From contig JACVQK010000003.1 in the NCBI GenBank assembly GCA_015661155.1, forward strand, positions 1 to 36,913: 36,913 bases of DNA, given 5' to 3'. The translations under genes and the position numbers were made by a program. Shown piece after piece: positions 1-36,913 of the stretch. Positions within the stretch are counted from its first letter, which is position 1, and each line of letters opens with the position of its first letter. This stretch comes from Dehalococcoidia bacterium (GTDB lineage Bacteria; Chloroflexota; Dehalococcoidia; Lucifugimonadales; UBA2985). The notes beneath the pieces are model-generated. The model did no database searches and was not told the DNA's origin. It worked only from the letters and a program-made list of their open reading frames with translations.

Positions 1-1087
1 CGCTGAGCTGAACAGGAGGGCCCGCAGTCCGATACCGACCGATGACCGGATGCTCCATCTCCTTGAAAAAGCCGCGCTCCACCGCGTGGGGATGGTGAAC
101 GAAATCCTCTACGGTCAGCAGAGGAACGATGGCGATGCCGACGCGTTGCCCCCTCTCCACGAAATCAGCGCTCTCCACCGTCAGGGCATACTCCCCGACC
201 AGGTCGTCAATGAACTCCCGGTTGTCTCGGCGGACTGCCGAGGGTTGCCAGGCCTCGTCGGAGAGCACGGGGTGCTGCATCACATCCCTGGACAGACGAC
301 TGAAGTGGGAGTCCATGTAGACGGAGAGGTTGACCGATCTGCCATCGGAACACAGGTATGTGTTCACCGCGCCAAAGGGTGAATGTCGCCCTTCTCGGCG
401 TGAGATAACCTGCTCATGGGTGTAGCGGTAGATGTAAGGGTGCTCCGCCGAGATGGTTGTCTCCTGCCGGGACACATCCACGTGCTGACCCTGGCCCGTC
501 CGACGCCGCGCGTGAATCGCCAGAAGGGCACCGTAAGCAGCCTGGAAACAGCATATCTGGGAATATATATCGTATGGCCCTCTGGAGGGACGCATCTCAT
601 CATCGCCATTGGCGATCATGACTCCGGCCGAGGACTGGGCCACCAGCTCCCCGCCCTTGAAGCCAGAGTGGGGACCCGTCTGTCCAAAAGGGGTGATGGA
701 GACGTAGACAAGGCCGGGGTTGTGTTGCCTCAGCTCCTGGTAGCCCAGCCCAAGGCCGGCCAGGTGTCCGGGCGCAAAATCCTCGACAAGGATGTCGGCC
801 CGCTCCGCCAGGGAGCGCACCAGCTCCTGGCCCTCAGACGTGTTCACGTCCAGGACTACGCTTCGCTTGCTGCGGTTGGCGTTGATGAAGCGGAGGCTCC
901 GCTCCGGGTCACGCTGGTCGCCCGCGAAGGGCGGCAGGAGACGGGCGGGGTCTCCGCCGGGAGGCTCCACCTTGATGACGTCCGCTCCCAGGTCTCCCAG
1001 GACGCGGGCGCACATCTGGCTCAGATAGCTGGTGAGGTCGAGGACCCGGAGATGGTCGAGAGATGCGGGAGAGGGCGATGTCGTCAT
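1..1087 (-). CDS. CaiB/BaiF family CoA-transferase, C-terminus cut by window edge
   Basis: Family III CoA-transferases move CoA between carboxylic acids through an aspartyl-CoA thioester. The minus-strand frame is open from an ATG at 1087 to the left edge (362 codons); the family usually runs about 390-400 residues, so only the end is missing. Near the N-terminus I read VLDLTSYLSQMCARVLGDLG and then GADVIKVEPPGGDPAR, the nucleotide-binding start typical of this family. SVVLDVNTSEGQ and LVEDFAPGHL follow. GQGQHVDVS near residue 200 holds the candidate catalytic Asp (about residue 204). A GGAG ribosome site lies 8 bases before the ATG. The substrate cannot be told from the sequence. A 284-residue antisense frame over the same DNA is a shadow. 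Confidence 0.9.
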   Translation of the reverse strand, partial: MTTSPSPASLDHLRVLDLTSYLSQMCARVLGDLGADVIKVEPPGGDPARLLPPFAGDQRDPERSLRFINANRSKRSVVLDVNTSEGQELVRSLAERADILVEDFAPGHLAGLGLGYQELRQHNPGLVYVSITPFGQTGPHSGFKGGELVAQSSAGVMIANGDDEMRPSRGPYDIYSQICCFQAAYGALLAIHARRRTGQGQHVDVSRQETTISAEHPYIYRYTHEQVISRREGRHSPFGAVNTYLCSDGRSVNLSVYMDSHFSRLSRDVMQHPVLSDEAWQPSAVRRDNREFIDDLVGEYALTVESADFVERGQRVGIAIVPLLTVEDFVHHPHAVERGFFKEMEHPVIGRYRTAGPPVQLS

Positions 1088-1273
1088 ACCACTTGCTCCT
1101 GTGAGGGTTATTCCGTTAGCTGTTTAACGGGGTTTGCCGTGAACAATGCGGCGGACAGGCTCCATTTGCCTGGCATCTTAGACCGCCACCAACCCCCTGT
1201 CAATCCTCTGGGGTTGGTCTCAGGGTCTTTCGGTTATTTGAGAGTTCAGGTTCGACCCTGCTCATGGTGAGCT

Positions 1274-1575
1274 TGTCATAGGGATTGAACGGTGGAAACC
1301 CTTCGATGCGGTTTCCATAAGTATTGCCCTGACCAATAAGTAGGATAGTTACGGTGCCTAATCGAGCACTTGCTTCATTGTGATGTCTATTTCAGCTTGG
1401 GATTGAGCAATGTGCACCTATGTTGCCCAATTATGAGACGCACCTTCTCTTTACGTGCAATAACAAGCAAGGTTGTCGAACCATGTGAGCGGGGTGTCGT
1501 TCAGGAGTCCGCTCACCCTGAGCCTGTCGAAAGGCGTGAGCGGACAGGAGCCAGTCTTTGGAAAATCAAAGAACC
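1274..1575 (+). repeat. Uninterrupted copy of a two-part (X-Y) dispersed repeat
   Basis: Positions 1274-1330 (X) match 22455-22511 in inverted orientation at about 53 of 57 bases. Positions 1335-1575 (Y) match 20658-20848, also inverted. Here X and Y are adjacent; in the other copy they are separated by about 1.6 kb carrying two genes. Y here also carries a 51-bp insertion. Just upstream, 1231-1272 resembles 13304-13343. The stretch 1088-1637 otherwise holds no gene I can support. Confidence 0.8.
1493..1543 (+). repeat. 51-bp palindromic REP-type insertion with 8-bp flanking duplication
   Basis: Relative to the sister copy at 20658-20848, this copy has 51 extra bases between two copies of GTGAGCGG (1485-1492 and 1536-1543). 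The insert has CCGCTCAC/GTGAGCGG arms around a CCTGAGCCTGTCGAAAGG core. The same core family recurs near 6805, 13351, 19181, 22539 and 35812. Confidence 0.75.
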
Positions 1576-1637
1576 CTGGGTTCCATCTCCCCCAAGGGGC
1601 CTATGGGGTCTGTTGAAGGGGGTCGGACTCCTCTTCC

Positions 1638-2375
1638 TCAGCGCAGGGATTTCAGGGCCTGGGACAATCCTCCCGCCCGCAGTCTCAGGAGACCCTTCAG
1701 GTCCTCCGTGGCGGTCTTGAGGACCTTGACCCGGCTATCGGGGTCATCCACCCACTCTACCGGGACATCTTTGATGCGGTAGCCCGCCTTCTCCGCCAGG
1801 ATCAGCAGCTCGGAGTCGAAGAACCAGGCCTGGTCTTTGACCCGGGGAACCAGCGCCTGAACCGCCCTGCGGCTGATGGCCTTGAACCCGCACTGGGCAT
1901 CGGAAAACCGGGTGAAGAAGGCAGCCTTTATTATCAGATTGTAGGATCGAGATGTGAGTTCCCTCTTGAAGGAGCGCTTCTTTACCACAGACCCCTTCAT
2001 GAGGCGCGAACCTATGGCCAGGTCAAACCCCTCCTCTCCGATGGCGCGCACCAGCGCGGGGAAGGCGTTCAGATCCGTGGAGAGGTCCACGTCCATGTAG
2101 CTGAGGATATCGGCGTCGCTCTCCAGCCACGCCTTGCGCAGTGCCCTGCCCCTTCCCCTCATCTCCAGGTGAATCCAGCTCACCTCTGAATACTCCTTGG
2201 AGAGCATTTCGGCGATGCCCGGGGTCTGGTCGGTGGAGCCGTTATCGGCTATAACGATGCGACACGGATAGGGCGAATGGCTCTCCAGAAACTGACGGAG
2301 ATAGACCACGCTCTTGCGCAGGTCATCCTCTTCGTTGAGGACGGGGATGACTACTTCGACTAGAGGAGCCGTCAA
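1638..2375 (-). CDS. Family 2 glycosyltransferase (dolichyl-phosphate glucosyltransferase-like)
   Basis: This 245-residue GT-A fold enzyme likely transfers a sugar from an NDP-sugar, possibly to a polyprenyl phosphate. The N-terminus reads VEVVIPVLNEEDDLRKSV, followed by IADNGSTDQTPGIAE (nucleotide binding) and MDVDLSTD, which holds the metal-binding DxD. IGSRLMKGS and the QCGFKAISR acceptor-side motif (AQCGFK) are typical of the DPG synthase/DPM-like subgroup. I see no membrane segments, so it is probably peripheral. The start is a TTG at 2375; no better start is in frame. It lies about 100 bp downstream of purH on the same strand, separated by a repeat fragment, so co-transcription is possible. 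The true acceptor is unknown. Confidence 0.85.
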   Translation of the reverse strand: MTAPLVEVVIPVLNEEDDLRKSVVYLRQFLESHSPYPCRIVIADNGSTDQTPGIAEMLSKEYSEVSWIHLEMRGRGRALRKAWLESDADILSYMDVDLSTDLNAFPALVRAIGEEGFDLAIGSRLMKGSVVKKRSFKRELTSRSYNLIIKAAFFTRFSDAQCGFKAISRRAVQALVPRVKDQAWFFDSELLILAEKAGYRIKDVPVEWVDDPDSRVKVLKTATEDLKGLLRLRAGGLSQALKSLR

Positions 2376-2413
2376 CGCAACCCACCAGCCTTGGTCTGGA
2401 TTCTCCTACCTGC

Positions 2414-2475
2414 CCCTGAATTCAGCCTGCCCATGAATGCCTCTGAGGAGTGTGGGTGCAGGGCTCGCCCTGCTA
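2414..2475 (-). repeat. Partial copy of the stop-codon-abutting hairpin repeat (after purH)
   Basis: Read on the minus strand, a GCAGGGC-GA-GCCCTGC hairpin starts within the purH TAG stop. It is followed by CACCCACACTCCTCAGAGG and, further on, GAATTCAGGG. This matches the left part of copies at 15074 and 33009 and lacks their right end. Confidence 0.75.
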
Positions 2476-4035
2476 ATGCCAGAAGGCGCGCTCACCGGTC
2501 AGCACCATGATGATTCCCGCGGCGTCTGCGGCATCAATGGAGGCCTGATCGTTGACGGAGCCGCCCTGTTGAACTATTGCTGCTATGCCGTACTGGGCTG
2601 CAAGCTCAACGGTGTCCTGGAAGGGGAAGAAGGAGTCCGAGGCCAGGATAGCCCCTTGGGCACCCTCGCCTGCCTGCTCCAACGCTATGCGGGCAGAGCC
2701 CACGCGGCTGACCTGTCCACTGCCGATGCCGAGGGTCACTCCCTTGGCCTCATCCCAAACGAGTATGGTGTTGGAGCGAATGTGCCGCATCAGGAGCCAC
2801 GCCTCCTCCATGCCCCTCAGCTGCCCAGGGGTGGGAGATTTCTTCGTAGCCACCTTCCAGGATGTCCGATCAATGGGAGTGATGTTGGCCTGCTGGTAAA
2901 GGAGGCCACCTGGGACCTGCTTCATGTTCATGCTGCCGGCAGGCAATGGCTCCAATGCTGAAACGGAGTAGAGAATCATCCTTCTGCGGGCCCTGCGCAG
3001 GATGGACACAGCTTCTTCAGCGACGTCGGGAGCGATGATGGCGTCTATGTTGGATGACTCCAGCTCTCTGAACCTGGTTACAACCTGAGCGGTTTCCACA
3101 TCCATGGGGCGGTTTAGCCCGATAATGCCACCAAAGGCTGAGGTGGCATCGGCGTGGATAGCCTTCTCAAGGGCCTCGGCCAGGGTTGTCCCAAAGGCGA
3201 AACCGCTGGGCGTGGCGTGTTTTATCACTACTGCTGCCGGCCTGTTCATGAAGTCCCGAACCGTCTCCAGGGCTGCCGCCATATCGTAGATATTGCACAG
3301 GGATGGCTCCTGCCCCAGTCTCTGCGTGCCTGCAGGAAGGCTGGCAAAGGTCAATAGAGGCTCCCCATAGAAGGCACCCTTCTGATGAGGGTTTTCTCCA
3401 TACCTAAGCCCCTGGACTTTCCGATAGGCGAGAGTAAGCTCTTGAGGGAATAGCTCCGTCAGGTCATCCTTCCGCAAATAGCTGGCGATGATGGTGTCGT
3501 AGAAGGCCACGTGCTGAAAGGCCTTGTGGGCCAACCTTTGCCTCTCCTCCATGCTCAATCCCCCAGCGGACATGCGCTCCGCCACCCAGGGGTAGTCCGC
3601 GGGGTCTACCACCACCGCGACGAAGGGGAAGTTCTTGGCCGCGGCCCGGATCATGGTGGGGCCCCCTATGTCGATGTTCTCCAGGGCCTCGTCCAGGCTC
3701 ACCCCCGGCCTGGCGATGGTGGCGGCAAAGGGGTAGAGGTTCACCGCCACCAGGTCGATGGTGTCAATGCCCCGGCGCTTGATCTCGGAGACGTGCTCAG
3801 GGTTGTCCCGCCGGGCCAGGATGCCGCCGTGGATGGCGGGGTGCAGGGTCTTCACCCGGCCGTCCAGAATCTCCGGAAAGCCGGTGACGTCCGAGACCTG
3901 CCGGACGGGCAGCCCGGCCCCCTTCAGGGTCTGGAAGGTGCCTCCGGTGCTGACCAGTTCTATTCCACGGTCGGCCAGGCTGCGGGCGAACTCCACCACG
4001 CCCGTCTTGTCGTATACGCTTATGAGTGCTTTCAT
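2473..4035 (-). CDS. purH: Bifunctional AICAR formyltransferase / IMP cyclohydrolase
   Basis: This catalyses the last two steps of IMP synthesis: AICAR to FAICAR (10-formyl-THF donor), then ring closure to IMP. It has 520 residues, the usual length. The N-terminal cyclohydrolase domain starts MKALISVYDKTGVVEFA and contains ELVSTGGT, GRVKTLHP, IHGGILARRDN and NIDIGGPTMIRAAAKN. The transformylase domain has YGENPHQKGAFY, the catalytic Lys-His in KHATPSGF, RHIRSNTI, GIGSGQVSRV and the terminal TGERAFWH. The usual TNPCG after Lys-His reads ATPSG here. The start is 6 bp after the purM stop, so the two are co-transcribed with purF. The TAG stop is shared with the first base of a repeat hairpin. Confidence 0.97.
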   Translation of the reverse strand: MKALISVYDKTGVVEFARSLADRGIELVSTGGTFQTLKGAGLPVRQVSDVTGFPEILDGRVKTLHPAIHGGILARRDNPEHVSEIKRRGIDTIDLVAVNLYPFAATIARPGVSLDEALENIDIGGPTMIRAAAKNFPFVAVVVDPADYPWVAERMSAGGLSMEERQRLAHKAFQHVAFYDTIIASYLRKDDLTELFPQELTLAYRKVQGLRYGENPHQKGAFYGEPLLTFASLPAGTQRLGQEPSLCNIYDMAAALETVRDFMNRPAAVVIKHATPSGFAFGTTLAEALEKAIHADATSAFGGIIGLNRPMDVETAQVVTRFRELESSNIDAIIAPDVAEEAVSILRRARRRMILYSVSALEPLPAGSMNMKQVPGGLLYQQANITPIDRTSWKVATKKSPTPGQLRGMEEAWLLMRHIRSNTILVWDEAKGVTLGIGSGQVSRVGSARIALEQAGEGAQGAILASDSFFPFQDTVELAAQYGIAAIVQQGGSVNDQASIDAADAAGIIMVLTGERAFWH

Positions 4036-4041
4036 GTTAGG

Positions 4042-5052
4042 CTACCTCGACAGGAGTATCTCGCTGCCTCTTGTCACCTCTCCCACCACCAGTGCCTCCG
4101 GCAGCAGGCGGCGCACATGCTCCACCTTCTCCGGCGCACACACCAGCACCATCCCCACGCCCATGTTGAACACCCGGAACATCTCCTCCCTCTCCACCTT
4201 TCCAGCTTTCTGGATCAGGGTGAATAATGGTGGAACCTCCCAGGCGGAGGTGTTGAACCGCGCTCCCAGCCCCTTGGGCAAGACCCTGGGCACGTTCTCC
4301 TCCAGGCCGCCTCCGGTGATGTGGGCCATGCCCTTTATGTGGGGCAGGACAGGCTCCAGCAACGGATAGTAGCACCGGTGGGGCTCCAGAAGCGCTTCTC
4401 CCAGGGTTCGGCCCAGCTCTGGTATAAAACGGCGGAGAATCGCGGGGTCTTCCTCCACCCGGAACACCCTCCGCGCCAGGGAGTAGCCGTTGGTGTGCAG
4501 TCCGCTGGAGGGTATGGCCAGCAGCGCATCCCCCTGGGCAATGGAGGAGCCGTCCAGGACGGAGTCCTTCTCCACCACACCTACGATGAAGCCCACCAGG
4601 TCGAGCTCACCCTCGGAGTAGACCCCCGGCAGCTCCGATGTCTCTCCTCCTATGAGGGAGCACCCCACCGCCTGGCACGCCTGGGCCATGCCTTTCACCA
4701 GGGCCTCGGCCTTTTCCGGGGCCATGCGGCTCATGGCGATGTAGTCCAGGAAGAAGAGGGGCCTGGCTCCGCAGGTGTAGATGTCGTTGACGCAGTGGTT
4801 CACCAGGTCTATGCCCACGGTATCGAAGCGGCCCACGAGGGAGGCGACCTTCAGCTTGGTGCCGACGCCATCAGTGCTGGATACCAGCACGGGTTGCCGG
4901 TATCCCTGGAGCTGGTACATCCCTCCAAAGAACCCGATGCCCCCCAGCACCTCCGGCTGGAGGGTCGCAGAGGCCAGGGCCTTGATGACATCTTTGGCTC
5001 TCTGAGCCGCCGGGCGGTCGACTCCGGCGTCCAGGTAGGTTTCACCCGGCAT
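4042..5052 (-). CDS. purM: Phosphoribosylformylglycinamidine cyclo-ligase (AIR synthetase)
   Basis: ATP-dependent ring closure of FGAM to AIR, the fifth step of purine synthesis. The protein has 336 residues, near the family norm of about 345. Visible landmarks are the N-terminal YLDAGVD, the STDGVGTKLKVA nucleotide-binding motif, NHCVNDIYTCGARPLFFLDY, LIGGETSELPGVY and the ITGGGLEENVPRVLP loop of the C-terminal half. It starts 12 bp after the purF stop and ends 6 bp before purH. This makes a tight purF-purM-purH operon with no purN or purD visible nearby. Confidence 0.97.
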   Translation of the reverse strand: MPGETYLDAGVDRPAAQRAKDVIKALASATLQPEVLGGIGFFGGMYQLQGYRQPVLVSSTDGVGTKLKVASLVGRFDTVGIDLVNHCVNDIYTCGARPLFFLDYIAMSRMAPEKAEALVKGMAQACQAVGCSLIGGETSELPGVYSEGELDLVGFIVGVVEKDSVLDGSSIAQGDALLAIPSSGLHTNGYSLARRVFRVEEDPAILRRFIPELGRTLGEALLEPHRCYYPLLEPVLPHIKGMAHITGGGLEENVPRVLPKGLGARFNTSAWEVPPLFTLIQKAGKVEREEMFRVFNMGVGMVLVCAPEKVEHVRRLLPEALVVGEVTRGSEILLSR

Positions 5053-5064
5053 GGTTCCTCGTCA

Positions 5065-6507
5065 TCAGGGGGAGACCTCCAGGGCCAGCTTGCTCATCTC
5101 CAGCTGCACGGGTATGGGGTGGATTCCGGTGAAGCAGCCCGTGCAGTGGGCCCCCTGGCCACCTCCCACTGCCTTCAACAACCCCTCCACGCTGAGGTAG
5201 CCCAGGGAGTCGGCGCCCACGATCTGGCGAATCTCCTCGATGCTCCTGTTGGCGGCGATGAGCTCTCGATAGGTGGCCATGTCCACCCCCAGGTGGCAGG
5301 GATGACGGATGGGGGGGGCGCACACCCGCAGGTGCACCTCCTTGGCCCCCGCTCGCCGCACCAGGCTGACCACGTGGGGGGTGGTGGTCCCCCGGACTAT
5401 GCTGTCGTCCACCACTATCACCCGTTTGCCCGAGAGCACCGCCGGCAGGGGGTTGAACTTGAGCCGCACCCCCAGGTCCCTCACCCGCTGGTCTGGCTCG
5501 ATGAAGGTGCGCCCCACATACCGGTTCTTCAGCAGCCCATCGCTGTAGGGGATGCCAGCTTCCTGGGCGTAGCCCACCGCGGCGGCCGTAGCGGAGTCGG
5601 GCACTCCTATGACCACGTCGGCCTCAACGGGGTGCTCCCGGGCTAGCTCGGCTCCCATGGCCTGCCGCAGGGAGTAGACCAGCTTTTCCCCGATGATGCT
5701 GTCGGGCCGGGCAAAGTAGATGTATTCAAAGATGCACAACGCCCTCTGGCGCTCGACACTCCGGTAGAGGGTTCTCATTCCCCGGTCGTCTATGACGATA
5801 GCCTCTCCCGGAGCCACCTCCCGTATCAGCTGAGCCCCCAGGTGGTCCAGAGCGCAGCTCTCCGAGGCCACGATCCAGCCCCCGTTCATCTTGCCCACGC
5901 ACAGGGGTCGCACCCCCAGGGGGTCCCGGACGGCCATCAAGGCGTCTCGGGTCATGACCACTATGGAGTAGGCCCCTTGAACGCGCCTCATGAAGTACTG
6001 CATCCGCTCGCCCCAGTCCAGGCCCGGGGCGTTGGCCAGGAGATGGGTGATGACCTCCGAGTCGGTGGTGCCGGAGAACTGGTAGCCCCACTCCTCCATC
6101 TCCCTGCGCAGGGGCAGCGCGTTGACCACATTGCCGTTGTGTCCCAGGGCCAACTCTCCATAGGGGCCTTTTACCAGGATGGGCTGGGCGTTGGAGAGAC
6201 GGTTGGAACCCATGGTGGAGTACCGGGTATGGCCTATGGCTATGTGGCCTGTGAGGCGCTCCAGGTCGTGCTCCCGAAAGGCCTGGGCCACCAGGCCCAT
6301 GGCGGTGTGAAGACGTAGGGTCTCGCCGTCGCTCACGCTAACGCCGGCGCTCTCCTGGCCCCGGTGCTGGAGGGCAAAAAGCCCGAAGAAAGCGATTCGG
6401 GCTACATCTTCCCCTGGGGCATATACCCCAATCACCCCGCAGTTTTCCTGGGGAAGGTCTCTCGCTTCTGTCACAGCCAAATCGGGCGGAAAGGCCACTT
6501 CGCTCAA
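5065..6507 (-). CDS. purF: Amidophosphoribosyltransferase (4Fe-4S type)
   Basis: First committed step of purine synthesis: PRPP plus glutamine to phosphoribosylamine. I chose the TTG at 6507 (480 residues): it has an AGGGGG ribosome site and lies about 24 bases downstream of a strong promoter. A longer frame to 6705 would run back through that promoter and a repeat. This gives a 22-residue propeptide before the Ntn nucleophile Cys23 (QENCGVIGVY). The glutaminase domain has LQHRGQESAG, GHTRYST and GTTDSEV. The PRTase domain has VVIGVPDSATAAA and the PRPP loop VIVVDDSIVRGTT. Cysteines in CIFEYIYFARPD, VCAPPIRHPC and the C-terminal CTGCFTG match the iron-sulfur ligands of the Bacillus-type enzyme. 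Confidence 0.96.
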   Translation of the reverse strand: MSEVAFPPDLAVTEARDLPQENCGVIGVYAPGEDVARIAFFGLFALQHRGQESAGVSVSDGETLRLHTAMGLVAQAFREHDLERLTGHIAIGHTRYSTMGSNRLSNAQPILVKGPYGELALGHNGNVVNALPLRREMEEWGYQFSGTTDSEVITHLLANAPGLDWGERMQYFMRRVQGAYSIVVMTRDALMAVRDPLGVRPLCVGKMNGGWIVASESCALDHLGAQLIREVAPGEAIVIDDRGMRTLYRSVERQRALCIFEYIYFARPDSIIGEKLVYSLRQAMGAELAREHPVEADVVIGVPDSATAAAVGYAQEAGIPYSDGLLKNRYVGRTFIEPDQRVRDLGVRLKFNPLPAVLSGKRVIVVDDSIVRGTTTPHVVSLVRRAGAKEVHLRVCAPPIRHPCHLGVDMATYRELIAANRSIEEIRQIVGADSLGYLSVEGLLKAVGGGQGAHCTGCFTGIHPIPVQLEMSKLALEVSP

Positions 6508-6526
6508 GAGCCCCCTTGCCTGGAGA

Positions 6527-6566
6527 AGTCTACTTGAATTGTAGACTCTCGCGAAACCTCGGTCAA
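6527..6566 (-). promoter_or_regulatory. purF promoter with operator-like inverted repeat
   Basis: On the minus strand TTGACC (6561-6566) and TACAAT (6538-6543) are 17 bp apart. An inverted repeat AGTCTAC-N7-GTAGACT (6527-6533 and 6541-6547) overlaps the -10 box and probable start point. The expected transcript start is about 6531, 24 bases before the TTG start of purF. The binding protein is unknown. Confidence 0.7.
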
Positions 6567-6608
6567 TGCCTCTCCTCCTGGCCAGCTTGACACCAGCCTG
6601 GCAGGCTG

Positions 6609-6858
6609 ATGGAAAAGGAGGAGTGCAGAGGGGCACAGCCCCTTTGCCAGGGGTCTGGGGGTGTCCCCCAGACTCAAGAACTAGTCCCAAAATGCTTCTC
6701 GACACCCTCGCCTAAAGGCGAGGGCATGATGCCGCACCCTTGAGGGTGCGGTGCCCAGGGGATTTTGGGATAGACTCAAATCTTCCCCTTCCTGGCCAGA
6801 GCTTGCCCTGAGCGAAGCCGAAGGGAAGGGGGACAGGGGGATGGTCGAGAGGTTTTCT
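6609..6858 (-). repeat. Composite hairpin repeat, copy 1, interrupted by two insertions
   Basis: One half (6609-6677) carries the GGGGCACAGCCCC and CTGGGGGTGTCCCCCAG hairpins. The other half (6772-6858) carries CTTCCCCTTCCTGGCCAG and GGGGGATGGTCGAGAGG. In the intact copy at 26436-26575 these halves are contiguous. Here a 94-bp MITE-like element and a CCCTGAGCGAAGCCGAAGGG REP fragment (about 6802-6825) break the repeat. The stretch 6567-6862 has no supportable gene. Confidence 0.8.
6678..6771. mobile_element. 94-bp MITE-like insertion with 8-bp target duplication
   Basis: AGACTCAA occurs at 6670-6677 and again at 6772-6779, flanking 94 bp that are absent from the intact repeat copy at 26436-26575. 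Just inside the ends are imperfect inverted termini CTAGTCCCAAAAT and ATTTTGGGATAG. The interior holds two hairpins: CCCTCGCC-TAAA-GGCGAGGG and CCGCACCC-TTGA-GGGTGCGG. There is no coding capacity, so it would be mobilised in trans. Confidence 0.75.
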
Positions 6859-6862
6859 CACC

Positions 6863-9382
6863 TCACCGAACCAGCTTGTCCACGATGTCGCTGACCCTGT
6901 CGGGGTAGCGAAGGTCCAGGAACAGCGCCGCCCCAAGAGCAAGAAGGACGACCGACAGAACCGCGAACCGCCTCCACGTCAGCCTGTAGTAGAATCCGCC
7001 AACGGTGATGGCGATAAGCCCTATCAGGCCGGCCAGGACAAGGGTGGAGTCCTTCAGGTCCTGAAAGCCGGCGATCTCGATGGCAAAGGTTCCCACCGTC
7101 CACCCGAGACCGAGGAAGAGTAGCAGGGCTATGGCCCTCTTGACCAGGCTGCTGCCCGGGAACAGGAGACAGGCCGCCGGATTGAGGATGCGGTTGATGT
7201 AGCCCAGCCCGCGCGCCATCACCGCGTAGGCTGTCCCCAGCACCGGTTTATTCGACCTCTCCGCTTGCAAATTCTCCATCATGCCGTGGAGCACTCCCAG
7301 CGTCTGCACCGCCAGGGGCACCATCTGCTCCGGCGGTAAATCGGAAATGGTCTGGCCTCCAACCCGATAGGAGTTCTTCAGATAGTCCCGGTAGTCCTGA
7401 CCCGCGCCGGAGCCGGGAGTGAAGGAGGTGTATGTGCGCACTATGGCCTCTTGAATGGGCCTCACGTACTCTTCCAAAGGCCTCCTTCTCTCCTCCGGTA
7501 TTCTCGGCATCAGGAACCTGACGATGGTCTCCGCGGCGTCCAGGCGGCCCCACATGATGTCGTTCTTCCTCCACTCCTTGCTCAGAAAACCCCCAAAGTG
7601 GAAGAGGGACTCCCCGGCCAGCTTGCTCTCCTGGGGTACATCTATGAAGGTGGGTTTGGCCGGGGTGATGGGAACCAGCTCCACGTAGTCCCGCTCCCCC
7701 AGTCCCCGTCCATAGGTGGAGGGGAACAGGAAGGCGTCCCGGAGCTCAAAGCTATCGGCCATGAGCTCGAAGGTGGCAGACGCCTCACGGCCGTGGCCTC
7801 TCAGGACCGCGTCTATCTCACGAACCGCCGCCTCGCCCTCTCTGGCCAAGCCGTTGAACAGCCCTTCATAGGCCGCTCTAGCCCTGGACATGTACTCCTT
7901 CAGGGAGGCGTCGTCCTTGAGAGGCAGGTCGCCCAGCTCCCTCCGCACGGCCCCCGGTATCTCCCTGGCCCTGGAGACCAGTCCCAGCAACCCCGCCTTT
8001 TTCGCCAGCAACTCCCTCAGCAGAGTCCCCTCTTCCACCCTGGACGGGAACGAGGCGAAGCGCTGCCCTGATCCCGGTATGGATTCGTTGGAGACCTCCC
8101 GAAGGACCCGGATCAGCTCCCGGGTGAGGTAGTAGAAACGCCGCACTCGGAATCCCACGTCGAAGCTCCGGTAGAAACCTGCCGGGTCGGTATTCTCCAG
8201 CCTCTCAAGCTCGGCGCTGATGGCCTTGCCACTGACCCGGGGATAGCCCTCCAGGAGCCACTGGGTGATGGACTGGTGGACCTGCACCCTCTTCATGGCC
8301 TGATATGCCCCTGAGAGGGGGCTCTCCCGAAAGCCCCTATACCATTGCTCATCCAGCTTCCTGTTGTCGGTCACATACCCTGGGCCGCGGTACTCTTGTT
8401 CAAACCACTCTTCAATGGCCCTGGCCCCTGCGTTGTGCGCCTCCACCTCGGCGTTGTGCTGCTGGAGGCGATTCAGGTCCTCGGTGACGGACTCGAAGCC
8501 GGGAATCTGGAAGAGGGCTTTCACCACCACGTCGTCGGGTGCCAGGGGGAGCTGGTCTCCTCGCAACCCCTCGTACGCCTCTCGGTCAAAGCCCGGGTCT
8601 GGCTCGACGTAGAAGAGGGCGCGGTCCACGTACACATCGGCTGGCCTGGTGGCGATGGTGTCTACGACCTGCTCGAAGGGGAAGTTGTTGGTGACGCCGC
8701 CATCGCTGAGGTAGCGGGTTCCATCCTCGTCCACGACCCTGGCAGGAGGAAAGGCAACCGGAAAGGCCGACGTGGCCCGGCACATCTCCCAGAGCTTGAG
8801 GTGGGAGCCATCCAGGAGGTCGTTGACGCCCTCGCGCCGGTAGCGCAGATGATAGGTGCGCTCATGGGTCTTGGTGTAGATGGGGTCGCCGCCGAAACCT
8901 GGAAAGGCGACGCCCCGCCCATGAAGGTCTGTGGTGTTGATAAAAACGTCCAGGGAGTCGACCATGGAGGCGTCGTCATTGGGGGCATGAAGCCTGCCAA
9001 GAGCCTCCCGGAGCTTCTCTTCGTAGTAGACTTCGTTGATCAGGGACTCCAGATGGGGGCGTTTCGGGTTGTTCAGCAGGCCCTGGATCTGACCTTCATC
9101 TATCCAGAACCCCTCAAGCTGCAAGAAATCGGTCCCGAAGGCCAGGGCCTCGGCCAGGGCCGGGCCATTCAGCCCTCCCGCGGAGGTCCCCGAGATGACG
9201 TCTACAACCACATTGGCTTGCAGGTCGTCAACAATTGCACTGTAGGGCGACTTCTCACCCCTGGCTGCTTTGACCAGCTCAAACAGCTCTCGGCAAGCGC
9301 CGTAGATGTAGGTAGCCAGGGCCACGCCCCCGTACAGCACCAGCGCGATGCGAATCTCCTTGTGATAGGTTTGTGATGTCAT
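6863..9382 (-). CDS. Patatin-like protein (DUF3376-type) with C-terminal membrane anchor
   Basis: A putative lipid acyl hydrolase of 839 residues. The N-terminal patatin domain has RIALVLYGGVALATYIYG, the nucleophile elbow GTSAGG (Ser67), and the dyad Asp in YLSDGGVTNNFPF (Asp227). The oxyanion turn is a shortened GGV where many patatins have GGGxRG, as is usual for the DUF3376 subgroup. A long helical, charged middle (about 250-720) follows. Near the C-terminus are three hydrophobic segments (about 745-830: IALLLFLGLGWTVGTF, LVLAGLIGLIAITVGGF, FAVLSVVLLALGAALFL), which suggests membrane anchoring. The ribosome site AGGGAGGGAG precedes the ATG. It lies downstream of a lipoprotein gene but is separated from it by 222 bp of repeat. 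The substrate is unknown. Confidence 0.88.
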   Translation of the reverse strand: MTSQTYHKEIRIALVLYGGVALATYIYGACRELFELVKAARGEKSPYSAIVDDLQANVVVDVISGTSAGGLNGPALAEALAFGTDFLQLEGFWIDEGQIQGLLNNPKRPHLESLINEVYYEEKLREALGRLHAPNDDASMVDSLDVFINTTDLHGRGVAFPGFGGDPIYTKTHERTYHLRYRREGVNDLLDGSHLKLWEMCRATSAFPVAFPPARVVDEDGTRYLSDGGVTNNFPFEQVVDTIATRPADVYVDRALFYVEPDPGFDREAYEGLRGDQLPLAPDDVVVKALFQIPGFESVTEDLNRLQQHNAEVEAHNAGARAIEEWFEQEYRGPGYVTDNRKLDEQWYRGFRESPLSGAYQAMKRVQVHQSITQWLLEGYPRVSGKAISAELERLENTDPAGFYRSFDVGFRVRRFYYLTRELIRVLREVSNESIPGSGQRFASFPSRVEEGTLLRELLAKKAGLLGLVSRAREIPGAVRRELGDLPLKDDASLKEYMSRARAAYEGLFNGLAREGEAAVREIDAVLRGHGREASATFELMADSFELRDAFLFPSTYGRGLGERDYVELVPITPAKPTFIDVPQESKLAGESLFHFGGFLSKEWRKNDIMWGRLDAAETIVRFLMPRIPEERRRPLEEYVRPIQEAIVRTYTSFTPGSGAGQDYRDYLKNSYRVGGQTISDLPPEQMVPLAVQTLGVLHGMMENLQAERSNKPVLGTAYAVMARGLGYINRILNPAACLLFPGSSLVKRAIALLLFLGLGWTVGTFAIEIAGFQDLKDSTLVLAGLIGLIAITVGGFYYRLTWRRFAVLSVVLLALGAALFLDLRYPDRVSDIVDKLVR

Positions 9383-9404
9383 GGTCTCCCTCCCTAGAAG
9401 CTGT

Positions 9405-9560
9405 TCGGAAAACCCTCACCCTCTGTGTCCCCCTCTCCCCTGGCAAGGGAGAGGGGGAGGAAAAGGAATCTGGGGGACACCCCCAGACCCCCGCCAGAAG
9501 GGGCTTCGCCCCCTCTGGACACCCCTTTTCCCGCACCCTGCTAAAACGGGACGCATCCCC
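9405..9560 (+). repeat. Composite hairpin repeat, copy 2
   Basis: Contains TCTCCCCTGGCAAGGGAGAG, CTGGGGGACACCCCCAG and AGAAGGGGCTTCGCCCCCTCT stem-loops, ending in TTTTCCCGCACCCTGCTA. It lies in the 222-bp gap between the lipoprotein and patatin genes, both on the minus strand. No T-tract follows the stems in either direction, so a terminator role is uncertain. Confidence 0.8.
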
Positions 9561-9604
9561 TTGCGGAAGAGCGCTGCTCAGGCTCCAGGCCCTCTTACCC
9601 CCGC

Positions 9605-10369
9605 TTACTTCGGGGCCTCTATTGTGACAGGGGCGTTGAAGTCGGAGTAGCTGGTGACGGTGATCTGGCTTCTGGGAATCGCTCGAAAGGTCTTGATCCC
9701 CAGGGCATCGATGGAGGTCTCCCAGCCTTCCATCTGCACCGAGTGAACCATGCGCAGGATGCGGTAGTCGCTCTTGCTGACGAACAGCTCTACAGATGTT
9801 CTCCAGCGGGCAATGGAGACCAGCTTCTCTTGCAGGAAAGGGTCATCCTTGGTGAGAAGCTCCCTCGCCGCTTGTATGGCCCTCTCCTCGTCCCGGGACA
9901 ATTTGCCCACCAGGTGAAAGACCGGTAGGCCGTCGATGGCCACGACCTCTTTGACCACCCCCAGATTGATCAGCTCCTCCTGATACTCGGAGTTGAGTAT
10001 CGAGACACCCATGCCCGGCAGCAGCTGCTTCCGCCACCCCCGCCCTGGATAGTCCGATTCGTAGGAGTACGCCTGGAGGCCGACAACGATGAGCTCGTCC
10101 ACGTGCCCATTGCCCTCCACCTTCAGGTGAAACCGGTCCGGCCCGACCCACTCTCCCGACTGAGCGAAGCTGCGGCGGCCCTTCTCGTCGCTCTCCCGGA
10201 TCTCGCCGCCGAAGCGATACGACTGAAGCTGGGCCATGGCATTCCTGGACTTGCTCAGGATGTCCCGAGGGGTTTCCCCGCCGCCGCAGGCTGTGGCGGA
10301 CACCGCGACCAGGAACAGGATAAGCAGTGCCGGAACCAGGGGTATTCTTGAGACCCTTTTGCTCTTCAC
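9605..10369 (-). CDS. LppX/LolA-like lipoprotein
   Basis: A 254-residue exported lipoprotein. The start is a GTG at 10369: it follows the proS TAG by one base and has AGGAG four bases upstream. A longer frame from 10423 would overlap proS. The signal peptide reads VKSKRVSRIPL, then the hydrophobic core VPALLILFLVAVS, then the lipobox ATAC at about residue 28. The mature protein (DILSKSRNAMAQLQSYRFGG, followed by alternating beta-like strands and VDELIVVGLQAYSY) resembles the LolA/LppX/LprG fold that carries lipids or lipoproteins. The family call is inferred from style, not from a diagnostic motif. It is translationally close to proS, and its stop is followed by a hairpin repeat. Confidence 0.75.
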   Translation of the reverse strand: MKSKRVSRIPLVPALLILFLVAVSATACGGGETPRDILSKSRNAMAQLQSYRFGGEIRESDEKGRRSFAQSGEWVGPDRFHLKVEGNGHVDELIVVGLQAYSYESDYPGRGWRKQLLPGMGVSILNSEYQEELINLGVVKEVVAIDGLPVFHLVGKLSRDEERAIQAARELLTKDDPFLQEKLVSIARWRTSVELFVSKSDYRILRMVHSVQMEGWETSIDALGIKTFRAIPRSQITVTSYSDFNAPVTIEAPK

Positions 10370-10370
10370 G

Positions 10371-12089
10371 CTACTCCTCTTTCTGCCCTTGCAAAGTAGC
10401 CTTCGCCCTCTCCACCACCTCATCCATGCTCACCATCTGCGCCTCTTTCTCGTGGCGTAGCTTGACCTCTGCGCTACCCTGCTTCAGATTGCGGGGACTC
10501 ACCACTATGCGGAGGGGAAAGCCCAGGAGGTCGGCGTCGTTGAACTTCACCCCTGCCGTCTCCTGCCGGTCGTCGTAGAGCACCTCCAACCCCGCCCGCT
10601 CCAGGCGCAGGTAGAGGTCTTCGGCGGCAGCCGATACCTGGGGGTCGTCCACGTTCAGGGCCACCAGGTGCGCCTGGTAGGGAGCTATGGCGGGGGGAAA
10701 GAGGATGCCCTTGTCATCGTGGTTCTGCTCTATGACCGCGGCCAGCAGCCGTCCCACCCCTATGCCGTAGCACCCCATGATGATGGGCCTCTGGACTCCA
10801 TCCCGGTCCAGGTAAGCGGCCCCCAGCCTCTCGGTGAAGAAGGTGCCCAGCTTGAACACGTGCCCTATCTCCACCCCGCGCCGGGACTCCAGGGGCGTCC
10901 CGCATCGGCGGCAGGCGTGGCCCGCCTGGGCCAGGGCGATGTCCGCCATCACGTCGGGCTGAAAGTCGCGGGGGTAGCAGGCGTTGCGCAGGTGGTAATC
11001 GGGACGGTTAGCCCCCACCACGAAGTTGGAGCCTTGCTTTATGGAGTCGTCGGCCACGGTGAACACGCCCTTCAGCCCCACGGGCGAGGCCCAGCCCGCC
11101 ACCAGGCCCGCCCCTTCCACCTCGCCATCCGTGGCCAGCAGCCGCAGCTCCCGGCAGTGGAGGAGGTTCTTCAGCTTGACCTCGTTCACCTCCAGGTCGC
11201 CCCGGATGACGATGAAGACCGCCTGGCCGTCACTGGAGTAGAAGACGGCCTTCAGGGTCTTGCTCTTGGAGACTCCCAGGTATGCCGACAGCTCTTCTAT
11301 GGTCTTGATGCCGGGGGTGTGCACCACGCCTAGAGGGAGTGGGACTTCCTCATCCTGGGGTTGCGGAGGCTTCACGCTCTCGGCCCGCTCGGCGTTGGCG
11401 GCATAGCCACATCCGGGGCACTGTAGCATCACATCCTCCCCGCTCTCCGTGGGAAGGAGGAACTCGTGGGAGTCCTTTCCGCCGATGGCGCCGCTATCGG
11501 CCTCCACCTGCACCGCGGGCAGGCCACAGCGCCGGTAGATGTTCTTGTAGGCCCGCACCATGGCCTCATAGCTCCGGGCCAGCCCTTCGTCGTCGGCGTC
11601 GAAGCTGTAGGCGTCCTTCATGTCGAACTCCCGCACCCGGATCAGCCCCCCCCGGGGCCGGGCCTCGTCCCGGAACTTGGTCTGAATCTGGTATAGGAGT
11701 AGGGGGAGGTCACGGTAGCTGCGGACGTTGGCCTTCACCAGGAGAGTGATGGCCTCTTCATGGGTGGGAGCCATCACCAGAAAGCGTTCGCGGCGGTCCT
11801 TCAGGGTGAACAGGCTCTGGCCGAAGGCCTCCTTCCGACCCGTCTCCTCCCACAGCTCCTGGGGCTGTAGCGCCGGCATCCTCACCTCCTGGCCTCCCTC
11901 GGCGTCCATCTCCTCGCGTATGATGGCCTCGATCTTACGCAGGGAGCGCCAGGCCAGGGGGAGGTAGCTGTACACGCCGGAGGCCACCTGGCGTATCATC
12001 CCCGACTTGAGCAGCAGGCGATGGCTGGCGGTCTCCGCCTCCGCGGGCTCCTCCCGCAGGGTCTTGCCGAAAAAGCGGGTCATGCGCAT
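10371..12089 (-). CDS. proS: Prolyl-tRNA synthetase, bacterial type with editing insertion
   Basis: Class II aminoacyl-tRNA synthetase charging tRNA-Pro; 572 residues, as for the bacterial long form. It begins MRMTRFFGKTLREEPAEAET. Motif 2 is seen in the RDEARPRGGLIRVREFDMKD region. The YbaK-like editing insertion runs from about residue 225 to 390 (GVVHTPGIKTIEELSAYLG, then VFIVIRGDLEVNEVKLKN). Motif 3 is MGCYGIGVGRLLAA, and the anticodon-binding domain contains LVALNVDD and GLEVLYDDR. It lies 14 bp after the stop of the channel gene and one base before the lipoprotein start, suggesting a shared transcript. An alternative start is the ATG two codons later. Confidence 0.97.
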   Translation of the reverse strand: MRMTRFFGKTLREEPAEAETASHRLLLKSGMIRQVASGVYSYLPLAWRSLRKIEAIIREEMDAEGGQEVRMPALQPQELWEETGRKEAFGQSLFTLKDRRERFLVMAPTHEEAITLLVKANVRSYRDLPLLLYQIQTKFRDEARPRGGLIRVREFDMKDAYSFDADDEGLARSYEAMVRAYKNIYRRCGLPAVQVEADSGAIGGKDSHEFLLPTESGEDVMLQCPGCGYAANAERAESVKPPQPQDEEVPLPLGVVHTPGIKTIEELSAYLGVSKSKTLKAVFYSSDGQAVFIVIRGDLEVNEVKLKNLLHCRELRLLATDGEVEGAGLVAGWASPVGLKGVFTVADDSIKQGSNFVVGANRPDYHLRNACYPRDFQPDVMADIALAQAGHACRRCGTPLESRRGVEIGHVFKLGTFFTERLGAAYLDRDGVQRPIIMGCYGIGVGRLLAAVIEQNHDDKGILFPPAIAPYQAHLVALNVDDPQVSAAAEDLYLRLERAGLEVLYDDRQETAGVKFNDADLLGFPLRIVVSPRNLKQGSAEVKLRHEKEAQMVSMDEVVERAKATLQGQKEE

Positions 12090-12103
12090 GGGATACGCCT
12101 CTC

Positions 12104-13096
12104 CTATCGGGACATTTTCCGCGTAAAGGTTACCAGAAAGAGGGCAATAAGAAAAATGCCGAAGAGCGCCTCCACCACCCCCAGGTGTTTAGTCCAGTCC
12201 GCGGGGGCGATGTCCCCGCTTTCAACCCAGCCGCCGTAGCCCACGCCGGTGAAGGAGAGGCTGGAGAAGTAGAGAGCCTTCCAGGAGTGGGCGAGGAAAT
12301 TGCCCATCCCAGTGCTGGAGACGTCTACGCCGTTCCAGGGCATGTAGAGGAGGGCGAAAAGCAGGACCATGACGGCGCTCACGCCGATGACCCGCCAGGG
12401 TCGCGCTCCGTAGCCGGAGAGGAGCCGGTACAGCCACAGCTCCAGTATCTCCCACAGCCGCCACTGCTGCTGGGCCAGCTTGCGCCTGCACTCCCACTCC
12501 CGGTACTGGAAGGCGTCCGCGGTGTCGTAGTCGCCGGTGCGCTGGTGCCACTGCTTCAGGTCCCGGTAGGGTTCCAGGGCTTCTTCCCAGTGTTTGTCCA
12601 CCTCGTCCCCCAGGGTCATCCTCTTGCCCCACCGCACGCGGCGGAGCTTCGTGGTCTCGGTGATGGTGGCCCCATAGAGCCGGACGCCCTCCATGTTAGT
12701 CCATTCCTCGCCCCAGCCTTCAAAGTCGGCCCCGTCCAGGTTGGCCCCCCTCAGGTCTGCGCCCTGGAGGTTGGCATCCCCCAGTTCTGCGCCCTGGAGG
12801 TTGGCGTCCCACAGGACTGCGCCCTGGAGGTTGGCCCCAAACAGGTTCGCGCCCTGGAGGTTGGCACCCCCCAGGTGTGCACCCTGGAGGTTGGCCAGGA
12901 CCAGGTCTGCGCCCTGGAGGTTGGCCCCCATCAGGTGTGCGCCCTGGAGGTTGGCACCCCCCAGGTCCGCGCCCTGGAGGTCCCTACCGCTCAGGTTCAG
13001 CCCCTGGGCGGTGCTGCCGTTGGCCTCGATGAGTCGCTCCACGTCCTCACGGGTCAGGGGCTCGGCGCGGCCCCACTTCGCAAGCCACCAGTCCAC
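12104..13096 (-). CDS. Pentapeptide-repeat protein fused to a two-TM potassium channel
   Basis: A 330-residue membrane protein. After a short helical start come about 18 pentapeptide repeats of the A(D/N)LQG type (residues about 33-128), expected to form a right-handed beta-helix in the cytosol. A charged linker follows, then TM1 (about 237-262, VIGVSAVMVLLFALLYMPW), a re-entrant pore with a GVGYGG filter (SFTGVGYGG, K-channel signature TVGYG-like), and TM2 ending at the C-terminus (EALFGIFLIALFLVTF). This fits an Ion_trans_2 channel gated or scaffolded by the repeat domain. The start is GTG at 13096. The frame stays open further upstream but offers no conventional start. The ligand or signal is unknown. 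Confidence 0.88.
   Translation of the reverse strand: MDWWLAKWGRAEPLTREDVERLIEANGSTAQGLNLSGRDLQGADLGGANLQGAHLMGANLQGADLVLANLQGAHLGGANLQGANLFGANLQGAVLWDANLQGAELGDANLQGADLRGANLDGADFEGWGEEWTNMEGVRLYGATITETTKLRRVRWGKRMTLGDEVDKHWEEALEPYRDLKQWHQRTGDYDTADAFQYREWECRRKLAQQQWRLWEILELWLYRLLSGYGARPWRVIGVSAVMVLLFALLYMPWNGVDVSSTGMGNFLAHSWKALYFSSLSFTGVGYGGWVESGDIAPADWTKHLGVVEALFGIFLIALFLVTFTRKMSR
12738..12990 (-). repeat. 30-bp tandem DNA repeat encoding paired pentapeptides
   Basis: About eight near-identical 30-bp units built on GCGCCCTGGAGGTTGGC. Each encodes ten residues (LQGAxLxxAN) of the channel's pentapeptide domain. The near identity at DNA level suggests recent unit gain or loss by slippage. This is coding, not CRISPR: there are no unique spacers. 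Confidence 0.9.
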
Positions 13097-13197
13097 CGCC
13101 TCGCGGGTGCGGGGCAGCGGGCCCTGCTCCTCCTGCCGGGGTTCTTCGGTTGCCAGGGCGTCCCATCCCTTCGCGTGCTTAGCTGTGCAAGCCAGGC

Positions 13198-13225
13198 GTA
13201 GGGGCAGGTTTCAAACCTGCCCCTA
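13198..13225. repeat. Perfect palindrome, GTAGGGGC family (1)
   Basis: Two 14-base arms (GTAGGGGCAGGTTT and its complement) surround a single central base. A relative sits at 13399-13426. The intergenic stretch 13097-13525 holds only such repeats, a REP fragment at 13351-13371 (ACCCTGAGCGAAACCGAAGG) and a segment (13304-13343) like 1231-1272. I see no gene. Confidence 0.85.
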
Positions 13226-13398
13226 CGCAAACGTATGGCTGTTGAGGGGTTATTGTACTCCGAAAACGCGGTGGCCGCGCGGGGATGGCAGGGCAAAGAG
13301 CATCGGTTATTTGAGCTCAGGGCCAACCCCGCTCATGGTGAGCCAAGTTTACCCTGAGCGAAACCGAAGGGAACCATATGAACGGAAGCGTAGTAGTA

Positions 13399-13426
13399 GT
13401 AGGGGCGATTCATGAATCGCCCCTAC
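13399..13426. repeat. Perfect palindrome, GTAGGGGC family (2)
   Basis: Two 14-base arms, GTAGGGGCGATTCA and its exact complement, with no loop base. It shares the outer GTAGGGGC/GCCCCTAC ends with the palindrome at 13198 but has a different centre. Confidence 0.85.
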
Positions 13427-13437
13427 CGGATTGCTGG

Positions 13438-13530
13438 GCTTAGTCCAGACCCACACCTCACGAACCGTAGAATATGGTCAGACCAGGGCAGCGACAGTTG
13501 AGTGTGGGTGCAGGGCGTGCCCTGCCTAGC
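13438..13530 (-). repeat. Diverged copy of the stop-codon-abutting hairpin repeat (after the EVE gene)
   Basis: On the minus strand, the TAG stop of the EVE gene is followed at once by GCAGGGC-AC-GCCCTGC and CACCCACACTC. The far end reads GTGAGGTGTGGGTCTGGACT and AAGCCCAG. Both ends match the copy at 33009-33110, but the middle is different. Confidence 0.75.
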
Positions 13531-13999
13531 GAGCGGCGGCAAACCTCCCGGAAACCACCCTCTGCATCTCCCACTCCAGGAGCTCGAAGTCGCTCTTGGG
13601 CAGGATGTGGAGGTTGCCCAGAAAGGCCAGGGGCCACTGCTCCGGGGGCCATCTCCGCACGTACTCCATCCTGGGGCCTATCTGTCTGGCGTCCAGGAAC
13701 TGCTCCTCCTCCAGGACGACCTCGGGCCTGATGCTCACCCTCCAGGGGTAGTCGTCGGCTTGGCCCTCGTCTTTCCACAGGGGCCGGTGGTCCTCAAATC
13801 CCTTGGAGGTGACCGTTACCGTTGCCCCGAACCCCTGAACTCCCGTGATGTAGTACACCATCACGTCCCCAGGCTCCATGCGCTGCGCCTTGCGGCGCTC
13901 GCGGGACTTCATCCCCTGAAGGGTGAAACCCAGGCTCCAGGATACGCGGAAGTTCTCCAGGGAGGTGACCACCATCCAGTAGGTTCTTCCTCGTGGCAT
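13526..13999 (-). CDS. EVE-domain protein (YTH/PUA-like fold)
   Basis: A 157-residue soluble protein. It shows the EVE pattern: an initial YWMVVTSLENF strand, KAQRMEPGDVMVYYITG (the conserved GD then Y-I-T), FGATVTVTS, and YPWRVSIRPEVVLEE further on, with a closing helix ELLEWEMQRVV. EVE proteins belong to the YTH/PUA-like superfamily, and characterised members bind modified bases in DNA or RNA through an aromatic cage. Several Trp/Tyr/Phe residues are available here, but the cage cannot be assigned by eye. It sits downstream of lexA on the same strand, separated by a repeat and its own probable -10 box. The start is the ATG at 13999, preceded by GAAAGGGGA. Confidence 0.82.
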   Translation of the reverse strand: MPRGRTYWMVVTSLENFRVSWSLGFTLQGMKSRERRKAQRMEPGDVMVYYITGVQGFGATVTVTSKGFEDHRPLWKDEGQADDYPWRVSIRPEVVLEEEQFLDARQIGPRMEYVRRWPPEQWPLAFLGNLHILPKSDFELLEWEMQRVVSGRFAAAR

Positions 14000-14052
14000 G
14001 GTCTTTGTTCCCCTTTCAACAGCTATAAGAGCTTTTCTGCTTCTCTGCTATG

Positions 14053-14058
14053 ATTATA
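14053..14058 (-). promoter_or_regulatory. Probable -10 box for the EVE gene
   Basis: A perfect TATAAT on the minus strand, 54 bases before the EVE ATG. No convincing -35 lies 16-18 bp upstream. Confidence 0.45.
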
Positions 14059-14101
14059 CCACTGGCAGAGGCCCTGGGGAATGGAACAGGGCTATAGCAG
14101 G

Positions 14102-14220
14102 GTGCGAAAAAACCCTTTCGACCATCCCCCTAGCCCCCTTCCTGGCCAGGAAGGGGGGAGAGTTTGAATCTGGGGGACACCCCCAGACCCCCGACGGGGG
14201 CTTCGCCCCCTGCACCCCCA
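14102..14220 (+). repeat. Composite hairpin repeat, copy 3
   Basis: Shows all three stems in order: CCCCCTTCCTGGCCAGGAAG, CTGGGGGACACCCCCAG and ACGGGGGCTTCGCCCCC. Its left end (GCGAAAAAACCCTTTCGACC) matches the inverted right end of copy 5 near 26555. It fills most of the gap between lexA and the EVE gene. Confidence 0.85.
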
Positions 14221-14285
14221 AATGACACCCCAATAGCGTGACGCGACACACCAGCAGCCTGACCCCCTGCCTGGGCCATGCCCAG

Positions 14286-14933
14286 TCACTTTATGCTGCG
14301 AAGAACGGCCACCACTTTCCCCTGGACGTCGATATTCTCCGAGTCCACGTATATGGGTTGCATACTGGCATTGGCTGGCTGAAGCCGGATGCGGTTCCCC
14401 TCCCGATAGATGCGCTTGAGGGTCACCTCTTTCTCCACCTTTAACCAGGCCACCACCATGTCCCCGTCTTGAATGGAAGTTACGGGCTGCACTATCACCA
14501 CGTCGCCATCGTCCACCAGGGCATCGATCATGGAGGTGCCCTTCACCCTCAGGGCATAGACCTCTCTCTCCTTGCCGAGGAACTCCCTGGGAAGGTCCAG
14601 AACGTCCACGGGCTCTATGCTTCCCCAGGACTCCTGGGTCAGCACCGGTATGGGCTCACCCGCGGCGATGTACCCCAGAACGGGCACCCCCGTCGACGCG
14701 CGCCTCCTCCTGCCCCCCTCCAGGAGCTCGATGCCCCTGGCCACCTCCCGGTCCCGCCGTATGTATCCCTCTCGCTCCAGGATACGCAGGTTGTAGTCCA
14801 CCACGGAGGTCGAGCTTATGCCACAGCTCTGCTGGATGTCTCGAATGGAAGGTTTGTATCCCCGCTCCTCGTCAAACTCCCGGATGAACTCCATCATTCG
14901 CGTCTGCTTTGGATTCAGCCCTTTTCCCGCCAA
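14286..14933 (-). CDS. lexA: LexA repressor, SOS regulator
   Basis: A self-cleaving transcription repressor of the SOS response, 215 residues, full length. The N-terminal winged helix (residues 6-70) has SIRDIQQSCGISSTSVVDYN as recognition region. The cleavage site is Ala91-Gly92 in GYIAAGEP. The S24 peptidase domain has Ser134 in GTSMIDALVDDGD and the general base Lys173 in VTLKRIY. The start is TTG at 14933: an in-frame stop lies just upstream, and GAGGGGG is the ribosome site. An SOS box overlaps its transcription start, so it is autoregulated. The divergently transcribed gene is the NDUFA9-like epimerase, not an SOS gene. Confidence 0.97.
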   Translation of the reverse strand: MAGKGLNPKQTRMMEFIREFDEERGYKPSIRDIQQSCGISSTSVVDYNLRILEREGYIRRDREVARGIELLEGGRRRRASTGVPVLGYIAAGEPIPVLTQESWGSIEPVDVLDLPREFLGKEREVYALRVKGTSMIDALVDDGDVVIVQPVTSIQDGDMVVAWLKVEKEVTLKRIYREGNRIRLQPANASMQPIYVDSENIDVQGKVVAVLRSIK

Positions 14934-14950
14934 GGAGCTACCCCCTCAAG

Positions 14951-14962
14951 GAACGTATGTTC
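14951..14962. promoter_or_regulatory. LexA operator (SOS box, GAAC-N4-GTTC type)
   Basis: GAACGTATGTTC is a perfect palindrome matching the Gram-positive/Chloroflexota-like SOS consensus CGAAC-N4-GTTCG core. It overlaps the predicted lexA start point just downstream of the -10 box. Confidence 0.88.
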
Positions 14963-14967
14963 TGCAT

Positions 14968-14996
14968 AGCCTAGCACAAGAAAACCCTCTTGTCAA
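14968..14996 (-). promoter_or_regulatory. lexA promoter
   Basis: On the minus strand, TTGACA (14991-14996) and TAGGCT (14968-14973) are separated by exactly 17 bp. Transcription should start near 14961, inside the SOS box. Confidence 0.8.
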
Positions 14997-15014
14997 CGGC
15001 TTCTGATCTGAACC

Positions 15015-15240
15015 CATCCCACTAACCCTCACCCCCTGTGTCCCCCTCTCCCTGGGCGAGGGAGAAGGGGAAGGCAGGGCGAGCCCTGCACCCACACTCC
15101 TCAGAGGCACTCATAGCCAGGCTGAATTCAGGGTCTGTGAGATGTGGGTCTGGGCTAAGCCCAGTCTGGGGGACACCCCCAGACCCCCGCCAAAGGGGCT
15201 GCGCCCCTCTGCACTCCCCCTTTTTCAACAGCCCCTTCGC
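15015..15240 (+). repeat. Composite hairpin repeat, copy 4, with another repeat nested inside
   Basis: The left part (15020-15073, TCTCCCTGGGCGAGGGAGA stem) matches copy 2. The right part has CTGGGGGACACCCCCAG, AAAGGGGCTGCGCCCCTCT and TTTTTCAACAGCCCC. Between them, 15074-15172 is a full copy of the GCAGGGC/GAATTCAGGG repeat family, absent from copy 2. Confidence 0.8.
15074..15172 (+). repeat. GCAGGGC hairpin repeat, full copy nested in copy 4
   Basis: Begins GGCAGGGCGAGCCCTGCACC, has TGAATTCAGGGTCTGTGAG in the middle, and ends GTGGGTCTGGGCTAAGCCCA. It is nearly identical to 33009-33110. This is the only copy not starting at a stop codon. Confidence 0.8.
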
Positions 15241-15241
15241 G

Positions 15242-15270
15242 TTGACACCCTGGATGCCCTCTGCTAATCT
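15242..15270 (+). promoter_or_regulatory. Promoter of the NDUFA9-like epimerase gene
   Basis: TTGACA (15242-15247), 17 bp, then TAATCT (15265-15270) with a TGC extension just before it (extended -10). The start point is near 15277, about 23 bases before the ATG. Confidence 0.78.
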
Positions 15271-15299
15271 TCTCGTAGCCGGGGTTCCTGGGGGGTGGC

Positions 15300-16247
15300 A
15301 TGATACTGGTCACGGGCGCCACGGGCTTTGTGGGAAGGAACGTAGTCAAGGCCCTGCGGACTCGGGGGAAAGAGGTGCGCTGCCTGGTGCACACCCCCTC
15401 CAGAGAGAAAGCGGTCACGGATTACCGGGTGGAGGTGGCCTACGGCGGTATCCATGACCCCTCCTCCTTGAGGGAGGCCATGAGGGGTGTGGACACCGTC
15501 GTCCACCTGGTGGCCGTTATCCGGGAGAGAGGCAACCAGAGCTTTGACCTCGTCAACCGAGGGGGCACGGAGCTGGTGCTTCAGGCGGCCAGGGAGGAGG
15601 GTGTCGGGCACTTCGTGCATCTGAGCGCCATTGGCGCCCAGGAGAACCCCGCTTTTCCCTACCTCTACTCCAAGTGGCAGGGGGAGCAGGCGGTGCTCCA
15701 CAGTGGCCTCACCTACACCATCTTCCGTCCCTCCATTCAGTTTGGAGAGGGGGATGAGTTCATAAGCACCCTGGCGGGAGTGGTGAGGGCCTTTCCCCTG
15801 ATCCCCGTGATGGGGTCGGGCAAGACCCGCCTTCAGCCCATATCGGTGGAGGAGGTGGGCGCCCTGGTCTCCCTGGTGGTGGACGACCCCCATTTCCATG
15901 GCAGGATAGTGGAGATCGGCGGCCCGGATTACCTGACCTACGACGAAATAATAGATATAATAGTCAAGACCCTCAAGGTCAAACGGCTGAAGGCCCACCT
16001 GCCCTTATCCCTGGGAAAGGGTATGGTCCGGGTAATGGAGGCCCTGATACCCCAGCCTCCCGCGACCGTCAGCCAGCTGGATATGCTGGCCGTGGACAAC
16101 GTGACGGCCATAGACTCGGTGGAGAAGACCTTCAGGATGAAGCCCAGGTCTCTGGAAGGGAACATAGGGTACATCCGGGGCATGTCTCTATGGGAAGCCT
16201 GGAGAGTCGCCCTGGGATTCATGCCCAGGCGGATACGAGACCACTAG
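15300..16247 (+). CDS. NDUFA9-like NAD(P)-binding atypical SDR epimerase
   Basis: A 315-residue atypical short-chain dehydrogenase. The N-terminus has the dinucleotide motif VTGATGFVGRNVV, then VDTVVHLVAV and VHLSAIGAQ. The YSKWQGE segment (YxxxK-like, YLYSKWQGEQ) is at about residue 120. A C-terminal domain follows with GRIVEIGGPDYLTYDEII. Proteins of this type are annotated as complex I NDUFA9 family or NmrA-like; the real substrate is not known. It has its own strong promoter and a GGGGGG ribosome site. It ends 18 bp before folC and is the first gene of an apparent operon with folC and fabF. Confidence 0.88.
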   Translation: MILVTGATGFVGRNVVKALRTRGKEVRCLVHTPSREKAVTDYRVEVAYGGIHDPSSLREAMRGVDTVVHLVAVIRERGNQSFDLVNRGGTELVLQAAREEGVGHFVHLSAIGAQENPAFPYLYSKWQGEQAVLHSGLTYTIFRPSIQFGEGDEFISTLAGVVRAFPLIPVMGSGKTRLQPISVEEVGALVSLVVDDPHFHGRIVEIGGPDYLTYDEIIDIIVKTLKVKRLKAHLPLSLGKGMVRVMEALIPQPPATVSQLDMLAVDNVTAIDSVEKTFRMKPRSLEGNIGYIRGMSLWEAWRVALGFMPRRIRDH

Positions 16248-16264
16248 GAAGAGGAGGAGGCCCT

Positions 16265-17632
16265 GTGGAGTACAAAGAAGCGGTAGAGCGAATCCTGGGG
16301 CTGGTGGACCACGAGCGGGTAGGAGCTAAGGCGGGCATCCCAGTCCGCTACGACCTGGAGCAGGTAACGGCTTTCCTTGGCTCCCTGGGGAATCCCCACC
16401 TGGGTATTCCCACCGCTCACATCGCGGGGACGAAGGGCAAGGGGAGCACCGCGGCCATGGTGGCCTCGGTGCTGAGCGTCGCGGGATATAACCCAGGGTT
16501 GTACACATCCCCCCATCTGCACACCTTCCGGGAGAGGATACAGGTGGGAGGGGAGCTTATTACGGAGGAGGAGTTCGCCCGTTTGACAGAGTACCTGGAG
16601 CCTTTCAAAGAGGAGTTGGCCCGAAGGGGGCACGGCCGCGTCACCCTCTTCGATTTCCTCACCGTCATGGCTTTTTGCCACTTCAAGGGCCAGGGAGCCC
16701 GGGCCCAGGTGATCGAGGTGGGGTTGGGGGGGCGACTGGACTCCACCAACGTGGTGCAGCCCCTGGTCTGCGGTATCACCTCTCTGGGGCTGGACCACAC
16801 CGAGGTTTTGGGAGATACCCTGGAGAAGATAGCCAGGGAGAAGGCGGGCATCATCAAGCCAGGGATTCCGGTGGTGTGCGCTCCCCAGAAGCCGGAGGCC
16901 ATGGCGGTGGTGCAGGAGGTGTGTGGCCTGCGGGAGAGCCCCCTGACCGTGGTGGGAGCGGATGTGACCTGGGAAGAGGAGAGCTCATCCATGGAGGGCC
17001 AGGCCTTCAGACTGGATACTCCCAGAAGTCACTACCACCTACAGATTCCCCTTCTGGGCGGATACCAATTGGAGAACGCGGCGGTGGCAGTGGGAATGGT
17101 GGAAGCTCTTGTGGAAGGTGGCCTGGACATCGACGCCAGCGCCATAGGAGAGGGCCTCCGCCGGGTGGAGTGGCCTTGCAGACTGGAGGTGCTCCAGAGA
17201 AGTCCCCTGTTGATGGTGGACGGCGCTCACAACCCCCACGCCGCTCACCGCATGGTGGAAGCCGTCAGGGAGATGTTCCCTCACCGTCGCATCCTGCTGA
17301 TGGTCGGCATCGGAGACCACAAGGACCTGGCTGGACTGGTAGCGGAGCTGGCGGTGCTGGCGCCGGCAGCGGTGCTGGCCACCCGCTCGCGCCATCCCAG
17401 GGCAATCCCGCCTCGGCAGATAGCCAGGGCGTTTGGCTCATATGGTGTGGAGGTGCATGCAGTGAATACCGTGTCCCGGGCCCTCCAGATGGCCCAGGAT
17501 ATGGCTAAAGAAGATGACCTGATATTGACCACAGGCTCCCTGTTTGTGGCAGCGGAGGTGCGGGAACTGCTGAAGGGCATTGCCCCGGAGACATACCCCG
17601 TGCTTGAACCCTATCAACGTGTGGGGGGTTGA
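16265..17632 (+). CDS. folC: Folylpolyglutamate synthase / dihydrofolate synthase
   Basis: ATP-dependent ligase adding glutamate to (dihydro)folates, 455 residues. I chose the GTG at 16265 because AGGAAGAGGAGGAGG sits just upstream; a start at 16190 would overlap the preceding gene by 58 bases. The central Mur-ligase domain has the P-loop GTKGKGSTAAMVASVL (about residues 54-69), LYTSPHLHTFRERI, EVGLGGRLDSTNVV and LDHTEVLGDTLEKIAREKAG. The C-terminal domain begins around MVDGAHNPHAA. It ends one base before the fabF ATG. Whether it performs both activities cannot be read from the sequence; no folP is visible. Confidence 0.96.
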   Translation: MEYKEAVERILGLVDHERVGAKAGIPVRYDLEQVTAFLGSLGNPHLGIPTAHIAGTKGKGSTAAMVASVLSVAGYNPGLYTSPHLHTFRERIQVGGELITEEEFARLTEYLEPFKEELARRGHGRVTLFDFLTVMAFCHFKGQGARAQVIEVGLGGRLDSTNVVQPLVCGITSLGLDHTEVLGDTLEKIAREKAGIIKPGIPVVCAPQKPEAMAVVQEVCGLRESPLTVVGADVTWEEESSSMEGQAFRLDTPRSHYHLQIPLLGGYQLENAAVAVGMVEALVEGGLDIDASAIGEGLRRVEWPCRLEVLQRSPLLMVDGAHNPHAAHRMVEAVREMFPHRRILLMVGIGDHKDLAGLVAELAVLAPAAVLATRSRHPRAIPPRQIARAFGSYGVEVHAVNTVSRALQMAQDMAKEDDLILTTGSLFVAAEVRELLKGIAPETYPVLEPYQRVGG

Positions 17633-17633
17633 G

Positions 17634-18881
17634 ATGCCAGATAGAAAGAGGGTTGTAGTCACAGGCATGGGCGCTGTCACGCCCCTGGGAAACTCGGTGA
17701 AGGAGTATTGGGAAGGGCTGGTGGCAGGACGCTCAGGAATAGGTCCCACGACCCTCTGTGATACGACGGATTTTCCGTGCCGCATCGCCGGAGAGGTCAG
17801 GGGGTTCGATCCAGGGCAGTACATCAATCCCAGAGAGACCCGGCGGATGGCCCGCTTCAGCCATCTAGCCGTGGCAGCAGCTTGCATGGCCCTGGAGGAC
17901 TCGGGTTTCAAGTGGGGGCAGGAAGAGGAGGAGAGGGTGGGAGTTGTGCTGGGCAACGGGGTCGGCGGTTTGCCCACCACCGAGGAGGTGTGTGAGGAGA
18001 TGCTCACCAAAGGGGGCATGAAGATAAACCCCTTCTTCGTCCCCATGATGCTGCCCAACATGGCCACCTCGCACATAGCCAGGCTCTTTGGTGCCAAGGG
18101 CTACAACTCCACCGTAATCACCGCCTGTGCCGCATCCACCCAGTCCATCGGCGAGGCCGCCGAGGCGATACGGCGGGGAGCGGCAGATGTGATCCTGACG
18201 GGGGGTATGGAGGCGGGGATAAGTAGGCTGGGCCTGGCGGGTTTCTGCATCCTCAAAGCCCTCAGCACCCGCAACGAGGAGCCCCAGAGAGCCAGTCGCC
18301 CCTTTGACGCCCAGAGGGATGGCTTCGTGCCAGGAGAGGGGGCGGCAATCCTGGTCATAGAGAGCCTGGAGCACGCCCTTGGCCGCAACGCCTCGATCCT
18401 GGCAGAGGTGGCAGGCTATGCGGCATCCTCGGACGCCTTTCACCCTGTGCAGCCCGACGAAACGGGAGAGGGAGCCGCCCGGGCCATGCGCTGGGCCCTG
18501 GCCAACGCCGGCATAAGGCCCGCGGAGGTGGACTACATCAACGCCCACGGCACATCCACTCCCCTCAACGATGCCATAGAGACCATGGCCATCAAGAAGG
18601 TGTTCGGTGAGAGGGCCTACCAAGTGCCCATCAGCTCCACCAAGTCCATGACAGGGCACGCCATGGGGGGAGCGGGGGCTCTGGAGGCGGTGGCCTGTGT
18701 CAAGACCATTCAGGAGGGGGTCATCCACCCCACGATAAACCTGGAGAACCCGGACCCCGCCTGCGACCTGGACTACGTGCCCAATGTGGCAAGGCGTCAG
18801 AGGGTGGACGTGACCCTGTCCAACAGCTTCGGTTTCGGGGGGCAGAACGCCTGCCTGGTGCTCAGGCAGTACGTGGAGTAG
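17634..18881 (+). CDS. fabF: 3-oxoacyl-[ACP] synthase II
   Basis: Elongating condensing enzyme of type II fatty acid synthesis, 415 residues. The start is the ATG at 17634, one base after the folC stop, with GGGGGG as ribosome site; an upstream in-frame ATG would overlap folC. Thiolase-fold motifs are VVVTGMGAVTPLGNS at the N-terminus, the nucleophile Cys165 in TACAAST, His305 in AHGTSTPLND and His342 in TGHAMGGAGALE. The protein ends in SFGFGGQNACLVL, the usual FabF tail. No acpP or fabG is adjacent, so it is an isolated fab gene within a folate-related operon. Confidence 0.96.
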   Translation: MPDRKRVVVTGMGAVTPLGNSVKEYWEGLVAGRSGIGPTTLCDTTDFPCRIAGEVRGFDPGQYINPRETRRMARFSHLAVAAACMALEDSGFKWGQEEEERVGVVLGNGVGGLPTTEEVCEEMLTKGGMKINPFFVPMMLPNMATSHIARLFGAKGYNSTVITACAASTQSIGEAAEAIRRGAADVILTGGMEAGISRLGLAGFCILKALSTRNEEPQRASRPFDAQRDGFVPGEGAAILVIESLEHALGRNASILAEVAGYAASSDAFHPVQPDETGEGAARAMRWALANAGIRPAEVDYINAHGTSTPLNDAIETMAIKKVFGERAYQVPISSTKSMTGHAMGGAGALEAVACVKTIQEGVIHPTINLENPDPACDLDYVPNVARRQRVDVTLSNSFGFGGQNACLVLRQYVE

Positions 18882-18937
18882 AAGGCGCTCCACGCCCACC
18901 CTGGGCCACCCTGTCATTCTAGCATCGTTACCCACAT

Positions 18938-18972
18938 GTCATTCCGAGTGAGTCCCGACCTGTCGGAATGAC
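18938..18972. repeat. Imperfect GTCATTCCGA hairpin
   Basis: GTCATTCCGA and TCGGAATGAC form a 10-base stem around an irregular centre. Together with a GGAATCTAGG/CCTAGATTCC pair (18975-18985 and 19011-19021) and the hairpin at 19018, it makes a nested palindromic block. The 330-bp gap between convergent fabF and selA holds only such repeats. Confidence 0.75.
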
Positions 18973-19017
18973 GAGGAATCTAGGACTCATGCCATTAACA
19001 AGAACGGTAGGCCCTAG

Positions 19018-19050
19018 ATTCCGAATCCCGATTGCATCGGGATTCGGAAT
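19018..19050. repeat. Perfect 15-bp-arm hairpin between fabF and selA
   Basis: Arms ATTCCGAATCCCGAT and its exact complement around a TGC loop. It lies between two convergent genes and could stop transcription from both sides, though no T-run follows. Confidence 0.8.
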
Positions 19051-19090
19051 GACATACAACTATCTGTCACCATGAGCGATTGTGAGCTTT

Positions 19091-19114
19091 TCCTCCCCCG
19101 CACACGGGGGAGGA
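19091..19114. repeat. G/C-rich hairpin (10-bp arms, 4-base loop)
   Basis: TCCTCCCCCG and CGGGGGAGGA around CACA. A REP-type core (CCCTGAGCCCGTCGAAGGGC) follows at 19183-19202, just before the selA stop. Confidence 0.7.
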
Positions 19115-19211
19115 TTGAGGTGAGGGCCTCACCCCCATCCTGACCTTCCCCCCTTGGGGGGAAGGGACAATGACCCACAAGCCCTGAGCCCGTCGAAGGG
19201 CGTGAGCGTAT

Positions 19212-20582
19212 CTAGCTCCCCAACGCCCTCACGATGGCCCTCAGCAGGGCCTCCTCTTCATCGGGCAGCACGGTGCGGGGGTCGATGATGACCCGGTCTT
19301 CCTCTATGCGGGCGATGACGGGCGGCTCCGCCTGCCGCAGGCGGCGGGCCAGGCCCTGGGCACCTCCAGGCAAGCCGTCTGCGGCCAGAGCCACCAGCCA
19401 GGTGGGAAGGGTCTCACCGGGCAGGCTGCCTCCTCCTATGGTGGAGAGGCCGTGAACCACCTGCGCTCCTGCGCCGATACGCCCCTGCCATCCATCGGCC
19501 CTGCCCTTCAGCTCTTCGATAGGCATGGATATCATCCGCCACACAGGGACCTTCTCCAGGGCCTCCCCCTTGAGGTAGTGGAGGAGGGTTGCGCTGAGGG
19601 CGGCCAGGCTCAGCTTGTCGATGCGCACCGCCCTGGCCAGGGGGTGCCGGGCCAGGCGTGACACCGAATCCTTCTTCCCAAGTACGATGCCGGCCTGGGG
19701 GCCTCCCAGGAGCTTGTCCCCTGAGAAGAAGGCCAGGTCTACTCCGGCGGCGATGCTCTCCTGGGCCATAGGCTCGTGGGCCAGGCCGAACCGGGCCGTC
19801 TCCAGGAGGCAGCCGCTGCCCAGGTCGTGAAGGACGGACACCTGGCGGCGGGCCCCCAGCTCCACCATCTCCTCCACGGAGGTGTCATGGGTGAAGCCGG
19901 TAATACGGAAGTTGCTGGTGTGGACTTTGAGGAGAGCGGCGGTGTCCGGGGTGATGGCCCCCTCGTAGTCCGCGGGGTAGGTGCGGTTGGTGGTGCCCAC
20001 CTCCACCAGGACAGCACCACTCTGTCTCAAGACATCGGGGATGCGAAAGCCGCCTCCTATCTCCACGGCCTCTCCTCGGGACACGATGACCCCTCTCTGA
20101 TGGGCCAGGGCAGACAGGCCCAGAAGCACGGCGGAGGCGTTGTTGTTGACCACCAGGGCTGCCTCTGCCCCGGTAAGCTGGCATAGGATGGGCTCTATGT
20201 GGGCCTGCCTGGAACCCCTTCCTCCCTCCTCCAGGTCCATCTCCAGATTGGTGTATCCCCTGGCAGCCTGGAGGGTGGCCTCTACGGCCTCGCGGCTCAG
20301 TGGGGCGCGCCCCAGATTGGTGTGAATGACCACGCCGGTGGCGTTGATGAGGGGTGTGGGCCAGGGCTTCCACAGGGAGGTGGCCCGAGTCACCATGCCT
20401 TCCACCAGGTCATCGAAGGGAGGAGGCTCCTTGCCCTGGGCTATCTCTTGCCGAACCTCCTCCAGGCGTCTCCGCATCAGGTCAAGGACAGGCTCACGAG
20501 AGTAGACACCGATGAGCACACGGATTCGCTCTTCCGAGAGGAGTCTCTCTACACTGGGTATGCCTCGGTAGCTGGTGTCCAT
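19212..20582 (-). CDS. selA: L-seryl-tRNA(Sec) selenium transferase
   Basis: PLP enzyme converting Ser-tRNA(Sec) to Sec-tRNA(Sec) with selenophosphate; 456 residues (E. coli about 463). The ATG at 20582 is preferred: GGAG lies four bases upstream, and a TAGAAT -10 box sits at 20609-20614, so the alternative GTG at 20618 would be upstream of the transcript. Key parts are the N-terminal helical domain (IPSVERLLSEERI), the INATGVVIHTNLGRAPLS motif, VVNNNASAVLL, and FFSGDKLLGGPQAG with the PLP lysine at about residue 290. The C-terminus ends RTVLPDEEEALLRAIVRAL. No selB, selD or tRNA-Sec is in the window. The gene is flanked by repeats on both sides. Confidence 0.96.
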   Translation of the reverse strand: MDTSYRGIPSVERLLSEERIRVLIGVYSREPVLDLMRRRLEEVRQEIAQGKEPPPFDDLVEGMVTRATSLWKPWPTPLINATGVVIHTNLGRAPLSREAVEATLQAARGYTNLEMDLEEGGRGSRQAHIEPILCQLTGAEAALVVNNNASAVLLGLSALAHQRGVIVSRGEAVEIGGGFRIPDVLRQSGAVLVEVGTTNRTYPADYEGAITPDTAALLKVHTSNFRITGFTHDTSVEEMVELGARRQVSVLHDLGSGCLLETARFGLAHEPMAQESIAAGVDLAFFSGDKLLGGPQAGIVLGKKDSVSRLARHPLARAVRIDKLSLAALSATLLHYLKGEALEKVPVWRMISMPIEELKGRADGWQGRIGAGAQVVHGLSTIGGGSLPGETLPTWLVALAADGLPGGAQGLARRLRQAEPPVIARIEEDRVIIDPRTVLPDEEEALLRAIVRALGS

Positions 20583-20608
20583 GGCGCTCCGATTCGGGGG
20601 TCTAGGCC

Positions 20609-20614
20609 ATTCTA
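20609..20614 (-). promoter_or_regulatory. Probable -10 box of selA
   Basis: TAGAAT on the minus strand, 27 bases before the selA ATG. No clear -35 is seen. Confidence 0.45.
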
Positions 20615-20657
20615 GCACACCGCCGTTTCAAAGGCATTATCCAGGCCTGGCAGGGGC

Positions 20658-20848
20658 GGTTCCTTCGATTCTCCAAAGATTGGCTCTTGTCCGCTCATAT
20701 GGTTCGACACCCTTGGTTGTTATTGCAGGTACAGAGAAGGTGCGTCTCATCGTTGGGCAACTTAGGTGCACATTGCTCAATCTCAAGCTGAAAAAGACAT
20801 CACAATGAAGCAAGTGGTCGATTTGGCACCGTAGTCGTCCAACTTATT
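20658..20848 (-). repeat. Y half of the X-Y repeat, left flank of the matrixin island
   Basis: The reverse complement matches 1335-1575 closely (shared runs include CTTGCTTCATTGTGATGTCT and GATTGAGCAATGTGCACCTA), except that it lacks the 51-bp REP insertion. Its inner edge meets the stop codon of the 215-residue gene at 20844. Confidence 0.85.
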
Positions 20849-21491
20849 GACCACCAGACAGAGCTATGGCCTCCCGGACCTCATGGAGGAACAGTTCTTT
20901 AGACATGCCCCGGTATTGCTGGGTCATATCGAATCTACCAGGAGACATCGGTGAGACCTGATCAAGCGCGATGGCGAACTCCCCCTGTGGACCGTTTATA
21001 GCTGTATAGTCGTTACCGTAAGGTGAGTCAACCTCTCTCATGAAGACCATGGCTTCACATCCAACGGGCAATGCAGGGTGCGATCCATCCCACATATGAC
21101 CGATGGTGATTTGAGATTCCTGAAGATCGCCTTTGAGGACCTCGATTACCTGGACCGTACTCACAACATAAACCGGTGGTTGCCGCACCGGAAATGTGGT
21201 TTCTACCGGACCTGTCTGCGCGACAACCGTCCCACGGACAATGATAGGCGACCATGCGACAAGCTCTTGCATGCTACGTGCCCCTGCGTAGTCGCCATAG
21301 GTCCCACCCGGGGCATCCTCAATTAAGGTATCCAAATCCAAACAGCGCTCGCCAGCCGCAAGCTCCTCTTGCGTAAACCCGGTTGCAGAACCCTCCGTGC
21401 CGCCAGAGTTGATAGCGATTACTACTCCTGCAATGCCGAGCACCAGCGCCATTAGGGGGACTACCCGCATGAGAAACAATTTTCTGTCCAT
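20844..21491 (-). CDS. Exported or membrane-anchored protein of unknown function
   Basis: I do not recognise this 215-residue protein. It starts MDRKLFLMRVV, followed by one hydrophobic segment (about residues 9-28, VVPLMALVLGIAGVVIAI) that is either an uncleaved anchor or a signal peptide. The rest looks extracytoplasmic. Around residues 78-130 it has a beta-strand pattern (SPIIVRGTVVAQTGPV, then VYVVSTVQVIEVLKGD). This recalls small secreted proteins where a promoter of expenses is written as V-x-G-x-V strands, but no family is claimed. It is cotranscribed or close to the upstream matrixin gene (49 bp gap), and the two may function together outside the membrane. GC content appears lower than in flanking genes. 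Confidence 0.7.
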   Translation of the reverse strand: MDRKLFLMRVVPLMALVLGIAGVVIAINSGGTEGSATGFTQEELAAGERCLDLDTLIEDAPGGTYGDYAGARSMQELVAWSPIIVRGTVVAQTGPVETTFPVRQPPVYVVSTVQVIEVLKGDLQESQITIGHMWDGSHPALPVGCEAMVFMREVDSPYGNDYTAINGPQGEFAIALDQVSPMSPGRFDMTQQYRGMSKELFLHEVREAIALSGGQ

Positions 21492-21540
21492 CGTCTCTCC
21501 TCTCTGCCTCGTTGCCGTGAGATTTGGTTATCAGGGCAAC

Positions 21541-22176
21541 CTAGTCTGTATGACCGTAAAGCTGACTCCACCCCAAGACATCCACATCACGGCTTTTCAC
21601 CGTTTCGAAGCCATCCCAAGTGTAATGCATAATTGCATCGGTAGATGGGGACACTGTCGAATGGGCGAGACCAAATGAGTGCCCCAGTTCATGGGCTGCC
21701 ACATACTGGCGGTAAGCTGACGGGAAGATGGAATTATCGATTAAGTACTCAATTCGGTGAGAGTTGAGCACAACATCCACCCAGGTGAGGTGAGTGCTAC
21801 TGGTCGAAAGGCAATTTGGATTGCAGCTAACCCAGCCGGATCTCTCATCATAGTCGACGTAGAACACGAACACCTCAATGTCCCCACCGGTCTCAGTCAC
21901 TTCATTGAAGTCAACATAATCCTGAGTTGGTGATGCCCAGTTAGTGAGCGCGTAGCCTACCGGCGTTTCGTAGTCCTCACCGTTCTCATCCCAAAGGGCC
22001 ATACGAAGATTGATGTCGAGAGTTACCGGATTAGAAGAGCGTTCCCAATGCACGTGCCAGTAGTCATTCTGGTTGTCATGGGTCGCACTTACTGTATTCG
22101 TACTGAATAGCAGGAGGACTACTACCGCAACCACCGTCACACAAGGCTTAAACCGGTCCCTAAGAGCTTGAGGCAT
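21541..22176 (-). CDS. Secreted matrixin-type zinc metalloprotease
   Basis: A 211-residue metzincin. The signal peptide is at residues 1-32 (VTVVAVVVLLLFSTNTVSA). The zinc site HELGHSFGLAH is at 162-172 (ligands His162, His166, His172; base Glu163). The Met-turn follows in AIMHY (Met183), as in the matrixin/M10 family. The N-terminal part of the mature chain (VTLDINLRMALWDENGEDYE, then ALTNWASPTQDYVDF) matches the usual pre-catalytic strand and helix. There is no propeptide cysteine switch or C-terminal binding domain, so it is a minimal catalytic unit. The substrate is unknown. It lies in the candidate mobile island. Confidence 0.9.
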   Translation of the reverse strand: MPQALRDRFKPCVTVVAVVVLLLFSTNTVSATHDNQNDYWHVHWERSSNPVTLDINLRMALWDENGEDYETPVGYALTNWASPTQDYVDFNEVTETGGDIEVFVFYVDYDERSGWVSCNPNCLSTSSTHLTWVDVVLNSHRIEYLIDNSIFPSAYRQYVAAHELGHSFGLAHSTVSPSTDAIMHYTWDGFETVKSRDVDVLGWSQLYGHTD

Positions 22177-22308
22177 ACTTCCCTCCTGCCATACATGTGA
22201 TTTTTGTCCGGGGGTCTTGAGCGACGGCTAACCTTGCCTTATAGACCCACGCTCCTCTCATTCGTTTAAAGCCACCAAGGAAACTCCTAATTAGTTGGGG
22301 TTAACTAC

Positions 22309-22336
22309 ACTGTATCACCCCCCCCGACCTTGTCAA
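22309..22336 (-). promoter_or_regulatory. Probable promoter of the matrixin gene
   Basis: On the minus strand TTGACA (22331-22336), 16 bp, then TACAGT (22309-22314). This predicts a leader of about 125 bases before the ATG at 22176. Confidence 0.5.
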
Positions 22337-22454
22337 GCGGAAACTGCCAATTGCAAGTATCAGTTTGGTAATATTATGGTAATCAACTGGTAACACACTG
22401 CGTACATGCGCTACGGTACGGCCATTAGCTGCCAGATTGCGTATGGGAGGGGGT

Positions 22455-22511
22455 AGGGCAACGGTTATGGAAACCGCATTGAAGGGTTTCCACCGTTCAA
22501 TCCCTATGACA
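22455..22511 (-). repeat. X half of the X-Y repeat, right flank of the matrixin island
   Basis: The reverse complement matches 1274-1330 over 57 bases with about four differences, ending at the same TGCCCT. The gap 22177-22715 otherwise holds the matrixin promoter, a REP pair and a TATAAT box; I see no gene. Confidence 0.85.
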
Positions 22512-22538
22512 GGCACACAGCGAGCGGAGAGATAAATT

Positions 22539-22601
22539 CCGCTCACCTTGAGCCTGTCGAAAGGTGAACCGCTCATGGTTCGACAGGCTCACCACGAGCG
22601 G
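22539..22601. repeat. Pair of REP elements in inverted arrangement
   Basis: CCGCTCACCTTGAGCCTGTC is followed by GGTTCGACAGGCTCACCACG and ends in GAGCGG. This gives two opposed copies of the TGAGCCTGTCGAA core. Confidence 0.8.
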
Positions 22602-22670
22602 TTGATTATGACGGCCTATTTCGCAAGTAGGTCTTGGGATAGTTACATGGCTTTGGCGTTGGTGAGCTTG

Positions 22671-22676
22671 TATAAT
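22671..22676 (+). promoter_or_regulatory. Probable -10 box of the site-2 protease operon
   Basis: A perfect TATAAT 40 bases before the chosen ATG; the -35 is weak. It argues against the longer reading frame that starts at 22548, inside a REP element. Confidence 0.5.
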
Positions 22677-22715
22677 GGGGACAGGGGCCAGGCCCACACC
22701 TACGAAGCGTGCACT

Positions 22716-23432
22716 ATGCTACTGCGCTACATGGACCTCCTCTTCAGGGACCCGGCGTCCTTTATCCTTGTGTTCGCCACGTTTCTGGCCACCTCCGGGG
22801 TGGCACTGCTCATAGCCATCACCGTCCACGAGGGCAGCCACGCCGCGGTGGCCTATAGACTGGGAGACTCTACGGGTAAGCGCCTGGGGCGACTCTCTCT
22901 GAACCCCCTTCGGCATCTGGACCCCATGGGCACCCTCATGCTACTCCTGGTGGGATTTGGCTGGGGCAAGCCGGTGCCGGTGAATCCCCACTTTCTGCGC
23001 TACGGGGCCAGGGGCATGTCCATGGTGGCAGCGGCGGGGCCAGTGTCCAACGTGATAACCGCCGCCGTCTTTGCCCTACCGGTAAGGATGGGCCTTGTAC
23101 CCTGGCACTCCCCCTTCGCCTTCCGGGGGCTGCTCCAGGGAGAGGGGCCAGGAGGTCTCCTGGCGGACCTCCTGGGGTTTGTGATCTTCTTCAACATCAT
23201 ACTGGCCGTCTTCAACCTCATCCCGCTGTTTCCCCTGGATGGCTCCAAGGTGGCCGTGGGGATTCTGCCGTCTTCTATGGCCAGCACCATTGCCCGGTGG
23301 GAGGCCGCTGGCCCGGCCATTCTCATGATAGTGATCATGGTGGACTGGGTCACCAACCTGAACCTGATCTGGGGGGTTCTACAACCCATGGCCGATGTGG
23401 TAGGCTTACTGGTATTGGGACACACCCTGTAG
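22716..23432 (+). CDS. Site-2 protease family (M50) membrane metalloprotease
   Basis: A 238-residue intramembrane protease of the minimal M50 type. TM1 carries the zinc motif HEGSH (His38, Glu39, His42) after ATSGVALLIAITV. SLNPLRHLDPMGTLMLLLVG and FGWGKPVPVNP, the family's GxxKPVPVNP signature, follow. The third ligand is Asp175 in NLIPLFPLDGSK. Four to five hydrophobic segments are visible, with no PDZ domain. The start is uncertain (ATG 22716 or 22731). The longer frame from 22548 runs through a REP element and a promoter and is rejected. It is first in a row with tyrA, aroA and gmk, 42 bp before tyrA. The substrate is unknown. Confidence 0.9.
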   Translation: MLLRYMDLLFRDPASFILVFATFLATSGVALLIAITVHEGSHAAVAYRLGDSTGKRLGRLSLNPLRHLDPMGTLMLLLVGFGWGKPVPVNPHFLRYGARGMSMVAAAGPVSNVITAAVFALPVRMGLVPWHSPFAFRGLLQGEGPGGLLADLLGFVIFFNIILAVFNLIPLFPLDGSKVAVGILPSSMASTIARWEAAGPAILMIVIMVDWVTNLNLIWGVLQPMADVVGLLVLGHTL

Positions 23433-23474
23433 TGCGGTAGGCTCACTGCGGGGCATTGGAGCAAGGAGGGTATT

Positions 23475-24482
23475 GTGGACAAGATCACCATCATAGGCCT
23501 GGGGCTCATAGGTAGCTCCATCGGCTTGGCCCTCAAGAAGGCCAAGTTGGAGGTGGAGGTCGTTGGACATGACAAGGAAAGAAGTGTAGAGAATCGGGCC
23601 CAAAGGGCCGGAGCGGTAGACAAGACCGAGCTGAACCTCTTCACGGCGATAAAGGGGGCTCGGCTGGTGATAATCGCCACTCCCGTGAAGGCCATAGAAG
23701 AGGTGCTGAAGCTCATCGGTCCCGAGCTACAGGAGGGGTGCATAGTAACGGACACGGGAAGCACCAAGGGGGTTGTGCTTCAGTGGGCAGAGCAGTACCT
23801 GCCCCGCACCGTCAGCTTTGTGGGAGGGCATCCCATAGCCGGGAAGGAGGTCTCCGGCCCCGAAGGCGCTCAGGCTGACCTGTTCAAGGGTGCCACCTAC
23901 TGCATCATCCCCGGCAGGTATGCCGACCGGGAAGACGTCAGGGTCGTGGTCAGGATGGTGGAGCACATGGGCGCCACGCCCTACTTCATCGGCCCTGTGG
24001 AGCACGACAGCTTTGCGGCAGCGGTGAGCCACCTGCCCATGGTCCTCTCCGCCGCCCTGGTGAAGGCCACTTCCAGCAGCCCCTCCTGGCTGGAGATCTC
24101 CAGGCTGGCGGCCACCGGCTACCGGGACGTCACCCGCCTCGCCTCGGGGGACCCGGTGATGAGCCGGGACATATGCCTAACCAACCAGGAGGACATTGTC
24201 TACTGGATCGACGAGTTCATCAAGGAGCTGTACGCCTTCAGGAGCCTGGTGAAAGAGGGCGATGAGTCCCTGTGGAAGGCCTTTGACTCTGCCTGGGAGG
24301 CCCGGGACCGCTGGATGCAGGACAAGGTGGGTGCGCGCTCCTCGGCTCCCCCCGTGAATGCACCCACCACCGCGGAGAGTATGGGGGGCATCTTCCTTGG
24401 AGATAGGGCAGCCGGTAAGGTGCAGGAGATGTTTGACTGGTACAAGGATAAGGAAAACAAGAAAAACAAACCCAGGAGTTAG
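23475..24482 (+). CDS. tyrA: Prephenate dehydrogenase
   Basis: NAD(P)-dependent oxidative decarboxylation of prephenate to 4-hydroxyphenylpyruvate in tyrosine synthesis. The protein has 335 residues. The N-terminal Rossmann motif GLGLIGSSIG is at 8-17, then VIIATPVKAIEEVL and VTDTGSTKG. The substrate region has GGHPIAGKEVSGPEGA, and the helical dimer domain contains AAAVSHLPMVLSAAL and ATGYRDVTRLASGDP. The end (NKKNKPRS) is Lys-rich with no ACT domain. The start is GTG with AAGGAGGG upstream. It ends 3 bp before aroA, so the two are tightly coupled for aromatic amino acid synthesis. Arogenate use cannot be excluded. Confidence 0.95.
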   Translation: MDKITIIGLGLIGSSIGLALKKAKLEVEVVGHDKERSVENRAQRAGAVDKTELNLFTAIKGARLVIIATPVKAIEEVLKLIGPELQEGCIVTDTGSTKGVVLQWAEQYLPRTVSFVGGHPIAGKEVSGPEGAQADLFKGATYCIIPGRYADREDVRVVVRMVEHMGATPYFIGPVEHDSFAAAVSHLPMVLSAALVKATSSSPSWLEISRLAATGYRDVTRLASGDPVMSRDICLTNQEDIVYWIDEFIKELYAFRSLVKEGDESLWKAFDSAWEARDRWMQDKVGARSSAPPVNAPTTAESMGGIFLGDRAAGKVQEMFDWYKDKENKKNKPRS

Positions 24483-24485
24483 ATT

Positions 24486-25796
24486 ATGAAACGCTCAGTC
24501 CCTCCGGCCAGGAAGCTGATGGGCACACTAGCTCCTCCAGCCGACAAGTCCGTCTCCCACAGAGCAGCCATCCTCAACAGCCTGGCACCCGGGGAAGCTG
24601 TGATAGATAACTACTCCGAGGGCGCAGACTGCCGCGCTACCCTTCGATGCCTCCGCCTTCTGGGGGTATCTGCGGAGAAGGTCACCCCAGAAGATGGCTC
24701 CAGGGAAGCTCCCAGGCTAAAGCTCAGCTCCCCCGGCCTGGAGAACTTTCGGGAGCCCAACGACGTTCTGAACGCCGAAAACAGCGGCACGACCATGCGC
24801 TTCATCATGGGGCTGCTGGGAAGTACCCCCTTTGTTTCCGTCATCACCGGAGACCGCTCCCTGCGCTCCAGGCCCATGGGGCGGATAGTACAGCCCCTGC
24901 GACTCATGGGGGCGCAAATCATGGGGCGAGGCGGCGACTCTCTGGCCCCCTTGACCATCCGAGGGGGGAACTTGAAGGGAATCGAGTACACACTCCCCAT
25001 GGCCAGCGCCCAGCTGAAGTCGTCGCTGGTGATCGCGGCGCTATTTGCCCAGGGCGAGACCGTGCTGCATCAGCCTGCCCTCTCCAGAGACCACACGGAA
25101 CGAATGGTGGAGGCCATGGGGGCTTCCCTGACGGAGGATGGACTGGTGCTGGTGGTGAGACCCGGCTCTCGGCTAAAGCCTTTGAACGTAACGGTGTCCG
25201 GAGACATAAGCTCGGCATCCTTCTGGATGGTTGCCGCTGCCGCTCATCCCAATGCCAGGATTACGCTCACCAACGTGGGGGTAAATCCCACCCGCACGGG
25301 AGTGCTGGATGTCCTCAGAGCCATGGGGGTGCAGATAAAGGTGGAGAACCCCCGTATGGAAGGCGGTGAGCCTGTAGCTGACCTTTTCATCGAGTCCACC
25401 GAGCTCAGGGGCGTGGAGATCGCAGGAGCCATGATCCCCATAGTGCAGGATGAGATACCGGTTCTGGCCCTGGCCGCCTGCTTTGCCCGGGGCACCACGG
25501 TGATACGAGACGCCCAGGAGCTACGAGTCAAGGAATCTGACCGGTTGCACACCACCGCCACAGAGCTCTCCCGGCTGGGAGCCAGGATAAGGGAGCTTCC
25601 CGATGGCCTCGTCATCGAAGGCACGGGTTTCCTGAAAGGCGGCGTTTGCAGGAGCTACGGGGATCACCGCCTGGCCATGACCCTGGGAATAGCCGGGCTT
25701 CTAGCAAAGGAAGAGGTGGTCGTTGGCGGCTCTGAGACGGTGGCGGTGTCCTACCCCTCTTTCTGGCAAGACCTGGATAGGTTGATAGGCGCATAG
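24486..25796 (+). CDS. aroA: 3-phosphoshikimate 1-carboxyvinyltransferase (EPSP synthase)
   Basis: Transfers enolpyruvate from PEP to shikimate-3-phosphate in the shikimate pathway; 436 residues. Landmarks in order are PPADKSVSHRAAILNSLA (Lys-Ser-x-Ser-His-Arg substrate loop), NAENSGTTMRF, TGDRSLRSRPMGRIVQPL, SAQLKSSLVIAALFA, SRDHTERM, VSGDISSASFWMVAAA, the catalytic stretch VKESDRL and SYGDHRLAMTLGIAGL. It starts 3 bp after tyrA. The next gene, gmk, begins about 15 bp after its stop. It follows the common tyrA-aroA order. Confidence 0.97.
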   Translation: MKRSVPPARKLMGTLAPPADKSVSHRAAILNSLAPGEAVIDNYSEGADCRATLRCLRLLGVSAEKVTPEDGSREAPRLKLSSPGLENFREPNDVLNAENSGTTMRFIMGLLGSTPFVSVITGDRSLRSRPMGRIVQPLRLMGAQIMGRGGDSLAPLTIRGGNLKGIEYTLPMASAQLKSSLVIAALFAQGETVLHQPALSRDHTERMVEAMGASLTEDGLVLVVRPGSRLKPLNVTVSGDISSASFWMVAAAAHPNARITLTNVGVNPTRTGVLDVLRAMGVQIKVENPRMEGGEPVADLFIESTELRGVEIAGAMIPIVQDEIPVLALAACFARGTTVIRDAQELRVKESDRLHTTATELSRLGARIRELPDGLVIEGTGFLKGGVCRSYGDHRLAMTLGIAGLLAKEEVVVGGSETVAVSYPSFWQDLDRLIGA

Positions 25797-25810
25797 TTTA
25801 AGGGGGAAAC

Positions 25811-26434
25811 CTGAGACCCACAGAGAAGAGCCTCTACGACCGGCCCAGGGGAGGGCCACTCCTGGTGGTGCTGTCCGGCCCTTCGGGAGTGGGGAAGGAC
25901 GCCGTCCTGCGCCAGCTAAAGGGCCTGGGCAGAGCCTGGCACTTCACCGTCACCGCTACCACTCGCGCCCAGAGGCCAGGAGAGAAAGACGGGGTAGACT
26001 ACCTGTTTGTAGACAGGGACACCTTTCGCCAGATGGTGCTCCACGGGGAGTTTCTGGAGTGCGCCCAGGTCTACGGCAACTGGTACGGCGTCCCCAGGAC
26101 CCAGGTGAAGGACGCCATGGAGAAGGGCCTGGACGTGGTAATGAAGACCGACGTGCAGGGGGTCGCCACCATCAAGGGAGTGGCGCCCGATGGGGTCTTC
26201 ATCTTCCTGATGCCTCCCTCGCCCCAGGAGCTGGAGCGGCGTCTCAGAGAGCGGAAGACGGAGACCACTCCCGACATGGAGCTGCGTATCCACACCGCCA
26301 TGGAGGAGCTGCGCCAGTTGCCCCTCTTCGACTACGTGGTGGTGAACGACGACCTGGAGACGGCGGCAGGCCAGGTGGACGCCATCGTCACCGCGGAGAG
26401 GTGCCGCATACCCCCCCGGCGAGTGCTGCTGTAG
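25811..26434 (+). CDS. gmk: Guanylate kinase, probable CTG start
   Basis: Phosphorylates GMP to GDP. The core starts LLVVLSGPSGVGKDAV with the P-loop, then TATTRAQRPGEKDGVDYLF (GMP binding), FLECAQVYGNWYGVP, VVMKTDVQGVATIK and RLRERKTET (lid). From the first conventional start, a GTG at 25865, the protein would begin inside the first beta strand. The frame extends upstream to a CTG at 25811 with AGGGGG four bases before it, after a TAA at 25799; this gives 207 residues, the normal size. I therefore propose the CTG start. It closes the tyrA-aroA cluster and is followed by a hairpin repeat. Confidence 0.9.
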   Translation: MRPTEKSLYDRPRGGPLLVVLSGPSGVGKDAVLRQLKGLGRAWHFTVTATTRAQRPGEKDGVDYLFVDRDTFRQMVLHGEFLECAQVYGNWYGVPRTQVKDAMEKGLDVVMKTDVQGVATIKGVAPDGVFIFLMPPSPQELERRLRERKTETTPDMELRIHTAMEELRQLPLFDYVVVNDDLETAAGQVDAIVTAERCRIPPRRVLL

Positions 26435-26435
26435 G

Positions 26436-26575
26436 GGGGCTGTTGAAAAAGAGGAGTCCGAAGGGGCTGCGCCCCTCTGGCGGGGGTCTGGGGGTATCCC
26501 CCAGATTCAAATTCTCCCCCCTTCCTGGCCAGGAAGGGGGCCATGGGGATGGTCGAAGGGGTTTTTCAGCGCCCT
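26436..26575 (-). repeat. Composite hairpin repeat, copy 5 (most complete)
   Basis: In order it shows GGGGCTGTTGAAAAAGAGG, an AAGGGGCTGCGCCCCTCT stem, CTGGGGGTATCCCCCAG, CCCCCTTCCTGGCCAGGAAG and GGGGATGGTCGAAGGGG, ending TTTTTCAGCGCCCTGCTA. It occupies the whole gap between the convergent gmk and thpR stops, where it could serve as a two-way terminator. This copy is the reference for spotting insertions in the others. Confidence 0.85.
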
Positions 26576-26576
26576 G

Positions 26577-27167
26577 CTAGGGCACGACGCCCAGGGGCGC
26601 GGAGTATAGGCGAGTGTAGATAGCGCCGGAAGGGGTAAGAGTGCTTCTTATGAGGCTGACCTCTCTGACCGGTAGCTCCCCCCTTACCTCCACCGACACC
26701 CCAGCAAGGGCCTCTCCCGCTCTCCTTCTCTGAGGAGCGGATGCTCCCTCCCTGATTCTCCCCAGGGTCAGATGGGGGCTGAAGGGCCGTCTCTCCCTCT
26801 CGAAGCCCAAGCTTTCCAACTCCCTCTCCAGGGCCTCTTGCAGGGACAGCAGACCTTCCAGTGCTCCTCCCAGGCCCACCCAGATGACCCTGGGGTCTCT
26901 CCAGGCTGGAAAGGCCCCAAGGCCTCCCAAGAACAGGTCAAAGGGAGCACTGGAGGCGGCACACCGGCGGAGCGCCTGGGACACCGGCTCCACCGAGTCG
27001 GACGGTATGTTCCCAAGGAATCTCAGGGTCAGGTGAACTCCCTTCGGTCTCACCCACCTTATGTCTCTCAGAGCCAGGGACTGGAGGTCTTGCACAAGAC
27101 GCCGCAGGGTCTCCGTGACGCCAGGAGGAAGCTCCACGGCTATGAAGGCGCGGAGTCGTTCTTCCAT
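26577..27167 (-). CDS. thpR: RNA 2',3'-cyclic phosphodiesterase (2H family)
   Basis: A 196-residue 2H phosphoesterase of the LigT/ThpR type. The fold repeats twice: RLRAFIAVELPPG, then the first His motif VHLTLRFLGN (about residues 44-53), and the second SPHLTLGRIRE (about 129-139). These hydrolyse or form 2',3'-cyclic phosphates of RNA or nucleotides. The N-terminus overlaps the end of the amidohydrolase gene by 28 bases, which implies translational coupling. It is the last gene of the long minus operon; its stop is next to composite repeat copy 5. The physiological substrate is not known for most members. Confidence 0.92.
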   Translation of the reverse strand: MEERLRAFIAVELPPGVTETLRRLVQDLQSLALRDIRWVRPKGVHLTLRFLGNIPSDSVEPVSQALRRCAASSAPFDLFLGGLGAFPAWRDPRVIWVGLGGALEGLLSLQEALERELESLGFERERRPFSPHLTLGRIREGASAPQRRRAGEALAGVSVEVRGELPVREVSLIRSTLTPSGAIYTRLYSAPLGVVP

Positions 27168-28009
27168 GCGGGTATCCCCAGGAGTCTGGCGGCGTTGGCG
27201 TAGAGGATGCGTTCCCTGGCCTCCTCCGAGATAGACGCTTCGGCGACCTGCCGTATCAGTCGCTTCTGCTTGATGAGGGGGTAATCGGTGCCCAGGAGAA
27301 TCTTCTCAGCCCCTACAAGAGTAGTGACTATGGTGAAGATTTCGGACCTGTAGAGGAAGGGAGAGGCGGCGGTATCGAAGAAGACGTGCTCCAGGGATAT
27401 GGACACCTCTGGCATGAGGGTGTAGAAGGGGAGTCCCCCTCCCCAGTGGGCGCAGATAAGGGTCACCTCCGGGAAGCTCTCGACGAAGCGGCAGACCACC
27501 TCGGGGGTGGTGCTGCCTTTGCCAGGGTAGAGGTGCCCCACAGGCTCCGAGGTGTGGGTGAGGATGGGCATTCCCCTGGCCAGGGCTACCTCCACCAGGG
27601 GAGCCATGGTATCCCGGTCTCCCAGGTCAAAACCCTGGGTGTGGGGATGCAGCTCGCCGATGCCCACCAGCCCCGCCCGAGCGCACCGCTCCACCTCGGC
27701 TGCCGCCGCGGAGCCCCACAGGGGGTTGACAGAGCAGAAGCCCCTCAGCCGCGATGGAAAGCGGCGGGTCGCCTCGATTATGTAGTCGTTGACCAGGCGG
27801 CACAGCTCCAGGTCGTTCCACCCCATGCCCAGGGCAACGGATATGTCCACGCCGGCCTCGTCCATGGAGGCCACCAGCTCCTCGGCGGTGGCCATCCTGG
27901 CCTCGGGGCGGGAGAAGAGCGCCTCCAGGGTGGCGTCCCTGGGGAGAAACTCCTCCCGGCGGTCATGGAGGGCCGGGGGAAGGATGTGGGTGTGGAAGTC
28001 AATGATCAT
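27140..28009 (-). CDS. Amidohydrolase family 2 (TIM-barrel metal-dependent hydrolase)
   Basis: A 289-residue soluble hydrolase or decarboxylase. It begins MIIDFHTHILPPAL, with the HxH metal motif. Later motifs are GIGELHPHTQGF (strand 4), PILTHTSEPVG (His ligand, strand 5), LICAHWGGGLPFY (His, strand 6) and LLGTDYPLI (Asp, strand 8), all matching amidohydrolase-2. Members act on aromatic acids, uracil-like compounds and lactones; I cannot assign a substrate. It overlaps tmk by 11 bases and thpR by 28 bases, which indicates a tight operon. Confidence 0.88.
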   Translation of the reverse strand: MIIDFHTHILPPALHDRREEFLPRDATLEALFSRPEARMATAEELVASMDEAGVDISVALGMGWNDLELCRLVNDYIIEATRRFPSRLRGFCSVNPLWGSAAAAEVERCARAGLVGIGELHPHTQGFDLGDRDTMAPLVEVALARGMPILTHTSEPVGHLYPGKGSTTPEVVCRFVESFPEVTLICAHWGGGLPFYTLMPEVSISLEHVFFDTAASPFLYRSEIFTIVTTLVGAEKILLGTDYPLIKQKRLIRQVAEASISEEARERILYANAARLLGIPAWKNDSAPS

Positions 28010-28670
28010 GGGGGGTTCGAGAAGCCTTTACGTTTTCCAGTAGAGGCTCCACCCGCTGCCAGATGAGGCGTGAAACTTCCTGTGGGGAGAGTCTTGCATC
28101 AAGAGTCAGCCACCGTTGCGGCTCTCTGCGAGCCAGCTCCAGGTATCCCTGATGCACACGCTGATGAAAGGCCACTACGTCTTTCTGGTCTGGCCCCGTT
28201 TCAAAGCGGTCCCCAGGGGTAGATTGCCTGATTAATCCCTCCTCCGGGGGCAGGTTCAGGAAGATGACCAGGTTCGGCTTGAGGCCACCAGTGGCAATGC
28301 TATTCACATCTTCCACTGCATTCAAGAGGATGCCCCGCCCGTATCCCTGGTAAGCCAGGGTGGAGTCGGTGAAGCGGTCGCAGAGAACTACCTCGCCCCT
28401 CTCCAGGGCAGGCCGTATGACGTCTGCCACCAGCTGGGCGCGGGAGGCGTTGAATAGCAGAAGCTCCGCCTCCGGGGTCAGGGGGGTGGGAGAGAACTTC
28501 AGCAACTGACGCAGCCAGTCGCCCAGGGGAGTCCCACCGGGCTCTCGCACCATCGTTACAGACATATTGCGACGCTTGAGGCGGTCTCGCAGAAGCCTGA
28601 CCTGGGTGCTTTTCCCCGCCCCCTCCCCACCCTCGAAAGTGATGAAAAGCCCCACGTTCATCTGCTCCAA
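27999..28670 (-). CDS. tmk: Thymidylate kinase
   Basis: Phosphorylates dTMP to dTDP; 223 residues. It has the P-loop FEGGEGAGKST (about residues 12-22), the DR[YF] type motif VLCDRFTDSTLAYQGYGRG, TMVREPGGTPLGDWLR and LLFNASRAQLV. The lid region has RQSTPGDRFE. It starts two bases after the ATPase gene stop and overlaps the amidohydrolase by 11 bases. The ATPase-tmk order is a familiar one. Confidence 0.95.
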   Translation of the reverse strand: MEQMNVGLFITFEGGEGAGKSTQVRLLRDRLKRRNMSVTMVREPGGTPLGDWLRQLLKFSPTPLTPEAELLLFNASRAQLVADVIRPALERGEVVLCDRFTDSTLAYQGYGRGILLNAVEDVNSIATGGLKPNLVIFLNLPPEEGLIRQSTPGDRFETGPDQKDVVAFHQRVHQGYLELARREPQRWLTLDARLSPQEVSRLIWQRVEPLLENVKASRTPHDH

Positions 28671-28672
28671 CC

Positions 28673-30193
28673 CTACCTTCGGGAGATGGTCACCCGGCGG
28701 TTGGGTTCCCTTCCAACGCTGACGGAGCTGAGGCTAAGCTCCTGGGCGATCTGGTGCTGAAGACGCCGGATGTGGGCTGCCTGGGGACTCAGGGAAACCT
28801 CCTCCTGGCCGCGCCGTATCTGCTCCACCGCGGCTTCCGCCTCTCTTACAGCCCTGACGGCAGGGTCCTCCCATCCCTTTTCCCGGGACAGCTCCATGAG
28901 GAACTCCCGTATTTGAGGCAGGGTGTTCTTCCGAAGTACGAATATGGATTTGCCCGCCTCTTCGGCGCTCTTCAACAGCTTGGGCCTCTTGCGGAAGAAC
29001 TGCTTGGTGGTGAGGACGATGTCCGCCTGGCCCAGGCCATCCACCACCTGGATGGGGATACTGGTGCCCTGAACCACCTGGGCTACCCTGTCCTTGCTCA
29101 CCCCAAAGGGAAGCACTCTGGTTAGCGGCACCTCAAGGGAGGGCGCGACCTTCTCCCTCTCCACGTATTCAGCCTTTAGAGCTTGGGGAGGGGCTTCATG
29201 GGACTTGCGCACCCTTCCACTTTCATCCGCCGACCTTACCTCAGGGACCACGGGCGAACCCCGCAGCATGGCGTCCACCACTTTCGCCACGTCGTCATGA
29301 ACGGCCACTCTGTCCCAGCTCTGAATCTCCACCACCACACCGAAGGGGGGGGGGGATTTCCGCTCCAGGACGGTTTTCCGGGAGCGTCGCCGCCAGGCCT
29401 CATCGTCTCCCAGGGTGACTGTCTGTATCCCTCCCACCAGGTCTGACAGGGTGGGATTGAGGACCAGGTTCTCCAGGGTGTTCCCGTGGGCCGTGGCCAC
29501 CAGCTGAACGCCCCTTTCTGCGATGGTTCGGGCGGCGGCGGCCTCAAGCTCCGTTCCCATCTCGTCGATGATGATCACCTCCGGCATGTGGTTCTCCACC
29601 GCCTCAATCATCACGGCGTGCTGAAGGGTGGGAGTGACCACCTGCATACGTCGTGAATGGCCTATGGCTGGGTGGGGAATGTCGCCATCTCCGGCGATCT
29701 CGTTGGATGTGTCCACGATGATGACTCGCTTGCGGACATCATCCGCCAGTACCCGGGCTACCTCTCTGAGCATGGTGGTCTTGCCCACCCCCGGGCGACC
29801 CAGGAAGAGGATGCTTTTCCCCGAGCGCACCAGGTCTTCGATGATGCGGGTGGTCCCGAAGACGGCTCGCCCCACGCGGCAGGTCAGGCCCACTATCCTG
29901 CCGCCCCGGTTGCGGATGGCGGAGATACGATGCAACGTGCGCTCTATGCCGGCCCGGTTATCATCGCCGAAGGCCCCTATCCTGTCCACCACGTGCTGGA
30001 TATCCTCTTCCGTCACCTCCCGGGAGTTAAGCGCCACCTCTGCGTTGGGGAACCTGGCCTCGGGAGGACGCCCCAGGTCCATGACCACCTCCAGCAGGTC
30101 GCTCAGGCTCTCACACTCCCTCAAGGGCACCTGGATGTGAGATGGCAGGGTCTCCACCAGGGTCTCCAGGTCATCGATGATGTGTGGTTGCAT
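28673..30193 (-). CDS. R3H-domain AAA ATPase (SpoIIIAA/Ycf45-like)
   Basis: A 506-residue protein with a stage-III sporulation AA-like ATPase core. The Walker A motif is LFLGRPGVGKTTMLREVAR (about residues 126-144), and Walker B is EVIIIDEMGTELEAAAA. LVATAHGNTLENLVLNP is a sensor-like region; the cyanobacterial/plastid Ycf45 homologues share this layout. The C-terminus (SLSSVSVGREPNRRVTISR) looks like an R3H single-strand nucleic-acid binding module. Between them, DIVLTTKQFFRKRPKLLKSA and IFVLRKNTLPQI form the conserved linker domain. Its role is not established; a nucleic-acid related function is inferred. It lies 34 bp after the GNAT-like gene and 2 bp before tmk. Confidence 0.88.
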   Translation of the reverse strand: MQPHIIDDLETLVETLPSHIQVPLRECESLSDLLEVVMDLGRPPEARFPNAEVALNSREVTEEDIQHVVDRIGAFGDDNRAGIERTLHRISAIRNRGGRIVGLTCRVGRAVFGTTRIIEDLVRSGKSILFLGRPGVGKTTMLREVARVLADDVRKRVIIVDTSNEIAGDGDIPHPAIGHSRRMQVVTPTLQHAVMIEAVENHMPEVIIIDEMGTELEAAAARTIAERGVQLVATAHGNTLENLVLNPTLSDLVGGIQTVTLGDDEAWRRRSRKTVLERKSPPPFGVVVEIQSWDRVAVHDDVAKVVDAMLRGSPVVPEVRSADESGRVRKSHEAPPQALKAEYVEREKVAPSLEVPLTRVLPFGVSKDRVAQVVQGTSIPIQVVDGLGQADIVLTTKQFFRKRPKLLKSAEEAGKSIFVLRKNTLPQIREFLMELSREKGWEDPAVRAVREAEAAVEQIRRGQEEVSLSPQAAHIRRLQHQIAQELSLSSVSVGREPNRRVTISRR

Positions 30194-30227
30194 GAACCTC
30201 TTAGCTATCCTCCAACCCTTGGCGGGC

Positions 30228-31157
30228 CTACGCGCCCGCGGGGGCCAGGGTCGATTCTTTCACCCGTACCACAATGGATTTCACCATCAGACGGTACTCT
30301 CCGGCAGGAGCGAACCCCTTTTCCCCCAGCACCGAGACCAGGATGGGCTGATGGCTAGGAACCAGGGCCAGAGAGGGCCCTTGAGGCCGCCTTTGCTGGA
30401 GCCCCCAGACCACCAGTTGCTCCCAAACCCGGGGCTCCTCCCCCGGGTGCACCATCAGCTCGATCCTGTAGGCAGGCTGCTTGCCGGAGGCAACCCTGAC
30501 CCAGCCTCGGAGGTGCCCCTGGGCCTCGTAGACCCACTGGCGTTCCCATCTCCCCAAAGGCTCCCTGGCGTCCCTCCACTCCTCAAAGGTGAGGGCGTAG
30601 GCCGTTTTCACATTTGCAGGAACACAGGCGTTGTAGAGTCGGAAGAGGTCATGCTCATCGGAGGAGATGTAGGGCCGGAGGAGCTCGGTGGGGGAAGAGC
30701 TGGTGGAAGGAGGATTCTCCCGCCGATAGAGGGTCTCCTGGGCATAGGGCAAGAAGCCGGCTCGCATCACCATCTTCACCACAGGGCTTGAGGTTGGTAA
30801 GCGAAGGAACACCCTCTCCCCTCCCTGCTGCCCTGCTGCCACGCACAGGCCCTCCAGAAGATCCACTCCCTCCTCTTCCGCCTCGAGGGACAGGTGGAGG
30901 CATCGTACCTCCCAGGCCCTGGGGCCGGAGCGCGCCCTCACCGAGGCCAGGGCCCGGAGACGCGCCCCCTCCACCCAGACGCTATAGCGCTCCGTTGCCC
31001 GGCGGAGCACCAACCCCCTGGCTACGGTACTTGGGCTAAGGGCGCTGCCTGACCTGGCCCCGACCTTCTCCCAGGTCTGAGCCCAATCGGGGCCTATGCC
31101 GCTGTTGCCGACGATAAGGAGGCGTAGCAGGTCTGTAGCGCGGAGGGTACGGATCAT
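30228..31157 (-). CDS. Probable GNAT-like acetyltransferase fold protein
   Basis: A 309-residue protein whose N-terminal MIRTLRATDLLRLL resembles the opening of GNAT acetyltransferases. RVFLRLPTSSPVVKMVMRAG and FLPYAQETLYRR follow, in the place of the C-terminal half of a GNAT fold. A second copy may start at LLRPYISSDEHDLFRLYNAC and end with LGEKGFAPAGEYRLMVKSI. This suggests a tandem GNAT with a degenerate acetyl-CoA site (no clear RxxGxG). The assignment is by shape, not by a definite motif. It starts 4 bp after the pdxT stop. Confidence 0.6.
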   Translation of the reverse strand: MIRTLRATDLLRLLIVGNSGIGPDWAQTWEKVGARSGSALSPSTVARGLVLRRATERYSVWVEGARLRALASVRARSGPRAWEVRCLHLSLEAEEEGVDLLEGLCVAAGQQGGERVFLRLPTSSPVVKMVMRAGFLPYAQETLYRRENPPSTSSSPTELLRPYISSDEHDLFRLYNACVPANVKTAYALTFEEWRDAREPLGRWERQWVYEAQGHLRGWVRVASGKQPAYRIELMVHPGEEPRVWEQLVVWGLQQRRPQGPSLALVPSHQPILVSVLGEKGFAPAGEYRLMVKSIVVRVKESTLAPAGA

Positions 31158-31161
31158 CGCT

Positions 31162-31740
31162 TCAACTGCCCACGGGTATCTTCAGGAAATAGGAGTGAAA
31201 CCTCTGGTCATGGGTAAGCTCGGGGTGAAAGGAGGTGACCAGGACATGACCCTCCTGGGCCGCGACCACCTGGTGGTCGCTCAAGTAGGCCAGGGGCTTT
31301 ACCCCCGGGCCGATTCCCTCAATGACGGGAGCCCGTATGAAAACGGCTCTGAAAGGCGCCCCTCCCAGGCTGGGCACGTCGATATCTGCCTCGAAGCTGT
31401 CCACCTGCCGCCCGAAGGCATTTCGCCGTACCTGGATGTCTATGAGGCCAAGGGACTCAGGTCTATCCTCGACTATCTCTCTGGCCAGGACGATCATACC
31501 GGCACATGTACCCCATGTGGGCATTCCTTCCCCTACGGCGCTCTTTATCTCCTGGGCAAGGCCAAAACTCTTCATCAGTCGGGCGATGGTGGTGCTCTCT
31601 CCACCGGGGATGATCAGGGCATCAACCTTCCTCAGGTCGTGAGGCAGGCGCACCTCCAGGGCTTCTACGCCCATGGCATCAAGAACTTGTATGTGCTCAG
31701 CGAAGTCACCCTGAAGGGCCAGAACCCCCACCTTGACCAC
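31162..31740 (-). CDS. pdxT: Pyridoxal 5'-phosphate synthase glutaminase subunit
   Basis: Supplies ammonia from glutamine to PdxS in PLP synthesis; 192 residues. It is a class I glutaminase with catalytic Cys79 in WGTCAGMI and the His172/Glu174 pair in FHPELTHD. The PGGEST loop is at about 45-50. Its stop lies 4 bases before the GNAT-like gene; its start is two bases after the pdxS stop. The two form the standard 12+12 subunit complex. Confidence 0.97.
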   Translation of the reverse strand: MVKVGVLALQGDFAEHIQVLDAMGVEALEVRLPHDLRKVDALIIPGGESTTIARLMKSFGLAQEIKSAVGEGMPTWGTCAGMIVLAREIVEDRPESLGLIDIQVRRNAFGRQVDSFEADIDVPSLGGAPFRAVFIRAPVIEGIGPGVKPLAYLSDHQVVAAQEGHVLVTSFHPELTHDQRFHSYFLKIPVGS

Positions 31741-31741
31741 G

Positions 31742-32623
31742 CTACCAGCCTCTTACAGACAGGAGCTCCTCTTGTTTCAAGGTTCTCACGTCCAGGCCCG
31801 ACATAGGCTCTCCCAGGTCCTGGGAGGCCTTGGCTATAACGTCGGGGTTGTTGTAGTGGGTGGTGGCCTCCACAATGGCCTTGGCGAAGGCCGCCGGGTT
31901 CTTGGACTTGTAGATGCCTGAGCCCACGAAGACCCCCTCAGCTCCAAGCTGCATCATCAGGGCAGCATCCGCGGGAGTGGCGATGCCCCCCGCGGCGAAG
32001 TTGACCACGGGAAGGCGTCCCGTATCGTGAATCTCCTGCACCAGCTCGAAGGGTGCTCCCAACGCCTTGGCCTCCGCCATCAGCTCGCCCTGGGACATGG
32101 CCTGAATCTTGCGTATCTCCCCCATCACCGCTCTCATGTGGCGCACCGCCTCCACCACATTACCCGTTCCCGCCTCCCCCTTGGTGCGTATCATGGCTGC
32201 GCCCTCGGCGATGCGCCTGAGGGCCTCCCCCAGGTCCCGGCAGCCGCAGACAAAGGGCACCTTGAAGTCGTGCTTCCAGATGTGGTTGCTTTCGTCGGCG
32301 GGGGTGAGCACCTCGGACTCGTCCAGGTAGTCCACCCCCAGGGACTCCAGGACCTGGGCCTCCACGAAGTGACCGATGCGGCACTTGGCCATCACGGGGA
32401 TGGTGACGGTCTTCATTATGGCCAGGACTCGAGAGGGATCGGCCATGCGAGCCACCCCTCCGGCAGCCCTGATATCCGCGGGCACCCTCTCCAGGGCCAT
32501 GACCGCGCAGGCCCCTGCATCTTCGGCGATCTTGGCCTGCTCCGGGGTGACCACGTCCATTATCACTCCGCCCTTGAGCATCTGGGCCAGCCCAGCCTTA
32601 ACACGCCACGTCCCCTTGTCCAT
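31742..32623 (-). CDS. pdxS: Pyridoxal 5'-phosphate synthase lyase subunit
   Basis: Forms PLP from ribose 5-phosphate, glyceraldehyde 3-phosphate and ammonia; 293 residues, the exact usual size from the ATG at 32623. That start has AAGGAGAG just upstream, and an upstream in-frame ATG at 32668 overlaps the promoter. Catalytic lysines are Lys80 in VMAKCRIGH and Lys148 in [10 protein letters not shown]. The beginning ([18 protein letters not shown]) and end match the family. PLP is the cofactor of SelA in this window. It leads the long minus operon to thpR. Confidence 0.97.
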
Positions 32624-32666
32624 AGAACTACTCTCCTTACCGGGTAAGGCAATCCACTTTTGAGCC

Positions 32667-32696
32667 ATTATACAATAGGCCCTAATCCCTTATCAA
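32667..32696 (-). promoter_or_regulatory. pdxS operon promoter
   Basis: On the minus strand, TTGATA (32691-32696), 18 bp, then a perfect TATAAT (32667-32672). The start point is near 32660, about 37 bases before the pdxS ATG. Confidence 0.78.
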
Positions 32697-32735
32697 TGAA
32701 CATAATGAGCTGCGACGATTCGGGCCCGGGAAGTA

Positions 32736-32764
32736 TTGCCACAGGTGCGTGATTAGTGTATGCT
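32736..32764 (+). promoter_or_regulatory. Promoter of the zinc-ribbon gene
   Basis: TTGCCA (32736-32741), 17 bp, TATGCT (32759-32764), about 34 bases before the GTG start. It is back-to-back with the pdxS promoter. Confidence 0.6.
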
Positions 32765-32798
32765 TTCTCAGGCTCAAAACGGTAGGGAGGAGGCTTAA

Positions 32799-33011
32799 GT
32801 GGAGAACACCAACTTGCCCAAGTGTCAGAAGTGCAACATGGGGGACCTGGTACCGCTGTCCGACTTTGGAAGTCAGGGAGCGCCCATCCACTACAAGGCG
32901 TGGGTGTGCACCAACCCCGATTGTGGCTTCAACATCAAGATTCGCAACGGGGATGTCTACATCAACGAGCCCATAACCAGCGGCGCGGCCCACTCTCCAA
33001 GAGTCCGCTAG
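32799..33011 (+). CDS. Small zinc-ribbon protein, 70 residues
   Basis: Small single-domain protein. The start is GTG at 32799 with GGGAGGAGG as ribosome site. Two cysteine pairs, CQKC (about residues 9-12) and CTNPDC (about 37-42), can bind one zinc ion as in rubredoxin-like ribbons. The rest (YKAWVCTNPDCGFNIKIRNG) resembles short zinc ribbons found alone in Chloroflexota genomes. Function is not known. The TAG stop is directly followed by the GCAGGGC hairpin repeat. Confidence 0.75.
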   Translation: MENTNLPKCQKCNMGDLVPLSDFGSQGAPIHYKAWVCTNPDCGFNIKIRNGDVYINEPITSGAAHSPRVR

Positions 33012-33110
33012 GCAGGGCGTGCCCTGCACCCACGCTTCTCAGAGGCATTCATAGGCGAGTTGAATTCAGGGTCTGTGAGATGTGGGTCTGGGCCAAGCCC
33101 AGCTTGGAAG
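33009..33110 (+). repeat. GCAGGGC hairpin repeat, full copy (after the zinc-ribbon gene)
   Basis: Starts with the TAG stop, then GCAGGGC-GT-GCCCTGC, CACCCACGCTTCTCAGAGG, TGAATTCAGGGTCTGTGAG, and ends GTGGGTCTGGGCCAAGCCCA. It matches 15074-15172 almost base for base. Confidence 0.85.
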
Positions 33111-33165
33111 AGGCTATCTCCTCAAGCTGGGGAAGGGGCGAGGTATTGCTGCTCCTGGTAGTCCC

Positions 33166-33194
33166 TTGACGCTCCTGCCTGCGTCCCCTAGACT
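33166..33194 (+). promoter_or_regulatory. tetR-ubiD promoter
   Basis: TTGACG (33166-33171), 17 bp, TAGACT (33189-33194). The expected start lies inside the operator just downstream. Confidence 0.75.
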
Positions 33195-33196
33195 GT

Positions 33197-33214
33197 AGAC
33201 CGACCAGTCGGTCT
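33197..33214. promoter_or_regulatory. TetR-family operator
   Basis: AGACCGAC-CA-GTCGGTCT is a perfect 8-base inverted repeat with a two-base centre, over the start point of tetR and 12 bases before its ATG. It is the likely site of autorepression by the gene that follows. Confidence 0.8.
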
Positions 33215-33225
33215 GGGGAGAAGGT

Positions 33226-33873
33226 ATGGCGGATAGGGAACCCCAGGTTCAACCTGCTCCGGAGGGCAAGGAGGCCACCCGCCAGCGCATCCTCGATGCA
33301 GCCGCGGAGGTCTTCTCGGAGAAGGGCTATCACGGCGCGGCCGTGGACGACATTGTCAGGGCGTCCCAGACCTCCAAAGGCTCCTTCTACTTCCACTTCC
33401 CCAGCAAGCAGGAGATATTCTTCGCCCTGGTAGACCGTCTCACCGCTGCCCTTGCCCTGTCTGCCAGGGAAGCCATTGGCCGGGAGCACGGAGCGTTGGC
33501 CAAGGTGAACGCCGCCCTGGAGACGGTGCTCTACACCTTCTCTCGACACCGCCAGCTGGCCAAAATCCTCCTGGTGGGAGGCGTCGGCCTGGGCAAAGCC
33601 TTCGACGAGCGCCTCTTGACCATCCACGCCAGGTTCGCCTCCCTCATCAAGGGCCACCTGGACGAGGCAGTGGCCGAAGGCTCCATACCCCCCCTGGACA
33701 CCGAGGTGACCGCCTACGCCTGGCTGGGCGCTGTAAACGAGGTGATAGTCCGTTGGCTCTACACAGGCCAGCCGGAGCCCCTGGAAGCGGCTATGGACAC
33801 CCTGAGGAGGCTCCTCCTCCATAGCATCTGCGCTGAGGGGATTGAGAGAGAAGAGGTGAGGACGAAGCCATGA
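33226..33873 (+). CDS. TetR/AcrR family transcription regulator
   Basis: A 215-residue repressor. The N-terminal helix-turn-helix (about 17-63) reads TRQRILDAAAEVFSEKGYHG, then AVDDIVRASQTSKGSFYFHF, the TetR signature. The C-terminal helical domain (about 75-205) would bind an unknown ligand. Its stop overlaps the ubiD start (ATGA), so the two are translated together. The operator and promoter lie upstream, and the pair probably responds to an aromatic or fatty acid substrate of the decarboxylase. Confidence 0.93.
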   Translation: MADREPQVQPAPEGKEATRQRILDAAAEVFSEKGYHGAAVDDIVRASQTSKGSFYFHFPSKQEIFFALVDRLTAALALSAREAIGREHGALAKVNAALETVLYTFSRHRQLAKILLVGGVGLGKAFDERLLTIHARFASLIKGHLDEAVAEGSIPPLDTEVTAYAWLGAVNEVIVRWLYTGQPEPLEAAMDTLRRLLLHSICAEGIEREEVRTKP

Positions 33874-35528
33874 AGTTCAAGGACATCCGTGAGTTCATCG
33901 CCTTCCTGGAGAGCAAGGGGGAGCTGGTCCGTATCAAGACCCCCGTGAGCTGCGAGTTGGAGATCACGGAGATAACGGACCGCGTGGTGAAGCGTGGCGG
34001 GCCTGCCCTCCTTTTCGAGAACGTGGAGGGCTATCACATGCCTGTTCTCATCAACACCTACGGCTCCGCCCGCCGCACCGCCTGGGCTTTGGGCGTGGAG
34101 CGCCTGGACGACCTGGGCGACAGGGTGCGAAGGCTCCTGGGCATGGTGCAGGGGCCTCCCCAGGGCCTGGCGGACAAGGCTCGCGCCCTGATGGAGCTGG
34201 TGAAGATGTCGGCCTATCAGCCCAGGGCGGTTCACAACGCCCCCTGCCAGGAGGTGACCCTCACCGGCCCGGACGCCGACCTGAACCGCCTCCCCATCCT
34301 CAAGTGCTGGCCCATGGACGCCGGTCGCTTCATCACCCTGCCCCTGGTCATCACCAGGGACCCGGAGACGGGGACGCGCAACGTGGGAATGTACCGGATG
34401 CAGGTCTACGATGACCAGACCGCGGGGATGCATTGGCAGACCCACAAGGTGGGGACTCACCACCAGCGGCTGGCCCAGGAGCGCGGACAGGAGAGGATGG
34501 AGGTGGCCGTGGCCCTGGGAGGCGACCCGGCTACCATCTGGACGGGCTCCGCCCCTTTGCCCCCCGGCCTGGACGAGCTGCTCCTGGCCGGCTTCCTGCG
34601 AGAGGAGGGGGTGGAGGTGGTCAAGGGCATCACCGTGGGCCTGGAGGTTCCTGCCCACGCGGAGATAGTCCTGGAGGGGTACGTCGTCCCCGGAGAGACC
34701 CGCGCCGAGGGGCCTTTTGGAGACCACACCGGCTACTATTCCCCCCAGGACTCCTACCCCGTGTTCCACCTCACGGCCATCACCCACCGTCGCGACCCCA
34801 TCTACCCCACCATCGTAGTGGGCCGCCCGGTGCAGGAGGACTACTACATGGGGAAGGCCACGGAGCGGCTCTTCCTGCCCATCATCCAGATGGCGCTGCC
34901 GGAGGTGGTGGACATCCACATGCCCGCGGAGGGGGTGTTCCACAACCTGGTCATCGTCTCCATCAAGAAGGAGTATGCGGGCCAGGCCCGCAAGGTGATG
35001 TACGCCCTGTGGGGCCTGGGCCTCATGATGCTGGCCAGGACCATCATCGTGGTGGACGACTTTGTGGACGTGCAAGACCTGTCCCAGGTGGCGTGGCGGG
35101 TGACCAACAACATCGACCCCGCCCAGGACATCGTGTTCGCCTCCGGCCCCGTGGACGACCTGGACCACGCCTCGCCGACACACAGGTTCGGCAGCAAGGT
35201 GGGCATAGACGCCACGGCCAAGGGGCCTATGGAGGGCAGGGCGAGGGCGTGGCCACCGGACATCGTTATGACCGACGACATCAAGGAGGTTGAACTTTCC
35301 GCCCACGCACGAGACATGTTGGTGGAACGTGGCATTCGCGAGGGGTGGCTACGCACAACCATAGAGTCACCTGACAGTGAAGAGGTGGATGCAGAAGGCA
35401 ACATCCATTACCTCAAGGCCATCCCTGAGCATGGTGGTCGTGTCCTGCGTGTTATAGTTAATCCCAACACAGAGCCGGTGAAAGTTGTTACACTGTTCTT
35501 TGACAGGCGTCTCAGGAGATTACAATGA
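33870..35528 (+). CDS. ubiD: UbiD-family decarboxylase, C-terminus replaced by a DUF4258 domain
   Basis: Prenylated-FMN-dependent (de)carboxylase; the exact acid is unknown. Residues 1-472 are UbiD: the start FKDIREFIAFLESKGELVRI, the prFMN/metal region RNVGMYRMQVYD with Asn and Arg at typical spacing, PAHAEIVLEGYV, and EGPFGDHTGYYS with the catalytic acids (Glu280, Asp285). After MTDDIK the reading frame passes without a stop into VELSAHARDMLVERGI, a complete DUF4258-like domain (about 473-552) ending FFDRRLRRLQ. The normal UbiD tail is found 458 bp downstream at 35744-35809. The fusion may or may not be active: the lost tail is short (about 16 residues). The start overlaps tetR by four bases. 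Confidence 0.9.
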   Translation: MKFKDIREFIAFLESKGELVRIKTPVSCELEITEITDRVVKRGGPALLFENVEGYHMPVLINTYGSARRTAWALGVERLDDLGDRVRRLLGMVQGPPQGLADKARALMELVKMSAYQPRAVHNAPCQEVTLTGPDADLNRLPILKCWPMDAGRFITLPLVITRDPETGTRNVGMYRMQVYDDQTAGMHWQTHKVGTHHQRLAQERGQERMEVAVALGGDPATIWTGSAPLPPGLDELLLAGFLREEGVEVVKGITVGLEVPAHAEIVLEGYVVPGETRAEGPFGDHTGYYSPQDSYPVFHLTAITHRRDPIYPTIVVGRPVQEDYYMGKATERLFLPIIQMALPEVVDIHMPAEGVFHNLVIVSIKKEYAGQARKVMYALWGLGLMMLARTIIVVDDFVDVQDLSQVAWRVTNNIDPAQDIVFASGPVDDLDHASPTHRFGSKVGIDATAKGPMEGRARAWPPDIVMTDDIKEVELSAHARDMLVERGIREGWLRTTIESPDSEEVDAEGNIHYLKAIPEHGGRVLRVIVNPNTEPVKVVTLFFDRRLRRLQ

Positions 35529-35762
35529 AACTAAGAATAGACGAAGAAGCCGATGCCCTCTACCTACGGTTGGACGAGTCGGCCATTGTTGAGTCCGAAG
35601 AGGTGCACCCTGGCGTAATCCTGGACTTCGACGCGGAAAACCGGGTGGTGGGTGTCGAGGTGCTGAGCATCAGCAAGAGGGTGGCCAGAGATAAGCTCCG
35701 CACCTTCCAGTTCGAGTCCAACCTGACTTAGTGGAACGCCCCTTTGACCGACGACATCAAGG
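35269..35762. mobile_element. DUF4258-DUF2283 cassette inserted in ubiD between 18-bp direct repeats
   Basis: TGACCGACGACATCAAGG is at 35269-35286 and identically at 35745-35762. Between them are 458 bp with the DUF4258 segment (in frame with ubiD) and the DUF2283 gene. Removing one repeat and the cassette restores a continuous UbiD frame to a normal end. No recombinase or clear inverted termini are visible. Confidence 0.7.
35525..35731 (+). CDS. DUF2283 family small protein (antitoxin-like)
   Basis: A 68-residue protein starting MKLRIDEEADALYLRLDES, with VHPGVILDFDAENRVVGVEV and the closing LSISKRV, matching DUF2283. The ATG overlaps the stop of the UbiD-DUF4258 frame by four bases (ATGA), so both are translated together. 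DUF4258 and DUF2283 genes often occur side by side and have been considered toxin/antitoxin-like; activity is not established here. It lies inside the cassette framed by the 18-bp repeats. Confidence 0.85.
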   Translation: MKLRIDEEADALYLRLDESAIVESEEVHPGVILDFDAENRVVGVEVLSISKRVARDKLRTFQFESNLT

Positions 35763-35809
35763 CCCTGGTGGACCGCAAGTGGCGGGAGTACGGGATTTTA
35801 GGTTATTAG
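35744..35809 (+). pseudogene. Severed 3' end of ubiD
   Basis: The frame reads LTDDIKALVDRKWREYGILG and one further residue before a TAG stop. TDDIK repeats the UbiD residues that precede the cassette. The rest looks like the usual UbiD C-terminal helix. There is no start or ribosome site of its own. Confidence 0.75.
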
Positions 35810-35811
35810 TC

Positions 35812-35842
35812 CCGCTCACCCTGAGCCTGTCGAAGGGCGAGG
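35812..35842. repeat. REP-type element before the methyltransferase gene
   Basis: CCGCTCACCCTGAGCCTGTC then GAAGGGCGAGG; same core as the insertion at 1493-1543. Confidence 0.75.
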
Positions 35843-35863
35843 AAGAGGACAAGGGGTGAGCAT

Positions 35864-36913
35864 ATGACGACATCTGCGGAGCACAAACCAACTCGCATCC
35901 TCTACTACGGGGACAACCTGGAGGTGCTGCGCAACCACCAGTGGTTCCCCGACGAGTGTGTGGGCCTGGTGTACCTTGACCCGCCCTTCAAGAGCCAGCA
36001 GGACTATAACCTCCTGTTCAAGAGCCAGAAGGGAACACCCGCCGCAGCCCAGGTGCAGGCCTTCACAGACACGTGGAAGTGGGACACGGCAGCCAAGGCG
36101 GAGTACGAGCGACTGGTGAGCGACCCGCTAGTGCCAGGCCGCGTAGGCCAGATGATCGAGGCCTTCTACAAGTTCCTGGACGGCTCCCAGATGATGGCCT
36201 ACCTGGTGATGATGACCCCCCTTCACTGCGACCCCGCCGCCAGCCATTACCTGAAGCTGGTGCTGGACACTGTGTTTGGGCCGGGAAATTTCAGAAACGA
36301 GATTGTGTGGCAAAGATCTCACCCCAAGGGGCACGCGTTTACTCGGTTAGCCAGAAACCATGACGTAATATTGGCGTATTCAAAGAGTCAATTAGGCATC
36401 GCGTGGAATCCACAATACCGACCACATGACCCAGAGAAAGTGTCACAACAATATTCTCTGCGTGATGAGGATGGCCGACCCTACCAACTAACTAGCCTAC
36501 TGAATCCGAACAGAAACCGCCCGAATCTAACGTATGAATACAAGGGTGTTACCCGTGTCTGGCGGTGGACCCAAGAACGAATGCTTCAGGAGGAAGCACA
36601 AGGTCATATAGTTGTCCCCAAAGGGGGGAAGGGAATCCCACGCTACAAACGTTACCTGGATGAGCAAGAAGGTGTACCTGTGGACGATGTCTGGTATGAC
36701 ATCGAGTTCGCATCTGGGCAGGAGCGGTTGGGCTACGATACCCAAAAACCTCTGGCCCTCCTCCGCCGCATCATCGAGGCATCCTCGAATCCCGGTGACG
36801 TAGTGCTAGACCCGTTTTGCGGCTGCGGAACGGCGGTGGTGGCCGCCGAAGAGTTGGGCCGCTCCTGGATTGGCATTGACGTCACCTACCTGGCCATAGA
36901 CGTCATGGCCCGC
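35864..36913 (+). CDS. Site-specific DNA methyltransferase (beta-class N6-A/N4-C), C-terminus cut by window edge
   Basis: The frame is open for 350 codons from ATG 35864 (ribosome site AAGGGGTGAG) to the right edge. Early it has ILYYGDNLEVLRN and the catalytic motif IV LVYLDPPFKSQQDYN. A later stretch gives the SAM-binding motif I VLDPFCGCGTAVVAAEELG with SWIGIDV, so motif order is IV then I (beta class). FCGCGTA differs from the commoner FCGSGTT but is seen in this subfamily. Between MMAYLVMM and LHCDPAASHYLK the chain is unusually short: relatives carry about 16 residues with a LKPTG strand there. It may be part of a restriction-modification or standalone system; the partner would lie outside the window. 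Confidence 0.9.
   Translation, partial: MTTSAEHKPTRILYYGDNLEVLRNHQWFPDECVGLVYLDPPFKSQQDYNLLFKSQKGTPAAAQVQAFTDTWKWDTAAKAEYERLVSDPLVPGRVGQMIEAFYKFLDGSQMMAYLVMMTPLHCDPAASHYLKLVLDTVFGPGNFRNEIVWQRSHPKGHAFTRLARNHDVILAYSKSQLGIAWNPQYRPHDPEKVSQQYSLRDEDGRPYQLTSLLNPNRNRPNLTYEYKGVTRVWRWTQERMLQEEAQGHIVVPKGGKGIPRYKRYLDEQEGVPVDDVWYDIEFASGQERLGYDTQKPLALLRRIIEASSNPGDVVLDPFCGCGTAVVAAEELGRSWIGIDVTYLAIDVMAR

Follow-up and report, generated by a model that had tools for sequence, protein, structure and literature searches.

A REP-embedded island encoding a matrixin and a predicted TIMP-like protein in a Dehalococcoidia genome, with a short copy 19 kb away

Organization of the island and its short copy

The window (the whole stretch of 36,913 nucleotides that was analysed, from a Dehalococcoidia bacterium) contains an island with only two genes, neither of which is a transposase gene, and a short second copy of the island. 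Both copies are bordered by halves of a REP-type palindrome. The following features were recorded.

1278-1477 (+): short island copy, 200 bp, Y joined to X, in another REP (joined flanks align to REP units C88 and C59)
1334-1340 (+): Y/X joint CAATAAG, matching the final sense codon plus stop codon of the putatively lost gene (alignment)
20660-20705 (-): REP right arm and tail beside the island (GAACCATATGAGCGGACAAGAGCC...; alignment to REP units)
20691-20849 (-): X half of the long copy, comprising the 3' island end and the start of the REP right arm, and starting with the final sense codon and stop codon of the P0001 gene (inverted-repeat search, alignment)
20706-22507 (-): long copy of the inserted island, 1802 bp with one TGTC counted in (joined flanks align to REP units C55 and C61)
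20844-21491 (-): exported protein P0001, 215 aa, predicted TIMP/NTR fold (AlphaFold model and Foldseek)
21541-22176 (-): putatively secreted matrixin P0002, 211 aa (Pfam PF00413, 1e-10; motif inventory)
22309-22336 (-): promoter-like site TTGACA-16-TACAGT ahead of the matrixin, a 10/12 consensus match only, such sites being as numerous as expected by chance
22452-22518 (-): Y half of the long copy, comprising the 5' island end and the end of the REP left arm (inverted-repeat search, alignment)
22508-22632 (-): composite REP unit and interrupted left arm beside the island (92 % identity to C83 and 93 % to G023 C10)

The X halves (159 nt, 89 % identity; BLAST E-value 1.9e-55 in the own genome) form inverted arms at 1334-1492 and 20691-20849, and the Y halves (about 67-71 nt, 87 % to about 90 %; E-value 6.3e-19) at 1260-1330 and 22455-22525. 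Few inverted pairs in the window are longer. In the short locus, Y abuts X at 1334 and the two halves together span 1267-1492, whereas in the long locus (20691-22518), which is inverted relative to the short one, they are split by approximately 1.6 kb (20850-22451). A preceding sequence-only reading had described this arrangement, with a secreted matrixin and an exported protein between the separated halves. The repeat arms, BLAST and alignment confirmed it, and two ORFs were found in the interval, the matrixin with a Pfam PF00413 match. The adjacent halves had been placed at 1274-1575; the ends are corrected here to the points at which a REP palindrome is broken (1278-1477, 200 bp, and 20706-22507, 1802 bp).

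X of the long locus starts with CAA TAA, the final sense codon and the stop codon of the exported-protein gene, and the short locus retains CAATAAG at 1334-1340. The resemblance of the joint to CAATAA and the coincidence of a repeat boundary with the stop codon, both pointed out earlier, are therefore real, except that the boundary is that of X in our labels and not that of Y.

When the 351-bp short locus was used as a query against the own genome (1.81 Mb, 101 contigs), X and Y were found in the window only and the remaining matches were REP-like flanks. Collecting all copies, as had been proposed, thus gave two loci, of which the long one carries cargo. The halves do not occur independently, the outcome named as contrary to that reading, but only together and with both outer boundaries in common. 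P0001 and P0002 are each encoded once in this genome. Among 60 genomes from the same family and order, no relatives of the island were detected; the matches were REP sequence.

Insertion into the REP palindrome

The outer parts of both copies are the halves of a genome-wide REP-type palindrome, CCGCTCATGGTGAGC(C/T)TGTCGAACCATATGAGCGG, and both copies break it at the identical base, TGTC^GAACC. When the flanks were joined at TGTC|GAACC, those of the long locus aligned without interruption to REP units C55 (105 nt) and C61 (96 nt), and those of the short locus to C88 and C59 (57 nt each). Thus, both loci are filled sites with the same insertion base. The suggestion that the island had inserted into a repeat holds for the REP palindrome outside X/Y, but not for X/Y itself as that repeat. 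The ends can be defined from the REP interruption points (1278-1477 and 20706-22507). As for a target duplication, TGTC is present at both ends of both copies and is itself part of the REP; either a duplication or a piece of the element end would account for it.

IS elements from several families are known to target REPs (PMC1525189). Like IS1397, ISKpn1, IS621 and ISPpu9 (PMC1525189), the island has a fixed insertion point in the REP palindrome. Unlike them, it has no transposase and no inverted repeats (its ends, ATAGGGATTG... and ...CAAGGTTGTC, do not form an inverted repeat) and it is present in two copies only. No transposase or recombinase accompanies the island, and this weighs against the explanation favoured below. 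Neither a second element breaking REPs at TGTC nor another left end at TGTC^ of REPs was found in 11 genomes. In the own genome (G000), no other insertions were seen at TGTC^, the remaining cases being point changes or truncations.

Several candidate mechanisms were considered and set aside. An IS110 bridge-RNA element was rejected as the own genome has no DEDD transposase, and a RAYT origin was rejected as the single Y1 transposase of the genome is IS200-like and not REP-flanked. Rfam gave no credible match at X or X-like ends. The outer end of X was also considered as a general element end. However, TATAATAACAAGCAAG is almost always found directly against a REP right arm, and the sequences behind it are unrelated. 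The motif is therefore associated with REPs and does not show that there is one element family.

In a separate observation, the REP right arm is preceded by a fixed 15-nt end in the motif ACGTATAATAACAAGCAAG(C/T)TGTCGAACCATACGAGCGG. The outer bases of this end (CGTAT or GCAT) seem to vary together with the REP arm (ATACG or ATATG), and the motif itself follows at least three blocks of sequence that are unrelated to each other. Its sites lie in G000 (C35, C56 (two), C8 and C27; window 1449-1492) and also in G016, G041, G023, G004 and G051 (L080-L109). Two paralogous genes for PKD-repeat secreted proteins (G000 C56:68640-73200; C35) each lie beside the motif and REPs, and these loci are perhaps further REP-bounded islands of secreted proteins.

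The matrixin and its predicted TIMP-like partner

P0002 matched Pfam PF00413 (Peptidase_M10) with 42.1 bits against a curated cut-off of 24. It carries the zinc motif HELGHSFGLAH (162), which follows the metzincin pattern HExxHxxGxxH, and the Met-turn AIMHYT. A hydrophobic N-terminus was read by eye, and there is no cysteine-switch propeptide. P0002 is a putative secreted protease of the animal-collagenase type. Matrixins are the enzyme class that TIMPs bind.

The P0001 gene starts 49 bp past the matrixin stop codon on the same strand, and the gap contains a Shine-Dalgarno-like GGAGAG. P0001 has no significant relative in Pfam, NCBIfam or the PDB sequences. Its AlphaFold model (pLDDT 71, pTM 0.69), which was built on an alignment of three sequences only, consists of a hydrophobic N-terminus, a low-confidence linker and a TIMP-like domain. 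This domain (about 74-211) was modelled better than the N-terminal 64 residues, of which residues 1-37 and 56-64 have pLDDT below 50. When the model was compared with the PDB using Foldseek, with no information on the matrixin neighbour, the top match was agrin NtA (4.4e-5), which its PDB entry title describes as related to N-TIMP-1. TIMP-2 (3.2e-4), the PCOLCE NTR domain, TIMP-1 and complement NTR domains were also matched, and all of them rank above other OB folds. The same TIMP/NTR group tops the Foldseek results for a fused homologue from Paenibacillaceae (low-confidence model, pLDDT 43). A fold search of BFVD gave nothing below 1e-3. The models thus predict a TIMP/netrin-type OB fold for P0001.

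P0001 has cysteines at positions 50 and 145 only, and neither the N-terminal Cys-x-Cys nor the conserved TIMP disulfides are present; the TIMP-like proteins of L113, L116 and L117 have no cysteine at all. A lipobox is also absent, with no cysteine near the N-terminus, while the Paenibacillus xylanexedens homologue has a lipobox-like IAGC. By predicted fold the P0001 family would belong with the TIMPs, but it lacks the cysteines that define TIMPs (inhibitor family I35) and the pair was not filed as TIMP. That the family has no Pfam model and no PDB sequence match also weighs against the favoured explanation.

The pair recurs elsewhere. A search of 250 genomes of the order with P0001 gave one relative (G054, L113), and the best relative of P0002 adjoins it on the same contig. 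An alignment of the matrixin, searched against the genome collection, found this Baikal-deep-G113 Dehalococcoidia genome and a member of the Paenibacillaceae (L114), in which the matrixin and the TIMP-like domain are fused in one 372-aa protein. In another Chloroflexota class (L110, 3-1713), a matrixin gene, frameshifted in the assembly, has a TIMP-like gene on each side. With the fused protein as a query, three Bacillota plasmids were found (Paenibacillus xylanexedens, Bacillus badius and Cytobacillus; L115-L117), each with a metalloprotease gene and, after it, a gene labelled 'hypothetical' that belongs to the TIMP-like family. The 5-kb B. badius plasmid pPM5 (L116) has rep, mobV and one small hypothetical gene, and the pair (470-1632) is its main cargo. 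No match to the P0001/P0002 family was obtained in the phage collection, and no viral contig with a TIMP-like partner was found. This recurrence, together with the fusion, is the strongest evidence for what would be a functional partnership. The first reading had noticed the matrixin and the exported protein, but not the TIMP-like nature of the latter or the conserved pairing. In the Baikal genome, the TIMP-like gene (L113:4614-5300) carries a TGA in frame, whereas the matrixin gene beside it is intact.

By gene layout and predicted fold, the closest known system would be mtz-tim, which occurs in Listeria prophages and in mobile elements of Firmicutes (PMC8235301). The Listeria metzincin cuts about 50 N-terminal residues off a TIMP-like lipoprotein, its substrate, which is thereby freed and sensitises the cell wall to lysis (PMC8235301). 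The authors of that study did not come across any previous report of TIMP-like proteins in bacteria, and the lipobox of Listeria Tim, being absent in other Firmicutes, is not strictly defining (PMC8235301). Both systems have a secreted metzincin gene directly followed by that of an exported TIMP-like protein without its own promoter, both lie on mobile or acquired DNA, and in both a low-confidence linker precedes the TIMP-like domain. The island differs in its Chloroflexota host, its REP location, the absence of a lipobox in P0001 and the lack of a cI-cro switch or phage genes; a fused form of the pair also exists, in Paenibacillaceae. With the animal MMP-TIMP pair, the likeness is the matrixin catalytic domain and the TIMP/NTR-type OB fold predicted for P0001. 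However, the bacterial partner has no Cys-x-Cys, disulfide pattern, PDB-sequence match or Pfam match, and the bacterial genes are linked or fused. Pseudomonas alkaline protease is also a metzincin with a cognate protein partner, AprI, which blocks the protease and protects the producer. The fold of AprI differs from that of the TIMP-like partner (PMC8235301).

Origin of the two copies and proposed mode of action

The 1.6-kb core (G + C 0.519) is the lowest-G + C stretch of that length in the window. G + C is low in X, Y and cargo alike (0.45-0.54; X, Y and the 5' flank 0.45-0.52), whereas in the flanking genes it is about 0.63, so that the proposed comparison of 20.85-22.45 kb with its surroundings shows a G + C-poorer island. 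GC3 of the two island genes is 0.56 and 0.55, compared with 0.78 ± 0.05 for the 22 other ORFs. Because X, Y and cargo are equally low, they probably arrived as one foreign unit, of which the short locus would be a copy minus 1602 bp. A 1602-bp deletion from the long copy is the simplest and most likely account of the short locus.

Alternatively, the cargo could have entered an existing Y-X unit later, with the short locus as the ancestral empty form. Y-X does form a coherent, cleanly joined unit of 200 bp, and the coincidence of gene end and X start is expected under deletion and insertion models alike. This order of events is nevertheless unlikely: the composition of X and Y matches the cargo and not the host, the cargo edges have no direct repeat, and the gene's own stop lies inside X while the short locus retains CAATAA. 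It is because the L113 homologue, which has no X, likewise terminates in ...GQ-stop that the stop codon is assigned to the gene. The earlier proposal of a deletion derivative of a cargo-bearing, non-transposase element is thus supported by the shared low G + C, the retained CAATAAG and the two-gene content. Its 'MITE-like' label is not. Many copies would be expected of a MITE, whereas these two loci are the only ones with X and Y in the genome, and 60 related genomes have none. With two copies only, no terminal inverted repeats, no related transposase, no IS110, a single Y1 transposase that is IS200-like and away from REPs, no other left end at TGTC^ and no further REP insertion (11 genomes), a cargo-carrying MITE or transposon family is very improbable, even though the identical insertion point, the TGTC on either side and the recurrence of the X outer-end motif beside REPs would suit it.

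The explanation that we consider probable is that an mtz-tim-type operon was acquired into a REP, that its second copy lost 1602 bp, and that the partner protein is cleaved and released. A two-gene operon (secreted matrixin, then exported TIMP-fold partner) would have been acquired horizontally together with its own flanks, Y on the 5' side and X on the 3' side, and would have landed in a REP palindrome. Transposition, or recombination between REPs, would have brought a second copy into another REP at a distance of 19 kb, and the loss of both genes and of the promoter region from this copy would have left Y directly next to X. As a compatible variant, the second copy may have arisen through ectopic gene conversion between REPs after one insertion, without transposition. 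This is a realistic possibility that we rate somewhat below even: it predicts both copies in homologous REPs at the same base, as seen, and makes an enzyme unnecessary, but the REP stretches common to both sites beside the island are short (about 15-60 bp).

In the favoured explanation, the matrixin would be exported without a propeptide and the TIMP-like protein tethered at the cell surface through its hydrophobic N-terminus. The matrixin would bind the TIMP-like domain and cut the disordered linker (about residues 30-64), and the released domain might act on the envelope or on neighbouring cells. A classical protease-inhibitor pair, in which the TIMP-like protein protects the producer by inhibiting the matrixin within the envelope, as AprI does with alkaline protease, is rather unlikely. 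A TIMP fold beside a matrixin, the fusion of both in Paenibacillaceae and a matrixin without a cysteine-switch propeptide, for which outside control is plausible, are in its favour. However, TIMPs inhibit through the N-terminal Cys-x-Cys. The proteins of L113, L116 and L117 contain no cysteine and the two of P0001 lie elsewhere, and these missing TIMP cysteines make classical inhibition unlikely. The Listeria partner is moreover a substrate, and by analogy with Listeria cleavage and release are favoured.

As far as the comparison with Listeria holds, the placement in a REP, the fused form and the occurrence of an mtz-tim-type module outside Bacillota would be new, mtz-tim being already known in Listeria and Firmicutes. 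The Listeria pair is the sole experimentally studied bacterial metzincin/TIMP-like pair that we found in the literature. The apparent relatives of this pair, found in Chloroflexota, carried by small plasmids of Bacillota or fused into one protein, indicate a general mobile two-component module and point to a direct partnership. The pair offers simple test systems for the function of a TIMP fold without TIMP cysteines, and is relevant to how the link between matrixins and TIMPs arose. That the matrixin and its TIMP-fold partner are an old, widespread bacterial module, and that animal MMP-TIMP descended from or was seeded by a linked pair, is a faint prospect. For the locus itself, the MITE reading is replaced by a testable history of an acquired island in a REP, one copying and one deletion.

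Two other genes of the window were also recorded. selA (selenocysteine synthase; 19212-20618, -) directly adjoins the island. A gene at 12104-13096 (-), whose DNA is a 30-bp tandem repeat, encodes a pentapeptide-repeat protein that has membrane segments at its C-terminus and a GVGYG motif resembling those of ion channels.
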